DNA of 64,000 nt from Pseudarthrobacter sp. MM222 (GTDB lineage Bacteria; Actinomycetota; Actinomycetes; Actinomycetales; Micrococcaceae), in contig NZ_OX352321.1 of NCBI RefSeq assembly GCF_947090775.1, forward strand, positions 3,100,001 to 3,164,000, written 5' to 3'. The notes under the pieces were generated by a model, which saw only the letters and a program-made list of their open reading frames with translations, was not told the origin of the DNA and searched no databases. The translations under genes were made by a program, and so were the position numbers. Positions 1 to 64,000 of the stretch are shown here, piece after piece (positions within the stretch are counted from its first letter, which is position 1; every line of letters starts with the position of its first letter).

Positions 1-970
1 GTGTCGCGACGCCGGCGGCCATGGCCACCGGGTTCCCGGACAGCGTGCCGGCCTGGTAGACCGGGCCCACGGGGGCGAGGTAGTCCATGACCTCCGCGCG
101 TCCGCCGAGGGCCGCGGTCGGCATCCCGCCGCCGATGACCTTGCCGAAGGTCAGCAGGTCCGGCGTCCAGGGCTGGTCCGCGCCGGCGGCGCCCCCGGTG
201 AGTCCCCAGTAGCCGGAGTAGCCGGTGCGGAAGCCGGTCAGGACCTCGTCGAGGATCAGCAGGGCCCCGTGCTCGCGCGTGATCCGGGCCAGCCCTGCGT
301 TGAAGCCCTCGCCGGGCGTGACGACGCCCATGTTGGCGGGCGCGGCCTCGGTGATCACGGCGGCAATGTTCGGGCCGTGCGTGGCGAAGGCGGCTTCGAC
401 GGCGCCGAGGTCGTTGTAGGGCAGCACGAGGGTTTCGGCGGCCGTCGCGGCGGTGACGCCGGCAGAGCCCGGCAGCGCCAGGGTGGCGACACCGGAGCCG
501 GCCGCGGCGAGGAGCCCGTCGAGGTGGCCGTGGTAGCAGCCGGCAAACTTGATGATGAGGTCCCGGCCGGTGAAGCCGCGTGCCAGCCGCACGGCGGTCA
601 TGGTCGCTTCGGTTCCGGTGGACACCATCCGGACCCGCTCCGCGGCAGGAACGCGTTCCTGAACGATCGCGGCGAGGTTGGCCTCATCGGGCGTCGAGGC
701 GCCGAAGGACAGCCCGCGGTCGACGGCGGCGTGGACCGCCGCGAGGACCGCCGGGTGGGCGTGACCCAGCAGCGCCGGACCCCAGGAGCAGACAAGGTCG
801 ACGTATTCGGCCCCGTCCGCGTCGGTCAAATAGGGGCCTTTGGCGGAGACCATGAACCGCGGCGTCCCGCCGACGGAGCCGAAGGCGCGCACGGGCGAGT
901 TCACGCCGCCGGGCATCAACTGGCGGGCACGGTCGAAGAGTTCCTCGTTGCGAGGGCTGCTGGAAGTCAT
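1..970 (-). CDS. hemL: Glutamate-1-semialdehyde 2,1-aminomutase, C-terminus cut by window edge
   Basis: This PLP enzyme converts glutamate-1-semialdehyde to 5-aminolevulinate, the second step of the C5 route to tetrapyrroles that starts with HemA. Reading from the ATG at 970, the frame stays open to base 1 and gives 323 residues of a family usually about 430-440 long, so the C-terminal quarter lies outside the window. The N-terminus has the family pattern ([19 protein letters not shown]), followed by [11 protein letters not shown] and the PLP-lysine motif [12 protein letters not shown] with the lysine near residue 277. An AGGAACC ribosome binding site precedes the ATG. It is the last gene of the minus-strand heme cluster, 34 bases downstream of the LLM oxidoreductase, which suggests co-transcription. 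Confidence 0.95.
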
Positions 971-1004
971 GGTTCCTATTCTTTCAGGTGCTTTCACTGT
1001 TTTT

Positions 1005-2135
1005 TCAGCTGCCTGCGCCGGCTGCTGCGGTGCCCGGGGCGGCCCCGGCCAGCACGTCGGCCACACGGGGCGCCACTTCCGTGCCGAAAAGTTCAATGGA
1101 CCGCATCATGGCGGCATGCGGCAGCGTGCCGTTGCTGTATTTCAGGTCGAAGCGGTCCACGCCGAGGTTCTTCTTGAGCAGCACGATCTTCGCGGCGACG
1201 GTCTCCGGCGACCCCACGTACAGGGCACCCTCCGGCGTGCACATCGCGTCGAATTCGCTCCGGTTGCCCGGTCCCCAGCCGCGCTCGGAACCGATCCGGT
1301 TACGCTGCGCGAGCCAGTGCGGGAAGAACTCCTCCCTCGACTCCTCATCGGTGGCGGCAACGTGGCCGGGTGAATGGGTGGCCATCTGCTGCATCGGGTG
1401 GCCGTATTTGGCCATCGCTTCGCGGTAGAGGTTGGCCAGCGGCGCGAACGCCCGGGGTTGTCCGCCGATGATGGCGAAGATAATCGGGTAGCCGTACTCG
1501 GCGCAGCGCAGCACCGACTCCGGGGTTCCGCCGACGCCGATCCAGGCCGGCAGCAGGTGGTGTTCCAGCGGCGGGTAGACGCTCAGCCCGCTGATGGCGG
1601 GCCGGGTGCGGCCTTCCCAGTGCACGGGATTCTGTGCCCGGACCTTGTCGAAAAGCTCAAGCTTTTCCTCGAACAGGACCTCGTAGTCCGCCAGGTCTAG
1701 CCCGAACAGGGGGAAGGATTCGATGAAGGAGCCGCGGCCCAGCATGACCTCCGCGCGGCCGTTGGCGATGGCATCCACGGTGGCGAAGCGCTGGAAGACC
1801 CGGATGGGGTCATCCGAGCTGAGCACCGTCACGGCCGAACCGAGCCGGATATTCCGGGTTCGTGACGCCGCGGCGGCGAGGAACACCTCCGGCGCGGAGA
1901 CGGCAAAGTCCCGGCGGTGGTGCTCTCCCACGGCGAAGGCGTGCAGCCCGACCTCATCGGCGAGCTCGGCCTGTTCCAGGAGCTGGCGCAGCACCTGGGC
2001 GTGCGGGATGGGGTGCCCGTCCGGGAACACACCGACGTCGCCGAAGCTGTTCAGGCCCAGCAGGATGCGCCCGGGTCCCACCGGCGCGGTGGGGTTTGCC
2101 ATGAACTCCGGGTCCGGCACGGATGCAGCACTCAT
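1005..2135 (-). CDS. LLM-class flavin-dependent oxidoreductase inside the heme operon
   Basis: This is a 376-residue luciferase-like (bacterial luciferase/F420 TIM-barrel) oxidoreductase. Features of the family include [15 protein letters not shown] near residue 65, the segment [19 protein letters not shown] and [15 protein letters not shown]. The substrate cannot be read from sequence, and the cofactor could be FMN or F420. The ATG at 2135 overlaps the hemB stop in an ATGA arrangement, so the two are almost certainly translationally coupled. A second ATG twelve codons in is possible, but the first preserves the coupling. The position between hemB and hemL is unexpected, since no step of heme synthesis needs such an enzyme. 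The C-terminus is Ala/Gly-rich and probably disordered. Confidence 0.85.
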
Positions 2136-3115
2136 CAGGACTCCTTCAGCCAGCCGGCGAGTTCGCTGGCCCAGTACGTCAGCACCATGTTGGCGCCGGC
2201 CCGCCTGATGCCCAGGACGGACTCGGTGATCGCGGCGCGCCGGTCGATCCAGCCGTTGGCCGCCGCGGCTTCGATCATCGCGTACTCGCCCGAGATCTGG
2301 TAGGCAGCGACCGGCACGGGGCTCATGGCGGCGACGTCGGCCAGAATGTCGAGGTAGCTCATGGCTGGTTTCACCATGACCATGTCGGCCCCCTCGGCGA
2401 GGTCCAGTTCCACTTCGACGATGGCTTCGCGGCGGTTGGCGGCCTCCATCTGGTAGGTGCGGCGGTCACCCTTCAGCTGCGAGTCGACGGCTTCGCGGAA
2501 AGGGCCGTAGAACGCCGAGGCGTATTTGGCGGCGTAGGCCACGATTGCGGTGTTGGCGTGACCGGCGTCCTCCAAGGCCTGCCGGATGACGGCGACCTGG
2601 CCGTCCATCATGCCGGAGGGGCCCAGGACGTGGGCTCCGGCCTCCGCCTGCGCCACCGCCATCTGCCCGTAGATTTCGAGGGTGGCGTCGTTGTCCACAT
2701 AGCCGTTGGCGTCGAGGACACCGCAGTGGCCGTGGTCCGTGAATTCGTCAAGGCAGACATCGCTCATGACCACGAGCTCGTCGCCGACCTCGGCCCGGAC
2801 GTCCCGGATGGCCTTGTTGAGTACTCCGTCGGGGTCGAGCGAGGCCGTGCCGGTAGCGTCCCGGACTTCGGGGACGCCGAACAGCATGATGCCGCCGACG
2901 CCCAGCCGCACGGCGTCGGCGGCGGCACGCTTGAGCGAATCCGTGGTGTGCTGCTGCACGCCCGGCATCGAGGCGATGGGGTTCGGCTCCGCCAGGCCCT
3001 CGCGGATAAAGGCCGGCAGCACCAGCTCCGCGGCCGAGAGGCGGTGTTCGGCGGTGAGCCGGCGCATGGCGGGCGTTGTGCGGAGGCGGCGGGGACGGTG
3101 GGTCGGAAAGCTCAT
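2135..3115 (-). CDS. hemB: Delta-aminolevulinic acid dehydratase (porphobilinogen synthase)
   Basis: HemB condenses two 5-aminolevulinate molecules to porphobilinogen in the cytoplasm. At 326 residues it has the usual length. The Schiff-base lysine lies in [13 protein letters not shown] near residue 250, and the second active-site lysine in [14 protein letters not shown]. The zinc-site region reads [14 protein letters not shown]: of the three cysteines in the classical zinc form, the middle one is aspartate here. I chose the ATG at 3115 because its ATGA overlaps the hemD stop; the frame stays open further upstream, but that part covers the hemD coding end. The LLM oxidoreductase follows by another ATGA overlap. 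Confidence 0.95.
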
Positions 3116-4056
3116 GCTGGGTCCTTTGCGGTGGGCTCTGCGGCTGTCGGATGCGATGTTGAAGGAGCTGGCAACGTTGCGAGGGACTCGACGACGGCGG
3201 CCACCAGGCCCGACGCTGTCGGCTCCTCGGCGACGGCGGCGACAGTAAGTCCGAGCGAGTCCGCCTCGGCCGCCGTCGAACGCCCGATCGCGACGAAACG
3301 GCACGCTCCCAGCGGTGCGAGGTCGGCGTGGATGCGGCGGGCCGCGCTGGGCGAGGCGGCGACGACGGCCTGCAGGCGGCTGGCGGCGATTTCGGCTCGG
3401 GCTTCGGTGGCGGTGAGCACGGTGGCGGCCGGGCCGGTGCCGGTTGCGCCCGGGACGGGAGGGCAGGCGGGCAGGCGGCGGCCGGGATCGGCCGGGTAGT
3501 CCACGGTGTGGTAGGCGGTGACCGCCTGGACGAACGCGCCCCGGGCGGCAAGACCACGCCGGAGCCGGGCGTCGGCGATATCAGCCTGTGGCAGCAGCAC
3601 AGAGCCCTGGCCCTCCGGCCAGATTTCGAGCAGGCCGGCGCCGGACTGGCGGCCGGTCGGGGCGAGGTCGACGGCGATTCCCCGCGCCTCGAGCACCCGC
3701 CTGGTGGCCGGTCCGATCGTGGCCACCTGGACGCTGCCGGGCAGCCAGCTGCCCAGCTCCACGCCGCGCTCGGCCGCCTTGGCCTCGAGCGCCTGGACGG
3801 CGGTCACGCTGCTGACCACGAGCCAGGTGTAGGCGCCGGCCCCGAGGGCATCGAAGGCGACGTCCAAGGAATGCTGGTCGCGGGCAAGTTCGAAGTCGAT
3901 CAGCGGCAGCAGCAGCGGATCGGCGCCGACCTGGCGCAGGGCCGAGACGAGTTCCCCGGCCCTGTCAGGGGTGCGGGCCACAAGGACCCGGGCGCCCTCG
4001 GGCACCCTCATCGCCGGTGGCCCGCCCGTGTCCTTGCGGCCGCTGTACGCTCCCAT
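3112..4056 (-). CDS. hemD: Uroporphyrinogen-III synthase
   Basis: HemD closes hydroxymethylbilane to uroporphyrinogen III with inversion of ring D. The family is poorly conserved, but the two-lobed pattern is visible: [20 protein letters not shown] near the start, [11 protein letters not shown] and [15 protein letters not shown] in the first half, then [16 protein letters not shown] and [14 protein letters not shown] in the second. Its place directly after hemC supports the call. I use the ATG at 4056, 19 bases after the hemC stop (314 residues); an internal ATG at 4011 would give 299 residues and also fits the family. Neither has a strong ribosome binding site. The last 25 residues are Pro/Thr/Ala-rich. 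Confidence 0.88.
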
Positions 4057-4075
4057 GAACCGTTGACCCCGCGGT

Positions 4076-5074
4076 TCAGGATGCGGCGAGGTCCGCGATG
4101 TCGGCGGCTCCCCGGGCGAGCAGGACCTCCGCCAGCTCAATCCCCAGCAGCGTCGCCCCGATCTCGGTGAGTCCGTCGGTGGCCTTCCTGTCCCGCACGC
4201 TGGCCGTGCCGTCGACGGCACAGACGACGGCTTCAAGGTGCAGCATGCTGCCCTTGCGGTAGGCGTAGGCGCCCACCGGCGCGGCACATCCGGCCTCCAG
4301 CCGGGCCAGCAACGCGCGTTCTGCCGTGACGGCGAGCCGGGTGTCCGGGTCGTCGAGGGCGGCGAGGGCCTGCGCCAGCACGCCCTGGGAGCCTTCAGTG
4401 GATCCGGCCTTGCGGGGGGCGTCGGCGGCGCGGCATTCGATCGCCAGGGATCCTTGCCCGGCGGCCGGCAGCATGATGTCGGTCTCAAGGTATTCGCTGA
4501 CGGTGTCCAGCCGGCCGATCCGGTGCAGTCCGGCGGCGGCGAGGACGACGGCGTCGAGATCGCAGGATTTGCCGTCCACGACGGTGTCGGTGCTGTTGCC
4601 CGGCAGCCCGGGGACCCGGCCCAGCCGCGTGTCCACGTTGCCGCGGATGTCCCGGATGTCGAGATCCGGACGCGCGGCGCGCAACTGGGCGGCCCGACGC
4701 GGGGATCCGGTGCCGACGGTGGCCCCGGCGGGCAGGTCGGCGAGCTTGAGGCCGTCACGGGCACAGAGTACGTCCCGGACATCGACGCGTTTCGGCGTCG
4801 CCGCGAGGCTCAGGCCGAGGGCGGGGCCGGTGGGCAGGTCCTTGAGCGAGTGCACGGCGACATCGCATTTGTCCTGCAGCAGGGCCTCGCGCAGTGCGGC
4901 GACGAAGACGCCGGTGCCGCCCAGCTGGGACAGCGAGCCGGTGAGGACATCGCCCTCGGTCTTGATGTGGACGAGCTCCACCGGGAACCCGCCGACGGCG
5001 GCAAGCTGGTCCGCGGTCTGCTGCGTCTGGGTGAGGGCGAGCTTGCTGGCGCGGGTGCCGATCCGGACGGTCAT
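4076..5074 (-). CDS. hemC: Hydroxymethylbilane synthase (porphobilinogen deaminase)
   Basis: HemC polymerises four porphobilinogens into hydroxymethylbilane on a covalently bound dipyrromethane cofactor. The N-terminus VRIGTRASKLALTQTQ is typical, as are SLKDLPTGP and GTGSPRRAAQL. The cofactor cysteine sits in EAGCAAPVGAYA in the C-terminal third. The ATG at 5074 overlaps the hemH stop, giving 332 residues; the longer open frame upstream is shadow sequence in hemH. Its product is the HemD substrate, and hemD lies immediately downstream. Confidence 0.95.
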   Translation of the reverse strand: MTVRIGTRASKLALTQTQQTADQLAAVGGFPVELVHIKTEGDVLTGSLSQLGGTGVFVAALREALLQDKCDVAVHSLKDLPTGPALGLSLAATPKRVDVRDVLCARDGLKLADLPAGATVGTGSPRRAAQLRAARPDLDIRDIRGNVDTRLGRVPGLPGNSTDTVVDGKSCDLDAVVLAAAGLHRIGRLDTVSEYLETDIMLPAAGQGSLAIECRAADAPRKAGSTEGSQGVLAQALAALDDPDTRLAVTAERALLARLEAGCAAPVGAYAYRKGSMLHLEAVVCAVDGTASVRDRKATDGLTEIGATLLGIELAEVLLARGAADIADLAAS

Positions 5075-6366
5075 GGGGTCCCCCGGCCGGCTGACGTCGC
5101 GGCCGTGGACGCAGCCGCGGGAGCGGAACTGCCGGCAGCGGAGGCTTCCGGGTAGGAATCGTGGCCGGTACCGACGGTGGTGTCGGCTCCGGCGATGGTG
5201 GGCTTCTCGCCGCGGAAGTTGGCGCAGCAGCCGGGCCGGCACACGTCGTACCAGGGTCCGAGCGCGGTTAGGTGCGGCCGGTCGGCGATGTTGTTCGCGG
5301 CGGTCCGTTCGCAAATCAGGTCCACGAGTCCGCCGACGAACTTCCGGTGCGTTCCCGGGGTGGGCACGCGGGTGGCGGCCAGCCCCAGCTTGGCGCAGGT
5401 ATCCAGCGCCTCAGTGTCAAGGTCCCAGACAACTTCCATATGGTCGCTGACGAAGCCGAGCGGCACGATCACGACGCCCTTGACGCCCTGGCCGGCAAGT
5501 TCCTCGATGGCATCGTTGATGTCCGGTTCCAGCCATGGCACGTGCGGTGCGCCGGAGCGGGACTGGTAGACGAGGGACCACGGGGCGGTCAGGCCCGTCT
5601 TGGTTTCCACCCGGCGGATGACCTCGGCGCCGGAGGCCAGGTGCTGGGCGGCATAGGCGGAGTCCTCTGCAAAGTGGCGTGGCTCCTCCTCGGAGCGTCC
5701 GGCGGCTTCGGCATCGCGGGTCGGGATGGAGTGCGTCGCGAACAGGATGTGCACCGGGGTGCCGGCCGCCCCGAGCTGGGCCTGGACGTGGGCGAGGCCG
5801 GCCGCGGTGCCCTCGACGAAGGGCTCCACGAAACCGGGGTGATCGAAGTACTGCCGCACCTTGTCCACTTCGAGTTTCCCGTCGAGGCCGGTCTCGGTCA
5901 GCGCCATGCCGATGTCCTCGCGGTATTGGCGGCAGCTGGAGTAGCAGGAGTAGGCACTCGTGGTGATCATCAGGACCTTGCGGTGCCCGGCGTCGTAGAT
6001 GTCCTGAAGCGTCTGCGGGATGTACGGGTCCCAGTTGCGGTTGCCCCAGAACACTGGCAGTTCAATGCCGCGGGAGGCGAGCTCGGCCTCGATGCCGGCT
6101 TTCAGCTCGCGGTTTTGCTGGTTGATCGGGCTGATACCGCCGTTGGCGCGGTAGTGGTGCGAGACCGCCTCGAGCCGCTCGTCCGGGATGCCGCGCCCGC
6201 GTGTGACGTTGCGGAGGAACGGGAGAACGTCGTCCTGGCCTTCGGGCCCGCCGAAGGAAGCGAGGAGCACGGCGTCGTACTCCTTGGGGGCCATCCGGCC
6301 GGCCTCGGTGACCGGATTGACGGCGGTCTCCTGGGCACCGGATCCCTGGGGTTCGAGCGGGCTCAT
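5071..6366 (-). CDS. hemH: Ferrochelatase, coproporphyrin type (CpfC)
   Basis: This enzyme inserts Fe2+ into a porphyrin. Because hemQ is the neighbour and hemY is of the actinobacterial type, the substrate is inferred to be coproporphyrin III rather than protoporphyrin IX. Conserved sites include the metal-site histidine in FATHSIPTRD and PLGFVSDHMEVVWDLD with its glutamate. SAYSCYSSCRQYRED and a C-terminal CRPGCCAN cluster match the cysteines that bind a [2Fe-2S] cluster in actinobacterial ferrochelatases. The ATG at 6366 overlaps the hemQ stop. The protein is 431 residues, with about 28 N-terminal and 40 C-terminal residues beyond the core; the tail is Ala/Ser/Thr-rich and probably disordered. 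Confidence 0.93.
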   Translation of the reverse strand: MSPLEPQGSGAQETAVNPVTEAGRMAPKEYDAVLLASFGGPEGQDDVLPFLRNVTRGRGIPDERLEAVSHHYRANGGISPINQQNRELKAGIEAELASRGIELPVFWGNRNWDPYIPQTLQDIYDAGHRKVLMITTSAYSCYSSCRQYREDIGMALTETGLDGKLEVDKVRQYFDHPGFVEPFVEGTAAGLAHVQAQLGAAGTPVHILFATHSIPTRDAEAAGRSEEEPRHFAEDSAYAAQHLASGAEVIRRVETKTGLTAPWSLVYQSRSGAPHVPWLEPDINDAIEELAGQGVKGVVIVPLGFVSDHMEVVWDLDTEALDTCAKLGLAATRVPTPGTHRKFVGGLVDLICERTAANNIADRPHLTALGPWYDVCRPGCCANFRGEKPTIAGADTTVGTGHDSYPEASAAGSSAPAAASTAATSAGRGTP

Positions 6367-7088
6367 GCAAGGACCTCGGCGATCTCGGCGGCGGTGACCC
6401 GGCGGCCGGTGTAGAAGGGGATTTCCTCGCGGACGTGGTGGCGGGCCTCGGTGGCGCGGAGGTGGCGCATCAGGTCCACGAGGTCCACGAGTTCGGGGGC
6501 TTCCAGGCCGAGGATCCATTCCCAGTCTCCCAGGGCGAAGGAGGAGACGGTGTTGGAGATGACCTGGGGGAATTCGCGGCCCAGCATGCCGTGGTCGCGG
6601 AGCATGGCGCCGCGCTCGGCGTCGGGCAGGAGGTACCACTCGTAGGAGCGGACGAAGGGGTAGACGCAGAGCCATTCTGCCGGTGCCACGCCGCGGGAGT
6701 AGGCGGGCGTGTGGTTCTTGGCGAACTCGGCCTCGCGGTGCACGCCCATTGCGGACCACGCGATCTCGGTGCCCGCGAAGAGCTTGCTGCGCCGGATATC
6801 CCGGATCGCCCGCTGCAGGGCCTCCGGCTGGGGCCCGTGCAGCCACACCATGATGTCGGCGTCCGCCCGCATGGCAGAGACGTCGTAACTGCCGCGGTGG
6901 ACCACTCCCGCATCGGCCAGCCGGGCAGTCAGCGCGTCGAACTCCTCGGCAGCGTCGTCGCTGCGCGGGACCTCGGCGGACCGCTTGAAGACCGTCCAAA
7001 GCGTGAAGAACTGCTCGGTGGATTCTTCGTTTGCTGATTCGGTGACTGATCCGGTTTTAGTGACAGATTCGGCAGAAGTGTGGCTCAT
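6363..7088 (-). CDS. hemQ: Coproheme decarboxylase HemQ (ChdC)
   Basis: HemQ oxidatively decarboxylates Fe-coproporphyrin (coproheme) to heme b using peroxide. It belongs to the chlorite-dismutase fold. The motif CVYPFVRSYEWYLL holds the candidate catalytic tyrosine (about residue 143), and MLRDHGMLGREF holds the likely proximal heme histidine. The first 25 residues are Ser/Thr/Glu-rich and unlike the core. Length is 241 residues. The ATG at 7088 has no obvious ribosome binding site but is preceded seven bases upstream by CAGACT, close to a -10 hexamer, so a local start of transcription is possible. The presence of this gene defines the heme pathway used by this organism. Confidence 0.94.
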   Translation of the reverse strand: MSHTSAESVTKTGSVTESANEESTEQFFTLWTVFKRSAEVPRSDDAAEEFDALTARLADAGVVHRGSYDVSAMRADADIMVWLHGPQPEALQRAIRDIRRSKLFAGTEIAWSAMGVHREAEFAKNHTPAYSRGVAPAEWLCVYPFVRSYEWYLLPDAERGAMLRDHGMLGREFPQVISNTVSSFALGDWEWILGLEAPELVDLVDLMRHLRATEARHHVREEIPFYTGRRVTAAEIAEVLA

Positions 7089-7203
7089 AGATACCAGTCT
7101 GCCCCTTCCCCTTGGCTAAGTCGAAACAGAGCACTTCTACAGGGCGTAGAAGTGCTGGATTTCACACTTCAGTCCGGAGGCAGGGGTTCCGGCAGCGTTT
7201 CGC

Positions 7204-8004
7204 TCAGGTCCTGCGCAGCCTGGTGGCGACGACGCCGGCGATTCCGGACAGCCCGACAAGGCCGATTCCCCAGCCGAGCAACGGGGAAAGGCCGGTTTCC
7301 TCCGCGGAGGTGGCCTTGAGCGAAGTGCTGCCGGAACGGCCGTCAGTCCCGGCCGGTACTTCCGTCCGCGCCGGACCGGGCTCCGGCTGCACCGCAGCGT
7401 CCAGGCCGGGTTCCGACGTTGGGACTGCGTCCGGGCCGTCCGGGTCAAGGGTACCGGCCCCGGGTGGGGGCGTGGCGGGAGCCGGATCCCCGGCGGCGCT
7501 CCGGCCGGCGGCCGGGGCGGCGGGCTGCGGAGCGGAGGGCTGGCTTTCGGCCGGCGGGCCGCCCTGGGGCGCCTCCGGCTGAGCGGTGCCGGACTGCGTC
7601 GGGGAAGGCGTTGCCGTCCGGTCCGGCGCGGCCGCCTCACCGTCGTCGTCATCGTCGTCCTGCCCGGGCTGCTGCGAGGGTGACGCCGGCTTCGTCGGCG
7701 TCGGCTCCGCTGAGGACTCCGGCCGCCCGGACGAGGTGGGCTGTTGCGACGCCGTCGGTTGCGGGGAACCGAGCAGGTTACCGAGCAGGCCGTCGAGGCC
7801 GCGCGACAGCGATCCCCCCGCCGTTGCTGCGCCCGCTGTCGTTGCTGCGGCGGCCAGGACTCCGGTTGCGGCGTGCGAGGCAGGAACTCCTGCTGAGCCG
7901 GCCAGCACCGCCCCGAGCGCGGCAGCTGCCAGGCCGTGCCGGAGTCCCCGATGGCGGCCTGCCTGCGTCCTTGAATCGTTGGACCTGTGAATAACCATGG
8001 TCAT
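7204..8004 (-). CDS. Pro/Ala/Ser-rich exported protein with C-terminal anchor, unknown function
   Basis: I do not recognise this 266-residue protein. An N-terminal stretch of about 45 residues has a basic start and a hydrophobic segment ending at SHAATG, consistent with export. The middle (about 60-225) is low complexity, rich in Pro, Ala, Ser, Gln and Thr, and includes a run of six aspartates. Near the C-terminus a hydrophobic segment (LLGWGIGLVGLSGIAGVVAT) is followed by RLRRT, like a membrane anchor with a cytoplasmic basic tail. No LPXTG motif is visible. It lies between hemY and hemQ on the same strand. The start could be the ATG at 8004 or the one at 7998. Whether it has a link to heme is unknown. 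Confidence 0.7.
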   Translation of the reverse strand: MTMVIHRSNDSRTQAGRHRGLRHGLAAAALGAVLAGSAGVPASHAATGVLAAAATTAGAATAGGSLSRGLDGLLGNLLGSPQPTASQQPTSSGRPESSAEPTPTKPASPSQQPGQDDDDDDGEAAAPDRTATPSPTQSGTAQPEAPQGGPPAESQPSAPQPAAPAAGRSAAGDPAPATPPPGAGTLDPDGPDAVPTSEPGLDAAVQPEPGPARTEVPAGTDGRSGSTSLKATSAEETGLSPLLGWGIGLVGLSGIAGVVATRLRRT

Positions 8005-8108
8005 CGACCCTAACGGGGATCAGGTCCCGGGGGAATTTTGACTGCCGGCCGGTGGGCATGCTCAGCGCAGCGGCAAAGGGGCGAGGAATGCGGACCCGGC
8101 AACGGCGG

Positions 8109-9578
8109 TCACGCCAGCAGGGTACGCAGCACTTTGGGTGTGTCGGCGACGATCGCGGCGAGCCCGTTGCCGGACAGCCAGCCGCCCACGACGGCGAGGG
8201 TCCCGTCCGCGGCGCAGATCTCCCGGACTTCGGCGACGCGGCGCTTGTGCCCGAGGGACGCGAACGGCAGGGCACCGGACCAGCGCACCACGTCCCAGGC
8301 CTGCACGGAGCCGGCCTGGACCGGAACGGCGAGCAGGGCCGAGGCGTCCTGCAAGGCGGCGTCGAACAGTTCGGCGTCGGTCCGGGGCTCCGGAGCGGAT
8401 CCGTTGGCGGGCCGCGGGCCGCGCCCGTAGGAGAGGCGGAGGACATGGGTGCCGGGGGCGGCTTGCTCAGCCAGCCAGCGCCACTTTGCGGTGGCATGGG
8501 TGAGGGCCTTGGCCGCGATGCCCGGACTTTGCGGCGCCACCAGGATCCCGGTGCCGCGCGGGGCGGAGTCGAGCTCCGGCAGGTCCACCACGAGGGTGAC
8601 CAGGCTGACGTCCGGTCCGGCGGCGGGCCGGCGGCTGGCGACCTCCGGCAGGGCCCCGGAAAGCAGCCCGACGGCGGCCGGACCTTCGACCGCGACGACC
8701 AGCAGCCCGGCGTCGTAGTCGCGGTCTCCGGACCGGACGCGCCAGCCACCGGCAGTCCGCTCGACAGTATCGGCCCGCTTACTGCTCAGCAGCGTCACGC
8801 CGCGGTCCCGCAGATCGGCCAGGAGCGCGGAGATCAGCGTGTGCATTCCACCCCGGAGGCCCGCCACGGCCGAGCCGGCTTTCTGTAGGGCGGGGCCCGG
8901 GGCGCGGTCTCCGGCCCCGCTCCCGGGCGCGCCGGGGGCGCCCCTGCGCTGGGCGGCGACGGCGGCGGCGAGGGAGCCATGTTGCCGGATTCCGGCGCGC
9001 AGTCCCGGCGCCACCATATCCACGTCGAGCACGGCCGGGTCGGCGGAGTGGACCCCGCCGACAACCGGCGCCACGAGACGCTCGAGGACCCGGCGCCCCA
9101 TCCGGGCGCGGACCAAGGCCGAGACACTTGTGTCCCCGCGGCCGGTGCCAATCGAGGCCGGAAGGAGGGCATCCAGGGAGGCACGGAGTGAGCCCAGCGT
9201 GCCGAGCGAACGCCGGACCTCGGGATCCCAGGGGTTGGCCGGGATACCGAGCACTCCGGTCCGGGGCAGTTCGCGGGGACCGTCAGGCAGCTGGACCCAG
9301 GCGCCCCCTGGGTTCGGAGCCACGATCTCGGCCGCGAGACCCAGCTCGGCGGCGAGGTCGGCCACAGCTGAGGAGCGGGTGGCGAAGGACTCGGCGCCGC
9401 TGTCCAGGGTCAGGCCGCCGACGACATGGCTGCCGACGCAGCCGCCCCACTCCCTGGAAGCCTCCAGCACGGTGGTGCTGACACCGGCGCGGGCCAGTTC
9501 CCGGGCGGCCAGCAGGCCGGAGATCCCCCCGCCCACCACCACGGCGGTCCGGCCGGGGCTGCGCTCAGCTGCGCCCAT
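8109..9578 (-). CDS. hemY: Coproporphyrinogen III oxidase (HemY/CgoX)
   Basis: This is an FAD-dependent oxidase of the protoporphyrinogen oxidase family; in the coproporphyrin pathway it oxidises coproporphyrinogen III to coproporphyrin III. The Rossmann motif VVVGGGISGLLAARELARAG is at residues 13-32, and the C-terminal FAD-binding segment reads LAVVGGWLSGNGLAAIV. A conserved LVAPVVGGVHSADP lies in the middle. Length is 489 residues. About 20 residues near position 220 are Gly/Ala/Pro-rich and look like an expanded loop. The gene starts four bases after the hemE stop, so the two are one transcription unit. Confidence 0.93.
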   Translation of the reverse strand: MGAAERSPGRTAVVVGGGISGLLAARELARAGVSTTVLEASREWGGCVGSHVVGGLTLDSGAESFATRSSAVADLAAELGLAAEIVAPNPGGAWVQLPDGPRELPRTGVLGIPANPWDPEVRRSLGTLGSLRASLDALLPASIGTGRGDTSVSALVRARMGRRVLERLVAPVVGGVHSADPAVLDVDMVAPGLRAGIRQHGSLAAAVAAQRRGAPGAPGSGAGDRAPGPALQKAGSAVAGLRGGMHTLISALLADLRDRGVTLLSSKRADTVERTAGGWRVRSGDRDYDAGLLVVAVEGPAAVGLLSGALPEVASRRPAAGPDVSLVTLVVDLPELDSAPRGTGILVAPQSPGIAAKALTHATAKWRWLAEQAAPGTHVLRLSYGRGPRPANGSAPEPRTDAELFDAALQDASALLAVPVQAGSVQAWDVVRWSGALPFASLGHKRRVAEVREICAADGTLAVVGGWLSGNGLAAIVADTPKVLRTLLA

Positions 9579-9582
9579 GCCG

Positions 9583-10752
9583 CTATTCCGGGGAAATCGA
9601 GTGAATCAGTTCGACGACGCGCGTCAGCACCGTCGGATCCGTCTCTGGCGGAACCCCGTGACCCAGATTCAGCACATGGCCCGGAGCCGAGGCGCCGGCC
9701 GCAATGACCGCCCGGACATGGGCTTCCAGCACCTCCCAGGGTGCGGACAGCAGGGCCGGGTCGATGTTCCCCTGCAGCGGCACGGTTCCGCCCAGGCGGC
9801 GGTTCGCCTCATCCAGCGGCAGCCGGTAGTCCACGCCCACCACGTCAACGCCGACGTCGCGCATGGCCACGAGCAGTTCCGAGGTTCCGGTGCCGAAGTG
9901 GATCAGCGGGGCGCCGAGGTGCCGGACGTGGTCCAGGGCACGCGACGAGGCCGGGGCGACGAAGCGCGTGTAGTCCGCGAGCCCCAGCGAACCGGCCCAG
10001 GAATCGAAGAGCTGACCGGCCGAGGCGCCGGCCTCGAGCTGGGCCCGCAGGAACATTCCGGAGGCATCGGCGGCCCAGTTGGCCAGCGCGGTCCAGGTCT
10101 CGGGATCGGCGTGCATCATGGTGCGCGGGCCGAGGTGGTCGCGGGAGGGCTTGCCTTCGACCATGTAGGCCGCGAGCGTGAACGGGGCACCGGCGAAGCC
10201 GATCAGCGGGGTGCTGCCCAGCTCGGCCACCGTGAGCCGGACGGCTTCGCGGATGGGCTCGAGGGCCTCCCAGGTCAGCTGCGGCAAGGCGGCGACGTCC
10301 GCTGCGGTGCGCACCGGCTTGTCCAGGACCGGTCCCACGCCGGGAACAATATCCACTCCGACGCCGGCCAGCTTCAGCGGGATCACGATGTCCGAGAAGA
10401 AGATGGCCGCATCAACATCGTGACGGCGGACCGGCTGCAGGGTGATCTCGGAGGCAAGCTCCGGGCGCAGGCAGGAGTCCAGCATGGCCACGCCTTCGCG
10501 GACCTTAAGGTATTCGGGCAGCGAGCGGCCGGCCTGCCGCATGAACCAGACCGGACGGCGGGATGGTTTGCCGCCGCGGTATGCGGTGATCAGCGGGGAA
10601 TCCGCGGTGCGGCCGTCCACCAGGGGGTGATCGTCGGGGAGGCCGGGACGGCCGTCTGCTTTCAAACCGGCGGTTGACCCGGCGGTTGAGGAATGGAGGT
10701 GCGACGTGCTCATCTGGGACGTGCCGTCTGTGGCCGCAGGGCTAGGAGTCAT
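9583..10752 (-). CDS. hemE: Uroporphyrinogen decarboxylase
   Basis: HemE removes four carboxyls from uroporphyrinogen III to give coproporphyrinogen III. The signature RRPVWFMRQAGRSLPEY lies near residue 65, followed later by PLIGFAGAPFTLAAYMVEG and a C-terminal LNLGHGVPPETDP. The core is preceded by about 50 residues of low-complexity sequence. I place the start at the ATG at 10752 (389 residues). No ribosome binding site is visible, and CACAAT lies seven bases upstream, so it may be leaderless. Another ATG at 10713 would remove the first 13 residues. It is the first gene of the long minus-strand heme cluster and diverges from hemA. Confidence 0.93.
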   Translation of the reverse strand: MTPSPAATDGTSQMSTSHLHSSTAGSTAGLKADGRPGLPDDHPLVDGRTADSPLITAYRGGKPSRRPVWFMRQAGRSLPEYLKVREGVAMLDSCLRPELASEITLQPVRRHDVDAAIFFSDIVIPLKLAGVGVDIVPGVGPVLDKPVRTAADVAALPQLTWEALEPIREAVRLTVAELGSTPLIGFAGAPFTLAAYMVEGKPSRDHLGPRTMMHADPETWTALANWAADASGMFLRAQLEAGASAGQLFDSWAGSLGLADYTRFVAPASSRALDHVRHLGAPLIHFGTGTSELLVAMRDVGVDVVGVDYRLPLDEANRRLGGTVPLQGNIDPALLSAPWEVLEAHVRAVIAAGASAPGHVLNLGHGVPPETDPTVLTRVVELIHSISPE

Positions 10753-10870
10753 GACTTTGATTGTGCCCAAAATCGGCTCCAAAAGATAACGACAGCCTGT
10801 CAGCCGGGCCGTTGTGGGTGCCCCCGTGGCGGGAATCACAGGGCAGCGTGCGCGGTCCCACGCCGCATTG

Positions 10871-10901
10871 TTGGTCGGCGCGGTGACGTCAAAGCTATGA
10901 T
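10871..10901 (+). promoter_or_regulatory. Candidate promoter of hemA (leaderless)
   Basis: TTGGTC (10871-10876) and TATGAT (10896-10901) resemble -35 and -10 boxes with a 19-base spacer. TATGAT ends nine bases before the GTG start of hemA, and no ribosome binding site lies between, so the transcript probably begins at or next to the start codon. Confidence 0.5.
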
Positions 10902-10910
10902 TGTTCTGCT

Positions 10911-12257
10911 GTGGTTCTTTTCTCATTGGTGGCGACCCACGCCGACATCGACCTCGAGACCGTTGCTCAACTGAGCACCGGCGCCTCAGAGCTGGCTACA
11001 TCCGCCCTCGCCGGATCGCCGGCCGTGGCGGGTGCCGTTGTCCTTGCCACCTGCAACCGCTTCGAAATCTACGGCGAGGCTCCGCGCCCCGACGACGTCG
11101 AGGCCGCCCGCGCCGCCCTCATCGCCCAGATCAGCGGCACCACGGGGCTCCACGAACAGCTCGTCGCCCGGTCCTTCAGCACCCGGACCGGCTCCGAAGT
11201 CAGCCGGCATTTGTTCTCGGTCAGCTCCGGTCTGGACTCTGCCGTCGTCGGGGAGCGCGAAATCGCAGGCCAGGTCCGACGGGCCCTGATCACCGCCCAG
11301 CACGAGGGCACGGCCAGCTCCGGCCTTGTCCGGCTGTTCCAGGCCGCGTCCAAGACCGCCAAGGACGTCGGGGCACAAACCGCCCTCGGATCCCGCGGAC
11401 TCTCGATCGTCTCCGTGGCCCTGGACCTCGCCACCGAACTATCCGAGAACCCGGACTGGTCCACCAAGAAGGCCGTCGTCTTCGGCACCGGCGCCTACGC
11501 CGGGGCGACTATGTCACTGCTCCGCGAACGCGGCTGCACGGACGTCTCCGTCTACTCCTCCTCGGGCCGCGCGGCCGGCTTCGTCGCCACCCGCGGGGGC
11601 ACGGCCTTGGATGCGGCGAGCCTGCCGGCCGCCGTCGCGGCCGCCGACGTTCTGATCGGCTGCAGCGGATCCGACACCCGGGTCGAGGCCTCGGAACTGG
11701 CCCGGGTCCGGTCCGACTCGCCGCAGCCGCTGATCGCCATCGACCTCGCCCTCACGCACGACTTCGATCCCGCCGTCGGCGAGCTCGACGGCGTGGAGCT
11801 CCTCACGCTCGAGTCCGTGCGCCTTGCCGCCCCGCAGGAACAGTCCGAGTCGCTGGAGCAGGCGAGCAGCATCGTCGCGGGGGCTGCCAGCGCTTTTGAG
11901 CAGGAACGTGAAGCCCGGTCCGTGGACTCGGCGATTGTCGCGCTGCGCCGGCACACCATGAACGTTTTGGACGCGGAAATGGAAAAGGTCCGGGCCCGGC
12001 ATGGCTGCACCGCCGCGGCCGAAGAAGTCGAGTTTGCCTTGCGCCGCATGGTCAAGCAGCTGCTGCACGTGCCGACGGTCCGCGCCCGCGAGCTCGCCGC
12101 CAACGGCCAGCAGGAGAACTACGTCGCAGCCCTCGAGGCCCTGTACGGCATCACGGTCGAACAGCCTGCCGACCGGGCGGCAGACGGCGGGTGCCCGGTC
12201 GACCACGGCGGGCCGGCCGGAACAATTCCGACGGCGGCCGAGCGGGAAACAGCTTAA
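10911..12257 (+). CDS. hemA: Glutamyl-tRNA reductase
   Basis: HemA reduces glutamyl-tRNA(Glu) to glutamate-1-semialdehyde with NADPH, the committed step of tetrapyrrole synthesis. The catalytic cysteine is in [13 protein letters not shown] near residue 45. The NADPH domain has [19 protein letters not shown], and the C-terminal dimerisation region includes the usual [14 protein letters not shown]. The Rossmann glycine pattern departs slightly from the common GAGEM form, reading GTGAY. It starts at a GTG (10911), since the family N-terminus begins here. Length is 448 residues. It diverges from hemE, leaving 158 bases for both promoters. Confidence 0.95.
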
Positions 12258-12279
12258 TTTCCGCCTCAGCGAGGGAAGT

Positions 12280-13515
12280 TCAGTACACCGGCTTCTCGGG
12301 CTCCACGTCCCGCACCCAGGCCAGGATGCCGCCGTCGAGATGGCTCACCCGTTCGTAGCCGGCAGCGCGTGCCGCGGCCAGGACTGCGGCGGAGCGGGTT
12401 CCGCCTTTGCAGTGGAACACGATGTCGACGTCCTGCGGCAGCTCCCCCCACGCTTCCCCGGCCAGGATCCTGCCCTGCGGGATCAGCACTGCGCCGTCGA
12501 TCCGGACGATCTCATACTCGCCGGTTTCACGCACATCGACGAGTTGGAAGTCCTTGAGACCGGCCTTGCGGGATGCCAGCATGGTGGCGAGCTGGGTGGC
12601 GGTGACGGTGCGTTCGGTACCCGCGTCGGCGGACGGGGTGATGCCGCAAAACGCCTCATAATCGGTGAGTTCCGTGACGCGTTCCGTCTCGGGGTCCCGG
12701 GAAACGTTGATTTCGCGCCAGCTTCCGCCGAGGGCATCGAAGAGCGCCACGCGTCCCAGCAGGGAGCGTCCGACGCCGGTGATCAGCTTGACCGCTTCGG
12801 TCACCATGAGCGAGCCGACGGCTGCGCAGAGCATGCCGAACACCCCGCCCTCCCCGCAGGACGGAACGGAACCGGCCGGCGGTGCCTCCGGGTACAGATC
12901 ACGGTACGTCGGTCCGTGCTTCTCCCAGAAGACGCTGACCTGCCCGTCGAAGCGGAAGATCGAACCCCAGACATAGGGCTTGCCGAGGATGGCCGCTGCG
13001 TCGTTGACAAGGTAGCGCGTGGCGAAGTTGTCGGCGCCGTCGAGGATCAGGTCGTAGCCGGCGAACAGGTCCAGGGCGTTGGAAGCGTCGAGCCGGACGT
13101 TGTGCAGCCGGACGTCGACAAGCGGATTCAGCGCGGCGATCGCGTCCCGGGCGGACTCGATCTTGGGCCGGCCGACGTCCGCGACGCCATGGATCACCTG
13201 GCGCTGGAGGTTGCTCAGGTCCACGACGTCGTCGTCGATGATGCCCAGGGTGCCCACCCCTGCAGCGGCGAGGTACAACAGCGCCGGTGAGCCGAGGCCG
13301 CCTGCACCGATCACCAGTACTTTGGCGTTCTTGAGCCGGCGCTGGCCGATCGAGCCGATCTCGGGAATGATCAAGTGCCGGGAGTAGCGTTCCACCTCGT
13401 CAGCACTCATACCCTCGGCCGGCTCCACGAGCGGGCCAGGCACTGAAGCGGGCAGCGGATACCGCACTGGTTCCGGCGTTGCAGGTGCGGCGGTTGCGGT
13501 GAACTTGGAGGCCAT
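12280..13515 (-). CDS. moeZ: MoeZ-type adenylyltransferase/sulfurtransferase (MoeB domain plus rhodanese)
   Basis: The N-terminal E1-like domain (about residues 35-270) adenylates the C-terminal glycine of MoaD/ThiS/CysO-type sulfur carriers. The C-terminal rhodanese domain (about 300-405) then supplies sulfur to make the thiocarboxylate. Visible motifs are LVIGAGGLGSPALLYLAAAG (nucleotide loop), DGADNFATRYLVND, VPSCGEGGVFG and the rhodanese cysteine loop FHCKGGTRSAAV. The partner carrier ThiS is encoded 3 kb away, so this protein may serve thiamine as well as molybdopterin. The start ATG at 13515 has TAGATT five bases upstream and no ribosome binding site. It converges on hemA with 22 bases between. 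Confidence 0.9.
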   Translation of the reverse strand: MASKFTATAAPATPEPVRYPLPASVPGPLVEPAEGMSADEVERYSRHLIIPEIGSIGQRRLKNAKVLVIGAGGLGSPALLYLAAAGVGTLGIIDDDVVDLSNLQRQVIHGVADVGRPKIESARDAIAALNPLVDVRLHNVRLDASNALDLFAGYDLILDGADNFATRYLVNDAAAILGKPYVWGSIFRFDGQVSVFWEKHGPTYRDLYPEAPPAGSVPSCGEGGVFGMLCAAVGSLMVTEAVKLITGVGRSLLGRVALFDALGGSWREINVSRDPETERVTELTDYEAFCGITPSADAGTERTVTATQLATMLASRKAGLKDFQLVDVRETGEYEIVRIDGAVLIPQGRILAGEAWGELPQDVDIVFHCKGGTRSAAVLAAARAAGYERVSHLDGGILAWVRDVEPEKPVY

Positions 13516-13518
13516 AGT

Positions 13519-13526
13519 TCAATCTA
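13519..13526 (-). promoter_or_regulatory. -10-like hexamer (TAGATT) for leaderless moeZ
   Basis: On the minus strand TAGATT lies five bases before the moeZ ATG, with no Shine-Dalgarno sequence. This matches the pattern seen at several other starts in this window. The -35 element is not clear. Confidence 0.4.
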
Positions 13527-13599
13527 TGCCCGAAGATACCGCCAGGTCATATTACCCACGCGTAAAGTGGACCTAACAGCGAAGGAAAGTAGGCCGACA

Positions 13600-14268
13600 G
13601 TGGTTCATCAGGCACCGGTTGGACATGACCCCGCCGGCAGGGCGGGGTCCGGGCAGGTCCGGAGCGGCGGGCCGCGGTCGGCACGTCTTCCCCGCGACGA
13701 ACGCCGGGCGCAGTTGCTGGCCGCCGCCCAGGAGGTCTTTGTTGCCAACGGATACCACGGTGCCGCGATGGACGAAATCGCAGAAACCGCCCGGGTGAGT
13801 AAGCCGGTGCTTTACCAGCACTTTCCGTCCAAGCGTGAGTTGTACCTGGCGCTGCTGGACAGCCACCTGAGCAAGCTCATCGAGCTGCTGCTGGGTGCGT
13901 TGAACTCCACCACGGACAACGACGAGCGGGTCCAGGCCGTCATGCGCGCCTATTTCCGCTTCATTGCCCACGATGACCAGGCCCACCGTCTCGTCTTCGA
14001 ATCCGACCTGATCAATGATCCGGACGTGAGCGCCCGGCTGGAGTCGTTCAACAAGACTTTCGCCGACGCCGTCGCGCGCGTCATCGCCGAGGACACCAAG
14101 CTTCCGGAGCTCAAAGCACAGCTGCTGGGGCGCGGACTCGCCGGGATGGCGCAGGTCAGCGCCCGGTACTGGCTGGAAACTGACGGGAATCTTGACCTCG
14201 ATGTGGCCAGCGACCTGATCTATCGTTTAGCTTGGCGCGGAATCTCCCGTTTCCCCAAGGAGTCCTAG
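13600..14268 (+). CDS. TetR-family regulator, FasR-like by gene neighbourhood
   Basis: This is a 222-residue TetR repressor/activator. The N-terminal helix-turn-helix is clear (GYHGAAMDEIAETARVSKPV then LYQHFPSKRELYLALLDSH), preceded by about 25 flexible residues. The ligand domain ends in IYRLAWRGISRFPKE. From memory, M. tuberculosis has moeZ (Rv3206c), FasR (Rv3208) and TB9.4 (Rv3208A) in the same local order, so this is probably the orthologue of FasR, which activates fatty-acid synthase genes there. The target in this organism is not shown by the window. I chose the GTG at 13600 because GAAGGAAAG lies about ten bases upstream; the frame also allows a GTG at 13567. Confidence 0.85.
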   Translation: MVHQAPVGHDPAGRAGSGQVRSGGPRSARLPRDERRAQLLAAAQEVFVANGYHGAAMDEIAETARVSKPVLYQHFPSKRELYLALLDSHLSKLIELLLGALNSTTDNDERVQAVMRAYFRFIAHDDQAHRLVFESDLINDPDVSARLESFNKTFADAVARVIAEDTKLPELKAQLLGRGLAGMAQVSARYWLETDGNLDLDVASDLIYRLAWRGISRFPKES

Positions 14269-14319
14269 ACTACAAATAGAGAACACGTTTAGAACTTTGA
14301 TTGGCTGGGAGGCCTTGCA

Positions 14320-14544
14320 GTGGAAGTAAAGATCGGCATTCAGAACATCGGCCGCGAAATTGTCCTGGAATCGGCGCAGGATGCTGACACCCTGGCCAAG
14401 GTAGTCGCGGATTCCATCTCGAAGGGCACCGAGCTCCGCCTTACGGATGAGAAGGGCCGCCAGATCATCATCCCCGCCAACGTCCTCGGCTACGTCGAAA
14501 TCGGCGCCGAAGAAGTACGCCGCGTCGGTTTCGGCGCCCTCTAG
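14320..14544 (+). CDS. DUF3107 family protein (TB9.4-like)
   Basis: This small actinobacterial protein of 74 residues starts at a GTG with GGGAGG about six bases upstream. It begins VEVKIGIQNIGREIVLES and ends ADEVRR-like with IGAEEVRRVGFGAL, matching DUF3107. Its function is unknown. It sits 51 bases after the TetR gene and three bases before the next gene, so it is probably co-transcribed. Confidence 0.85.
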   Translation: MEVKIGIQNIGREIVLESAQDADTLAKVVADSISKGTELRLTDEKGRQIIIPANVLGYVEIGAEEVRRVGFGAL

Positions 14545-14547
14545 CTC

Positions 14548-14850
14548 ATGCTGTCCTTGATTGTGGTTGCGATGGTGACCGTGGCCGCAGGCTTCGTGGT
14601 CTGGGCCAACGACAAGCGGCACGCCAAGTACGGCATCAGCGTGCCGGCAGGCGTTGCGGCCGCCGTGGGGATGCTGAGCTGGATTATTTTCACGGCGGCG
14701 GGACTGGGCTACCAGCCCGGCCTGACCTGGATTCCGTGGGTCCTGCCCATGGTGATCGGTACGGCAGCCGCCGTGGCCGTGGCACTGTACCTGGGCCGGC
14801 GCCGCACACAGCACGACACTGCCCGCCTCACCGCCATCCTGCGCCTCTAG
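14548..14850 (+). CDS. Small three-helix membrane protein, unknown
   Basis: This 100-residue protein begins with an ATG three bases after the DUF3107 stop. Three hydrophobic segments are visible: residues 2-20, about 33-55 and about 62-82. They are followed by a basic tail (LGRRRTQHDTARLTAILRL). I know no function. Its last 23 bases overlap the end of the convergent PCD-VOC gene. Confidence 0.65.
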   Translation: MLSLIVVAMVTVAAGFVVWANDKRHAKYGISVPAGVAAAVGMLSWIIFTAAGLGYQPGLTWIPWVLPMVIGTAAAVAVALYLGRRRTQHDTARLTAILRL

Positions 14851-15568
14851 GTGTACTGCGCCGGCGGGCGCGGCGGGCCGTCCTGGCCTCGTTCAGGCCC
14901 TCCGGCAGCTCCGGTCCGTGGCCTTCTTCGGTGCAGAGGCACAGCCGGTTCCCCTGCGCATCCGTGACCACCACCCAGGCGGGTGCGTGGTCACGGTTCA
15001 TTAAGGCCCCGGCGGCTGCCGTCTTCTCCAGCACCGGCCCCGACTCGGCCCTGCTGCGGTGGATATCGAGGTGGAGGCGATTGGGGTTCGGCGTGGATGT
15101 CTCCCGAAACCAGAGGGTCGGACCGCGACCGTACGGGTCGCGGAGGTCGCCGCTACCGCCCTTGCGGTAACCCAGGGCCAGCCGCCAGAGCTCGGAGACA
15201 GCCGCCGGATCCTCGGAATCGATGGCCACCTCCACGGTGCGGTACAGCCCCGGCTCTGCGGTGGCGCCCAATGCGGCGGCCGCCGCGCTGGCCGCCGCCG
15301 CGGCCTCAACGTCCTTGCGGGTGACCTGGCCGCCGGCGTCGTGCGAGCTATACCGGAGAAAGACCCGGTTGTAGCGCCAGTCGAGGTCCGGGTGGTGGTC
15401 CTGTTCTTCGGCCTGGCGTCCCAGGCCCGCAATCAGCTCGAGTGCCGCGGCCGACGTCGGCGCCTTGTAGACCGTGACCAGCCCGCCCAGGCGGTACCGG
15501 AAGTCGGGAAGACTGGCCAGGGCGGCGTCGACCTGGTCCTGGTTGAGGACGTTGTCCGTGGCTCCCAT
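14828..15568 (-). CDS. Pterin-4a-carbinolamine dehydratase-like domain fused to VOC/glyoxalase-like domain
   Basis: The N-terminal 100 residues form a PCD/DCoH-like domain with the signature EEQDHHPDLDWRYNRVFLRY followed by SSHDAGGQVTRKD. PCD normally recycles the pterin cofactor of aromatic amino acid hydroxylases. The C-terminal half (about 105-225) resembles a VOC fold: YRTVEVAIDSEDPAAVSEL, then LWFRETSTPNPNRLHLDIH and a closing WVVVTDAQGNRLCLC. A PCD-VOC fusion suggests an uncharacterised enzyme or binding protein rather than a simple pterin recycler. The last 20 residues are Arg-rich. Its 3' end overlaps the convergent membrane-protein gene by 23 bases. Confidence 0.8.
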   Translation of the reverse strand: MGATDNVLNQDQVDAALASLPDFRYRLGGLVTVYKAPTSAAALELIAGLGRQAEEQDHHPDLDWRYNRVFLRYSSHDAGGQVTRKDVEAAAAASAAAAALGATAEPGLYRTVEVAIDSEDPAAVSELWRLALGYRKGGSGDLRDPYGRGPTLWFRETSTPNPNRLHLDIHRSRAESGPVLEKTAAAGALMNRDHAPAWVVVTDAQGNRLCLCTEEGHGPELPEGLNEARTARRARRRSTPRGAGWR

Positions 15569-15616
15569 GACGGCTCCTTTGCTGGCCGGACCTGTTTTTC
15601 CAGCGCTGTGCCGGAC

Positions 15617-18011
<2,395 letters not shown>

Positions 18012-18019
18012 GGCGGATT

Positions 18020-18135
18020 CCTTCCCTACGCCGGTACTAACCGGATCAGGTCAAGCGGTCGGCTCTGATGCCCTCTCAGCCCTGCAGGGCCGAAAACGCC
18101 AAGTGGCGCATGACCTTGCAGCGGGCTCCCGCGGT
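18020..18135 (-). ncRNA. TPP riboswitch (THI element) controlling thiO-thiS-thiG
   Basis: Read on the minus strand, the region starts with GCGGGAGCCCGC, then has GGGCTGAGAGGGC (pyrimidine-sensor helix with the conserved CUGAGA), and ends with GACCTGATCCGGTTAGTACC, the pyrophosphate-sensor core of TPP aptamers. The aptamer ends just before the GGAAGGAA ribosome binding site of thiO. With so short an expression platform and no terminator hairpin visible, control of translation initiation is the likelier mode. Confidence 0.93.
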
Positions 18136-18155
18136 ATGGCCCAGTTTAGAGGAAC

Positions 18156-18161
18156 TAGGCT
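18156..18161 (+). promoter_or_regulatory. -10-like hexamer (TAGGCT) for leaderless thiE
   Basis: TAGGCT ends six bases before the thiE ATG and no ribosome binding site is convincing, so thiE is probably transcribed from its own start codon. It lies only about 20 bases from the 5' end of the divergent riboswitch. Confidence 0.45.
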
Positions 18162-18167
18162 TGGGGT

Positions 18168-18863
18168 ATGAGCCGCGATGACGTCCACACCACCGCCCGC
18201 CTGTACCTGTGCACCGATGCCCGCAGGGACCGCGGCGACTTTGAGGCCTTCGTGGATGCCGCCTTTGCCGGCGGCGTCGACATCATCCAGCTGCGCGATA
18301 AGTCCCTCGAGGCGGCCGAGGAACTCGAGCTGCTCGAGATCCTGCACCAGTCGGCCCACCGGCACGGACGGCTCTGGGCGGTCAACGACCGTGCGGATCT
18401 GGCCGCACTGTCGGGCGCGCCCGTGTTCCATGTCGGCCAGAAGGACATCCCGCTCGCGGCCGCCAGGCACTTCCTCGGCAAGGATGCCGTGGTGGGGCTG
18501 TCCACGCACAGCCCGGACCAGGTGGACGCGGCGATCCTCGCATCGCCTGGCCGCAGCGGCCTCGACTACTTCTGCGTGGGACCCGTCTGGGCCACGCCCA
18601 CCAAGCCGGGCCGAGCCGCCGTCGGGCTGGAGCTGGTGCGGTATGCCGCCGAAGCGATCCGCCGGGCCGAGGCTGCCGACGTCGGCAGGGTGGACGGTGT
18701 GGTGCCCTGGTTCGCGATCGGCGGCATCGACCTGGGGAACGTGGAGCAGGTGGTGGAAGCCGGTGCCCGCCGGATCGTGGTGGTCCGGGCCATCACCGAG
18801 GCTGAGGATCCCGCCGGCGCCGCCCGCGACCTGCTGGCCGCCCTCGACGCCGCGGAAGCCTGA
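18168..18863 (+). CDS. thiE: Thiamine-phosphate synthase
   Basis: ThiE joins HMP-pyrophosphate and thiazole phosphate to thiamine phosphate. Family motifs are [72 protein letters not shown] and [11 protein letters not shown]. Length is 231 residues. It diverges from thiO, and the riboswitch lies on the opposite strand, so this gene escapes riboswitch control even though its product works with ThiG. Confidence 0.95.
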
Positions 18864-18888
18864 CGGCAGCGGCGGCCGCCCCGGCAAG

Positions 18889-19560
18889 CTAGCCGGCCAG
18901 CCCCAGCTGCGTCATCCGCTGCGAGTGATTGGCGGCGAGTTGCACCGTCAGTTCCCGGACCATTTCCCGGGACCGCTCCTCGTCCGCACCGATCAGACCG
19001 CCGAGGAACGCGTGCTCGAAGCTGACCCGCCGGGCCTGCGTCAGGGCCTCCCCCAGCAGCCGCCTCGCCCACAGCGCCAGCCGGGAAGCCAGCCGCGGGT
19101 CGTCGGCAAGGGCCGTCTTGAGCCGGTCCCGCAGCACCGCGGTGGCCGCTTCATCGGCCTGGATCCGTTCCACCAGGAGGCGGGTGGAGGCGTCCACGTG
19201 CAGAGCCACCGCGCGGTAAAAATCCGCGGAGACCGTGTCGATCACGTACGCCTTCATGAGGGACTCGAACCAGTCGGCCGGGCGGGTGCGCTCGTGGAAG
19301 TGGTCCACGGAAGGCTGGAAGGGCAGCATGGCCACCTCCGGGTCCAGGCCCATTTCATCAAGCCGGGCGCTCACCAGTTCATAGTGCTGGAACTCGATCA
19401 CGGCGATCCTGCCCAGCACGGCGCGATCGTGCAGCGAGGGCGAATAACGGGCATCGGAGGAGAGCCGTTCGAAGGCTGACAGCTCCCCGTAGGCCATCAC
19501 GCCGAGCAGATCCATCAGAAAGCTGTTGTAACGGGCAGGATCAGCCGGCGATGTGCTCAT
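18889..19560 (-). CDS. Ferritin-like (MiaE-type) di-iron fold protein
   Basis: A 223-residue helical protein with the spaced acidic and histidine residues of ferritin-like di-iron proteins: [35 protein letters not shown] and a later [13 protein letters not shown]. Actinobacterial members are annotated by similarity to the tRNA hydroxylase MiaE, but the substrate is unproven. The ATG at 19560 has TAGTCT six bases upstream and no ribosome binding site. It diverges from the RNB ribonuclease gene with only 41 bases between, and converges on thiE. Confidence 0.75.
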
Positions 19561-19566
19561 GATCCA

Positions 19567-19572
19567 AGACTA
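19567..19572 (-). promoter_or_regulatory. -10-like hexamer (TAGTCT) for the leaderless ferritin-like gene
   Basis: On the minus strand TAGTCT ends six bases before the ATG at 19560. The -10 candidate of the divergent RNB gene lies 16 bases away on the other strand, so two leaderless promoters share 41 bases. Confidence 0.45.
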
Positions 19573-19588
19573 ATGGCGCAATTCGGGC

Positions 19589-19594
19589 TAACCT
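19589..19594 (+). promoter_or_regulatory. -10-like hexamer (TAACCT) for the leaderless RNB ribonuclease gene
   Basis: TAACCT ends seven bases before the GTG at 19602; the intervening bases contain no ribosome binding site. Confidence 0.45.
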
Positions 19595-19601
19595 GATTTT
19601 C

Positions 19602-21083
19602 GTGTCCCATCATCGCCTGACCCCCAGCATCCACCGGCAGGAGAACCAACTTGCCCTGGCGCTGCACGCGCTGCGCACCACGCTGGAGCTGCCCGGACCG
19701 TTCCCGGAGGACGTCCTGCGCGAAGCCAAGGAAGCCGTGGCCGGGCACGAACTGCCGGAGCTTGATTTCACCCATATCGACTTCGTGACCATCGATCCGG
19801 AGTCCTCCACGGACCTTGACCAGGCTCTCCACATTTCCCGCGCCGGCACGGGCTACCAACTGCATTACGCCATCGCGGACGTCCCCTCCTTCGTGTCCCC
19901 CGGCGGAGTGCTCGACGCCGAAACCCGCCGACGCGGCCAGACCTTCTACACCCCGGACGGCCGGATTCCGCTGCATCCGGAGGTCATCAGTGAGGAGGCC
20001 GGCAGCCTGCTCGCCGGTCAGCTTTGCGCCGCTTTCGTCTGGGAATTCGAGCTCGACGCCGACGCCGAGGTCTCCTCGGTGCTGGTGCGCCGGGCCCGGG
20101 TCCGCAGCCGGGCCAAACTCAGCTATCCGGGTGTCCAGGCGCAGCTCGACGCCGGTACCGCGGGGCCCGTGCTGCAGCTGCTCAAGGAAGTCGGAATCAA
20201 GCGCGTGGAGCTGGAGCGGCTCCGCGGCGGCGCCAGCCTGAACATGCCGGAACAGGAGATCGAACAGCTGCCCGACGGCGGCTACCGGATCGTCGCCGCC
20301 CCGCCGCTGCCGGTGGAGGACTGGAATGCCCAGATTTCGCTCATGACCGGGATGGCCGCTGCCGGGATCATGCTCGCAGGCAAGGTCGGCATCCTGCGCA
20401 CCATGCCCGCCCCGGACGAGAACTCGCTGGCGCACTTTCACCGCCAGACCCGAGCCCTCGGCAAGCCCTGGGACGGGGAGATGAGCTATGGCGAATACCT
20501 GCGCACCCTGGACCCGACAGATCCGCCGCAGCTGGCGATCGTGCACTCGGCCGGCATGCTGTTCCGCGGCGCCGGCTACACGCCCTTCGACGGAAGCGTT
20601 CCGGAGGCCGCTACCCAGTCCGCCATCGGCGCGGCGTATGCCCACTCCACCGCACCCCTGCGCCGGCTGATCGACCGCTTCGTGCTGGTGATCTGCGAGG
20701 CGCTCAGCAACGGCACGGAGGTTCCGGCGTGGGCCCGCGAGGCCCTGCCTTCGCTGCCCGCCATCATGGGGACCTCGGACCAGCTCGCCGCCAGGCTGGA
20801 GCGGCTCTCCCTCGATACCGTGGAGGCTGCGCTGCTGAGCAACCACATCGGCGAGGAGTTCGACGCCGTCGTCATCTCCGGTTCCAAACCGGCCAGGAAC
20901 GGCAACGGGAAGAACGGGAACGGCAACGGCAATGGCAACGGGCCGTCCGGGATGGTGCAGATTGCGGAACCTGCCGTCACTGCACGGTGCCCGGGCGAGC
21001 TGGAAGCGGGCACCCAGATCCGGGTCCGGGTGCTCTCGGCCGATATCGCCAGCGGGGAGATCCGGCTGGAACTGGCGGGCTGA
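19602..21083 (+). CDS. RNB-domain ribonuclease (RNase II/R family)
   Basis: A 493-residue 3'-5' exoribonuclease candidate. The RNB catalytic signature is FVTIDPESSTDLDQALH with the metal-binding aspartates, followed by HYAIADVPSFVSPGG, ETRRRGQTFYTPDGRIPLHP and AAYAHSTAPLRRLIDRFV. It lacks the N-terminal cold-shock domains of RNase II/R; the last 45 residues (VQIAEPAVTARC to IRLELAG) may form an OB/S1-like strand set. Before that lies a Gly-Asn run encoded by a six-base near-repeat. The start is a GTG without a ribosome binding site. The DEAD-box helicase gene follows on the same strand after a 318-base leader region. Confidence 0.88.
   Translation: MSHHRLTPSIHRQENQLALALHALRTTLELPGPFPEDVLREAKEAVAGHELPELDFTHIDFVTIDPESSTDLDQALHISRAGTGYQLHYAIADVPSFVSPGGVLDAETRRRGQTFYTPDGRIPLHPEVISEEAGSLLAGQLCAAFVWEFELDADAEVSSVLVRRARVRSRAKLSYPGVQAQLDAGTAGPVLQLLKEVGIKRVELERLRGGASLNMPEQEIEQLPDGGYRIVAAPPLPVEDWNAQISLMTGMAAAGIMLAGKVGILRTMPAPDENSLAHFHRQTRALGKPWDGEMSYGEYLRTLDPTDPPQLAIVHSAGMLFRGAGYTPFDGSVPEAATQSAIGAAYAHSTAPLRRLIDRFVLVICEALSNGTEVPAWAREALPSLPAIMGTSDQLAARLERLSLDTVEAALLSNHIGEEFDAVVISGSKPARNGNGKNGNGNGNGNGPSGMVQIAEPAVTARCPGELEAGTQIRVRVLSADIASGEIRLELAG
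20899..20942 (+). repeat. In-frame six-base microsatellite encoding Asn-Gly repeats
   Basis: Within the RNB gene, units of the form AACGGN are repeated about seven times (with one AAGAAC and one AAT variant), giving an Asn-Gly linker. Because the unit is two codons, gain or loss of copies would keep the frame. Confidence 0.75.
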
Positions 21084-21401
21084 CACCCCCGCGTCATCCC
21101 CGGGATTTCCGGCCGCGCGGGCCGGCCCGTGGGCGTCCAGTCGAGGTTCCGGGCTGCGTGCAGCTAGACTGGGAAGGTAGATATGGATGCCCGGTCGTTG
21201 ATTTCCTTGATTTTCGAATTCAACAAGCCCGCCCCTACGCGATCTTGAGATAGACCCGCTGGTCCCCAGTGCCAGCATTTAGATAGCCCGCGATCGGCTT
21301 CCACTGGAATTGCCTGCGCGCCTGAGCGTGCTCCGGAACGGCCTCCGGCCGGCCCCGTTGAGCAAGCAGCGCAGCCCAAAATGAATAAGGAAACTCCCCT
21401 A
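21084..21401 (+). promoter_or_regulatory. Long leader of the DEAD-box helicase gene
   Basis: This stretch of 318 bases has no annotated protein gene. TAGACT at 21165-21170 could be a -10 box, which would give a leader of roughly 225 bases. The leader contains a short reading frame with its own purine-rich GGGAAGG (see the next entry). I see no terminator or known riboswitch pattern in it. Confidence 0.35.
21183..21248 (+). CDS. Candidate 21-codon leader peptide upstream of the DEAD-box helicase
   Basis: ATG at 21183 opens a 21-codon frame (starting MDARSLISLIFEF, ending PTRS, stop TGA at 21246-21248) preceded by GGGAAGG five to six bases upstream. It could be a regulatory leader peptide for the helicase or chance. 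No homologue is known to me. Confidence 0.25.
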   Translation: MDARSLISLIFEFNKPAPTRS

Positions 21402-23126
21402 GTGAGTGAATTGCATACGCACCAGCTTCTGATCGACGAATCCGGAACGGAAACGCTCGAGCCAGAAGAAACCATCATCTCGGACGAAATGCCGCACGAG
21501 ATCGCCGAAAAGACCTTCGCCGACTACAACGTCCGCGCCGACATCGTGGAGTCCCTCGCCGACGCCGGCATTACGCACCCCTTCCCCATCCAGGCAATGA
21601 CGCTGCCCGTGGCCCTGAGCGGCCACGACATCATCGGCCAGGCCAAGACCGGCACCGGCAAGACCCTCGGCTTCGGCATCCCGGCCCTGCAGCGCGTGAT
21701 CGGCCCCGACGACGAGGGGTTCGACAAGCTGCCCGCCCCGGGTGCACCGCAGGCCCTCGTGATCGTGCCGACGCGTGAACTCGCCGTCCAGGTCGCCAAC
21801 GACCTGCAGAACGCGGCCCGCAAGCGCAATGCCCGGATCACCACCATCTACGGCGGCCGCGCCTACGAGCCGCAGGTCGAGGCACTGCAGAAGGGCGTCG
21901 AGGTCGTCGTCGGCACCCCCGGCCGCCTGATCGACCTTTACAAGCAAAAGCACCTCGTGCTCAAGAACGTCAAGATGGTCATCCTTGACGAGGCCGACGA
22001 GATGCTGGACCTTGGCTTCCTCCCGGACGTCGAGACGCTCATCGCCGGCACCCCCGCGGTCCGGCAGACGCTGCTCTTCTCGGCCACCATGCCCGGCCCG
22101 GTCGTTGCCATGGCCCGGCGCTACATGACGAAGCCGACCCACATCCGCGCCGCCGACCCGGACGACGAGGGCCTGACCAAGCGCGACATCCGCCAGCTGA
22201 TCTACCGTGCCCACAGCATGGACAAGATCGAGGTCGTCGCCCGCATCCTGCAGGCCCGCGGACGCGGCCGCACCATCATCTTCACCAAGACCAAGCGCAC
22301 CGCGGCGAAGGTTGCCGAGGAGCTGGTGGACCGCGGCTTCGCGGCCGCCGCCATCCACGGTGACCTCGGCCAGGGCGCCCGCGAGCAGGCGCTGCGCGCC
22401 TTCCGCAACAACAAGGTGGACGTCCTTGTGGCCACCGACGTCGCCGCCCGCGGCATTGACGTCGACGACGTCACCCACGTCATCAACTACCAGTGCGTCG
22501 AGGACGAAAAGATCTACCTGCACCGCGTCGGCCGCACCGGCCGGGCCGGGAACAAGGGCACCGCCGTGACCTTCGTGGACTGGGATGACATGCCGCGGTG
22601 GGGACTGATCAACAAGGCCCTGGGCCTCAGTGTCCCGGAGCCGGTGGAGACCTATTCCTCCTCCGCGCACCTCTTCGAGGAGCTGGACATCCCCGAGGGC
22701 ACCAAGGGCCGCCTGCCCCGCAACAAGCGGGTGCTGGCCGGTGTCGACGCCGAGGTCCTCGAGGATCTGGGCGAGACCGGCAAGAAGAACGCGCGCCCCA
22801 GCGGCCGTGACGGCAGCCGCGACAGCGCCCGCGCGGGACAAAGCGGCGGCCGTGACGGCGGCCGCGGCGCTGGCAAGGAAAGCGGCCGCGACGCCCGCCG
22901 CAGCGGCGGGGAATCCGGCGGACGGTCCGGCGAGCGCCGTCGTCGTCCCGCCGAAGCCGAAACCAGCACCCGGCCGGCGGCGGAGGCACCGGCCAAGGTG
23001 GCCAGCGTCCCGACCGAAGTCGACCGCGCCACCCGCGCCCGCCGCCGGACCCGCCGCCGCAACGGCGAAGTGGTCGCCGGTGAAGGGCAGCAGGCCAGCG
23101 CCCGCCCCAGCAACGCCGAGGCCTAA
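21402..23126 (+). CDS. DEAD-box ATP-dependent RNA helicase
   Basis: A 574-residue DEAD-box helicase with all core motifs: GQAKTGTGKT (Walker A), PTREL, TPGRLIDL, VILDEADEMLDLGF (DEAD), SAT, and in the second RecA domain ATDVAARGIDVD and HRVGRTGRAG. The last 130 residues are a low-complexity basic tail rich in Arg, Gly, Ser and Asp ending in TRARRRTRRRNGEV, typical of RNA-binding tails on actinobacterial CsdA-like helicases. I chose the GTG at 21402, with AAGGAA ten bases upstream, over the ATG at 21381, which has none. A ribonuclease gene lies upstream on the same strand, so a shared role in RNA turnover is plausible. Confidence 0.92.
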   Translation: MSELHTHQLLIDESGTETLEPEETIISDEMPHEIAEKTFADYNVRADIVESLADAGITHPFPIQAMTLPVALSGHDIIGQAKTGTGKTLGFGIPALQRVIGPDDEGFDKLPAPGAPQALVIVPTRELAVQVANDLQNAARKRNARITTIYGGRAYEPQVEALQKGVEVVVGTPGRLIDLYKQKHLVLKNVKMVILDEADEMLDLGFLPDVETLIAGTPAVRQTLLFSATMPGPVVAMARRYMTKPTHIRAADPDDEGLTKRDIRQLIYRAHSMDKIEVVARILQARGRGRTIIFTKTKRTAAKVAEELVDRGFAAAAIHGDLGQGAREQALRAFRNNKVDVLVATDVAARGIDVDDVTHVINYQCVEDEKIYLHRVGRTGRAGNKGTAVTFVDWDDMPRWGLINKALGLSVPEPVETYSSSAHLFEELDIPEGTKGRLPRNKRVLAGVDAEVLEDLGETGKKNARPSGRDGSRDSARAGQSGGRDGGRGAGKESGRDARRSGGESGGRSGERRRRPAEAETSTRPAAEAPAKVASVPTEVDRATRARRRTRRRNGEVVAGEGQQASARPSNAEA

Positions 23127-23134
23127 ACCCCTTC

Positions 23135-24007
23135 ATGACTGACACCGTCTGGGCGCCGGACGGCAGCAACCTGGTGGTACACGCGGACAACGCGGAGTAC
23201 CTGCCAACGCTGCCGGACGGCGCCTTCACACTCATTTACGTGGACCCGCCCTTCAACACCGGCCGGGTGCAGCGGCGCCAGGAGACCAGGATGGTCCTCA
23301 ACGCCGGCGGCGAGGGCGACAGGGTCGGCTTCAAGGGCCGGTCCTACGACACGATCAAGGGCGCGCTGCACAGCTACGACGACGCGTTCAGCGACTACTG
23401 GACGTTCCTGGAACCGCGGCTGGTCGAGGCCTGGCGGCTGCTCGCGGACGACGGGACCCTGTACCTGCACCTCGACTACCGGGAAGTCCACTACGCCAAG
23501 GTCATGCTCGACGCGATCTTCGGCCGCGAGTGCTTCCTGAACGAGATCATCTGGGCCTACGACTACGGCGCCCGGGCCAAGTACCGCTGGCCCACGAAGC
23601 ACGACAACATCCTCGTGTATGTGAAGAACCCGGCACGGTACCACTTCGACAGCGCCGAGGTGGACCGGGAGCCCTACATGGCCCCTGGCCTGGTGACCCC
23701 GGCAAAACGGGAACTCGGCAAGCTGCCTACCGACGTCTGGTGGCACACGATCGTGTCGCCGACCGGCAAGGAGAAGACCGGGTATCCGACCCAGAAGCCC
23801 GAGGGCCTGATCCGGCGTGTGGTGGCCGCATCAAGCCGGCCCGGCGACTGGTGCCTCGACTTCTTCGCCGGCTCCGGGACGCTCGGGGCCGTCGCCGCGA
23901 AGCTGGACCGCAGGTTCGTCTGCGTGGACCAGAACCAGCCGGCCATCGATGTCATGGCCAAGCGCCTCTCCGCCCACGCTGAGTTCGCCGCCTTCCCGCC
24001 CAACTAG
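23135..24007 (+). CDS. Orphan site-specific DNA methyltransferase (beta class, N4/N6)
   Basis: A 290-residue amino-methyltransferase. The catalytic motif IV is YVDPPFNTGR near residue 40, and the AdoMet motif I is LDFFAGSGTLGAVAAKLDR near residue 250. Catalytic-before-AdoMet order puts it in the beta class, with adenine N6 or cytosine N4 as target. GYPTQKPEGLIRRVV is a typical motif-X-side segment. The gap after motif IV contains a long charged insert. No restriction endonuclease gene is next to it, so it is solitary here. It begins eight bases after the helicase stop and may be co-transcribed with it. Confidence 0.88.
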   Translation: MTDTVWAPDGSNLVVHADNAEYLPTLPDGAFTLIYVDPPFNTGRVQRRQETRMVLNAGGEGDRVGFKGRSYDTIKGALHSYDDAFSDYWTFLEPRLVEAWRLLADDGTLYLHLDYREVHYAKVMLDAIFGRECFLNEIIWAYDYGARAKYRWPTKHDNILVYVKNPARYHFDSAEVDREPYMAPGLVTPAKRELGKLPTDVWWHTIVSPTGKEKTGYPTQKPEGLIRRVVAASSRPGDWCLDFFAGSGTLGAVAAKLDRRFVCVDQNQPAIDVMAKRLSAHAEFAAFPPN

Positions 24008-24013
24008 CTCGCA

Positions 24014-24041
24014 GCAGGGGGCCTTTCTGGCCGGCCCCTGC
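24014..24041. terminator. Hairpin between convergent methyltransferase and PHP genes
   Basis: GCAGGGGGCC and GGC-CGG-CCCCTGC form a stem of ten pairs with a three-base bulge around a TTTCT loop. Its position between converging genes suggests a two-way terminator, although no clear T run follows. Confidence 0.45.
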
Positions 24042-24066
24042 CGCCACCTGTTTGGGGAGGGGAGCT

Positions 24067-24912
24067 TCAGCGAACCACCGCGGATCCGGTGCCCAGTTCC
24101 TCGATCCGCGCGAAGACCTCCGGCGAGGTCACGTTCTCGCCCAGCAGGTTCGGCTTCCCGGCACCGTGGTAGTCGGAGGACCCGGTCACCAGCAGGCCGT
24201 GCCTCTGCGCCAACTTGCGCAGGAACTCCCTGCCCTCTTCGGGATTGTCCCGGTGGTAGATCTCCAGCCCGGCCAGGCCAGCGTCAATCATCTCGTGGTA
24301 GGTCCGGTCCCCCACGATCCGTCCGCGGGCGGACGCCACCGGATGGGCAAACACCGGGACCCCGCCGGCGGCGCGGACCAGTTCGACGGCGAGTGCGGGA
24401 TCGGGCGCGTAATGCTGCACGTAGTAGCGCGAGCGCGAAGTAAGGATCGAACTGAAGGCCTCGGTCCTGTCCTCGACGACCCCGGCGGCCACGAGCGCGT
24501 CGGCGATGTGCGGCCGCCCCAGGGTGGCCCCGGGCGCGACGTGGTGGATGACGTCGTCCCACGTCAGCGGGTAGTCCTCGGCAAGCAGGCTGACCATCCG
24601 CTCGGCCCGCGTATAGCGCGCATCCTTGGCCTTGGTGATTTCCTCCAGCAGCCCGGGGTGCTCCGGGTCGTGCAGATAGCTGAGCAGGTGGACGCTGATG
24701 CCCTCGGAGGTCCGGCAGGAAATCTCCATCCCGGGAACCAGCGCGACGCCGTTGTCCCGCGCGGCCAGCGCGGCCTCCGCCCAGCCGTCAGTGGAGTCGT
24801 GGTCCGTCAGGGCCACCACGTCGATCCCGGCCTCGGCGGCGGACGCCATCACGTCGGCCGGGGCCTGGGTGCCGTCGGAAACATTCGAGTGCGCATGCAG
24901 GTCTATCCTCAC
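24067..24912 (-). CDS. PHP-domain phosphoesterase
   Basis: A 281-residue PHP-superfamily metal phosphoesterase. Motifs bearing the metal ligands are IDLHAHSNVSDGTQ at the start, ALTDHDSTDGWAEA, VPGMEISC, FAHPVASARG and TGSSDYHGAGKPN. This arrangement matches the trpH/YciV group, whose members act as 3',5'-nucleotide bisphosphate phosphatases or 5'-3' RNA exonucleases; the substrate here is not known. It starts at a GTG with TAGGCT six bases upstream and no ribosome binding site. It converges on the methyltransferase gene. Confidence 0.88.
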   Translation of the reverse strand: MRIDLHAHSNVSDGTQAPADVMASAAEAGIDVVALTDHDSTDGWAEAALAARDNGVALVPGMEISCRTSEGISVHLLSYLHDPEHPGLLEEITKAKDARYTRAERMVSLLAEDYPLTWDDVIHHVAPGATLGRPHIADALVAAGVVEDRTEAFSSILTSRSRYYVQHYAPDPALAVELVRAAGGVPVFAHPVASARGRIVGDRTYHEMIDAGLAGLEIYHRDNPEEGREFLRKLAQRHGLLVTGSSDYHGAGKPNLLGENVTSPEVFARIEELGTGSAVVR

Positions 24913-24918
24913 CCCACC

Positions 24919-24924
24919 AGCCTA
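24919..24924 (-). promoter_or_regulatory. -10-like hexamer (TAGGCT) for the leaderless PHP gene
   Basis: On the minus strand TAGGCT ends six bases before the GTG start of the PHP gene, in the same arrangement as thiE. Confidence 0.45.
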
Positions 24925-24983
24925 GTAGATGGGTCCCGGGAGCCTGTTGGCCTAAGCCGCGCCGCTGGTGAGACTATGGGACG

Positions 24984-26567
24984 GTGAACGATGCCGATAA
25001 CACCCCTGTCTCCGCTTCCCAGCCCCTCGAAGAGCGCGTGAACAACCGCTCGCAGCGGCCCACTTCCGACGCTTTCAAGGCTTTCATGGCCAGCAACTGG
25101 GCTCCGTCCCCGCAGCAGACTCCCGAAAGGGACGCCGTAGCCGGCCATGCGGCGGACCGCCGCCGGGCCATCTCGGAGCTGTTCAAGGGTGAACGCCTGG
25201 TCCTCCCCGCCGGTCCGTTGAAGGTCCGCTCGAACGACTGCGACTACCGCTTCCGCCCGCATTCCGCCTTCGCGCACCTGACCGGGCTGGGCCTGGACCA
25301 TGAGCCGGACGCGGTCCTCGTCCTGGAACCCGCGGGGGAAGGCAAGGGCGACGACGGCGGCCACCACCACGCAACGCTCTACTTCCGCCCGCTCGCCGGC
25401 CGCGACACGGAACAGTTCTACGCCGATTCCCGCTCCGGCGAATTCTGGATCGGTACCCGCCCGACGCTGGCCGAGTTCAAGGCCCGTCTCGGCCTGGCGA
25501 CCGCTGACCTCAGCGAACTGGAACTCGCCATCACCAAGAACGTCGGCGCCCCGGAAATCGGCGGCATTTCGGTGCGGCTGGTGCGCAAGGTGGACGAAAA
25601 CATCGACGCCCTCGTGGATACGGCCCGGTACAACACGGCCAAGGATCCGGAGAACCTGGACCTCGGCGTCTTCGATGGCCTGGACGAGAAGCTCACCGAA
25701 GCGCTCTCCGAGCTTCGCCTGCTCAAGGACGAGTGGGAAGTCGGGCAGCTCAAGCTCGCCGTGGCCGCCACGGTGGAGGGCTTCACGGACGTGGTCAAGG
25801 CCCTGCCGCGGGCGCTGACCCACCAGCGCGGCGAACGCGTCGTCGAAGGCGTGTTCTTCGCCCGCGCCCGGGAGGAAGGCAACGAGCTCGGTTACGACAC
25901 GATCGCCGCCTCCGGCAACAACGCCACGGTGCTGCACTGGACCCGGAACACCGGCAAGGTCACGGCCGGCGAATTGCTGCTGCTGGACGCCGGCGTCGAG
26001 GCCGAATCGCTCTACACCGCGGACATCACCCGCACGCTGCCTGCCAACGGCACCTTCTCCGCGATCCAGCGGAAGGTCTATGAGGCCGTGCTCGACGCCG
26101 CCGACGCAGGCTTTGCCGCCGCGCAGCCCGGCGCGAAGTTCCGTGACATCCACAGCGCGGCCTCCGCCGTGCTGGCGGAGCGGCTCGCCGAATGGGGCCT
26201 GCTGCCGGTGTCCGTGGAGGAAGCCATCAGCCCCGACGGCCAGCAGCACCGGCGCTGGATGCCCCACGGCACCAGCCACCATCTGGGGCTGGACGTGCAC
26301 GACTGCGCCCAGGCGAAGCGTGAACTGTACCTGGACGGTGTTCTCACGCCCGGCATGGTGTTCACGATTGAGCCCGGCCTCTACTTCAAGAACGAGGATC
26401 TGGGCATTCCCGAGGAATACCGCGGCATCGGCGTCCGCATCGAGGACGACGTCCTGATGACCCCCGCCGGGCCCGTCAACCTCAGCGCCGCCCTGCCGCG
26501 CAAGGCCGGCGACGTCGAGTCCTGGATGGCCGGGATCTACCAGGAAGCCGAAGGCCAGCAGCCGTAG
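24984..26567 (+). CDS. pepP: Xaa-Pro aminopeptidase (aminopeptidase P, M24B)
   Basis: Cleaves N-terminal residues that precede proline. The 527-residue protein has the AMP_N domain (about 40-220, including CDYRFRPHSAFAHLTGLG) and the pita-bread metallopeptidase domain. The five metal ligands lie in LLLDAGVEAES, YTADITRTLPANG, HGTSHHLGLDVHD, FTIEPGLYF and IGVRIEDDVL. The start is a GTG at 24984 without a good ribosome binding site. A strong hairpin terminator follows. Confidence 0.94.
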   Translation: MNDADNTPVSASQPLEERVNNRSQRPTSDAFKAFMASNWAPSPQQTPERDAVAGHAADRRRAISELFKGERLVLPAGPLKVRSNDCDYRFRPHSAFAHLTGLGLDHEPDAVLVLEPAGEGKGDDGGHHHATLYFRPLAGRDTEQFYADSRSGEFWIGTRPTLAEFKARLGLATADLSELELAITKNVGAPEIGGISVRLVRKVDENIDALVDTARYNTAKDPENLDLGVFDGLDEKLTEALSELRLLKDEWEVGQLKLAVAATVEGFTDVVKALPRALTHQRGERVVEGVFFARAREEGNELGYDTIAASGNNATVLHWTRNTGKVTAGELLLLDAGVEAESLYTADITRTLPANGTFSAIQRKVYEAVLDAADAGFAAAQPGAKFRDIHSAASAVLAERLAEWGLLPVSVEEAISPDGQQHRRWMPHGTSHHLGLDVHDCAQAKRELYLDGVLTPGMVFTIEPGLYFKNEDLGIPEEYRGIGVRIEDDVLMTPAGPVNLSAALPRKAGDVESWMAGIYQEAEGQQP

Positions 26568-26600
26568 CCTTCGCCGCCGTTCGCGCGACCACGGGAGCGC

Positions 26601-26640
26601 AGAGAGCCCCGTCCCGGAAATATCCGGGACGGGGCTCTCT
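26601..26640. terminator. Bidirectional terminator, perfect 18-bp stem
   Basis: AGAGAGCCCCGTCCCGGA and its exact reverse complement are separated by AATA. It lies between the convergent pepP and stress-protein genes and could end transcription from both sides. Confidence 0.88.
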
Positions 26641-26663
26641 GCCTGCCGGGAGGCGGCCGGCGG

Positions 26664-27590
26664 CTACGGCTTGGAACCGTCCTGGCCGGGTTCATGCTTG
26701 GGGGTGACCCGCACGCCGTACTGCGGCCGGCCATCGGGCAGGTCCGGGTAGCGGACCGCCGCCGGGCGTGCCGGCTCCGCCTCGCCCTGGGGAGCCGGCT
26801 CGGCGGGCTGGCCCGGGACAGCCTGGCCGGCCTCGGGCTGCCGGGCGGGTTCAGCCGGGTGCGCTCCGCCCGTGCCGGCGTCCGCGCTGCGCTGGCCATA
26901 CGGATCGTTCCAGCCTGCGGGGCGCTGCGGCCCCTGCCCCTGCGGCCCTTGGCCCGGCTGGGCCGGCTGGGCCTGGCCCTGCTGCTGGGGTCCCGGTTGC
27001 TGGGGGGCCTGCTGGCCGGCCTGCTGGTACGGCTGGTGCTGGTAGTCCTGCTGCGCGTAGCCGGCCGGCGCGGCGGCCTCACGCTGGGTCATCGGCAGCT
27101 GGTGGAGCAGCCGGCGCGCCTCGTTGGCGGCCTCGAAGGACACGACGACGTCATAGCTGGTCGCCACGACCTGGCTGGTTGACGTAAAGTCGCGCTTTCC
27201 GCGCTGCATCGCGTAGGTAACGATGCCGAAGAGCATGAAGAACGCGGCGCCCATCAGCACCGACGTGATGATCGAGAAGTAGCCCCCGGTCGGGGAGAAG
27301 AAGGACAGCATGACGCCGACGAAGAGGCCGAACCACATGCCGCTCAGCGCCCCGGAGAGGGCCACGCGCGGGTAGCTGAGCCGGCCGGTGACCCGTTCCA
27401 CCATCTTGAGGTCATTGCCCACAATCGAGACCATCTGCACCGGGAACTGCTGGTCCGCCAGGTAGTCCACCGCCTTTTGGGCATCCAGGTAGGAAGTGTA
27501 GGAACCGACAGTGTCGCCCTTGGGGACAGTGCGGGCCTCGTCCGGGCCGGTGGGGGCGCCAGCCCTGGGAGCACCAAAAATGTTTGACAT
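26664..27590 (-). CDS. General-stress-protein (YflT/GSP17M-like) domain with membrane hairpin and Gln/Pro-rich tail
   Basis: A 308-residue protein. Residues 25-70 (VGSYTSYLDAQKAVDYLADQ, then VSIVGNDLKMVERVTGRLSY) match the GSP17M-type domain. Two hydrophobic segments follow (about 78-97 and 103-125). The domain closes with a beta-like segment ending YDVVVSFEAANEARRLLHQL. From about 175 onward the sequence is Gln/Pro/Gly-rich and probably disordered. The function is not established. It starts at the ATG at 27590 with GGGGAT upstream. Confidence 0.75.
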   Translation of the reverse strand: MSNIFGAPRAGAPTGPDEARTVPKGDTVGSYTSYLDAQKAVDYLADQQFPVQMVSIVGNDLKMVERVTGRLSYPRVALSGALSGMWFGLFVGVMLSFFSPTGGYFSIITSVLMGAAFFMLFGIVTYAMQRGKRDFTSTSQVVATSYDVVVSFEAANEARRLLHQLPMTQREAAAPAGYAQQDYQHQPYQQAGQQAPQQPGPQQQGQAQPAQPGQGPQGQGPQRPAGWNDPYGQRSADAGTGGAHPAEPARQPEAGQAVPGQPAEPAPQGEAEPARPAAVRYPDLPDGRPQYGVRVTPKHEPGQDGSKP

Positions 27591-27655
27591 ATCCCCATTC
27601 TTACCTATCCGGCTGGGGTGCGCCTGTAAATTCAGCTAAAAGAGAGCAGACTCGG

Positions 27656-27661
27656 TAGCCT
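27656..27661 (+). promoter_or_regulatory. -10-like hexamer (TAGCCT) for the leaderless MgtE-N/CBS gene
   Basis: TAGCCT ends six bases before the GTG at 27668; no ribosome binding site lies between. Confidence 0.45.
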
Positions 27662-27667
27662 GTACAA

Positions 27668-28951
27668 GTGAGCACAAATCTTACGCGGGTGTTTGTTGCG
27701 CGCCTCCTCGGACTCGACGTCTTTGACCCGCTTGGCGACCGTCTGGGCCGGCTGCGTGACGTCGTCGTGCTCTCTCGCGGCAACCGGGGCGCCCCGCACG
27801 TCGTCGGCATCGTCGTGGAGGTCCCCGGCAAGAAGCGCGTATTTGTTCCGATGACCCGGATCACCTCGATCGACCAGACCCAGATCATCTGCACCGGACT
27901 TGTGAACCTCCGCCGCTTTGAACAGCGCGGCGCGGAGACGCTCGTGGTCGCCGAAATGTTCGACCGCCGCGTGACCCTCGCCGACGGCAGCGGGGACGCC
28001 ACGATCGAGGACATCGCGATGGACCGGCACCGTTCCGGCGACTGGTTTGTCAGCAAGCTCTTCGTCCGCCGCGGCCACTCCCTCTCGCCGCTGAGCAGGC
28101 TGCGGCGCAACGAGACCATGATCATCGACTGGGCTGACGCACAGCAGGGCGCCCGGACCGAGCCGCAGGCGGCCACGCAGTTCGTCGCCACGCATGAGGA
28201 CCTGAAGCCTGCCGACTTCGCCGAGGCCCTCCAGGAGATGAGCGACAAGCGCCGCTTCGAGGTCGCCAGCGAGCTGCAGGACGAACGCCTGGCCGACGTC
28301 CTGCAGGAGATGCCGGAAGGGGACCAGGTGGAGATCCTCTCCGCCCTCGACGTCAACCGCGCCGCCGACGTGCTGGAGGAAATGGACCCGGACGACGCCG
28401 CCGACCTCCTCGCCGAGCTCCCCAGCGCCCAGGCCGAAGAGCTGCTCCAGCTGATGGAACCCGAAGGCGCGGAAGACGTCCGCCGCCTGCTCGAATATGA
28501 CGAGGACACCGCCGGTGGCCTGATGACCCCCGTGCCGGTCATCCTGCCGCCGGAGGCAACCGTGGCGGAAGCCCTCGCCCACGTCCGGCGTGAGGAACTC
28601 TCCCCCGCGCTGGCGTCCTCGATCTTCATCGCGCGCCCCCCGCTGGAGACGCCGACCGGACGTTTCCTCGGCGTCGTGCATATCCAGCAACTGCTGCGCT
28701 TCCCCCCGCCCGAACCGCTGGGCAACCTGGTGGACAAGACCCTGGAACCGGTCTCGGACCAGGCCCACATCAGTGAGGTGGCCCGCACCTTGGCCACCTA
28801 CAACCTCAACTCGCTTCCCGTGGTCAACAGCGACGGACGGCTTGTCGGGGCGGTCACGGTTGATGACGTGCTGGATCACCTGTTGCCCGATGACTGGCGC
28901 GCCCACGACGACGACGCCCCGATCAGGAAACTGGGAGGCCGCATTGGCTGA
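27668..28951 (+). CDS. PRC-barrel, MgtE N-terminal and CBS-pair protein lacking the MgtE channel
   Basis: A 427-residue cytoplasmic protein. Residues 1-100 resemble a PRC-barrel-like beta domain (LGLDVFDPLGDRLGRLRDVV). Residues about 165-275 are the MgtE_N superhelix with its repeats (FEVASELQDERLADVLQEM, then ILSALDVNRAADVLEEMDPD and DAADLLAELPSAQAEELL). Residues about 280-410 form a CBS pair. The transmembrane pore of the Mg2+ channel MgtE is absent. M. tuberculosis has a similar protein near mrp and sigE. The stop overlaps the DUF1003 start by eight bases, so the two probably form a sensor-membrane partner pair. Confidence 0.88.
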   Translation: MSTNLTRVFVARLLGLDVFDPLGDRLGRLRDVVVLSRGNRGAPHVVGIVVEVPGKKRVFVPMTRITSIDQTQIICTGLVNLRRFEQRGAETLVVAEMFDRRVTLADGSGDATIEDIAMDRHRSGDWFVSKLFVRRGHSLSPLSRLRRNETMIIDWADAQQGARTEPQAATQFVATHEDLKPADFAEALQEMSDKRRFEVASELQDERLADVLQEMPEGDQVEILSALDVNRAADVLEEMDPDDAADLLAELPSAQAEELLQLMEPEGAEDVRRLLEYDEDTAGGLMTPVPVILPPEATVAEALAHVRREELSPALASSIFIARPPLETPTGRFLGVVHIQQLLRFPPPEPLGNLVDKTLEPVSDQAHISEVARTLATYNLNSLPVVNSDGRLVGAVTVDDVLDHLLPDDWRAHDDDAPIRKLGGRIG

Positions 28952-29786
28952 AATCGGCACACCGCGGGGCCCCGGCAACCGCCCGGGCAGCAAGGCCACC
29001 GGCAAGGGCAGTCTCGACACGCCCCTGAGCGGGCGGCAGCGGATCCTGCCCAAGTTCTCGCCGAACCCGGACGCCTTCGGCCAAACCACCGAGGGTTTTG
29101 CCCGGTTCATGGGCACGCCGCAGTTCCTGGTGTACATGACGGTGTTCGTCGTCGTCTGGCTGGTCTGGAACACCTGGGCTCCCTTGGCTTGGCAGTTCGA
29201 CTCCCGCGACCTCGGCTTCACCCTGCTGACCCTGATGCTTTCGCTGCAGGCCTCCTACGCCGCTCCGCTGCTGCTGCTGGCGCAGAACCGCCAGGATGAC
29301 CGCGACCGCGTGTCACTCCAGCAGGACCGGCAGCGCGCGGAACGCAACCTCTCGGACACCGAGTACCTGACCCGGGAACTTGCCTCGCTCAGGATCGCGC
29401 TGCGCGAAGTTGCCACCCGCGACTACGTCCGGACGGAGTTGCGCAGCCTGCTGGAGGACATGCTGGAGGCACAGGAGGAACTGCGCACCCATGACCCGTC
29501 GGCCGGGGCGCATGAAACCCCGCGCGACAAAGTTAAGGAGAAGCTGAAGGAACGGCGCGACAAGCAGCGCAGCCCCCGGACGCAGCAAATCCCCCGGGTC
29601 CACGACGCCCGCAAGCGCACCGCCGCGCCGGACGGCCCGGACAGCCCCGGCGGCCCGGACAGTGCCGGCAGCCCGGACAGTCCCGGCAGCCTGGACACCC
29701 CGGTCGACTCCCGGTTCGAGGCGCGGCCCGGGACCACTCCGGACAACGCCGCCCCGCCCGCCCCCCGCACCTTCCCCGAGAGCTGA
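28944..29786 (+). CDS. DUF1003 membrane protein
   Basis: A 280-residue protein whose core (about 50-170) matches DUF1003: GFARFMGTPQFLVYMTVFVV, VVWLVWNTWAPLAWQFD, then TLLTLMLSLQASYAAPLLLL and AQNRQDDRDRV. It has two membrane helices followed by a long amphipathic/coiled region. The C-terminal 80 residues are charged, then Pro/Asp/Ser-rich with imperfect PDSPGG-type repeats. I place the start at a TTG (28944) with GGGAGG five bases upstream, overlapping the preceding gene by eight bases; the frame extends further upstream only as shadow sequence. Function unknown. Confidence 0.82.
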   Translation: MAEIGTPRGPGNRPGSKATGKGSLDTPLSGRQRILPKFSPNPDAFGQTTEGFARFMGTPQFLVYMTVFVVVWLVWNTWAPLAWQFDSRDLGFTLLTLMLSLQASYAAPLLLLAQNRQDDRDRVSLQQDRQRAERNLSDTEYLTRELASLRIALREVATRDYVRTELRSLLEDMLEAQEELRTHDPSAGAHETPRDKVKEKLKERRDKQRSPRTQQIPRVHDARKRTAAPDGPDSPGGPDSAGSPDSPGSLDTPVDSRFEARPGTTPDNAAPPAPRTFPES

Positions 29787-29797
29787 GCATCCACCCC

Positions 29798-30964
29798 ATG
29801 AGCACCACGCCGGGCAGCACCCCGCTCGACTACTCCCCGGGCTCGCCGCTGGACAGGTCCGTGCATGCCGCCCTCGCCACCGTGATCGACCCGGAACTGC
29901 GCCGCCCCATCACCGAACTGGGCATGGTGGACTCCGTGCAAATTTCCGACGGCGGCCGGGTGCGGATTGCCGTGCTCCTGACCATTGCAGGTTGCCCGCT
30001 GCGAGGTACCATCACCGCTGACTGCGAAGCAGCGCTCTCCGCGGTGCCGGGGGTCTCCGCCGTCGAGGTCGAGCTGAAGGTCATGACACAGCAGCAGCGC
30101 GACGCGCTGAAGGAGCAGTTGCGCGGGCCGGGAGGCCAGCGCGGCATCCCCTTCAACCAGCCCGGTTCCCTCACCAAGGTCTACGCCGTGGCGAGCGGCA
30201 AGGGCGGAGTCGGGAAATCGTCCGTGACGGTCAACCTGGCGTGCGCTCTGGCAGCCCAGGGACTGCGCGTCGGAATCGTCGACGCGGACGTGTACGGCTT
30301 CTCCGTTCCGGCGCTGATGGGCATCACCCAGTCCCCCACCCGGGTGGATGACATGATCCTGCCGCCGGTTGCCTATGGGGTCAAGGTGATCTCCATCGGC
30401 ATGTTTGTCACCGGGAACCAACCGGTCGCCTGGCGGGGACCGATGTTGCATCGCGCCCTCGAGCAGTTCCTCACGGACGTCTACTTCGGGGACCTCGACG
30501 CGCTGTTCCTGGATCTGCCGCCGGGCACCGGCGACATCGCAATCTCCGTGGCCCAACTGCTGCCCAAGGCCCAGATCCTCGTCGTGACCACTCCGCAGGC
30601 CGCTGCCGCTGACGTGGCGGAACGGGCCGGCGCCATCGCCACCCAGACCGGCCAATCAGTGGCCGGCGTGGTGGAGAACATGTCCTATCTGGAGATGCCC
30701 GACGGCGGCCGGATGGAACTGTTCGGCAGCGGCGGAGGAGCGGTGCTCGCCGAGCGGCTATCCGCCACGGTGGGAACGGACGTACCGCTGCTGGGTCAGA
30801 TTCCACTGGACATCCTGCTGCGCGAGGGCGGCGACGCGGGCGTTCCGCTGGTGCTCGGGCGTCCGGAGACGCCTGCAGCCGCGGCCCTGCTGGAGATCGC
30901 AGGCAGGCTCGCCTCGGTTCCCCGCGGGCTCAAGGGGATGTCCCTCGGGCTGCAGCCGCGCTAG
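29798..30964 (+). CDS. mrp: Mrp/ApbC-family iron-sulfur cluster carrier ATPase
   Basis: A P-loop NTPase of 388 residues that carries or inserts Fe-S clusters. The N-terminal 95 residues are a DUF59/MIP18-type domain (ATVIDPELRRPITELGMV, TIAGCPLRGTI). The deviant Walker A is VASGKGGVGKSSVTVNLA, followed by VDADVYGFSVPALMGI and LDLPPGTGDIAISVAQ. The CXXC motif expected in the C-terminal part of many Mrp proteins is not visible. It follows DUF1003 after 11 bases. Its stop overlaps the tatB stop at CTAG, so the two genes are tail to tail. Confidence 0.93.
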   Translation: MSTTPGSTPLDYSPGSPLDRSVHAALATVIDPELRRPITELGMVDSVQISDGGRVRIAVLLTIAGCPLRGTITADCEAALSAVPGVSAVEVELKVMTQQQRDALKEQLRGPGGQRGIPFNQPGSLTKVYAVASGKGGVGKSSVTVNLACALAAQGLRVGIVDADVYGFSVPALMGITQSPTRVDDMILPPVAYGVKVISIGMFVTGNQPVAWRGPMLHRALEQFLTDVYFGDLDALFLDLPPGTGDIAISVAQLLPKAQILVVTTPQAAAADVAERAGAIATQTGQSVAGVVENMSYLEMPDGGRMELFGSGGGAVLAERLSATVGTDVPLLGQIPLDILLREGGDAGVPLVLGRPETPAAAALLEIAGRLASVPRGLKGMSLGLQPR

Positions 30965-31359
30965 GTGGCCTCAGCGTCGAAAGGTGCAGGCTCCCCTTCG
31001 GGCAAGCGCTCGACCACACGGACCGGACGGTGCTCCGGGGCGGACACCGCGGCGCCAGTGACCGCTGAAACCGCAGCCGGCGCTCCGGCGCTCACAGGCT
31101 TCGTATCGTCGTCGAGCAGGGCTTCCCGAATAATCCGGCGCGGATCGTACTGCCGCGGATCGTACTTCTTCCAGTCGACATCATCGATGTCGATGCCGAC
31201 TTCTTCCTTGATCTGCTCCCGCGCGCCGGAGGCCATCCGCCGGACTTCCTTGACGATATTGGCAAGTTTCTGGGTGTATTCAGGCAGCCGGCTGGGACCG
31301 ATCACCAGAAGTCCGATGATCAGCAGAAGTAGAAACTCCGGTCCGTTGATTCCAAGCAC
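30961..31359 (-). CDS. tatB: Sec-independent protein translocase TatB
   Basis: A component of the twin-arginine translocation receptor. It has one N-terminal membrane helix (GPEFLLLLIIGLLVIGPSRLPEY) followed by an amphipathic helix (TQKLANIVKEVRRMASGARE) and an acidic/charged tail; 132 residues. I use the GTG at 31359 because family members start VLGINGPEF. A GTG at 31416 is also open but adds 19 residues unlike the family. The gene lies downstream of the SigE anti-sigma gene, with HtrA absent between them. Confidence 0.88.
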   Translation of the reverse strand: MLGINGPEFLLLLIIGLLVIGPSRLPEYTQKLANIVKEVRRMASGAREQIKEEVGIDIDDVDWKKYDPRQYDPRRIIREALLDDDTKPVSAGAPAAVSAVTGAAVSAPEHRPVRVVERLPEGEPAPFDAEAT

Positions 31360-31440
31360 TTTAGGAAGATTACCCTCTCCATCGGAGCGGCGACGATTCG
31401 GGGACGCCAACAGCACTCCGGCAGCCGGTCGGTCCGCCCG

Positions 31441-32655
31441 TCATGGGGCCAGCAGTTCCAGGATCCTGCCCAGGCCCCGCTCGATCCGCGCCCTGATGCC
31501 GTCCGGGGAGGCTTCGTTCCGGGCGGTTTCGTCCGGGGCTGTTCCGTCGGCCGCCTGTGGTTCCGCCCGCTGCGCGGCGGAGGTCCGGACCAGGACGGCC
31601 AGTCCCTTGCCGGCCTCGTCGGCGGCCTGATCCGAGACGTACGTGAAGGTGCCGGCCGACCCTTGGTAGATGGCACGGAACGGCGCCGCCGCATTGACCC
31701 AGAGCCGGCCGCTGCCCTCCACCGGTGGCGGTTCAGTCGGACTCCCTGGCGGCAGGGACAAGCCCGCCGCGCCGGCGGCGGTGAAACCGTCCGCAGCCGC
31801 AGGGTGGCCGGTGAGCACATTAACTGGCGGCGCAGCGGCGGTTTGCCGGAGCCCTGATCGGCCGTGCTGGGCGGGCGGGCGGGCGTGCTGCTCGAGCACC
31901 GTGGTGAAGTGCCGTCCGTCGGTAAGCCGCAGTTCCACCATGGCATCACCGGCCACCACACCGCCGCGTGCCCAGACGAGGTGGAAGCCCAGCTCGCGGA
32001 GCTCCGGACAAATCCAGCCCTGGGCCCGCAGGGCCGTGAGCTGCCCAGCGGTGAGCGCTCCGGCCGGCGTGACGTCCGGTTCATCGGTCAGGCCCCAGCC
32101 GGAGGCGGTCCCGGCGTCGGGCGTCCCGCCCACCGCGGAGAGGCGCAAGTCCTTCTGCAGGAACGCGGACGAGACGTCGCCGGCGGCCAGCGGGGCCGGG
32201 CTTCCGCCCATCAGGTATGCGGACCCGGTCATCAGGGCCACGGCGGCGGCGGCGCTCCCGGCTGCCAGGGCCGCAACCCGCGTCCGCGGACGCCCGCCGC
32301 TGCCGGCCGCCCACTGCTGCGTGCTGCCCGGAAGCGTTCCGGGCCGCAAGGACGGCGGGTCCCCGCCGGGTTGCCCAGCGGCGGGCCGGGCCTCGCGTGC
32401 CAGTTCCTCGGTTCGGGCCAGCAGCCGGGCGGTCAGGTCATCACTGGCAGCGGGGACGGCGGCACCGCGCAGACGTTCCAGGTACTGCCGCTCCCTGCGC
32501 TCCCGCAGCCGGCACTCCTCGCACGCCTCGCGGTGCTTCCGGTGCCAGGCGTCGGCCCCGGCGGCCAGGCCGGCGCCGTTGCTGCGGCCCCGGCGGCCGG
32601 TCCGCCCGGGGTAGCTGCACGGCAAACCCCGTAGCAGTCGGTTCAGCAGCTTCAT
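31441..32655 (-). CDS. Zinc anti-sigma factor for the adjacent SigE (RseA-like)
   Basis: A 404-residue transmembrane anti-sigma factor. The cytoplasmic N-terminus carries an HxxxCxxC zinc motif in HRKHREACEECRLRE near residue 40. A hydrophobic segment near residues 130-150 (VAALAAGSAAAAVALMTGSAYLMGG) is followed by a large extracytoplasmic domain rich in Gly/Pro/Ala. The ATG at 32655 lies eight bases downstream of the sigE stop. By analogy with RseA of mycobacteria it holds SigE inactive until surface stress; regulated proteolysis is assumed, not seen. The family usually ends shortly after the membrane segment, so the 250-residue outer domain is notable. Confidence 0.82.
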   Translation of the reverse strand: MKLLNRLLRGLPCSYPGRTGRRGRSNGAGLAAGADAWHRKHREACEECRLRERRERQYLERLRGAAVPAASDDLTARLLARTEELAREARPAAGQPGGDPPSLRPGTLPGSTQQWAAGSGGRPRTRVAALAAGSAAAAVALMTGSAYLMGGSPAPLAAGDVSSAFLQKDLRLSAVGGTPDAGTASGWGLTDEPDVTPAGALTAGQLTALRAQGWICPELRELGFHLVWARGGVVAGDAMVELRLTDGRHFTTVLEQHARPPAQHGRSGLRQTAAAPPVNVLTGHPAAADGFTAAGAAGLSLPPGSPTEPPPVEGSGRLWVNAAAPFRAIYQGSAGTFTYVSDQAADEAGKGLAVLVRTSAAQRAEPQAADGTAPDETARNEASPDGIRARIERGLGRILELLAP

Positions 32656-32663
32656 CGACCTGT

Positions 32664-33287
32664 TCAGAGGAGGCCGGCGATGCGGGGCATCTTGAGCCGC
32701 GGCGCGAGAGCCTGCTTCGGGCGTGGGTCGCGGTGGGCAAGCTTTTCCCGGAGCATGGTGCGGCCACGGTGAATCCGGGAGCGCACCGTTCCGAGCTTGA
32801 CGCCCAGGGCAACGGCCACCTCGTCGTAGGAGAGCCCTTCCAGGTCGCACAGCACGACGGCGGCCCGGAAGTCCGGGGGCAGTTCCTCGAGGGCGGCCTG
32901 CACGTCGAGATCCAGGTTGTTGAATTCAAAGCTTTGCTCCGGGCCTGGTTCGCGGCCGGGCAGCCGGGACTCGGCGTCCTCGGCCAGCGCGTCGAAGCGG
33001 ATCCGGCTCTTGCGGCGGGCCTGGTCCAGGAAGAGGTTCGTGGTAATCCGGTGCAGCCACCCGTCCAGGGTCCCGGGCTTGAAGTTTTCGAGCGAGCGGA
33101 AGACCCGGACGAACACCTCCTGGGTGAGGTCCTCGGCATCGTACTTGTTGCCGGTGAGCCGGTACGCAAGCCGGTAGACCTTGGCGGAGTGGTTAGTCAC
33201 CACTTCCTCCCACGTCGGCCGGACCCACTCGCTGTCCGTGGCGGGCCTGGACTCATCAGCTGCAGGGACTACTGTCTGACTCGACAT
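32664..33287 (-). CDS. sigE: ECF-type RNA polymerase sigma factor, SigE-like
   Basis: A 207-residue ECF sigma factor. Region 2 includes [20 protein letters not shown] and [19 protein letters not shown]; region 4 has [20 protein letters not shown] and [18 protein letters not shown]. It begins at the ATG at 33287 with GGGGAG seven to eight bases upstream. The flanking anti-sigma gene, tatB and divergent O-methyltransferase repeat the order around M. tuberculosis sigE (Rv1220c-Rv1224). Role inferred: response to cell-envelope stress. Confidence 0.9.
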
Positions 33288-33300
33288 CGTCCGCTCCCCT

Positions 33301-33336
33301 CGTGGATGGCACTTACGCCGTGGATGGTGCTTGCGG
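33301..33336. repeat. Two 18-bp tandem repeats in the sigE leader
   Basis: CGTGGATGGCACTTACGC and CGTGGATGGTGCTTGCGG lie head to tail with 14 of 18 positions the same, just upstream of sigE. They could be a regulator site or chance duplication. Confidence 0.5.
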
Positions 33337-33566
33337 TGCAAGCTCCTGCACCCTTCATTCGGCGCCGATCACCACGCGGATGAGCGGATACCCATCATTT
33401 CAAAGCAAGCTGGGAATTTCCTGACGTCGGGAGCTCTTCCGCCCACGGCGGAAACGGCGCTTTGGGCCGACGTCCCGGCCACGGCGGAGGCGCCTCCCGG
33501 CCGCGCCCGGCCCGACACAGTAGGCTGTAGAGAACACTCCCCCTGCCGCCCAGAAAGCGAACATCC

Positions 33567-34199
33567 ATGAGCGCCGATAAATCCACGAGCTGGTCCTATG
33601 CAGAAGATCTGCCTGCCGAGGATGAGGTCCTGATTCACGCGCGCGAACGGTCCTTCGAACTCGGCGTCACGCCCATCGGTCCCGGTGTAGGCGCGGTCCT
33701 GACGGTGCTGGCCGCCGCGTCGAAGGCGCAGACCGCGGTGGAGATCGGAACCGGCGCCGGCGTCTCGGGTGTGTGCATCCTCCGCGGCCTGGGCCCGCAC
33801 GCCGTTCTGACCACCATCGACGTCGACGTCGAGCACCTGAAGGCGGCCCGCGAAGCCTTCCAGGAGGCCGGCAGCCCGGCGAACCGGACCCGGACGATTT
33901 CCGGCCGGGCCGGCGACGTCCTTCCCCGGCTGACCGACAGCGCCTACGACCTGGTGTTCATCGACGCGGACAAGCCGAACTACCCGGGCTACGTCGAACA
34001 GGCCATCCGGCTGCTCAAACGTGGCGGCCTGCTGGTGCTCAACGATGCCCTGGACAAGGACCGCGTCGCCAACCCCGCGGCGCGCGACGCCACCACCGCG
34101 GTGCTCCGGCAGGTGGGCAAGACGATCCGCGACGACGACCGGCTCGAGTCGGCCATGTTGCCCACCGGCGACGGCCTCCTGATCGCCGTCAAGAAGTAG
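33567..34199 (+). CDS. SAM-dependent O-methyltransferase (class I, COMT-like)
   Basis: A 210-residue methyltransferase of the methyltransf_3 group. It contains AVEIGTGAGVSGVCILRGLG (AdoMet motif I), TTIDVDVEHLKAAREAF, and YDLVFIDADKPNYPGYVEQA, the metal-binding DxxxxDK region. The substrate is unknown. It lies divergent from sigE with 279 bases between. The orthologous position in mycobacteria (Rv1220c next to sigE) is similarly occupied. Confidence 0.9.
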   Translation: MSADKSTSWSYAEDLPAEDEVLIHARERSFELGVTPIGPGVGAVLTVLAAASKAQTAVEIGTGAGVSGVCILRGLGPHAVLTTIDVDVEHLKAAREAFQEAGSPANRTRTISGRAGDVLPRLTDSAYDLVFIDADKPNYPGYVEQAIRLLKRGGLLVLNDALDKDRVANPAARDATTAVLRQVGKTIRDDDRLESAMLPTGDGLLIAVKK

Positions 34200-34241
34200 C
34201 CCGGCCCGCCGCGGCCTTTTCCGCCGCGGCCGAGCAGACAG

Positions 34242-34289
34242 CAAGAGGGCGGGACCTGCAGTCAACCGACTGCGCGTCCCGCCCTCTTG
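34242..34289. terminator. Bidirectional terminator between O-methyltransferase and DUF3117 genes
   Basis: CAAGAGGGCGGGAC-CTGCAGTC and GACTGCGC-GTCCCGCCCTCTTG pair over 22 positions with two mismatches around an AACC loop. It lies between convergent genes. Confidence 0.85.
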
Positions 34290-34317
34290 AATTCTGCTGT
34301 GGAGCTGTCTGCGGAAG

Positions 34318-34485
34318 CTACTCGGTAGCGCCGACGAGGCAGTCCTTCAGGTTTGTTGCTTCGGCGGAATTCAGCTCAACGACGAGCCGCCCCCCACCTT
34401 CGAGCGGGACCCGCATGATCAGGCTCCGTCCCTCTTTGGTCACTTCCATCGGGCCGTCGCCGGTGCGTGGTTTCATAGCCGCCAT
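34318..34485 (-). CDS. DUF3117 small protein
   Basis: A 55-residue actinobacterial protein, MAAMKPRTGDGPMEVTKEG, then MRVPLEGGGRLVVEL, matching DUF3117. Function unknown. I use the ATG at 34485 because GGAGGGG lies about nine bases upstream; the ATG at 34503 overlaps that ribosome binding site. Confidence 0.87.
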   Translation of the reverse strand: MAAMKPRTGDGPMEVTKEGRSLIMRVPLEGGGRLVVELNSAEATNLKDCLVGATE

Positions 34486-34718
34486 AAGGAATATCCCCTC
34501 CATTAGTCCAGTGACTTACCAGCCCGGCCGGGCTGCGTCCGCTTAGTCAATCAAGCCGCCCGGCGGCCGTGATGGAAGCCATCATGGCCATAAACTCAGT
34601 TTGCTTCTTGCCCTTGCTTAGCATCCATTATCGCGTAACTGCGCGCCTGTAGCTAATCGTTGGACTTTTCTTCCCGCCATGCGGAACCGGACCGGCACGG
34701 CAGAAAAGGTGCTATGCG

Positions 34719-36116
34719 TCACGGCGGATAGTCACCGCCGCCGGGCAGCGGGGCCCAGGCCCACAGCCAGACGATCCAGACAATCTGAAGCAGCAGGAAC
34801 ATCAGGACCACCGTGCCGCGGTAGGCACGGGACCGTGAGACCAGCGCGGCGCTGAGGGCCAGCGGAAAGAGCGGCAGCAGCATCCGGAAGGTGCTGGTCT
34901 GGGGGTGCAGAAAGACCAGCAGGTAACCCATGTAGCAGCAGCACCACAGCCGCAACTCGGTCCCCAAAGCGGCCACGGGCCGGGACATCATGAACACGAC
35001 GAAGAGCGTAACGAAAACGAAGGGCGCCAGGACTCCAAGCGTGGGTCCGAAGAGCATGATGCCGGTGTCGAACCACGGTTTGAAGGGCACGAGGTCATGA
35101 CCCCGCCATACGGTTTCGGTCTTGGTGTAGGCCTGCAGGTCGCCCGTGACGGCCCAGGCAATCGCGGGCCACAGCAGGGCCCCGATCCCGCTGACCGCGG
35201 TCAGTCCGGCCAAAGACCAGAGTTCGGAATTGGTGTGCGGAGCCGTGGTCCACAGTGTGGCGGGAAACCGGGAGCCGCGGCCGTCCTCCGCATCGCTTGC
35301 AGGCTGACCTCCAGCAGCGCGGCGTTGCCAGAGGCGGTAGAGCAGCAGCAGCCCCGCCATCGCCGCGAACGGCACCCCGGTGGGGCGGGAGAGGCACATC
35401 AGCACGACGACGGGCATCGCCGCCAGGTACCGGCGCTGCACCACGAGCAGCAGCGCCGTGGCGAGCAGCAGGAGATTCAGCGACTCGGCGTAGGGCACCT
35501 GCAGGACCTCCGAGACGGGAAACGTGGAGAAGAACACCGTCCCCCACAGTGCCGTGCCGTGGGTGGCTTTGAGGCTGAACAGGCTGTAGACCACCAGCGC
35601 CGCGCCGAGGCCGCAGACAGACGCAATCAGCGTCAGGGCAAAGGCGGGCTGCATCCCGGTCACGCCGGCCAGGACCCTGCCCAGCGTGGGAAACAGGGCG
35701 TAAAACGCCCAGGCGTTTTCCTGCACCGCCCCCGTTCCGTCCGTCGGCAGGACCTCCGGATAGCCGTTCTGCAGGACTTCCCCGTACCAGCGGGCGTCCC
35801 AGATATTGACGAACGACCAGTAGTCGGGCCTGGCGGGGAACCAAGGATTGACGCCCTGGTGCAGGGCGGCGGCCATGAAGATCCAGGCACTTACCAGCCG
35901 GGCGGCCAGGTACAGCCCGGCCACCTGGATCCACCACGGCCACCGGGAGACGTGTCCGCCGGCGGAAGCCAGGCGGGCCCGGATGTCTGACGCCGGGATG
36001 TGGGAGGCCCGGACCGCCGATCCGGCCGCTGGAGTGCGGGCCTCCGGAGCGGCCGCCGCGGAGGGCTGTTCCGGGTCCGCCGGAGCGTTGACCGGCAGGT
36101 TCCCCGGGTCGTTCAC
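34719..36116 (-). CDS. GT-C-fold (PIG-V-like) mannosyltransferase, polytopic membrane protein
   Basis: A 465-residue protein with about ten hydrophobic segments and an N-terminal 55-residue Pro/Ala-rich cytoplasmic stretch. The first loop holds FVNIWDARWYGEVLQNGYPE, with the acidic D(x)W pattern of PIG-V-type polyprenyl-phosphate-mannose-dependent transferases. Later segments include VPYAESLNLLLLATALLLV and CLSRPTGVPFAAMAGLLLL. Likely role: adding mannose to a lipid or cell-wall glycan outside the membrane. It overlaps the DivIVA-like gene stop by a GTGA, so the GTG at 36116 is the likely start. Confidence 0.78.
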   Translation of the reverse strand: MNDPGNLPVNAPADPEQPSAAAAPEARTPAAGSAVRASHIPASDIRARLASAGGHVSRWPWWIQVAGLYLAARLVSAWIFMAAALHQGVNPWFPARPDYWSFVNIWDARWYGEVLQNGYPEVLPTDGTGAVQENAWAFYALFPTLGRVLAGVTGMQPAFALTLIASVCGLGAALVVYSLFSLKATHGTALWGTVFFSTFPVSEVLQVPYAESLNLLLLATALLLVVQRRYLAAMPVVVLMCLSRPTGVPFAAMAGLLLLYRLWQRRAAGGQPASDAEDGRGSRFPATLWTTAPHTNSELWSLAGLTAVSGIGALLWPAIAWAVTGDLQAYTKTETVWRGHDLVPFKPWFDTGIMLFGPTLGVLAPFVFVTLFVVFMMSRPVAALGTELRLWCCCYMGYLLVFLHPQTSTFRMLLPLFPLALSAALVSRSRAYRGTVVLMFLLLQIVWIVWLWAWAPLPGGGDYPP

Positions 36117-36463
36117 CGGCCCTGCCCTGCGGCGTGGCGCAAGCGTTCCGCTTCCGCCCCGAGGTCCGCGATCTTCCTGTCCTTGGCCGCAAGCTGGTCC
36201 CGCAGTTCGTCCAGCACCTGGTCCACTTGGTCCATCCGGTAGCCCCGCAGCCCGACAGCGAATCGGAGATGGTCGACGTCGGACGGCTCAGGGTCCTCCG
36301 GGAGGAGCACCGGGGGCAGGGACGCCACCGGCTCGTCGAAGCCGTCGTCGAACGGCCGCACGTCTGCCCCGCCGCGGCGGAAGACCTTCGACGCGACGCC
36401 GGTGCCCAGCAGGACCGCGACGCCGATCAGCATGATCGCCAGGAAAATCAGGAAAAAGCTCAC
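36113..36463 (-). CDS. DivIVA-domain membrane protein
   Basis: A 116-residue protein with one N-terminal membrane helix (SFFLIFLAIMLIGVAVLLG) and a C-terminal DivIVA-like motif LRFAVGLRGYRMDQVDQVLD, followed by a short coiled coil ELRDQLAAKDRKIADLGAEAERLRHA. Such short proteins are common in actinobacteria near dapE and LOG genes. The start is either GTG 36463 or GTG 36466; both have weak ribosome binding sites. It overlaps the mannosyltransferase gene by four bases. Confidence 0.78.
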   Translation of the reverse strand: MSFFLIFLAIMLIGVAVLLGTGVASKVFRRGGADVRPFDDGFDEPVASLPPVLLPEDPEPSDVDHLRFAVGLRGYRMDQVDQVLDELRDQLAAKDRKIADLGAEAERLRHAAGQGR

Positions 36464-36494
36464 CACTCCATCGTGCCAGAAGCCGGGCGCCCGG

Positions 36495-37382
36495 CTATTC
36501 AGCCGGCCGCTCGGGCCCGCGTGCGCGCCCGCTGTTGTTCTCACCGTTGCCGTTGACCGGACCGCCGCCGTTCGGGTTACGGTGCCGCGCCGCCCCTTCC
36601 ACCACCAGCTCCACCGCGAGCGCCGGATCATCCACGACGTGGATCAGGTCAAGATCCTCCTCCGACACCATGCCCTCGGCGACCAGGGTGCTCTCGATCC
36701 ACTCCACCAACGGGCTCCAGAACGCGGTACCGACGAGCACGATCGGGAACGAGGTCACCTTGCGGGTCTGGACCAGGACCATGGCCTCGAAGAGCTCGTC
36801 GAGGGTCCCCAGGCCGCCCGGCAGCACAATGAAGCCCTGGGCGTACTTCACGAACATAGTTTTGCGGGCAAAGAAATAACGGAAGTTGATGCCCAGGTCA
36901 ACCCACTGGTTCATGCCCTGTTCAAAGGGCAGCTCGATGCCGAGGCCCACCGACACACCGTTCCCCTGCACGGCACCCTTGTTCGCGGCCTCCATGGATC
37001 CCGGTCCGCCGCCGGTGATCACGGCAAGGCCCGCTTCCGCCAGCTTCCGGCCCACCTCGACGCCAAGCTCGTAATACGCGCTGCCCGGGACGGTCCGGGC
37101 CGAACCGAAGACGCTGACGGCGGAGCCAAGGTCCGCCAGGGCGCCGAACCCCTCGACGAATTCACTCTGAATCCGCAGCACGCGCCACGGGTCGGTGTGC
37201 ACGAACTGCCCGGGGCCCTTGGTGTCGAGCAGAGTCTGATCGGACATCGTGACCTTGGCCTGCTTGCGCCGCAGCTCCAGCGGGCCTTTGTGTCGGATGC
37301 CGTTGGCCGGCGCGTCACGCCTTTCGGGCGGGCGCTTTCCGCTGGGGTCTTGGCCTGGGCTCTGCTTCGGATCGGTACTCAT
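36495..37382 (-). CDS. LOG-family protein (TIGR00730, possible cytokinin riboside 5'-phosphate phosphoribohydrolase)
   Basis: A Rossmann-fold protein of 295 residues with the LOG motifs VITGGGPGSMEAANKGA and FIVLPGGLGTLDELFEAM (PGGxGTxxE). LOG enzymes hydrolyse nucleotide 5'-monophosphates; the natural substrate here is not known. The first 45 and last 30 residues are low complexity. I use the ATG at 37382; a GTG two codons upstream is also possible. The same gene lies near dapE/dapD in mycobacteria (Rv1205). Confidence 0.87.
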   Translation of the reverse strand: MSTDPKQSPGQDPSGKRPPERRDAPANGIRHKGPLELRRKQAKVTMSDQTLLDTKGPGQFVHTDPWRVLRIQSEFVEGFGALADLGSAVSVFGSARTVPGSAYYELGVEVGRKLAEAGLAVITGGGPGSMEAANKGAVQGNGVSVGLGIELPFEQGMNQWVDLGINFRYFFARKTMFVKYAQGFIVLPGGLGTLDELFEAMVLVQTRKVTSFPIVLVGTAFWSPLVEWIESTLVAEGMVSEEDLDLIHVVDDPALAVELVVEGAARHRNPNGGGPVNGNGENNSGRARGPERPAE

Positions 37383-37552
37383 GCCCACAGGTTAGCCGGA
37401 ATTCCTTGCGTTCCCCTGTAGTGCCGGCCGGCCCGGCGGACCGCGCAGTCCCGGAAAGGGGCCCGGCGCGGGGACTCTGACCTGCAGGTATCTCTTGAAT
37501 CACGATCTGCACGAACTAGGAGTGATTGCGGTCATAATGCTGTGATGTTCGC

Positions 37553-37558
37553 TAGATT
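37553..37558 (+). promoter_or_regulatory. -10-like hexamer (TAGATT) for the leaderless glutamate ABC operon
   Basis: TAGATT ends six bases before the gluA ATG, and no ribosome binding site is present, suggesting a leaderless transcript for the first gene of the operon. Confidence 0.45.
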
Positions 37559-37564
37559 CTTCTT

Positions 37565-38320
37565 ATGACTACTCAAGTGCCCGGCGACGCGCTCGTCTCC
37601 CTGAATGCCGTGAACAAGCACTACGGCCAGTTGCACGTCCTGAAGGACATCAACCTGCACGTCCGCAAGGGCGAGGTTGTTGTCGTCATCGGGCCGTCCG
37701 GGTCCGGGAAATCGACGCTCTGCCGAGCCATCAACCGGCTCGAGACCATCGACGACGGCGTGATCCAGATCGACGGCAAGGTGCTGCCCGAAGAAGGCAA
37801 GGAGCTGGCCAAGTTGCGGGCCGACGTCGGTATGGTCTTCCAGTCTTTCAACCTCTTCGCGCACAAGACCATCCTTGAGAACGTCACTCTCGGGCCCATC
37901 AAGGTCAAGGGAATGTCGAAGACCGAGGCGGACAAGGAAGCCATGGCACTGCTGGAGCGGGTCGGCGTGGGCCATCAGGCCCCCAAGCTGCCCGCCCAGC
38001 TGTCCGGCGGCCAGCAGCAGCGTGTCGCCATTGCCCGCGCCCTTGCCATGAAACCGAAGGTCATGCTCTTCGATGAGCCCACGTCCGCGCTGGACCCGGA
38101 AATGATCAACGAGGTCCTGGACGTCATGATCCAACTGGCCAAGGAGGGCATGACCATGATCGTGGTCACCCACGAGATGGGCTTTGCCCGGAAGGCCGCG
38201 GACCGGGTGGTCTTCATGGCCGACGGCCAGATCGTCGAGGACGCGAAGCCCGAGGAGTTCTTCACCAACCCCCAGAGCAGCCGGGCCAAGGATTTCCTGT
38301 CCAAGCTCCTGACTCACTGA
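37565..38320 (+). CDS. gluA: Glutamate-type ABC transporter ATPase
   Basis: A 251-residue ATPase of the polar amino acid class. Motifs: [19 protein letters not shown] (Walker A), the Q loop [18 protein letters not shown], the signature [20 protein letters not shown], Walker [16 protein letters not shown] and H loop [16 protein letters not shown]. It energises uptake by the two permeases that follow and a binding protein. First gene of a four-gene operon. Confidence 0.93.
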
Positions 38321-38382
38321 CCTGACACCCTCAGAGTTCGCACCCAGGCCGTCACAGGCGGCCGCCCAATGAAAGGAATGTC

Positions 38383-39270
38383 ATGAAGGCATTTTTGACC
38401 CGGAGGAAATCCCTCCTGGTAGCAGCATCCGCAGCCCTGGCGCTGACCCTCAGCGCATGTGGCGGCAGCGGTACCGGCACCACCAGCAACCCCACCGTTG
38501 CCGAGAAGCCGACGTTCGCTGCTGGAAGCACCATGGCGAAACTCTCCTCCGCAGGAACCATCAAGATCGGCACCAAGTACGACCAGCCGCTGTTCGGCCA
38601 GGTGGGCCTGGACGGAAAGCCGGTTGGCTTCGACGTCGAGATGGGCAAGCTCATCGCCGCCAAGCTCGGAATTGCCGCCGACAAGATCGAATGGTCCGAG
38701 ACCGTTTCGGCCAACCGCGAACCGTTCATTGAGCAGGGCAAGGTTGACCTGGTCATCGCCACGTACACCATCAACGACAAGCGCAAGCAGGTTGTCAGCT
38801 TCGCCGGCCCGTACTACGAGGCAGGCCAGGCACTGATGGTCAACAAGGACAACACCGCGATCACCAAGCCCGAGGACGTCAAGGGAAAGAAGGTCTGCTC
38901 CGTCACCGGCTCCACCCCGGCCGCCACGATCGTGGAGAAGTACGGAGCAGAGCTCGTTCCGGCCGCCACCTACTCGGCCTGCCTCGAACCGCTCCGCAAC
39001 AAGCAGGTTGAGGCCATCACCACGGACAACGTGATCCTGGCCGGATTTGTCGACAAGGAACCGGACGCCTTCAAGCTGGCTTCGGACGAAACCTTCACCA
39101 AGGAGCCCTACGGCATCGGCCTGAAGAAGGACGACACCGCGTTCCGTAACTGGATCAACGACCAGCTCGAAGAATTCGCCAAGGACGGGTCCTACAAGAA
39201 GGCCTGGGAAGCTACCGCCGGCGCTGTCATCAAGACCGCCCCGGAACTCCCTGCCATCAACCGCTACTAA
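38383..39270 (+). CDS. gluB: Glutamate-binding lipoprotein of the ABC transporter
   Basis: A 295-residue solute-binding protein. A lipoprotein signal peptide ends in the lipobox LTLSAC with the cysteine at residue 26. The SBP_bac_3 core follows: GTIKIGTKYDQPLFGQVGLDG, VGFDVEMGKLIAAKLGI and VVSFAGPYYEAGQALMVNK. The GTKxDQPLFG segment is characteristic of actinobacterial GluB proteins, so glutamate is the likely ligand. AAAGGAA precedes the ATG. Confidence 0.92.
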   Translation: MKAFLTRRKSLLVAASAALALTLSACGGSGTGTTSNPTVAEKPTFAAGSTMAKLSSAGTIKIGTKYDQPLFGQVGLDGKPVGFDVEMGKLIAAKLGIAADKIEWSETVSANREPFIEQGKVDLVIATYTINDKRKQVVSFAGPYYEAGQALMVNKDNTAITKPEDVKGKKVCSVTGSTPAATIVEKYGAELVPAATYSACLEPLRNKQVEAITTDNVILAGFVDKEPDAFKLASDETFTKEPYGIGLKKDDTAFRNWINDQLEEFAKDGSYKKAWEATAGAVIKTAPELPAINRY

Positions 39271-39361
39271 GTAACGCAAGGCGGTTGCCGGAGTCCGCGC
39301 GGCTCCGGCAACCGCCGCTCCCCTTTACGCTCCAGTCCACGACACCCAGCCGAAGGATCCT

Positions 39362-40012
39362 ATGGACGCCGTCATCGAAAGCCTGCCACTCTACTGGAAC
39401 GGCTTTCTCCGAACCCTTTTCCTGTCTGCCGTGTCCGGAGTGATCGCCCTGATGCTGGGGACATTGCTCGCCGCCGCCAGGGTCTCTCCCGTTGCAGCCC
39501 TCCGCGGCTTCAGCATGACCTACGTCGAAATCCTGAGGAACACGCCGCTTACCATTGCCTTCTTCTTTGCGGCGATCGTGCTGCCCCGCCTCGGGGTGAA
39601 GTTCGAGCAGTTCGAGGTTGCAGCCATCATCGCATTGAGCGCGTACACCGCAGCCTTCATCGCCGAAGCCGTCCGTTCCGGCGTCAACAGCGTCCCGGTG
39701 GGCCAGGCCGAAGCCGCCCGCAGCATCGGGATGAAGTTCAGCCAGGTACTGTCGCTGATCATCCTCCCGCAGGCCCTTCGGACCGTCATTCCGCCCCTGA
39801 TCAACATCCTGATTGCCCTCGTCAAGAACTCCTCGGTTGCCGGCGCCTTCTTCGTCCTTGAGCTGTTCGGCTACGGCCGGCAGCTCGCCAACGCCAACGG
39901 CGACCAGGTCATGGCAGTCCTGCTGGGCGTTGCCTTCTTCTACCTGCTGATCACCGTCCCGCTCGGCATCCTGGCCAGCACAGTCGAACGAAAGGTGGCG
40001 ATCGCCCGATGA
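39362..40012 (+). CDS. gluC: Glutamate ABC transporter permease
   Basis: A 216-residue polar amino acid permease with about five membrane segments. It has YWNGFLRTLFLSAVSGVIAL at the start and the EAA loop SVPVGQAEAARSIGMKFSQV (EAA-like, before LSLIILPQALRTVIPPLINI). GAAGGAT lies before the ATG. Its stop overlaps the gluD start at ATGA. Confidence 0.92.
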   Translation: MDAVIESLPLYWNGFLRTLFLSAVSGVIALMLGTLLAAARVSPVAALRGFSMTYVEILRNTPLTIAFFFAAIVLPRLGVKFEQFEVAAIIALSAYTAAFIAEAVRSGVNSVPVGQAEAARSIGMKFSQVLSLIILPQALRTVIPPLINILIALVKNSSVAGAFFVLELFGYGRQLANANGDQVMAVLLGVAFFYLLITVPLGILASTVERKVAIAR

Positions 40013-40851
40013 GCTCAGTCCTCTACGACGTCCCGGGTCCCAAGGCCCGCCGGGTTTCCCTGATCGGGTCCGTGGTTGGCTCCCTGCTCATCGCAGGCCT
40101 GCTGGCGTGGATCATCAGCACGCTGGCCCAGCAAGGCATCTTCGAAGGACGCCGCTGGGCCATCTTCACCCGCGCGGATGTCTGGTCCCTGATCGGCAAC
40201 GGCATCGGCGCCACCCTCAGTGCCGCCGCCGTCGCGGCCGTCATCGCCTTCCCCCTGGGCCTGCTGCTCTGCCTCCTGCGGATCTCCGATGTGCCCGCCA
40301 TCCGCATTCCCATTCGGGTCGTGCTGGAGTTCCTGCGCGGCATGCCGGTTGTCCTGATGATGCTCTTCGTCCTGCTGGTCTTCGGCACCAACCAGTTCCT
40401 CGCCGTAGTGGCCGGCCTGGTCCTGTACAACGCCGCCGTGTTCGCCGAAATCATCCGCGCGGGCATCCAGTCGCTGCCCAAGGGCCAGCGCGAAGCGGGC
40501 CTGACGATCGGCCTGACCAGCTTTCAGTCCCGCATGATCATCGAACTTCCCCAGGCTGTCCGCCGGATGATGCCCTCCCTGGTGGCCCAGCTCGTGGTCC
40601 TCCTGAAGGACACCTCGCTCGGCTACATCGTTGCCTACGGTGAGCTGCTCCGGGCGGTGCAGGTCATGGCCGACTTCCTGGGCACCCAGTATTTGTTCCC
40701 GATCTTCTTCGTGGCGGCCGCCATCTACATTGCGATTAACCTCTGCGTTTCCCGCATTGCCGTGTGGATCGAGCGCCGGGGATCCAAGAAGGCCGCCGGC
40801 GGCGTGGCCAAGGCCGAACCTGCGGTGGAAGCCGCCGCAGCGAAACCCTGA
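40009..40851 (+). CDS. gluD: Glutamate ABC transporter permease
   Basis: A 280-residue second permease. The EAA loop is SLPKGQREAGLTIGLTSFQS, followed by MIIELPQAVRRMMPSLVAQL. The protein ends in an Ala/Glu/Lys-rich tail of about 30 residues. It is coupled to gluC by the ATGA overlap and ends just before a strong terminator. Confidence 0.92.
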   Translation: MSSVLYDVPGPKARRVSLIGSVVGSLLIAGLLAWIISTLAQQGIFEGRRWAIFTRADVWSLIGNGIGATLSAAAVAAVIAFPLGLLLCLLRISDVPAIRIPIRVVLEFLRGMPVVLMMLFVLLVFGTNQFLAVVAGLVLYNAAVFAEIIRAGIQSLPKGQREAGLTIGLTSFQSRMIIELPQAVRRMMPSLVAQLVVLLKDTSLGYIVAYGELLRAVQVMADFLGTQYLFPIFFVAAAIYIAINLCVSRIAVWIERRGSKKAAGGVAKAEPAVEAAAAKP

Positions 40852-40876
40852 CCTCGGCGACGCAGCCCTGAACGGG

Positions 40877-40915
40877 GAATGGCCCGGATCCACCAGGATC
40901 CGGGCCATTCTTTTT
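40877..40915 (+). terminator. Rho-independent terminator of the glutamate ABC operon
   Basis: GAATGGCCCGGATCC, loop ACCA, GGATCCGGGCCATTC (perfect 15-bp stem), then TTTTT. It is 26 bases after the gluD stop and also faces the convergent dapE end. Confidence 0.95.
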
Positions 40916-40921
40916 GGCCGG

Positions 40922-42073
40922 CTAGGCCGACAGCCAGCTCCGCAGCGCGCGCAGGCATTCGCGTACGGCGTCCGCCTCCACGTGCTCATTGTCCTTGTGG
41001 GCCAGCAGCGGGTCCCCGGGGCCGAAGTTCACCGCGGGGATGCCCAGTTCGCTGAAGCGGGCGACGTCGGTCCAGCCGTATTTCGGCTTGGGTTCGGCCC
41101 CCACGGCGGCCACAAAGGACGCGGCGGCGGGGTGCTTCAAACCCGGACGCGCACCGGCGGCGCTGTCGGTGCGGACGACGTCGAACCCTTCGAGCAGTTC
41201 CCGCACATGCTTTTCCGCGTCATCCGGGGTTTTGTCCGGGGCGAACCGGTAGTTGATTTCGACGACGCAGCGGTCCGGAATGACGTTGCCCGCGGTTCCG
41301 CCGTTGATCTTCACCGCGTTGAGGCTTTCCCGGTAGTCGAGCCCGTCCACGTTGATGGTCCGCGGCTCGTAGGCGGCCAACCGGGCCAGGATCGGTGCGG
41401 CGGCGTGGATCGCGTTGCTGCCCATCCAGGCGCGGGCGGAGTGGGCCGCTTCCCCGCGGGTGCTCGCCTCGAAGCGGCTGGTGCCGTTGCAGCCGCCCTC
41501 CACCGTTCCATCGGTGGGCTCAAGCAGGATTGCAAAGTCCCCGCCCAGCAGGCCGCCGTGGTTCCGGACCAGCCGGCCGAGTCCGCTCTTGACTGCCTCG
41601 ACTTCCTCGTGGTCGTAGAAGACGAAGGTGACGTCCCTGGCGGGTTCCGCGCCGCCGTCGAACAGGCTCGCGGCGAGGGCAAGCTGCACCGCGACGCCGC
41701 CCTTCATGTCGGTGGCGCCCCGGCCGTAGAGGACGCCCTCGCCGGGGGCGCCCGAGGGCCAGTAGGACGGCACGGTGCCGAGGGACCCCTCGGTGGTCGG
41801 CAGCGGAACGGTGTCAAGGTGCCCGGCCAGGATCACGCGCTCGGCGCGGCCGAGGTTGGTCCGGGCGATGATGGAGTCGCCGTCCCGCACCAGCTCCAGC
41901 TGCGGAAGGGCACGGAGGGCATGCTCCACGGCGTCCGCCAGCACCGTTTCGTTGCCGGACACGCTGTCGATGTCCAGCAATGCCGCGGTGAGCAGCGCGA
42001 CGTCCTGACGGAGGTCAAGGCGGACGGGGGTGTGGGGGCGGGCGGCGGGGGCAGTGGATTCCTGGGCAGTCAC
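40922..42073 (-). CDS. dapE: Succinyl-diaminopimelate desuccinylase
   Basis: Hydrolyses N-succinyl-LL-2,6-diaminopimelate to LL-DAP and succinate in lysine and peptidoglycan synthesis. M20 zinc ligands and catalytic residues are visible in ILAGHLDTVPLP, GRGATDMKGGVAVQL, FVFYDHEEVEAVKSG, and the closing LLAHKDNEHVEADAV. Length is 383 residues, starting from a GTG at 42073. It diverges from dapD, whose product feeds the same branch, with 132 bases between. Confidence 0.94.
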   Translation of the reverse strand: MTAQESTAPAARPHTPVRLDLRQDVALLTAALLDIDSVSGNETVLADAVEHALRALPQLELVRDGDSIIARTNLGRAERVILAGHLDTVPLPTTEGSLGTVPSYWPSGAPGEGVLYGRGATDMKGGVAVQLALAASLFDGGAEPARDVTFVFYDHEEVEAVKSGLGRLVRNHGGLLGGDFAILLEPTDGTVEGGCNGTSRFEASTRGEAAHSARAWMGSNAIHAAAPILARLAAYEPRTINVDGLDYRESLNAVKINGGTAGNVIPDRCVVEINYRFAPDKTPDDAEKHVRELLEGFDVVRTDSAAGARPGLKHPAAASFVAAVGAEPKPKYGWTDVARFSELGIPAVNFGPGDPLLAHKDNEHVEADAVRECLRALRSWLSA

Positions 42074-42193
42074 CGTTCCACTTTATCCGCTGCCCTCCAC
42101 GCCGGCCCGTAGTGGTCAGGTTCGGCCTGCCCCCTGGCTGCCGGTCCCAGTCACCGGCGCGTCTTGAGTTTCAGCGACCGCGGGCGCCCTCTA

Positions 42194-42199
42194 TAGACT
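42194..42199 (+). promoter_or_regulatory. -10-like hexamer (TAGACT) for leaderless dapD
   Basis: TAGACT, within TATAGACT, ends six bases before the dapD ATG, with no convincing ribosome binding site. Confidence 0.5.
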
Positions 42200-42205
42200 T
42201 GGGAC

Positions 42206-43216
42206 ATGACTGAGACCGCTTCTTCTGCTGTGCCCGCCGACGTCCGTTCCGCCTATGGCTACGGTGTCGCCACCGTTTCCACCCGCAACGGTGAAGCCAC
42301 CGTGCTGGATGTGTGGTTTCCGGCGCCGGCCCTTGGCGTCGCGGCGGAGCGACTCCGCGACGTCGCCAACGCGGACCAGAGCCTGAGCGACATCGCGGCC
42401 AACGGCAGCGATCCGGACCGCGGCACCGAGCAGCAGCTTGTCTTCGTGCAGATCCACCTCGACGCGGCTCCGGCGGACACGGCAGACGCCTATTTGCGCC
42501 TTCACCTGCTTTCCCACCGGCTCGTCCAGCCGAACAGCATTAATCTTGACGGCATCTTCGGCAAACTCCCCAACGTGGTGTGGACCAACTTCGGCCCGGC
42601 CGCCGTGGAGGACTTCGAGTTGACCCGTGCCCGCCTGCGCAAGCGCGGTGCCGTGACGGTGTACGGCGTGGACAAATTCCCGCGGATGGTCGACTACGTC
42701 ATTCCCTCCGGCGTCCGGATTGCCGACGCGGACCGGGTCCGGCTCGGTGCCCACCTGGCCGAGGGGACCACGGTCATGCACGAGGGTTTTGTGAACTTCA
42801 ACGCCGGAACCCTGGGCACCTCCATGGTTGAAGGCCGCATCTCGGCCGGTGTGGTCACCGGTGACGGGTCCGACGTCGGCGGCGGCGCCTCGATCATGGG
42901 AACCCTCTCCGGCGGCGGCAAGGAAAAGATCTCCCTGGGCGAGCGTGTCCTGCTGGGCGCCAACTCCGGCGTGGGCATCAGCATCGGCGACGACTCCGTC
43001 GTCGAGGCCGGGCTGTATGTCACTGCCGGTACCCGGGTCCGGCTCGTCGGGTCCAAGGACGCCGACGGCGAGGATACCAGCCGGATCGTCAAGGCGGTCG
43101 AACTCTCAGGCGTCCCCAACCTGCTGTTCCGCCGCAACTCCTCCACCGGCGAAGTGGAGGTCCTCCCCCGCAAGGGCCAGACCGTCGCCCTCAACGAGGC
43201 CCTGCACGCGAACTAG
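42206..43216 (+). CDS. dapD: Tetrahydrodipicolinate N-succinyltransferase, actinobacterial form
   Basis: Uses succinyl-CoA to open the tetrahydrodipicolinate ring, first step of the succinylase branch. The 336-residue protein has an N-terminal domain with LHLLSHRLVQPNSINLDGIF and a left-handed beta-helix of hexapeptide repeats: GAHLAEGTTVMHEGFVNFNA, GTLGTSMVEGRISAGVV, GDGSDVGGGASIMGTLSGGG. Length and architecture match the actinobacterial class rather than the E. coli DapD. Divergent from dapE. Confidence 0.94.
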   Translation: MTETASSAVPADVRSAYGYGVATVSTRNGEATVLDVWFPAPALGVAAERLRDVANADQSLSDIAANGSDPDRGTEQQLVFVQIHLDAAPADTADAYLRLHLLSHRLVQPNSINLDGIFGKLPNVVWTNFGPAAVEDFELTRARLRKRGAVTVYGVDKFPRMVDYVIPSGVRIADADRVRLGAHLAEGTTVMHEGFVNFNAGTLGTSMVEGRISAGVVTGDGSDVGGGASIMGTLSGGGKEKISLGERVLLGANSGVGISIGDDSVVEAGLYVTAGTRVRLVGSKDADGEDTSRIVKAVELSGVPNLLFRRNSSTGEVEVLPRKGQTVALNEALHAN

Positions 43217-43297
43217 GGTAGAGCCGGAGGACGCAAGGCGTTCGAAGAGCCCGCAGAAGAAGTGACCGGCCCGGCAGGGGTCCAAGGGAGTAGTTTC

Positions 43298-44149
43298 GTG
43301 GCACGCAGAGGCAGTTGGCGGCGTCGGGTTGTGCTGCTGCTGACCCTTGCCATGGTCGCCGGCGCGATCTACACGGCGGTGGCGTTCCTGCAGCGGTCCG
43401 AAACCTTGGTCAGTGAACGCTGCACGGCGGTGGGATCGGGAAGTGCCGAGCTGGCCACCGACCAGGCTGCGAACGCCGCGCTGATCTCCGCCGTCGCCGT
43501 CCGCCGGGGGCTCCCGGCCCGGGCCGCCAGCATCGCGCTGGCCACGGCCATGCAGGAATCCAAGCTGCGGAACATCGGCCACGGGGACCAGGCCGGCCCG
43601 GACTCCAGGGGGCTGTTCCAGCAGCGCCCCTCGCAGGGGTGGGGCACCACGGAGCAGGTGATGGATCCCGTGTACGCCAGCAACGCCTTCTACAACGCCC
43701 TCGTGAAAGTCTCCGGCTACCAGTCGCTGGAGATTACCGACGCCGCGCAGCGGGTGCAGCGCTCCGCGTTTCCCGGAGCGTACGCCCAGCACGAGGTGAT
43801 GGCCCGCGCCTTCGCGTCCGCGTTGACCGGGCAGACCGCCGGCGGCCTGGACTGCACGTTGCGTGCACCCGCAGCCGCCGGTGACCCGGCCGCGGTACAG
43901 GAACGCCTGTCCGACTCCTTCGGCGATGTGCCGGCCTCCGCCGGGGGACGTTCCCTGCGGATCGAGGCCGAGGGACCGCTGGCCTGGGCGGTGGCGCACT
44001 GGGCAGTCTCCAACGCCAAGGCGCTCTCCATCACGGAGGTCAGTACAGACGGACGGAGCTGGACCCGGACGGCCCACGATGGATGGCAGGCCTCGGACGC
44101 GCCCGCGGGGCAGGTCGGGATCACCGTCGCGGAGGCTCCGCAGAAGTAG
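43298..44149 (+). CDS. Membrane-anchored lysozyme/transglycosylase-fold protein, unknown function
   Basis: A 283-residue protein with a basic N-terminus and one membrane segment (VVLLLTLAMVAGAIYTAVAF). Residues about 50-130 resemble a lytic transglycosylase-like fold: ISAVAVRRGLPARAASIALA, then a possible catalytic glutamate in TAMQESKLRNIGHGD, and DSRGLFQQRPSQGWGTTEQV. I infer a cell-wall role only from that fold. I chose the GTG at 43298 because AAGGGAG lies seven bases upstream; the GTG at 43262 lacks one. It is 81 bases after dapD on the same strand. Confidence 0.65.
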   Translation: MARRGSWRRRVVLLLTLAMVAGAIYTAVAFLQRSETLVSERCTAVGSGSAELATDQAANAALISAVAVRRGLPARAASIALATAMQESKLRNIGHGDQAGPDSRGLFQQRPSQGWGTTEQVMDPVYASNAFYNALVKVSGYQSLEITDAAQRVQRSAFPGAYAQHEVMARAFASALTGQTAGGLDCTLRAPAAAGDPAAVQERLSDSFGDVPASAGGRSLRIEAEGPLAWAVAHWAVSNAKALSITEVSTDGRSWTRTAHDGWQASDAPAGQVGITVAEAPQK

Positions 44150-44173
44150 CCGGCCGCTGGTGCCGGGGCGACC

Positions 44174-44785
44174 TCAGGCCAGCAGGTCGACGACGGGCTG
44201 GACGTAGCTGCGAAACAGGTCCTGATCGGACAGCAGGTCGCGGCTCATGAAGATCTTGTCCGGCTCCAGGTACCACGCCCTCTGCTCGGCCAGCGGAAGC
44301 TCGATGATGGTCAGGTCGAAGGGATTTGCGGCGCGGCCGACCTCCAGCAGCCGGTCGTCCACCATGTCGGTCAGCACCTGCACGCTGCCGCCGGCTTCCC
44401 GCTGCGCCTCGAGCGCGACATACTCACTGCGGCGTTCCCTGGCCCAGGACAACGCGGCCCCGAAGTGCGCCTGCAGCACCCGCCGCAGGGCCGGGGAATT
44501 ACTGAAGGCACGGAACCCAGGCGGCCCCAGTTCGGGGGACATATCGGGGTGCGCCTTGAGCAGCTGCTCCCACCACGCCTCCCACTCGGTCCGCAGGGCG
44601 CTGGAGCCGCCGACTTCGGCAATGAGGTGGGCGTGGTCCGAGGGGCGGATCTTTGGTGCCACGTGGCAGAGGGCGGGGTGCCCGATGCCGTCGAGACCGG
44701 CTGCGTCACGAATATACAGGGCAATGAGCATAGGACCCGAAGTGTCCATGGTGATCCGCCAGCCAGGTCCGCCGGTGTCCTGCAT
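44174..44785 (-). CDS. Hypothetical protein
   Basis: A 203-residue protein I do not recognise. It has no membrane segment or signal. It contains MLIALYIRDAAGLDG near the start, WEAWWEQLLKAHPDMSPELG in the middle and a C-terminal IIELPLAEQRAWYLEPDKIFMSRDL split by typical protein composition. GGGAGGC lies about six bases before the ATG. Converges on the preceding gene and is downstream of a TetR gene in the same direction, but 58 bases apart. Confidence 0.7.
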   Translation of the reverse strand: MQDTGGPGWRITMDTSGPMLIALYIRDAAGLDGIGHPALCHVAPKIRPSDHAHLIAEVGGSSALRTEWEAWWEQLLKAHPDMSPELGPPGFRAFSNSPALRRVLQAHFGAALSWARERRSEYVALEAQREAGGSVQVLTDMVDDRLLEVGRAANPFDLTIIELPLAEQRAWYLEPDKIFMSRDLLSDQDLFRSYVQPVVDLLA

Positions 44786-44843
44786 CCAATTGCCTCCCTT
44801 GGCAAGACGTACTATCCCAGTGTATTCCTCAAGCTAACGCAGG

Positions 44844-45497
44844 TTAATGGCGCAAAGGGCCGACGAGGCCCGCCAGATGGGCTTCCAGCACGTCCCTGCA
44901 CATCTGCGCCGTCATCCATTCGGGTTGCAGGAGCGCGTGCATGGTGAGCCCGTCCAGGGTCGCCAGCAGCCTCTCGGCTTCGGTGACGAGCCTCTGCTGG
45001 TCCGGGGCGGAGGCGTCGGGCTGTTCGGCACCGATGCCGGCACCGGGAGAAAGCTCCATCACGAGCCGGCCCATGATCGCGGCCACGGCCCGGTGGCTGC
45101 GGTCGGCCTCCGCGGCCAGGAACGGCCTCGTCCTGGCGGCATTCTTGAAAGCCATCCAGACGCACGCGTCGACGGCCCGCTCCTCATCCAGCGGCAGGAG
45201 CTCGCCCAGCAGGGTTAACACGGCTTCATGATGGTCCGCGGTGCCCGGCGGCACCTTGTCCAGCCGTTCGTCGGCTGCCGTCAGACGTTCCACCACCCGG
45301 TCCACGACAACGCCGAAGGAGTGGGCGAGCAGTTCATCGCTGCTGTTGAAGTAGTGCCGGACCGAGCCGACGGCGAGTTCCGCCTCGTCGGCGACTTCCC
45401 GGAGTGACGCCCGTTCGAGTCCGTCTGCTGCAATGATGCGGAAGACCGCTTCGACCACTTCCTGGCGCCGCAAAGCGGCGTCGACAAATTTGGGCAT
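44844..45497 (-). CDS. TetR-family transcriptional regulator (BetI-like)
   Basis: A 217-residue regulator with an N-terminal helix-turn-helix: RIIAADGLERASLREVADEA, ELAVGSVRHYFNSSDELLAH. The C-terminal domain is a BetI-like TetR_C with VDACVWMAFKNAARTRPFL. The target is not shown. It lies divergent from galE with 102 bases between, and ahead of the hypothetical gene on the same strand; either could be regulated. Confidence 0.85.
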   Translation of the reverse strand: MPKFVDAALRRQEVVEAVFRIIAADGLERASLREVADEAELAVGSVRHYFNSSDELLAHSFGVVVDRVVERLTAADERLDKVPPGTADHHEAVLTLLGELLPLDEERAVDACVWMAFKNAARTRPFLAAEADRSHRAVAAIMGRLVMELSPGAGIGAEQPDASAPDQQRLVTEAERLLATLDGLTMHALLQPEWMTAQMCRDVLEAHLAGLVGPLRH

Positions 45498-45586
45498 TAG
45501 TCTTTTTTAGCACGGATGTGCCCGCACGGCGGCGGGGCGCACCGTCACGACCGGGCTTGCCTCCGCGGGGCGGGCTTGTGGTGGGA

Positions 45587-45592
45587 TAGCCT
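45587..45592 (+). promoter_or_regulatory. -10-like hexamer (TAGCCT) for leaderless galE
   Basis: TAGCCT ends seven bases before the galE ATG; no ribosome binding site lies between. Confidence 0.45.
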
Positions 45593-45599
45593 AGAACGC

Positions 45600-46613
45600 A
45601 TGAGAATTCTGGTTACTGGCGGCACCGGCTACATCGGTTCGCACACTGTGCTGTCCCTGCAGGAAGCCGGCCATGAGGTAGTGGTCGTTGACAACCTGGT
45701 GAACTCCAGCGAGGAAGCCCTGCGCCGGGTCGCGGAGCTGAGCGGCACGGCGGCCGTGTTCCACCGCGTGGACCTGGTGGACGAGGCCGCCGTCGACGCC
45801 GTCTTTGCCGAGCACGCGATCGACGCCGTGATCCACTTCGCCGGCCTCAAGGCGGTCGGCGAGTCCGTCCGGGAACCCCTGCGGTACTACCACAACAACC
45901 TCACCGGAACCCTGAACCTCCTCCGCGTAATGGACCGGCACGACGTCCGCTCGATCGTCTTCAGCTCCTCCGCCACCGTCTACGGTGAGCACAACCCCAG
46001 CCCGTACCTGGAGAAGATGGAGATCGGCGCGAACAACCCCTACGGCCGGACCAAGGAACAGATCGAGGACATCCTCGCCGACCTCGGCGCCGCGGACGAG
46101 CGCTGGCACATCGCCCTGCTGCGCTATTTCAACCCGGTCGGCGCGCACCCCTCCGGCCGGATCGGCGAGGACCCGCAGGGCATCCCCAACAACCTCGTCC
46201 CCTTCATCGCCCAGGTCGCCGTCGGCCGCCGCGAGAAGCTGATGGTCTTCGGCGGGGACTACGACACCCCGGACGGGACCTGCCAGCGCGACTACATCCA
46301 CGTCGTCGACCTCGCCGAGGGCCACGTCGCGGCCCTGAACCACATCACCGGCCGGCCCGGCGTGCGCCGCTGGAACCTCGGCTCCGGCCACGGCTCCTCC
46401 GTGCTGGAGGTCCTGCGCTCCTTTGAGAAGGCCGCAGGCAAACCAATCCCCTACGAGATCGCCGCCCGCCGCGCCGGCGACCTGCCCGCCTTCTGGGCCG
46501 ACGCCTCCTCCGCCCTGGCCGACCTGGGCTGGTCCACCACCAAGACGGTGGACCAGATGTGCGAGGACCACTGGCGCTGGCAGAAAAACAACCCCCAGGG
46601 CTACAACGCCTGA
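45600..46613 (+). CDS. galE: UDP-glucose 4-epimerase
   Basis: An extended short-chain dehydrogenase that interconverts UDP-glucose and UDP-galactose. Motifs: ILVTGGTGYIGSHTVLSL at the N-terminus, VIHFAGLKAVGESVREPLRY, SSSATVYGEHN, the catalytic NPYGRTKEQIED (YxxxK) and DYIHVVDLAEGH. Length is 337 residues from the ATG at 45600; the open frame extends upstream but lacks family similarity there. A strong hairpin follows. Confidence 0.94.
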   Translation: MRILVTGGTGYIGSHTVLSLQEAGHEVVVVDNLVNSSEEALRRVAELSGTAAVFHRVDLVDEAAVDAVFAEHAIDAVIHFAGLKAVGESVREPLRYYHNNLTGTLNLLRVMDRHDVRSIVFSSSATVYGEHNPSPYLEKMEIGANNPYGRTKEQIEDILADLGAADERWHIALLRYFNPVGAHPSGRIGEDPQGIPNNLVPFIAQVAVGRREKLMVFGGDYDTPDGTCQRDYIHVVDLAEGHVAALNHITGRPGVRRWNLGSGHGSSVLEVLRSFEKAAGKPIPYEIAARRAGDLPAFWADASSALADLGWSTTKTVDQMCEDHWRWQKNNPQGYNA

Positions 46614-46628
46614 CCTTTCCACCGTGGG

Positions 46629-46682
46629 CAGTACGACGCCGGCCGCGCTCCTCAACTGAGGTGCGCGGCCGGCGTCGTACTG
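46629..46682. terminator. Bidirectional terminator, perfect 20-bp stem
   Basis: CAGTACGACGCCGGCCGCGC and its exact reverse complement are separated by a 14-base loop that itself can form CCTCA/TGAGG. Lies between convergent galE and gltA. Confidence 0.88.
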
Positions 46683-46697
46683 CTGTGGATCAGTGCA

Positions 46698-47981
46698 CTA
46701 CACCGAGGGGTAGTTGCGCTCCGGCTCACCGATGTAAAGCTGCCGCGGGCGGCCGATCTTGGTGTTGGGGTCGCTGATCATTTCGCGCCACTGGGCGATC
46801 CAGCCCGGCAGGCGGCCGATCGCGAACAGCACGGTGAACATCTTCTCCGGGAAGCCCATGGCCTTGTAGATCAGGCCGGTGTAGAAGTCCACGTTGGGGT
46901 AGAGCTTGCGCTGGATGAAGTAGTCATCATTCAGTGCCTTCTCCTCCAGCCGCATGGCGATGTCCAGCAGTTCGTCATTGCCGCCGAGCTTGCTGAGGAT
47001 CTCGTGCGCCGTGGCCTTGACGATCTTGGCGCGCGGATCGTAGTTCTTGTAGACGCGGTGTCCGAAGCCCATGAGGCGGACGCCGTCTTCCTTGTTCTTG
47101 ACCTTCTCCATGTAATCCTCGGGCTTGGTGCCGTCGGCCTGGATCTGGCGCAGCATCTTCAGCACAGCCTCGTTGGCGCCGCCGTGGGCGGGACCGAAGA
47201 GGGCGTTGATGCCCGCGGACACGGAGGCGAAGAGGTTGGCGTTGGAGGAACCCACCAGCCGGACCGTGGACGTGGAGCAGTTCTGCTCGTGGTCCGCGTG
47301 CAGGATGAGCAGCAGGTCCAGCGCCTTCGCGACGACCGGGTCCACCTCGTACTGCTCGGCCGGGAGTCCGAAGCTCAGCCGCAGGAAGTTCTCCACGAGG
47401 TTGTGGGAGTTGTCCGGGTACAGCATGGGCTGGCCGACGCTCTTCTTCAGGGCGTAGGCGGCGATGACCGGCATCTTGGCCAGCAGCCGGTAGGTCGAGA
47501 CCTCGACCTGCTCGGCGTTGAACGGATCCAGCGAGTCCTGGTAGAAGGTCGACAGAGCCGACACGGCCGAGGACAGCACCGGCATCGGGTGGGCGTCCCG
47601 CGGGAAACCGCTGAAGAAGCCCTTGAGCTCTTCGTGCAGCAGGGTGTGGTGGCGGATCCGCTGGTCGAACGCTTCCAGCTCCGTGGGGGTCGGCAGGTTG
47701 CCGTAGATCAGCAGGTAGGAAACCTCCAGGAAACTGGAGTGCTGGGCAAGCTGCTCGATCGGGTACCCGCGGTAGCGCAGGATGCCCGCGTCACCGTCGA
47801 TGTACGTGATGGCGGACGTCGTGGCCGCGGTGTTCATGAAGCCGGGGTCGAAGGCAACGGCGCCGGTCTGCTTCAGCAGCTTGGAAACGTCGTAGCCTTC
47901 GTTTCCTTCTACAACCTTGATGCGCGGGAGTTCGAGCTCGCCTCCGGCGTGGCGCAGGGTTGCGCTGGTGGTCTCAGTCAT
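46698..47981 (-). CDS. gltA: Citrate synthase (type II)
   Basis: Condenses oxaloacetate with acetyl-CoA at the entry to the TCA cycle. The 427-residue length fits the type II, hexameric class. Catalytic regions: LLILHADHEQNCSTSTVRLV (His), INALFGPAHGGANEAVLKML (His), MGFGHRVYKNYDPRA and NVDFYTGLIYKAMGFPEKMF (Asp). It starts at the ATG at 47981 with GAGGAG five bases upstream. A candidate CRP/GlxR site lies about 205 bases upstream. Confidence 0.95.
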   Translation of the reverse strand: MTETTSATLRHAGGELELPRIKVVEGNEGYDVSKLLKQTGAVAFDPGFMNTAATTSAITYIDGDAGILRYRGYPIEQLAQHSSFLEVSYLLIYGNLPTPTELEAFDQRIRHHTLLHEELKGFFSGFPRDAHPMPVLSSAVSALSTFYQDSLDPFNAEQVEVSTYRLLAKMPVIAAYALKKSVGQPMLYPDNSHNLVENFLRLSFGLPAEQYEVDPVVAKALDLLLILHADHEQNCSTSTVRLVGSSNANLFASVSAGINALFGPAHGGANEAVLKMLRQIQADGTKPEDYMEKVKNKEDGVRLMGFGHRVYKNYDPRAKIVKATAHEILSKLGGNDELLDIAMRLEEKALNDDYFIQRKLYPNVDFYTGLIYKAMGFPEKMFTVLFAIGRLPGWIAQWREMISDPNTKIGRPRQLYIGEPERNYPSV

Positions 47982-48187
47982 GGAGTCTCCTCATGAGGCG
48001 TCGGGGCCTCTGTAGAAAGCTGGTCCAACTTCTGGTGAAGCCGCCCACGGAGCCCGTTCGGAGACGGATTCCAACGGCCGCGCTGCCTTCTTGTGGAAAG
48101 CCACCATTGATAGTCAGTTAAAAAGTACCTTCAGTTCGCGGTCGGCACTAATCCGGGGCGTCCCGGAACGGCCGAAAGTGCGTTAGT

Positions 48188-48203
48188 TGTGGCACGTGTC
48201 ACA
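48188..48203. promoter_or_regulatory. Candidate CRP/GlxR-type operator upstream of gltA
   Basis: TGTGGCACGTGTCACA matches TGTGA-N6-TCACA at nine of ten half-site positions. It lies about 205 bases before the gltA start and just beyond the dapC stop codon. In corynebacteria the cAMP-dependent GlxR controls gltA, which makes the site plausible. Confidence 0.55.
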
Positions 48204-48209
48204 GCATTG

Positions 48210-49358
48210 TTACGGTCCCGTGGCCAGCCGTGCGGCGGCGGCATCGATCCGTTCATCCGTAGCCGTCAGCGCCACCCGGATGAACCCGTTGCCGGCGTCG
48301 CCGTAGAAGACGCCGGGGCCGACGACGATCCCCCGGTCCGCGAGACGGCTCACCGTGCGCCAGGTGTCCTCCCCCGCGGTGGCCCACAGGTAGAGCCCGG
48401 CCCGGGATTCCTGGATCGCCAGTCCGAAACCCTGCAGGGCTGGCACGATCCGGTCACGGCGGCCGCGGTACAGGTCCTTCTGGGCCTGGACGTGGGCGTC
48501 GTCGCCGAGGGCCACGCGCATGGCCTCCTGGACCGGATAGGGCACAATCATGCCGGCGTGTTTGCGGCTGTTGACCAGGTTCGCCATGATTTCGGGGTCG
48601 CCGGCCACGAACGCGGCACGGTATCCGGCGAGGTTGGACTGCTTGCTCAGGGAGTAGACCGCGAGCAGGCCTTCATGGGAACCGTCGGCAACCTTGGGAT
48701 CGAGGATGCTGGGCACCGGGGAGCCGCCGCGCTGGATATCCCATTCACCCCAGCCGAGTTCGGCGTAGCATTCGTCGGATGCGACCACGGCCCCGAGATC
48801 GCGGGCCTGCGCCACGATGCGCTGGAGAGATGCGGTGTCCCGCACGCTGCCGGTGGGGTTGCCCGGGGAATTGACCCAGACCAGGCGCACGCGGGCCCGG
48901 GTCGCGGCGTCGAGTTCGTCCAGGTCGTCCGCGGCGATGTGCTCCGCACCGGCGAAAGTCGCCCCGATGTCATAGGTGGGGTACGCGACCGTGGGCCGGA
49001 CGACGACGTCGCCCGGTTTCAGTCCCAGCAGGAACGGCAACCAGGCCACGAGTTCCTTGGAGCCCACGGTGGGCATGACGTTTTGCGGGTCCAGGCCGGG
49101 CACGCCGCGGCGCCGCTCGAACCAGGCCGCGATGGCCTCCCGGAGTGCCGGGGTGCCGTGGACCGTCGGGTAGCCGGGCGCGTTGGCCGCGGCCCGGAGG
49201 GCTTCCTGCACGACCTCCGGCGTCGGATCAACCGGGGTTCCGATGGAGAGGTTGGCAACTCCCCCGGGGTGTTCGGCTGCCCTGGCGTGGTACGGTGCCA
49301 TCGCCTCCCACGGGTAGTCGGGCAGGCTGAGGCCGAAACTGCGCAGCGCGGATGTCAC
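48210..49358 (-). CDS. dapC: Succinyldiaminopimelate transaminase DapC
   Basis: A class I PLP aminotransferase of 382 residues in the middle of the succinylase branch of lysine synthesis. Motifs: GVANLSIGTPVDPTPE, VMPTVGSKELVAWLPFLLGL, VNSPGNPTGSV, VASDECYAELGW and the PLP lysine in YSLSKQSNLAGYRAAF. The gene starts at a GTG 12 bases after fdxA, a pairing conserved in actinobacteria. With dapD and dapE in this window, three steps of the branch are present. Confidence 0.92.
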   Translation of the reverse strand: MTSALRSFGLSLPDYPWEAMAPYHARAAEHPGGVANLSIGTPVDPTPEVVQEALRAAANAPGYPTVHGTPALREAIAAWFERRRGVPGLDPQNVMPTVGSKELVAWLPFLLGLKPGDVVVRPTVAYPTYDIGATFAGAEHIAADDLDELDAATRARVRLVWVNSPGNPTGSVRDTASLQRIVAQARDLGAVVASDECYAELGWGEWDIQRGGSPVPSILDPKVADGSHEGLLAVYSLSKQSNLAGYRAAFVAGDPEIMANLVNSRKHAGMIVPYPVQEAMRVALGDDAHVQAQKDLYRGRRDRIVPALQGFGLAIQESRAGLYLWATAGEDTWRTVSRLADRGIVVGPGVFYGDAGNGFIRVALTATDERIDAAAARLATGP

Positions 49359-49370
49359 CGAAGCGCCGCC

Positions 49371-49697
49371 CTAGCTCTCTTGGTTCTGCAGCGGCAGTGC
49401 GGCGATCATGGGGTGGTCCGTGTGGGTGTTGCCGATCTTGGCGGCCCCGCCCGGGGAACCCAGGTCGTCGAAGAACTCGACGTTGGCCTTGTAGTAGTCG
49501 GCCCACTCCTCCGGGGTGTCGTCCTCGTAGTAGATAGCCTCCACGGGGCAGACCGGCTCGCAAGCACCGCAGTCCACGCATTCGTCCGGGTGGATGTACA
49601 GCGAACGCTCACCTTCGTAGATGCAATCGACGGGGCATTCTTCAATACATGCCTTGTCCTTGACATCTACACACGGCTGCGCGATTACGTACGTCAC
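49371..49697 (-). CDS. fdxA: Seven-iron ferredoxin FdxA
   Basis: A 108-residue ferredoxin with [3Fe-4S] and [4Fe-4S] sites. It starts MTYVIAQPCVDVKDKACIEE and has the first cysteine set (C-x7-C-x3-C), then DECVDCGACEPVCPVEAIYY for the second. It starts from a GTG. Cotranscribed with dapC. Electron carrier; its partner is not shown. Confidence 0.94.
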   Translation of the reverse strand: MTYVIAQPCVDVKDKACIEECPVDCIYEGERSLYIHPDECVDCGACEPVCPVEAIYYEDDTPEEWADYYKANVEFFDDLGSPGGAAKIGNTHTDHPMIAALPLQNQES

Positions 49698-49851
49698 GTC
49701 CCTGGCCTCTCCACGTTGGGTCCGGCGACCGGCCGGATGTTGCTCCCGGCCTGAGCGCCGGCTGCTGACTTCTGAGCCTATTATCTCCCAGCGGGTTCCC
49801 GCGAACCTAGCCGGGCGTCACAGAGGCCCGGGCGGGTGCGTGAACTGGTCC

Positions 49852-49857
49852 TAGTAT
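49852..49857 (+). promoter_or_regulatory. -10-like hexamer (TAGTAT) for the leaderless truncated SH3-GNAT gene
   Basis: TAGTAT ends six bases before the GTG at 49864, with no ribosome binding site. The promoter seems intact although the gene is truncated. Confidence 0.45.
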
Positions 49858-49863
49858 GAAGTA

Positions 49864-50106
49864 GTGAGTTCGCCCATGCCCCCGCCGCAGCAATTCCTTT
49901 CCGGTGCCCCGCTTGGCACCCGCGTCGTTGTCAGGTACCGGATCGAGGGCGGCCTGACCGACGCGCTGGGCGAGCTGGTGGGACTCGGCGAGGGTGTGTG
50001 CACCGTCCGCACCCGGCGCCTGGACGTGGACATTCCGCTGGCCCTCGTGGTGGCCGCGAAGGAAGTCCCGCCCGCACCGCCACGCCGCGGCCCAAGGCAG
50101 CCCTGA
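49864..50106 (+). CDS. Truncated SH3-like N-terminal domain of an SH3-GNAT acetyltransferase
   Basis: An 80-residue protein starting from a GTG. GTRVVVRYRIEGGLTDALGE and VVAAKEVPPAPPRRGP strongly resemble, from memory, the SH3-like N-terminal domain of actinobacterial SH3-GNAT acetyltransferases, whose gene often lies next to fdxA and dapC. In those, the GNAT domain continues right after the Pro/Arg-rich linker. Here a stop codon ends the protein inside that linker, and no GNAT-like sequence is found in any frame in the next 75 bases. The tandem repeat array begins just downstream. I infer that the original gene lost its 3' part. Confidence 0.6.
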   Translation: MSSPMPPPQQFLSGAPLGTRVVVRYRIEGGLTDALGELVGLGEGVCTVRTRRLDVDIPLALVVAAKEVPPAPPRRGPRQP

Positions 50107-50181
50107 TTCTCCAGGCCCCGTTCTGGCGCGGCTTCGCGCGGCCTGACGTGCCCTGGCCTGTGGAGGTGTGACCTGACCAGT

Positions 50182-50395
50182 GGACATGCCCTCCCCTGGG
50201 CTGACCAGTCCTGGCCCGACCAGTGGACATGCCCTCCCCCGGCGTGACCCCCCTGGCGCGACCAGTGGGCAGGCCCTCCCCTGGCGTGCACCACCCTGGC
50301 GCGACCAGCGGACATGCCCTCCCCCGGCGTGCACCACCCTGGCGCGACCAGCGGACATGCCCTCCCCCGGCGTGCACCAATGGACATATTGGCAC
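50182..50395. repeat. Left tandem array, five units of 42-43 bp
   Basis: Units start at 50182, 50225, 50267, 50310 and 50353. Each begins GGACATGCCCTCCCC (third unit GGGCAGGCCCTCCCC) and ends GCGCGACCAGYG or similar, with GGCGTGCACCACCCTG between. Units differ by a few bases. There are no unique spacers, so this is not a CRISPR array. Confidence 0.9.
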
Positions 50396-50408
50396 TATGT
50401 CCACTGGT
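50376..50408. repeat. Dyad ACCAATGGACATA-N7-TATGTCCACTGGT
   Basis: Arms of 13 bp with one mismatch around TTGGCAC. The inner arms TGGACATA/TATGTCCA are perfect. Related, less perfect elements occur in the right flank at 51533-51555 and 51708-51730 in the opposite orientation. Confidence 0.85.
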
Positions 50409-50420
50409 GGGTGGGACCAC

Positions 50421-50463
50421 GGGACATGCTCATTGGTGAAGGGCGGCAGCGCGGGACATGTCC
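50421..50463. repeat. Left copies of the GGACATG motif
   Basis: GGGACATGCTCA (50421-50432) is the reverse complement of TGAGCATGTCCC, the motif repeated in the right flank. GGACATGTCC at 50454-50463 is a perfect ten-base palindrome. Confidence 0.85.
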
Positions 50464-50558
50464 ATTCTTTGTCGTGAACATCGGGCATGCCGCCAGTGTC
50501 CAAATCGTGCATACTGCGGAAGTGTCCAGCCCAGGAAAGTTGGAGAGCGCGTTTAGCC

Positions 50559-51368
50559 CTAGGCTGCGGAGGGAAGCTTGTTCAGCGCGGCGCGGACCAT
50601 TTCGATGAACTCATCGGGCCGGTTGCGGAGCAAGGGATAGCTTACGACCAGGGTCGGGATGCCGCGCCGGGTTGTCATGTTCCACCGCCTCCGGTCTTCT
50701 TCGAAGCTCGCCCTGTCCATATGGAATCCGGCCCCGTCAGTTTCGATGCCGAGCCTGCCGTCCACCATCAAATCCAGATGGCCCAAGCCGGGAACGTTGA
50801 CCTGTGACTCAACGTGGAACCCGGCCTTGCGGAGCAGGTACCTTGCCATACATTCGATGACGGATTGGGACTGCGGGACGATGCCGGCGACGATCTGCCG
50901 TTCCCGCGCATCGTTGCGGCCCGATAACCGTTGCCGCAGCGCCGACATCGGCACGCCCTTCAAGACGACGGCGGATTCCGCAATGACGAGGCCGTCGAGT
51001 TCCGGCAGGCAGCGCAGGCTTTGGACCACAGTGTCCAGCAGCGTGGGCGGCACGGCGGACCGGTGGCAGACGAAGCCGGGGTAGTTGCGGCTGTGGGTCA
51101 GCGCGACATGCGGGTGTTGCGGCGGTTCCAGCACCCACAGACCTTGATGCTGCGCCTTTGTGACGCATGCCGGCTCGGCGGGCAACGAGCGGATGGAGAT
51201 GAGCTGCTCGTCGGCGCCGGGGACGGCGTAAACGCCCCGGGCTACCCGGGAAACGGCTCCGCTGGCCAAGGCAGCCTTGAGCTGGAAGTCGGAGACTCCG
51301 GCAGCAGCGAGGTGTTTGGCGCGTGCAACGCCGTCGTAGTTAGAAAGCACTTCGATGATCTTGACCAT
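50559..51368 (-). CDS. AbiEi-like helix-turn-helix plus DUF559/Vsr-like nuclease domain protein
   Basis: A 269-residue protein starting at the ATG at 51368. Residues 1-50 look like the AbiEi antitoxin-type winged helix (VLSNYDGVARAKHLAAAGVS, then LASGAVSRVARGVYAVPGA). The middle (about 60-170) resembles the AbiEi C-terminal part. The C-terminal 90 residues look like a DUF559, PD-(D/E)XK/Vsr-type nuclease: SVIECMARYLLRKAGFHVES, GHLDLMVDGRLGIETDG and FEEDRRRWNMTTRRGIPTLV. Candidate catalytic residues are the Asp of GHLDLMVDG and the Glu/Asp of IETDG. No partner toxin gene lies next to it. An upstream extension in the same frame runs through repeat sequence and is unlikely. No ribosome binding site is visible. 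Repeat arrays flank it on both sides. Confidence 0.8.
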   Translation of the reverse strand: MVKIIEVLSNYDGVARAKHLAAAGVSDFQLKAALASGAVSRVARGVYAVPGADEQLISIRSLPAEPACVTKAQHQGLWVLEPPQHPHVALTHSRNYPGFVCHRSAVPPTLLDTVVQSLRCLPELDGLVIAESAVVLKGVPMSALRQRLSGRNDARERQIVAGIVPQSQSVIECMARYLLRKAGFHVESQVNVPGLGHLDLMVDGRLGIETDGAGFHMDRASFEEDRRRWNMTTRRGIPTLVVSYPLLRNRPDEFIEMVRAALNKLPSAA

Positions 51369-51370
51369 GT

Positions 51371-51378
51371 GGACATGT
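51371..51378. repeat. GGACATGT motif three bases upstream of the nuclease start codon
   Basis: GGACATGT matches eight of ten bases of the palindrome GGACATGTCC in the left flank. It lies between the start codon (51366-51368) and the right array, where a regulator of this gene could bind. Confidence 0.5.
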
Positions 51379-51440
51379 TGGTGCCGCGGACGCCGCTTGG
51401 CAAAGTGGCCTATTCGGCTATGTGCACAAGCGCATGCCCC

Positions 51441-51615
51441 ACCGAACGGCACAAAAATGAGCATGTCCCTTGGTCAGAAGCCGGCACGTCCGGTTGTTGG
51501 CACAGAGCAGGTCCCGTGGCCGGCGTGGGCAATGGACATAGTGGCATTTTGTCGACCCGTGGCCGCGAAAAATGAGCATGTCCCACCGAGACGCCGCGAA
51601 GAATGAGCAAGTCCC
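51441..51615. repeat. Right direct repeat, copy 1 (175 bp)
   Basis: Begins ACCGAACGGCACAAAAATGA and is repeated 175 bases later with many small differences. It holds TGAGCATGTCCC at 51458-51469, a degenerate TGGACATA dyad at 51533-51555, and 31-bp units at 51563 and 51594. Confidence 0.85.
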
Positions 51616-51790
51616 ACCGAATGGCACAAAAATGAGCATGTGTCATGGTCAGGAGCGGGCACGTCCGGTCGTCAGCACAGAGCATGTCCCGTGGCCGGCG
51701 CGGGCACTGGACATAGTGGCATTATGCCCACGCCTGGCCGCGAAAAATGGGCATGTCCCACCGAGACGCCGCGAAAAATGAGCATATCCC
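51616..51790. repeat. Right direct repeat, copy 2 (175 bp)
   Basis: Begins ACCGAATGGCACAAAAATGA. It holds the dyad TGGACATA-GTGGCAT-TATGCCCA at 51708-51730 and the first two of three 31-bp units. Confidence 0.85.
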
Positions 51791-51830
51791 ACCGAGACGC
51801 CGCGAAAAATGAGCATGTCCCGCGGGGACC
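51738..51830. repeat. Right 31-bp tandem units (CCGCGAAAAATGAGCATGTC...)
   Basis: Three units start at 51738, 51769 and 51800; two more (51563 and 51594) lie inside copy 1. The unit contains TGAGCATGTCCC followed by ACCGAGACG. The last unit ends in CGCGGGG instead. Confidence 0.9.
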
Positions 51831-51856
51831 GCAGCACCGACGCGAGGCGCGAGACG

Positions 51857-52168
51857 CTACGCCGGGTCGGGGCGGCGGTACCTCCGGCACCAGGCAAGCA
51901 TGCCGAGAGTGACCGCCGCGGTGCCGAATATCCAGAGGTTGCCCGGGGTGTCCGCGATGACCAGTCGCTTGCCGTTTTCCACGGTGGACCACCAGCCGGT
52001 GAGGGCGTAGCAAAGGACGCCGCAGACGGCCGTCGGGACGACGGAACGGAAAGCGGCCCCGAGCCACAGCTGGGCCGAACCGAGCAGCACAAGCGCGGCA
52101 ACGGCACCCCAGGGGACGTCTACGCCGGCAAGCACCAGACCCTGCCGGTGCAGGGCGGTGCCTGCCAC
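51857..52168 (-). CDS. Small membrane protein, unknown
   Basis: A 103-residue protein starting from a GTG with about three hydrophobic segments: residues 18-40, about 42-60 and about 75-95. It ends in the basic CRRYRRPDP. I recognise no family. It is downstream of typA on the same strand, beyond a hairpin, and marks the right edge of the repeat region. Confidence 0.65.
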   Translation of the reverse strand: MAGTALHRQGLVLAGVDVPWGAVAALVLLGSAQLWLGAAFRSVVPTAVCGVLCYALTGWWSTVENGKRLVIADTPGNLWIFGTAAVTLGMLAWCRRYRRPDPA

Positions 52169-52176
52169 GGCAACAA

Positions 52177-52226
52177 AGAGCTGCCGGCACGGCGGCGGTC
52201 AGACCGCCTGCCGTACCGGCAGCTCT
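52177..52226 (-). terminator. Hairpin downstream of typA
   Basis: AGAGCTGCCGG-C-ACGGC-GGCGGTC pairs with GACCGCC-TGCCGT-A-CCGGCAGCTCT over about 23 pairs with one mismatch and one bulge. It lies 40 bases after the typA stop and likely ends its transcript. Confidence 0.75.
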
Positions 52227-52268
52227 CGTATTCACGTGTTATCCGTTGCCGGGGCTAGGAAGCCGCGA

Positions 52269-54197
<1,929 letters not shown>

Positions 54198-54469
54198 GCG
54201 TTATTGCTCGATTCAGTGGTGAAGTCAGCTGTGGTATCGCGACATTTCCAACCGGAACGCACGACAGATACGCCCCTTTCGCACAGGGCACCTTCTACAA
54301 GTCTAAACGCTAGGTCATTTATTGGCCTAAAATGCCGGATTGCAGGGGCAGCCACTACAGGCGCGAATGCACCGGACTGAGTCGCGGACTATGACCAATC
54401 TCACTGGATTTTCGCGCCGCCATGCCCCATGATTGCTGAGAAAGCAGCAAGCCAGCCCGGAGATTCTTC

Positions 54470-55270
54470 ATGCGGAACGCAACGGCCCTGTTCCGTTTCC
54501 TCGCACCGATCATCGCCGCAAGCGTACTCGTGGGCGGCTGCGGGCAGACCACCCCACCCCAGCCCTTCAACCCTGACGTCTGCGCGGCGTCGACGCTGAC
54601 CACGCCTACACCGGGCCCCGATCCGGCCGCAATGCCGCCGTGTTCGATCTACCGGAATCCCGCCAGCGGCCGGGAGGAAGTCGTACTGGAAGACCAAGGA
54701 CACACCGCGCTGTTGATCGGCGACTCCCAGTCCGCCCCCGCCGTCGGATGGCCCCGCCAGGCCCTCACCGCACTGGGCTACCACGTCTATTTTTGCGGCG
54801 CGGGCGGCACCGGGTTCGTGGCGGCGAACGCCAAGACCGGCAACTACATCGATGCGCTGAACCGCGGCGACTGGAGACTCCCGTACGGGTCACCTGCGCT
54901 GGTGGTCATCCAGGGCGGCGGGAACGATGCCAGCCAGGGAGCGAGTGACGGCGCGATTACGGCCAACGCCGAGATGCTCATCGCCGCGATCCGGCAACGC
55001 TACCCCGGCGCCACCCTGGCCATGATCGGCACGCTTGCCCTCGGCACCGGCCTTGGCGGCGGCCGCCGCACCGAGGTGGACACACTGTTGGGCACGGTTG
55101 CGGCGAAGCAGGGCGTTCCCTTTGTCAGCGTCGGCGACTGGATGAGCAGGTATGACCTGCTGCAATACGCGGAGGACCGCGTGCATCTGGGCACGGAGGG
55201 CCACCGGAAACTGGGCGCCATTCTGGGCACCCGGCTGAAGGACATGCACTTGCAGGCCGACGACCGGTAA
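54470..55270 (+). CDS. Secreted SGNH-hydrolase-like lipoprotein
   Basis: A 266-residue exported lipoprotein with the lipobox VLVGGC (Cys near residue 24). SGNH blocks are visible: LLIGDSQSAPAVGW (GDSx), CGAGGTGF, IQGGGNDASQG (GxND) and a closing EDRVHLGTEGHR (DxxH). A short Thr/Pro-rich linker follows the lipid anchor. Possible action on cell-wall or lipid esters; the substrate is unknown. It stands alone, diverging from typA and converging on the peptide ABC genes. Confidence 0.82.
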   Translation: MRNATALFRFLAPIIAASVLVGGCGQTTPPQPFNPDVCAASTLTTPTPGPDPAAMPPCSIYRNPASGREEVVLEDQGHTALLIGDSQSAPAVGWPRQALTALGYHVYFCGAGGTGFVAANAKTGNYIDALNRGDWRLPYGSPALVVIQGGGNDASQGASDGAITANAEMLIAAIRQRYPGATLAMIGTLALGTGLGGGRRTEVDTLLGTVAAKQGVPFVSVGDWMSRYDLLQYAEDRVHLGTEGHRKLGAILGTRLKDMHLQADDR

Positions 55271-55304
55271 CAGGAATTGCGGGTCACGCCCGGAGCCCGA
55301 ACGC

Positions 55305-55346
55305 CGGAAGCCGGCACCCGCCCCGAAGGGCAGGCACCGGCTTCCG
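55305..55346. terminator. Hairpin between SGNH and peptide ABC genes
   Basis: CGGAAGCCGGCACCCGCCC pairs with GGGCAGGCACCGGCTTCCG around CGAA with two mismatched positions. Lies between convergent genes. Confidence 0.75.
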
Positions 55347-55389
55347 CCAGACGCAGTTAGGCCACGGCCCGACGGCGGTACGGTCCCGG

Positions 55390-57105
<1,716 letters not shown>

Positions 57106-57116
57106 GGCGTCCCCTT

Positions 57117-58106
57117 TCATCGCTTGCGCGCTTTGGGATCGAGAGCATCGCGGAGGGCATCGCCCAGCATGATGAAGCTCAGGACGGTGATGGACAGCGC
57201 GATGGCCGGATAGAGCAGCGGCATCGGATTGGACCGCAGCGAGGCCTGCGCCGCCTGGATGTCGTTGCCCCATGACATGACGCTGGGCGGCAGCCCGATG
57301 CCGAGGAAGGACAGCGTGGATTCGGCCACGATGAACGTGCCCAGCGAAATCGTTGCGACGACGATGATCGGCGCCAGCGAGTTCGGCATGACGTGGCGCA
57401 TGAGCGCCCCGAACTTCGATACACCGAGGGACCGCGCTGCCGTGACAAAGTCCGCGTTGCGGACCTCGATGACTGCCCCACGGGTGATGCGGGCAATCTG
57501 CGGCCAGCCGAAGGTGACCAGGATCAGCACCAGCGTCCAGGCCGTCCGGTTGGCGCGGAACATCGGCAGCTGCATCAGCACGATGGCGCCCAGGATGAGC
57601 GGCAGTGCGAAGAAGATGTCGTTGATGCGCGCCAGGACGCCATCCACCCAGCCGCCGTAGTAGCCGGCCAGGGCGCCCATGACGCCGCCGATCAGGAGCA
57701 CCCCGATGGTGGTGAACAGGCCCACCGTTACGGATGACCGGGTGCCGAAGATGACGCGCGCGTAGACGTCGCAGCCCTGCTGGGTGAACCCGAGCGGGTG
57801 GCCGTCGGCGGGACCCGCGTCAGAGTTGGCCAGCTGGCACGCCTCGGAGGACGGATCGATCTGGGAGAAGAGTCCGGGGAACAGCGACACGGCGACGACG
57901 ACGAGGATCAGGATAGCGGAGATCAGGAACAGCGGTTGCTTGCGCAGGTTCCGCCATGCCTCGCCCCAGAGGCTCAGCGGCGCGTTGTCCTCTTTGACCC
58001 GGTCTGTCGCCAGGAGGGGCGTCTCTGAGAAGTCTGCAACAAAGTGCTCGATGTGGCGCTGCGCGGGAGCGGCGCCGTGCTTTGAGGTGTTGAAATCAGG
58101 AGTCAT
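57117..58106 (-). CDS. Peptide ABC transporter permease (OppC/DppC)
   Basis: A 329-residue permease with a cytoplasmic N-terminus and six membrane segments. An N-terminal cytoplasmic extension precedes SLWGEAWRNLRKQPLFLIS. The EAA loop reads FVTAARSLGVSKFGALMRHV, followed by MPNSLAPIIVVATISLGTFI. I use the ATG at 58106, which overlaps the oppB end by 11 bases; the upstream open frame is shadow sequence. Confidence 0.9.
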   Translation of the reverse strand: MTPDFNTSKHGAAPAQRHIEHFVADFSETPLLATDRVKEDNAPLSLWGEAWRNLRKQPLFLISAILILVVVAVSLFPGLFSQIDPSSEACQLANSDAGPADGHPLGFTQQGCDVYARVIFGTRSSVTVGLFTTIGVLLIGGVMGALAGYYGGWVDGVLARINDIFFALPLILGAIVLMQLPMFRANRTAWTLVLILVTFGWPQIARITRGAVIEVRNADFVTAARSLGVSKFGALMRHVMPNSLAPIIVVATISLGTFIVAESTLSFLGIGLPPSVMSWGNDIQAAQASLRSNPMPLLYPAIALSITVLSFIMLGDALRDALDPKARKR

Positions 58107-59025
58107 AGCGGATCCTCGGGTCAAGCCAGGCGTACAGCAGGTCAACGAGCAGGTTGGAGAGGCAGTAGATCAGAACCAGAACGGTGACAATCGAGACCAC
58201 AGTCGGGCCTTCCCCTGACAGCACGGCGCGGTATAGCCGGTTGCCGACGCCCGGCACATTGAAGATGCCTTCGGTGACGATCGCGCCGCCCATCAGGCTG
58301 CCGAGGTCCGCGCCGAGGAACGTGATGACCGGGATGAGGGAGTTGCGCAGGATGTGCACGCGGACCACCCGAAAACGGGACAGGCCCTTGGCCGTGGCGG
58401 TGCGCACGTAGTCGGCACTCATGTTCTCGATCACGCTGGTGCGCGTCAGCCTGAGGACGTACGCGAACGAGCCCAGCCCGAGGACGATTGCCGGCAGGAT
58501 CAGGTCCTGGATGGTCGCCGCGGAGCTGACCGTCGGTTTGGCCCAGCCGAGCTGGACGCCGATGAAGAACTGCAGCAGGAACCCGAGCACGAAGATCGGG
58601 ATACCGATGACGATCAGGGAGGCCACCAGAACCGTGGCGTCAAAGAACTTGCCCTTGCGCAGACCGGCGATGAGGCCAAAGAGGATGCCAAAGACAGCCT
58701 CGAAAATAAGGGCCATCACGGCGAGGCGGGCGGTGACGGGGAAGACTTCGCTGAGGACCGCAGCGATGGGGCGTCCGGAGAAGTCCTGGCCGAGGTCAAA
58801 GGTGAAGATGCTCTTCAGGTAAAGCAGGTATTGGATCCAGAACGGCTGGTCCAGGTGGTACTGGGCCCGCAGCTTCGCCGCTACCGCCTCATTGACGGGT
58901 TTGTCGCCGAAGAGTGCCACGATGGGGTCTCCGGGGAGGCTGAAGACCAGGAAATAGACCAGCAGGGTTGCGCCCAGGAAGACGGGAATCAGTTGCAGGA
59001 AACGCTTGAGAACGTAGGTCGTCAT
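58096..59025 (-). CDS. Peptide ABC transporter permease (OppB/DppB)
   Basis: A 309-residue permease, beginning TTYVLKRFLQLIPVFLGATL (typical OppB start) with six membrane helices. The EAA loop is YVRTATAKGLSRFRVVRVHI, then LRNSLIPVITFLGADLGSLM. The ATG at 59025 follows a 214-base gap after the binding-protein gene. Confidence 0.9.
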   Translation of the reverse strand: MTTYVLKRFLQLIPVFLGATLLVYFLVFSLPGDPIVALFGDKPVNEAVAAKLRAQYHLDQPFWIQYLLYLKSIFTFDLGQDFSGRPIAAVLSEVFPVTARLAVMALIFEAVFGILFGLIAGLRKGKFFDATVLVASLIVIGIPIFVLGFLLQFFIGVQLGWAKPTVSSAATIQDLILPAIVLGLGSFAYVLRLTRTSVIENMSADYVRTATAKGLSRFRVVRVHILRNSLIPVITFLGADLGSLMGGAIVTEGIFNVPGVGNRLYRAVLSGEGPTVVSIVTVLVLIYCLSNLLVDLLYAWLDPRIRYDS

Positions 59026-59189
59026 CAGCGAAGCACGCCCCCGTCAGCGGGCATCCTGTCCGGGGATGCGGTGGAGTTGTCCATCAAAGAACCTTTTCAT
59101 TATGGATGCAGCACGACGCCGGTTTGCTCAGGGAGCGACTGCGAAAAGTTCGCCCGGAGAGCCGGGCTGGAAAATATGTGGAGGCAAGC

Positions 59190-59231
59190 CGACGGCGGAG
59201 GCGCCAAAAATCTGGGCAGCCCCCGCCGTCG
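59190..59231 (-). other. Stem-loop between the peptide-binding protein and permease genes
   Basis: CGACGGCGG and CCGCCGTCG pair perfectly around a 24-base loop just after the binding-protein stop codon. In binding-protein operons such hairpins often limit read-through so that the binding protein is made in excess. No T run is present. Confidence 0.5.
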
Positions 59232-59239
59232 TGGTGTTG

Positions 59240-60886
59240 TTACTTGCCGGTGACGTTGTAGTACAGCGGGACGCCGTCCCAGCCGTAGTCAACGTTGGTT
59301 ACCTTGTCGCTCCAGCCGCCTTGGGCGACCTGGTACCACAAGGGGATGGCCGGGAGATCCTGCAGCAGGATTTCCTGGGCCTTGTTCATGGCCTTGTTGC
59401 CGTCGGCAACCGTGGAGGCGTTCAGGCCGTCGGAGATGGCCTTGTCGAACGTCGGGTTGGCGTAGTCGGCGTCGTTGGACCCGGCACCGGTCTTGTAGAT
59501 CGGGCCGAGGAAGTTGTACAGCGACGGGTAGTCTGCCTGCCAGCCGGCGCGGATGGAACCGGTCAGGGTCTTGGCCGTGGCGTCATTGCGGGCTTCCTTG
59601 AAGGTCGCGTAGGGCTTGCCTTCAACCTTGATGCCGAGGGTGTTCTTCAGCTGGTTCACAACTGCTTCAACCCATGCCTTGTGTCCGCCCTTGTCGGCGT
59701 TGTAGGCGATGTCAAAGGTCTTCGAGGCATCCCACTTCTGGATGGCGTCGGCCTTGGCCCAGGCTTCCTTGGCCTTGGTGGCGTCAAACTTCAGGTTCTC
59801 GGAACCGGGGATGGAGTCGCTGTAGCCGTCCAGCACGGGAGCCGTGAAGTCCTTGGCCGGCTGGCGTGCTCCGCTGAAGATCACCTTGGTGATTTCTTCA
59901 CGGTTGATGGCCATGGAGATGGCCTGGCGGCGAAGCTTGCCGGCCTCACCGCTCCATTCCGGCAGGTATTCCGGGATGGCGATGGTCTGGTTGCCGGCGT
60001 AGGGCTTGTTGATGGTGCGGTCGCCGAGGTCGGATTTGAAGTTCTTCAGCGCGCTGGTGGGGATGGTCTGCAGGATGTCCAGGTTGTTGGACAGCAGGTC
60101 CTGGTACGCGGCGTCGTCGTTCTGGAAGATCTTGAACGTCACACCGGCGTTCTTAGCCTTGCGGGGGCCGTTGTACTCCGGGTTCGGAACGAGCTGGATC
60201 TGCACGTTGTGCTGCCAGCCGCCCTCCGCCAGCTTGTACGGGCCGTTGCCAACGGGCTTTTCACCGAAACCCTTGGGGTCGGCGAGCGCACCGGAGGGAA
60301 CCGGGACAAAGGCGGTGTAGCCAAGGCGCAGCGGCCAGTCGGATTCGGGCTGCTTGAGTTCCACGGTGAACGTCTGGTCGTCAACGACCTTCAGGCCGGA
60401 CATGGTGTCAACGGTGGAACCTTCTGCGCTGGCTTCGTCGTAACCCTTGATGCTTTCGAAGAAGCCGCCGCTGAGCTGTGCGTTCTTGGCTGCAGCACCG
60501 AAGTTCCACGAGTCGACGAACGACTTTGCCGTGATGGCCTCGCCGTTGGTGAACTTCTGGTCCTTTTTGATCTTGATGGTGAAGTTCTGGCCGTCGGTGC
60601 CCTCAATGGACTCGGCGAGTTCATTGACGGGCTTGCCGCTCGGGTCGTAGCTGACGAGGCCGGCGAAGATCATGTCGATGACCTTGCCGCCGCCGACCTC
60701 ATTGGTGTCGGCCGGCATCAGGGGGCGCTGGGGCTCAGAGCCGTCCGCGAGGATAACTTTGCTGGTGTCGCCACCGGTGCTGCCGCTGCCCGATGCCGTC
60801 GCGCCGCCACCGGCACCGCATCCTGTCAGGGCAAGTGCGGCGATAGCCATCATGCCCAGTGCTTTGGAAGTGCGCTGAAAACGCAT
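59240..60886 (-). CDS. Peptide-binding lipoprotein of the ABC importer (OppA/DppA-like)
   Basis: A 548-residue SBP_bac_5 protein. The signal ends in the lipobox ALTGC (Cys near residue 23). Typical segments: NFTIKIKKDQKFTNGEAITA, KPVGNGPYKLAEGGWQ, LRRQAISMAINREEITKVIF. The closing RQ...LPLWY-type segment is DLPAIPLWYQVAQGG. AGGAGG lies six bases before the ATG at 60886. First gene of the operon with the permeases and fused ATPase. Confidence 0.92.
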   Translation of the reverse strand: MRFQRTSKALGMMAIAALALTGCGAGGGATASGSGSTGGDTSKVILADGSEPQRPLMPADTNEVGGGKVIDMIFAGLVSYDPSGKPVNELAESIEGTDGQNFTIKIKKDQKFTNGEAITAKSFVDSWNFGAAAKNAQLSGGFFESIKGYDEASAEGSTVDTMSGLKVVDDQTFTVELKQPESDWPLRLGYTAFVPVPSGALADPKGFGEKPVGNGPYKLAEGGWQHNVQIQLVPNPEYNGPRKAKNAGVTFKIFQNDDAAYQDLLSNNLDILQTIPTSALKNFKSDLGDRTINKPYAGNQTIAIPEYLPEWSGEAGKLRRQAISMAINREEITKVIFSGARQPAKDFTAPVLDGYSDSIPGSENLKFDATKAKEAWAKADAIQKWDASKTFDIAYNADKGGHKAWVEAVVNQLKNTLGIKVEGKPYATFKEARNDATAKTLTGSIRAGWQADYPSLYNFLGPIYKTGAGSNDADYANPTFDKAISDGLNASTVADGNKAMNKAQEILLQDLPAIPLWYQVAQGGWSDKVTNVDYGWDGVPLYYNVTGK

Positions 60887-61137
60887 TCCGCCTCCTATGA
60901 GTTGTGGGAGTTCGTATGGGAAAAACTTGTGCTTCCCCGCAGACAGGCACAGGGATATCCCTGTGATCTGGCCTACATATGGAAGTAGCCTAGCGCCAAG
61001 AAGTCCGAATAGTGGAACTCTGTTGCCAAACCGTGACCCGGCCGGAGCGTGAGTGCCGGAGTCGGTGCAATGTACTGCAGGTCACACGCTACTGGCTGGT
61101 AGTATACGGCACGACGGCGGCCCTGGGTTATCGGCGG

Positions 61138-62940
61138 TTAACTGGCCCCTGCAGGTGTTTTGACCTGGTCCCACTCCCAGAAGTTCCACCAGACGCCGGT
61201 CTGACTCGGCGCGAACTTCACGCCGGTGATGTTCTTGCCGTACGCGACAACGCCGACGGTCTGGAACAGCGGCACGCCGTAGGCGGAATTCCAGATCTTC
61301 CTGTCGATTTGCAGGAGGAGATCGTCCTGCTTGCTGCGCTCGGTCGTGGTGATCAGCTCGTCCATCAGCCTGTCGGCGTCGGGGTCGCCAAACCCGTTGA
61401 AGTTGGAGTCACTGCCCGTCTTGAAGACCTGCGGAACGCCGGCCACACCGACGCCGGCGCTAATCCAGCCGAAGATGGCGGCGTCGTAGGTGCCGCCGCC
61501 CAGCGCCCGGCCCCAGTCAGAGGCGCCCAGGCCGCCGTCGACGATCCGGAAGCCGGCCCGGCTGGCAGACTCGCGGATCAACGAATAGGCCTGGACACGG
61601 TTGGGGTTGTCCCGGTCGTACAGGATGCGAATTTCCGGGGAGGCGCCGTTCAACAGCCTCTTTGCGGCCTCGATGTCCACGTCCCGATAGGCAGCGGAAC
61701 CGTTGTCAAGGACCGCGCCGGCGTAAGCTGCCTGGTCGGGAAAGAACACCTGCGAATCGAGCGGCGCGGCGTTCGTGTCAAGCCCCTTGACGATCTTGTC
61801 GACAATCTCCCTGCGCGGCACGGTTTCCAGAAATGCCTCGCGGACATTCTTTTCCGCAAAGGGGCCCGTGAAGTTCAAGTCGAGATGGTCATAGGCGAGC
61901 TGGTTGCCCACTTCTGCCGTGACGCCCTGGCTTTGCAATGCGGCGAGCTGGTCCATTGTTCCGGCGGACGCCTGCAGGGCGATAATATCGGCGTCGTTGT
62001 TCTTAAGGGTCTGCACCTGGGCCGCGGCGGACCCGATGTAGCGGACGGTAATTTCGTCCAGTTTCGGTTCCGGGCCCCAGTTGTAGTCCTTGTTCCTGAC
62101 CATGGTCAGGGACTGGTCCGGCTCGACCGATCTGACGATGTAGGGACCGTTCGACAGGTACAGCATGGGATCGGCCGGCAACGTCTTGGTATCGAAGCCG
62201 GTATTCCACATGTCTGCAATCGCCCGGAGCTGGGCATTGGCGGGCTCCGGTGCCCCGGATTCGCCGCGCGGCGAACGCCTCAGGAGGTCAATGAGGGCGT
62301 CGACGTCGTTCAGCCCGGATTTCCTGGCGAGGACGTGGGCCGGGATGTCGATCCCGGGGCCGCCGAAAGCGACCTCCCAGTCGGCGACAGGCTTGGAATA
62401 CTTCAGGGTCATGGAGCGGTTGTCCGCGCCTAATTCCGGAAAGTCGGTCGTCGCAGCTCCGCTCCTGTCCCCCGCATAGGAGAAGTAGGACGTTCCGGTA
62501 CCGGCTTCCGCGTCGGCGTCGTCGTAGAACCCGGAGAAGGCGGCCCACTGCAACAGCAGATCCGCTGCCGTGACGGGCGTTCCGTCCGACCACTTCACGC
62601 CCTCGTTGACCGTGTACTTGACCGTCAGCGGGTTATCCGAGGTCTTTTCCATCCGGCCGAACTTTTCGTTGCGGACGATGTTCAGCTTGTTGTCGATGTA
62701 AAAAAAACCGGAGTGGGTGGCGTAGCTGATCTTCGCGTTAATGTCGGTGTTGCCCTGGGCGGTGTTGGGATTGAACGTGCTAAAAGCGTTCACCTCGACC
62801 ACTGTTGCCGACCCATCGGACACGCTCGGCGCCACGGCAAGCGTGGGGGTGGCGACCTCGCTGTTGCCTGAGCAGGCACTGAGGACCAGGGCAACAGCCG
62901 CCGCCATAACCGCGACCCTTGCAGTCATACGCAAGCGCAT
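61138..62940 (-). CDS. Second SBP_bac_5 peptide-binding lipoprotein, divergent from the first
   Basis: A 600-residue SBP_bac_5 lipoprotein with lipobox VLSAC (Cys near residue 23). Recognisable segments: LTVKYTVNEGVKWSDGTPVT, LSNGPYIVRSVEPDQSLTMV and AFLETVPRREIVDKIVKGLD. It is only distantly like the first binding protein and resembles the TIGR04028-less, MppA-like branch more than OppA. GAGGAG lies before the ATG at 62940. It may use the importer encoded downstream (59-55 kb) or another. A sensor kinase gene lies just upstream on the same strand. Confidence 0.85.
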   Translation of the reverse strand: MRLRMTARVAVMAAAVALVLSACSGNSEVATPTLAVAPSVSDGSATVVEVNAFSTFNPNTAQGNTDINAKISYATHSGFFYIDNKLNIVRNEKFGRMEKTSDNPLTVKYTVNEGVKWSDGTPVTAADLLLQWAAFSGFYDDADAEAGTGTSYFSYAGDRSGAATTDFPELGADNRSMTLKYSKPVADWEVAFGGPGIDIPAHVLARKSGLNDVDALIDLLRRSPRGESGAPEPANAQLRAIADMWNTGFDTKTLPADPMLYLSNGPYIVRSVEPDQSLTMVRNKDYNWGPEPKLDEITVRYIGSAAAQVQTLKNNDADIIALQASAGTMDQLAALQSQGVTAEVGNQLAYDHLDLNFTGPFAEKNVREAFLETVPRREIVDKIVKGLDTNAAPLDSQVFFPDQAAYAGAVLDNGSAAYRDVDIEAAKRLLNGASPEIRILYDRDNPNRVQAYSLIRESASRAGFRIVDGGLGASDWGRALGGGTYDAAIFGWISAGVGVAGVPQVFKTGSDSNFNGFGDPDADRLMDELITTTERSKQDDLLLQIDRKIWNSAYGVPLFQTVGVVAYGKNITGVKFAPSQTGVWWNFWEWDQVKTPAGAS

Positions 62941-63254
62941 CCGGTCTCCTCATTTCCGTTGTTCGGACAATTCAGTGGCGGAAGACATCGGGCAGGCGTC
63001 CCCCTCCCCCGGCAACAGGTGGCTCGTCCCATACGGGATGAAGCCTAACCCGCGTGCCCGGGAAATTGACTTCCCGTCACGTTCGTTATCCAGCTGCAAC
63101 ATTCCGGCGCAGGCCGCCCGGAATTGCATTCCTCAACAATGTGACCGGCGGGTAACTTTCCGCAAAGAAAGTCCTGGAACAAGAACGCCCCCGCCGCACG
63201 CAATTTGCAGTGTCGAGTTGGTCCTATATTACTTTCGGATTGCCGGCAGACCGC
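62941..63254. other. Intergenic, 314 bases, no gene seen
   Basis: Between the sensor kinase stop and the binding-protein start. It has the ribosome binding site of the binding protein (GAGGAG) and probably its promoter. No clear hairpin or repeat was found. Confidence 0.6.
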
Positions 63255-64000
63255 TCAGGCGGATGTCCTGAACTTCACGCAGGCGTCCAGGCCCGTAGCG
63301 CCCGTCGCCGGTTCGAGTGTTCTGGGCGCAAGCGCGGCTGTGGCTCCGCTGGCCTGGGCCAGCTGCCGGACGACTGAAAGGCCAAGACCGGTGCCCTCGC
63401 TCCCGGCCGTGCCTCGCCAGAACCGGTTGAAGGCCCGTTGGCAGTCTTCCGGGGAGAGTCCCGGCCCCTCATCCAGCACATGCAGTTCGGTGATGCCGGG
63501 CTGTTCCCCTCGGGCAACCACCAGCTGGACCTGAGACCCTGCCGGGGCGACGGCGAGCGCGTTGTCGATCAGGTTGTCGATAATCTGCTCGGCGGCCCCG
63601 GGCAGGACCAGGATGTGCGCCGCGGGCGGGGCCACCAGACTGATGCGGACCCCGGTCTCCTCGGCAAGGTCATCCCATTGCTCCTTGCGGGTCCGGAGGA
63701 CGTCGGAGAGATTGATTCGGACCGGAGCCAAGGACTGCCCCTCGGCCCTGCTGAGCAGCAGCAGGCCGTCGATGATCCGTTGCAGCCGGTAGGTCTCTTC
63801 CAGGGAAGCCGCCACCATGGTCCTGGCGGCCCCGGGGTCTGTGGGGATGGCGTCGAGGGCGTTCTCGAGCCTGAGCCGCAGTCCCGTGAGCGGCGTGCGG
63901 AGCTGGTGCGAGGCGTCGGAGGCGAAACCCCGTTGTTGCTCGAGGAGGTGTTTCAGCCGGTCTGCCATGCGGTTGAAGGCCGCCGCCAGTGTCCTGAGCT
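63255..64000 (-). CDS. Two-component sensor histidine kinase, N-terminus beyond the window
   Basis: The C-terminal 248 residues are present and the frame is open to the window end, so the gene continues. The HAMP-like end reads LRTLAAAFNRMADRL. The phosphoacceptor histidine lies in FASDASHQLRTPLTGLRLRL. The catalytic domain has N box EQIIDNLIDNALAV, G1 LDEGPGLSPED, F box FNRFWR and G2 GTGLGLSVVRQLA. The response regulator is not in the window and may lie beyond 64,000. Adjacent binding-protein gene could be a target. Confidence 0.9.
   Translation of the reverse strand, partial: LRTLAAAFNRMADRLKHLLEQQRGFASDASHQLRTPLTGLRLRLENALDAIPTDPGAARTMVAASLEETYRLQRIIDGLLLLSRAEGQSLAPVRINLSDVLRTRKEQWDDLAEETGVRISLVAPPAAHILVLPGAAEQIIDNLIDNALAVAPAGSQVQLVVARGEQPGITELHVLDEGPGLSPEDCQRAFNRFWRGTAGSEGTGLGLSVVRQLAQASGATAALAPRTLEPATGATGLDACVKFRTSA

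Follow-up and report, generated by a model that had tools for sequence, protein, structure and literature searches.

A gene for a protein combining an AbiEi-type winged helix with a Vsr/EDxHD-like nuclease was found to lie between arrays of related palindromic repeats in Pseudarthrobacter sp. MM222, and three kinds of evidence support the association of gene and repeats: next to the gene, across the genome, and in lineages with changed palindromes. From these sequence comparisons the protein is likely to be functionally linked to the repeats, because the two co-occur across genomes and gene-specific palindromes flank many other family members. We consider it somewhat probable (about 0.57) that gene and repeats are two halves of one REPtron-like system, in which we infer binding, cutting and copying of the repeats by the protein. 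Confidence in this reading is held down because 27 of 62 other family members fail a test for shared flanking strings and because the transposase search covered Y1_Tnp only.

The simplest account of the association would be that the protein recognises these palindromes, and, if REPtrons are a guide, the likeliest further step is that it would also move the repeats. Its cognate sites would be elements of about 80–91 bp that combine an inner palindrome with an outer inverted pair of related half-sites. A protein dimer would bind the nested palindrome, double-stranded DNA would be nicked or cut there, and repair or joining of the break would yield new element copies, both locally, as array growth, and at new intergenic sites. 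Each gene lineage tends to have its own palindrome. The first-pass annotation of this DNA had suggested that the protein may bind or cut the repeats within a self-contained module. The first part stands as a likely functional link on the evidence named above, but the idea of a unique, self-contained module is rejected, since the same repeats form arrays elsewhere in the genome.

The gene and its flanking arrays

The window, the whole stretch of 64,000 nucleotides that was analysed, contains the following features (repeat features carry no strand):

50559..51368, minus strand: AbiEi-wHTH + Vsr/EDxHD-like nuclease gene, 269 aa (from ORF and homologue length)
51219..51368, minus strand: N-terminal winged helix (AbiEi_4), residues 1–50
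50562..50870, minus strand: C-terminal nuclease domain, residues 167–269
50107..50558: left repeat array, 14 motif matches
51369..51856: right repeat array, 11 motif matches
51432–51606 / 51607–51781: 175-bp tandem duplication in the right array
50381..50403: inner palindrome, left flank, TGGACATA-N7-TATGTCCA
51533..51555: inner palindrome copy (degenerate), right flank
51708..51730: inner palindrome copy, right flank
50347..50437: 91-bp stretch taken as one dispersed-element unit, left flank (ends chosen by us)
51674..51764: 91-bp stretch taken as one dispersed-element unit, right flank (ends chosen by us)

The stop codon of the gene lies at its low end, 50559; an SH3-domain ORF ends at 50106 and the following ORF begins at 51857. 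The longest ORF starts at 51464. The start was set at 51368 from homologue length: of the 120 homologues listed, 65 or more have 269 aa, the commonest length among them. With this start the flanks measure 452 and 488 bp, as first annotated. The earlier description of the protein as a fusion of AbiEi-like and DUF559/Vsr-like parts is borne out as well. AbiEi_4 scored above the Pfam cut-off, and the fold of the protein matched an AbiEi antitoxin, I-Bth0305I and Vsr, and more weakly TnsA. The MTES_1575-type REase model fell below its Pfam cut-off in the window protein (27.5 vs 38.2 bits) and is a precomputed Pfam match in most of the 120 listed homologues. The nuclease domain has a Vsr/EDxHD-type fold with conserved acidic residues and a histidine: in 43 sequences E209, H216, D225 and R228 were invariant and E172 and D199 nearly so, and candidate catalytic residues are thereby conserved. 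NCBIfam gave no name for the protein at E 1e-3, and PADLOC AbiEi models matched it weakly. Of the two neighbouring ORFs, one was identified by Pfam as SH3_Rv0428c and the other matched DUF3017 far below cut-off; neither gave a Pfam match to an AbiEii toxin or a methylase. Judging from the sequence, we take an ORF on the SH3_Rv0428c side to be of ferredoxin type, and an ORF on the other side, where a small ORF also lies, to encode a TypA-like GTPase.

The motif counted was GGRCATG or GGRCATA with their complements. It was found 14 and 11 times in the left and right flank (31.0 and 22.5 per kb), not at all in the gene, and 24 times in the other 62 kb of the window (0.39 per kb). The reversed motif was absent from both flanks and occurred 20 times in the other 62 kb. 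Dinucleotide-shuffled flanks gave means of 0.56 and 0.48 matches, with maxima of 5 and 4 in 1000 shuffles, so that flanks described at the outset as packed with related repeats do hold far more than the approximately 0.5 matches expected. The left flank contains five direct-repeat copies about 43 bp apart, while the 175-bp duplication in the right flank is 88% identical and is accompanied by copies spaced 31 bp. No inverted repeats of at least 12 nt within 120 bp were found in the left flank, a limit that lies above the 8-bp arms of the inner palindrome. No known RNA family was matched at E 0.1 within 49800–52300. A phage or plasmid origin of the right-hand array was rejected, as a search with this array gave no match in a phage or plasmid collection.

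Outside the flanks, GAGCATGTCCC had 41 matches in the 4.29-Mb genome compared to 4 for the reversed pattern, and TGGACATAGTGGCATT-like palindromes were likewise dispersed in it. The repeats are dispersed mostly between genes. Some arrays adjoin core genes such as rpsA, and another lies between recR and ask, our label for the aspartate-kinase-like gene beside recR. Of the matches listed (up to 30 loci per pattern), 21 cluster loci were examined: the flanking ORFs were convergent at 5, in tandem at 4 and divergent at 1, the setting was not clear at 5, and the other 6 were assigned to the inside of an ORF, 5 of them as single-motif matches. A promoter-type regulon is not favoured by the single divergent locus among the 21, which is a small sample.

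We analysed 24 of 43 candidate units, chosen by eye from candidates picked with the inner-palindrome pattern. The inner palindrome pairs in 20–24 of the 24 units at eight successive positions, which follows by construction from the way of picking. The outer pair GGGACATG/CATGTCCC played no part in the choice of units and pairs at eight positions in 19–24 of the 24; pairing in the spacers is poor. GTAG or CTAC, tested as a GTAG-type REP tag, was found in 3 of the 24 units and had no fixed position. Single-strand folding of the window's units compared to shuffles gave z values of -0.9, -1.95, +0.2 and -1.4 (coding control, -0.1). A strong single-strand hairpin in the window lineage finds no support in these values, the units folding little or no better than shuffles. 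The corresponding values were -4.0 in G208 and -5.1 in G181, two genomes with other members of the family.

The repeats could be binding sites only, for a repressor or chromosome-organising factor whose nuclease is unused on them, with the sites spreading by ordinary means. AbiEi represses its own promoter via two palindromic sites there, according to PMC3985639, and the window's units resemble arrays of double-stranded half-sites more than hairpins. However, the arrays have no promoter bias (5 convergent, 4 tandem and 1 divergent in the small sample of 21 loci), repeats are also present on the 3' side of the gene, and the conserved candidate catalytic residues would be needless in an unused domain. 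We regard this explanation as unlikely.

Orthologues and co-occurrence with the repeats

One set of orthologues (n = 32 analysed) comes from Arthrobacter and Pseudarthrobacter. GGACAT motifs were found within 600 bp on both sides in 31 of these 32, the remaining one (L160) having none on one side, and further out the motif fell to 0–1.2 per 1200 bp; L152 was set aside from this count. In a second set all ten orthologues had repeats on both sides, with 3–17 motifs per flank and 0–1 for the reversed control. The two sets overlap partly, the same species occurring twice, and their counts are not additive. Differences among close species show gain or loss of whole units, whatever the mechanism: a flank that holds a single unit in L138 holds two in L142, L144, L147 and L148, and L136 has a tandem expansion that is missing from L133 and L137.

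Ten orthologue loci inspected by eye with their flanks had the same neighbours on at least one side. This bears on a homing-like repair drive, in which cutting at or beside the palindromes would let recombination copy arrays and gene region alike, true transposition playing no part. Conserved neighbours differ from what homing into many sites would give, and gene conversion would do too little to place repeats at new intergenic locations, which makes a repair drive of this kind quite unlikely.

Members of a more distant class from the same genus, 48–52% identical (L069–L074), had 0–1 GGACAT motifs per 600-bp flank at all six loci, and the genomes holding them had palindrome counts at background (2–3). 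By reading of the sequence, L073 and L162 occupy the same locus as the window gene. Homologues without such flanks had been named at the outset as evidence against a link; they exist as this subset, whereas the orthologues are flanked. Another string of 13–14 nt was common to both flanks in four of the six loci (L070, L071, L073 and L074), one of these strings being plainly GC-rich, and the six loci may or may not have small repeats of their own. L071 (G007) and L074 (G006) have the same 13-nt string, TGCGCAGGGACAG, in both flanks, possibly a separate repeat of this class.

Across 39 same-genus genomes we counted the palindrome GGRCATRN{6,8}YATGYCC and defined as carriers those genomes with a match above 400 bits. 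The 11 carriers had 30, 5, 35, 25, 27, 27, 26, 26, 3, 18 and 9 copies, and the 28 non-carriers 0–6, with 0–3 for the reversed control. The co-occurrence in related genomes that the first-pass annotation proposed to look for was thus found: 9 of the 11 carriers but 0 of the 28 non-carriers had more than 8 copies (Mann-Whitney p 2e-6). Where the orthologue is absent, the repeats are at background. Arrays common across a genome with no link to DUF559 genes had been held to count against the idea; the arrays are indeed common, but they track the gene across genomes. Exceptions were the carriers G143 and G005, in which the palindrome was limited to 3 and 5 copies. In the search for the gene, the match was split into two pieces in G006, G015 and G020, which may reflect decay. 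Another carrier-specific gene could covary with the repeats.

On a tree of recR, a single gene from 29 genomes (G018 left out), five changes of the carrier label were needed, of which well-supported branches make at least two unavoidable; a single change sufficed in 0% of bootstrap trees. Single inheritance by one clade is therefore not enough to account for the distribution.

The region from recR through the array to ask was used as a DNA query against 30 of the 39 genomes, and up to 12 candidates per genome were scored. Every one of the 30 genomes gave a match to ask, and all but G018 one to recR (29). Among the candidates scored, extra matches to the array part were found in 10 of 11 carriers and in 1 of 19 non-carriers, there as one 43-bp piece; the recurrent match in other carriers was about 80 bp long. 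The recR–ask stretch itself could be scored at 16 of the 30 loci, the 14 excluded comprising 13 without an ask anchor in the stretch and L189 without recR. It held 6–19 motifs in 5 of 7 scored carriers (G000, G013, G123, G223 and G244) and 0–2 in all nine scored non-carriers. In the carrier G023 this site was empty (0 motifs), and in G143 it held 1 motif.

Other family members and their own palindromes

For a test free of any motif we took the longest string common to the left and right 400-bp flanks and counted 13 nt or more as a pass. The test left out L132, L139, L143, L152, L161, L163 and L181 of 52 loci, and also L063, L064, L088, L090, L091 and L212–L229. It was passed by 35 of 62 other family members and 25 of 37 orthologues. 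Among the controls, 6 of 180 sham gene placements passed, as did 24 of 293 mismatched pairs, a set that included pairs of the same lineage. After clustering at 90% nucleotide identity the figures were 30 of 53 other members and 12 of 21 orthologues, set against unclustered controls. With the other 27 of the 62 failing, the association of the gene with flanking repeats is common in the family, not universal.

The core palindromes differed between members: GGGTATGTCTAGACATACCC in G229, TCAGTGGGATTGTCTAGACAGTCCCACTGA in G208 and GGATGGGAATGTTCGAACATTCCCATCC in G167, with further differing palindromes flanking L104, L113, L117, L169, L079, L081, L083, L087 and L089. Two of these, L087 and L089, belong to two other families of the order; L089 (G026) has a long palindrome, and a 27-nt string is common to both its flanks. 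The window genome has a second family member, 34% identical (L002, G000:C1:4074830-4078630), whose flanks have a 15-nt string in common that is unrelated to GGACATG.

Allowing one mismatch, GGGWWTGTYYRRACAKWCCC was found in 7 of 245 family genomes. Five belong to genus g45 (G136, G167, G182, G208 and G229); the two outside it, G098 and G059, had one match each. In G167 and G229 the matches were nearly confined to the gene's flanks, while in G208 and G136 they occurred both next to the gene and far from it. G182 had 5 palindrome matches, and the homologue found there at E<=1e-20 was no closer than 31%. A gene copy of G181 that was matched in two pieces (2399381-2400158) is flanked on either side by GGACATAAGTACTTATGTCC-type palindromes, of which two further copies lay far away. 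The family copies L244 and L245 of this genome were matched in two pieces each; L244 has nested palindromes on both sides, L245 by eye different ones, and both look like decaying copies. G066 (genus g43) has 12 related hairpins, e.g. GGACATATTGGTGTTATGTCC; no family homologue was found in this genome, which is 82% complete, at E<=1e-20. The reversed control hairpin pattern gave 14–16 matches in four g46 genomes (G069, G095, G154 and G277), which may hold another dispersed hairpin family.

A second family-wide pattern, GTGGGAN{8,16}TCCCAC, was counted in the 245 genomes against a noisy background. The top three were gene carriers of g45: G094 with 20, G248 with 19 and G195 with 17 matches (reversed pattern 4, 9 and 4). 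Other genomes holding a member had 10 (G151) and 8 (G134), G131 and G279 had 11 and 9 and no member at E<=1e-44, and G208 had 10 compared to 9 for the control.

Y1_Tnp (PF01797) was found in none of 19 genomes at E<=0.001, and the same search was positive in 5 of 14 control genomes. REPs mobilised by a RAYT are rejected as an account here, since the 19 genomes gave no Y1_Tnp. MITE- or REP-like elements might still be moved by an unrelated transposase, with the nuclease gene as a passenger or at an insertion hot spot. Such elements usually occur as dispersed palindromes with no gene nearby, repeats are present in G182 and G066, where no close homologue was found, and the transposase search was confined to Y1_Tnp. 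Against this, the repeats co-occur with the nuclease gene across the 39 genomes, other family members are flanked on both sides by different palindromes, and Y1_Tnp, the one transposase looked for, was not found in the 19 genomes. We judge such passenger status to be very unlikely.

Relation to known systems and significance

The proposed REPtron-like system resembles REPtrons (RAYT/TnpA_REP with REP, BIME or REPIN) in that a nuclease gene is flanked by palindromes, that these are dispersed between genes and lineage-specific, and that they form local arrays. In one genome REPs are concentrated near tnpA_REP, as described in PMC8266576. The differences concern the enzyme, AbiEi-wHTH with Vsr/EDxHD here and a HUH Y1 tyrosine enzyme in REPtrons, and the DNA: the units have no fixed GTAG tag (GTAG/CTAC in 3 of 24), those of the window show little sign of a strong single-strand hairpin, and copies number in the tens by the patterns used. 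With neither Y1_Tnp nor a fixed GTAG tag, the window system is not RAYT/REP by membership.

CGTC-tagged REPs, apparently without a dedicated transposase according to PMC3733652, are likewise dispersed palindromes with no RAYT beside them. They differ in sequence, and here an associated nuclease is visible; the word Arthrobacter is absent from the main text of that paper.

I-Bth0305I, an EDxHD homing endonuclease, is intron-encoded according to its PDB name. The window protein differs from it and from Vsr in its DNA-binding part and in the repeat arrays that flank its gene. Its likeness to TnsA of Tn7 is a weak fold match. With AbiEi antitoxins of type IV AbiE systems it has the winged-helix domain in common, but a nuclease domain is attached and no AbiEii toxin gene is present among the two neighbours. 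The idea that the nuclease restricts foreign DNA while the repeats mark or protect self DNA draws on the weak PADLOC AbiEi matches and on Vsr-type domains in conflict systems (PMC3710099), but the two neighbouring ORFs are by Pfam neither toxin nor methylase and no island-like setting was noticed, on impression, leaving a role in defence highly implausible.

We found no description of this layout of gene and repeats in the open-licence PMC papers covered (including PMC3733652, PMC12907096, PMC3710099, PMC8266576, PMC3943268 and PMC3985639), in line with the initial impression that no such system had been described. Tentatively, at somewhat short of even odds, AbiEi-Vsr/EDxHD nucleases may represent a second, independently evolved class of repeat-spreading system that acts on double-stranded nested palindromes, a different one in each gene lineage, and has seeded genomes of several Micrococcaceae genera with cognate repeats between genes.

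REP-type repeats are widespread in bacteria, and in the papers cited above the dedicated enzyme known for them is RAYT, the CGTC families being said to have none. If the proposed class is real, partnerships between repeats and enzymes would have arisen at least twice, and the present one would share no homology with RAYT/REP, neither in the enzyme nor in the DNA. It would also provide a function for many orphan genes that now bear the annotation AbiEi antitoxin or very-short-patch-repair (Vsr-like) endonuclease, and would supply many natural enzyme–palindrome pairs in which changes of DNA specificity could be studied.
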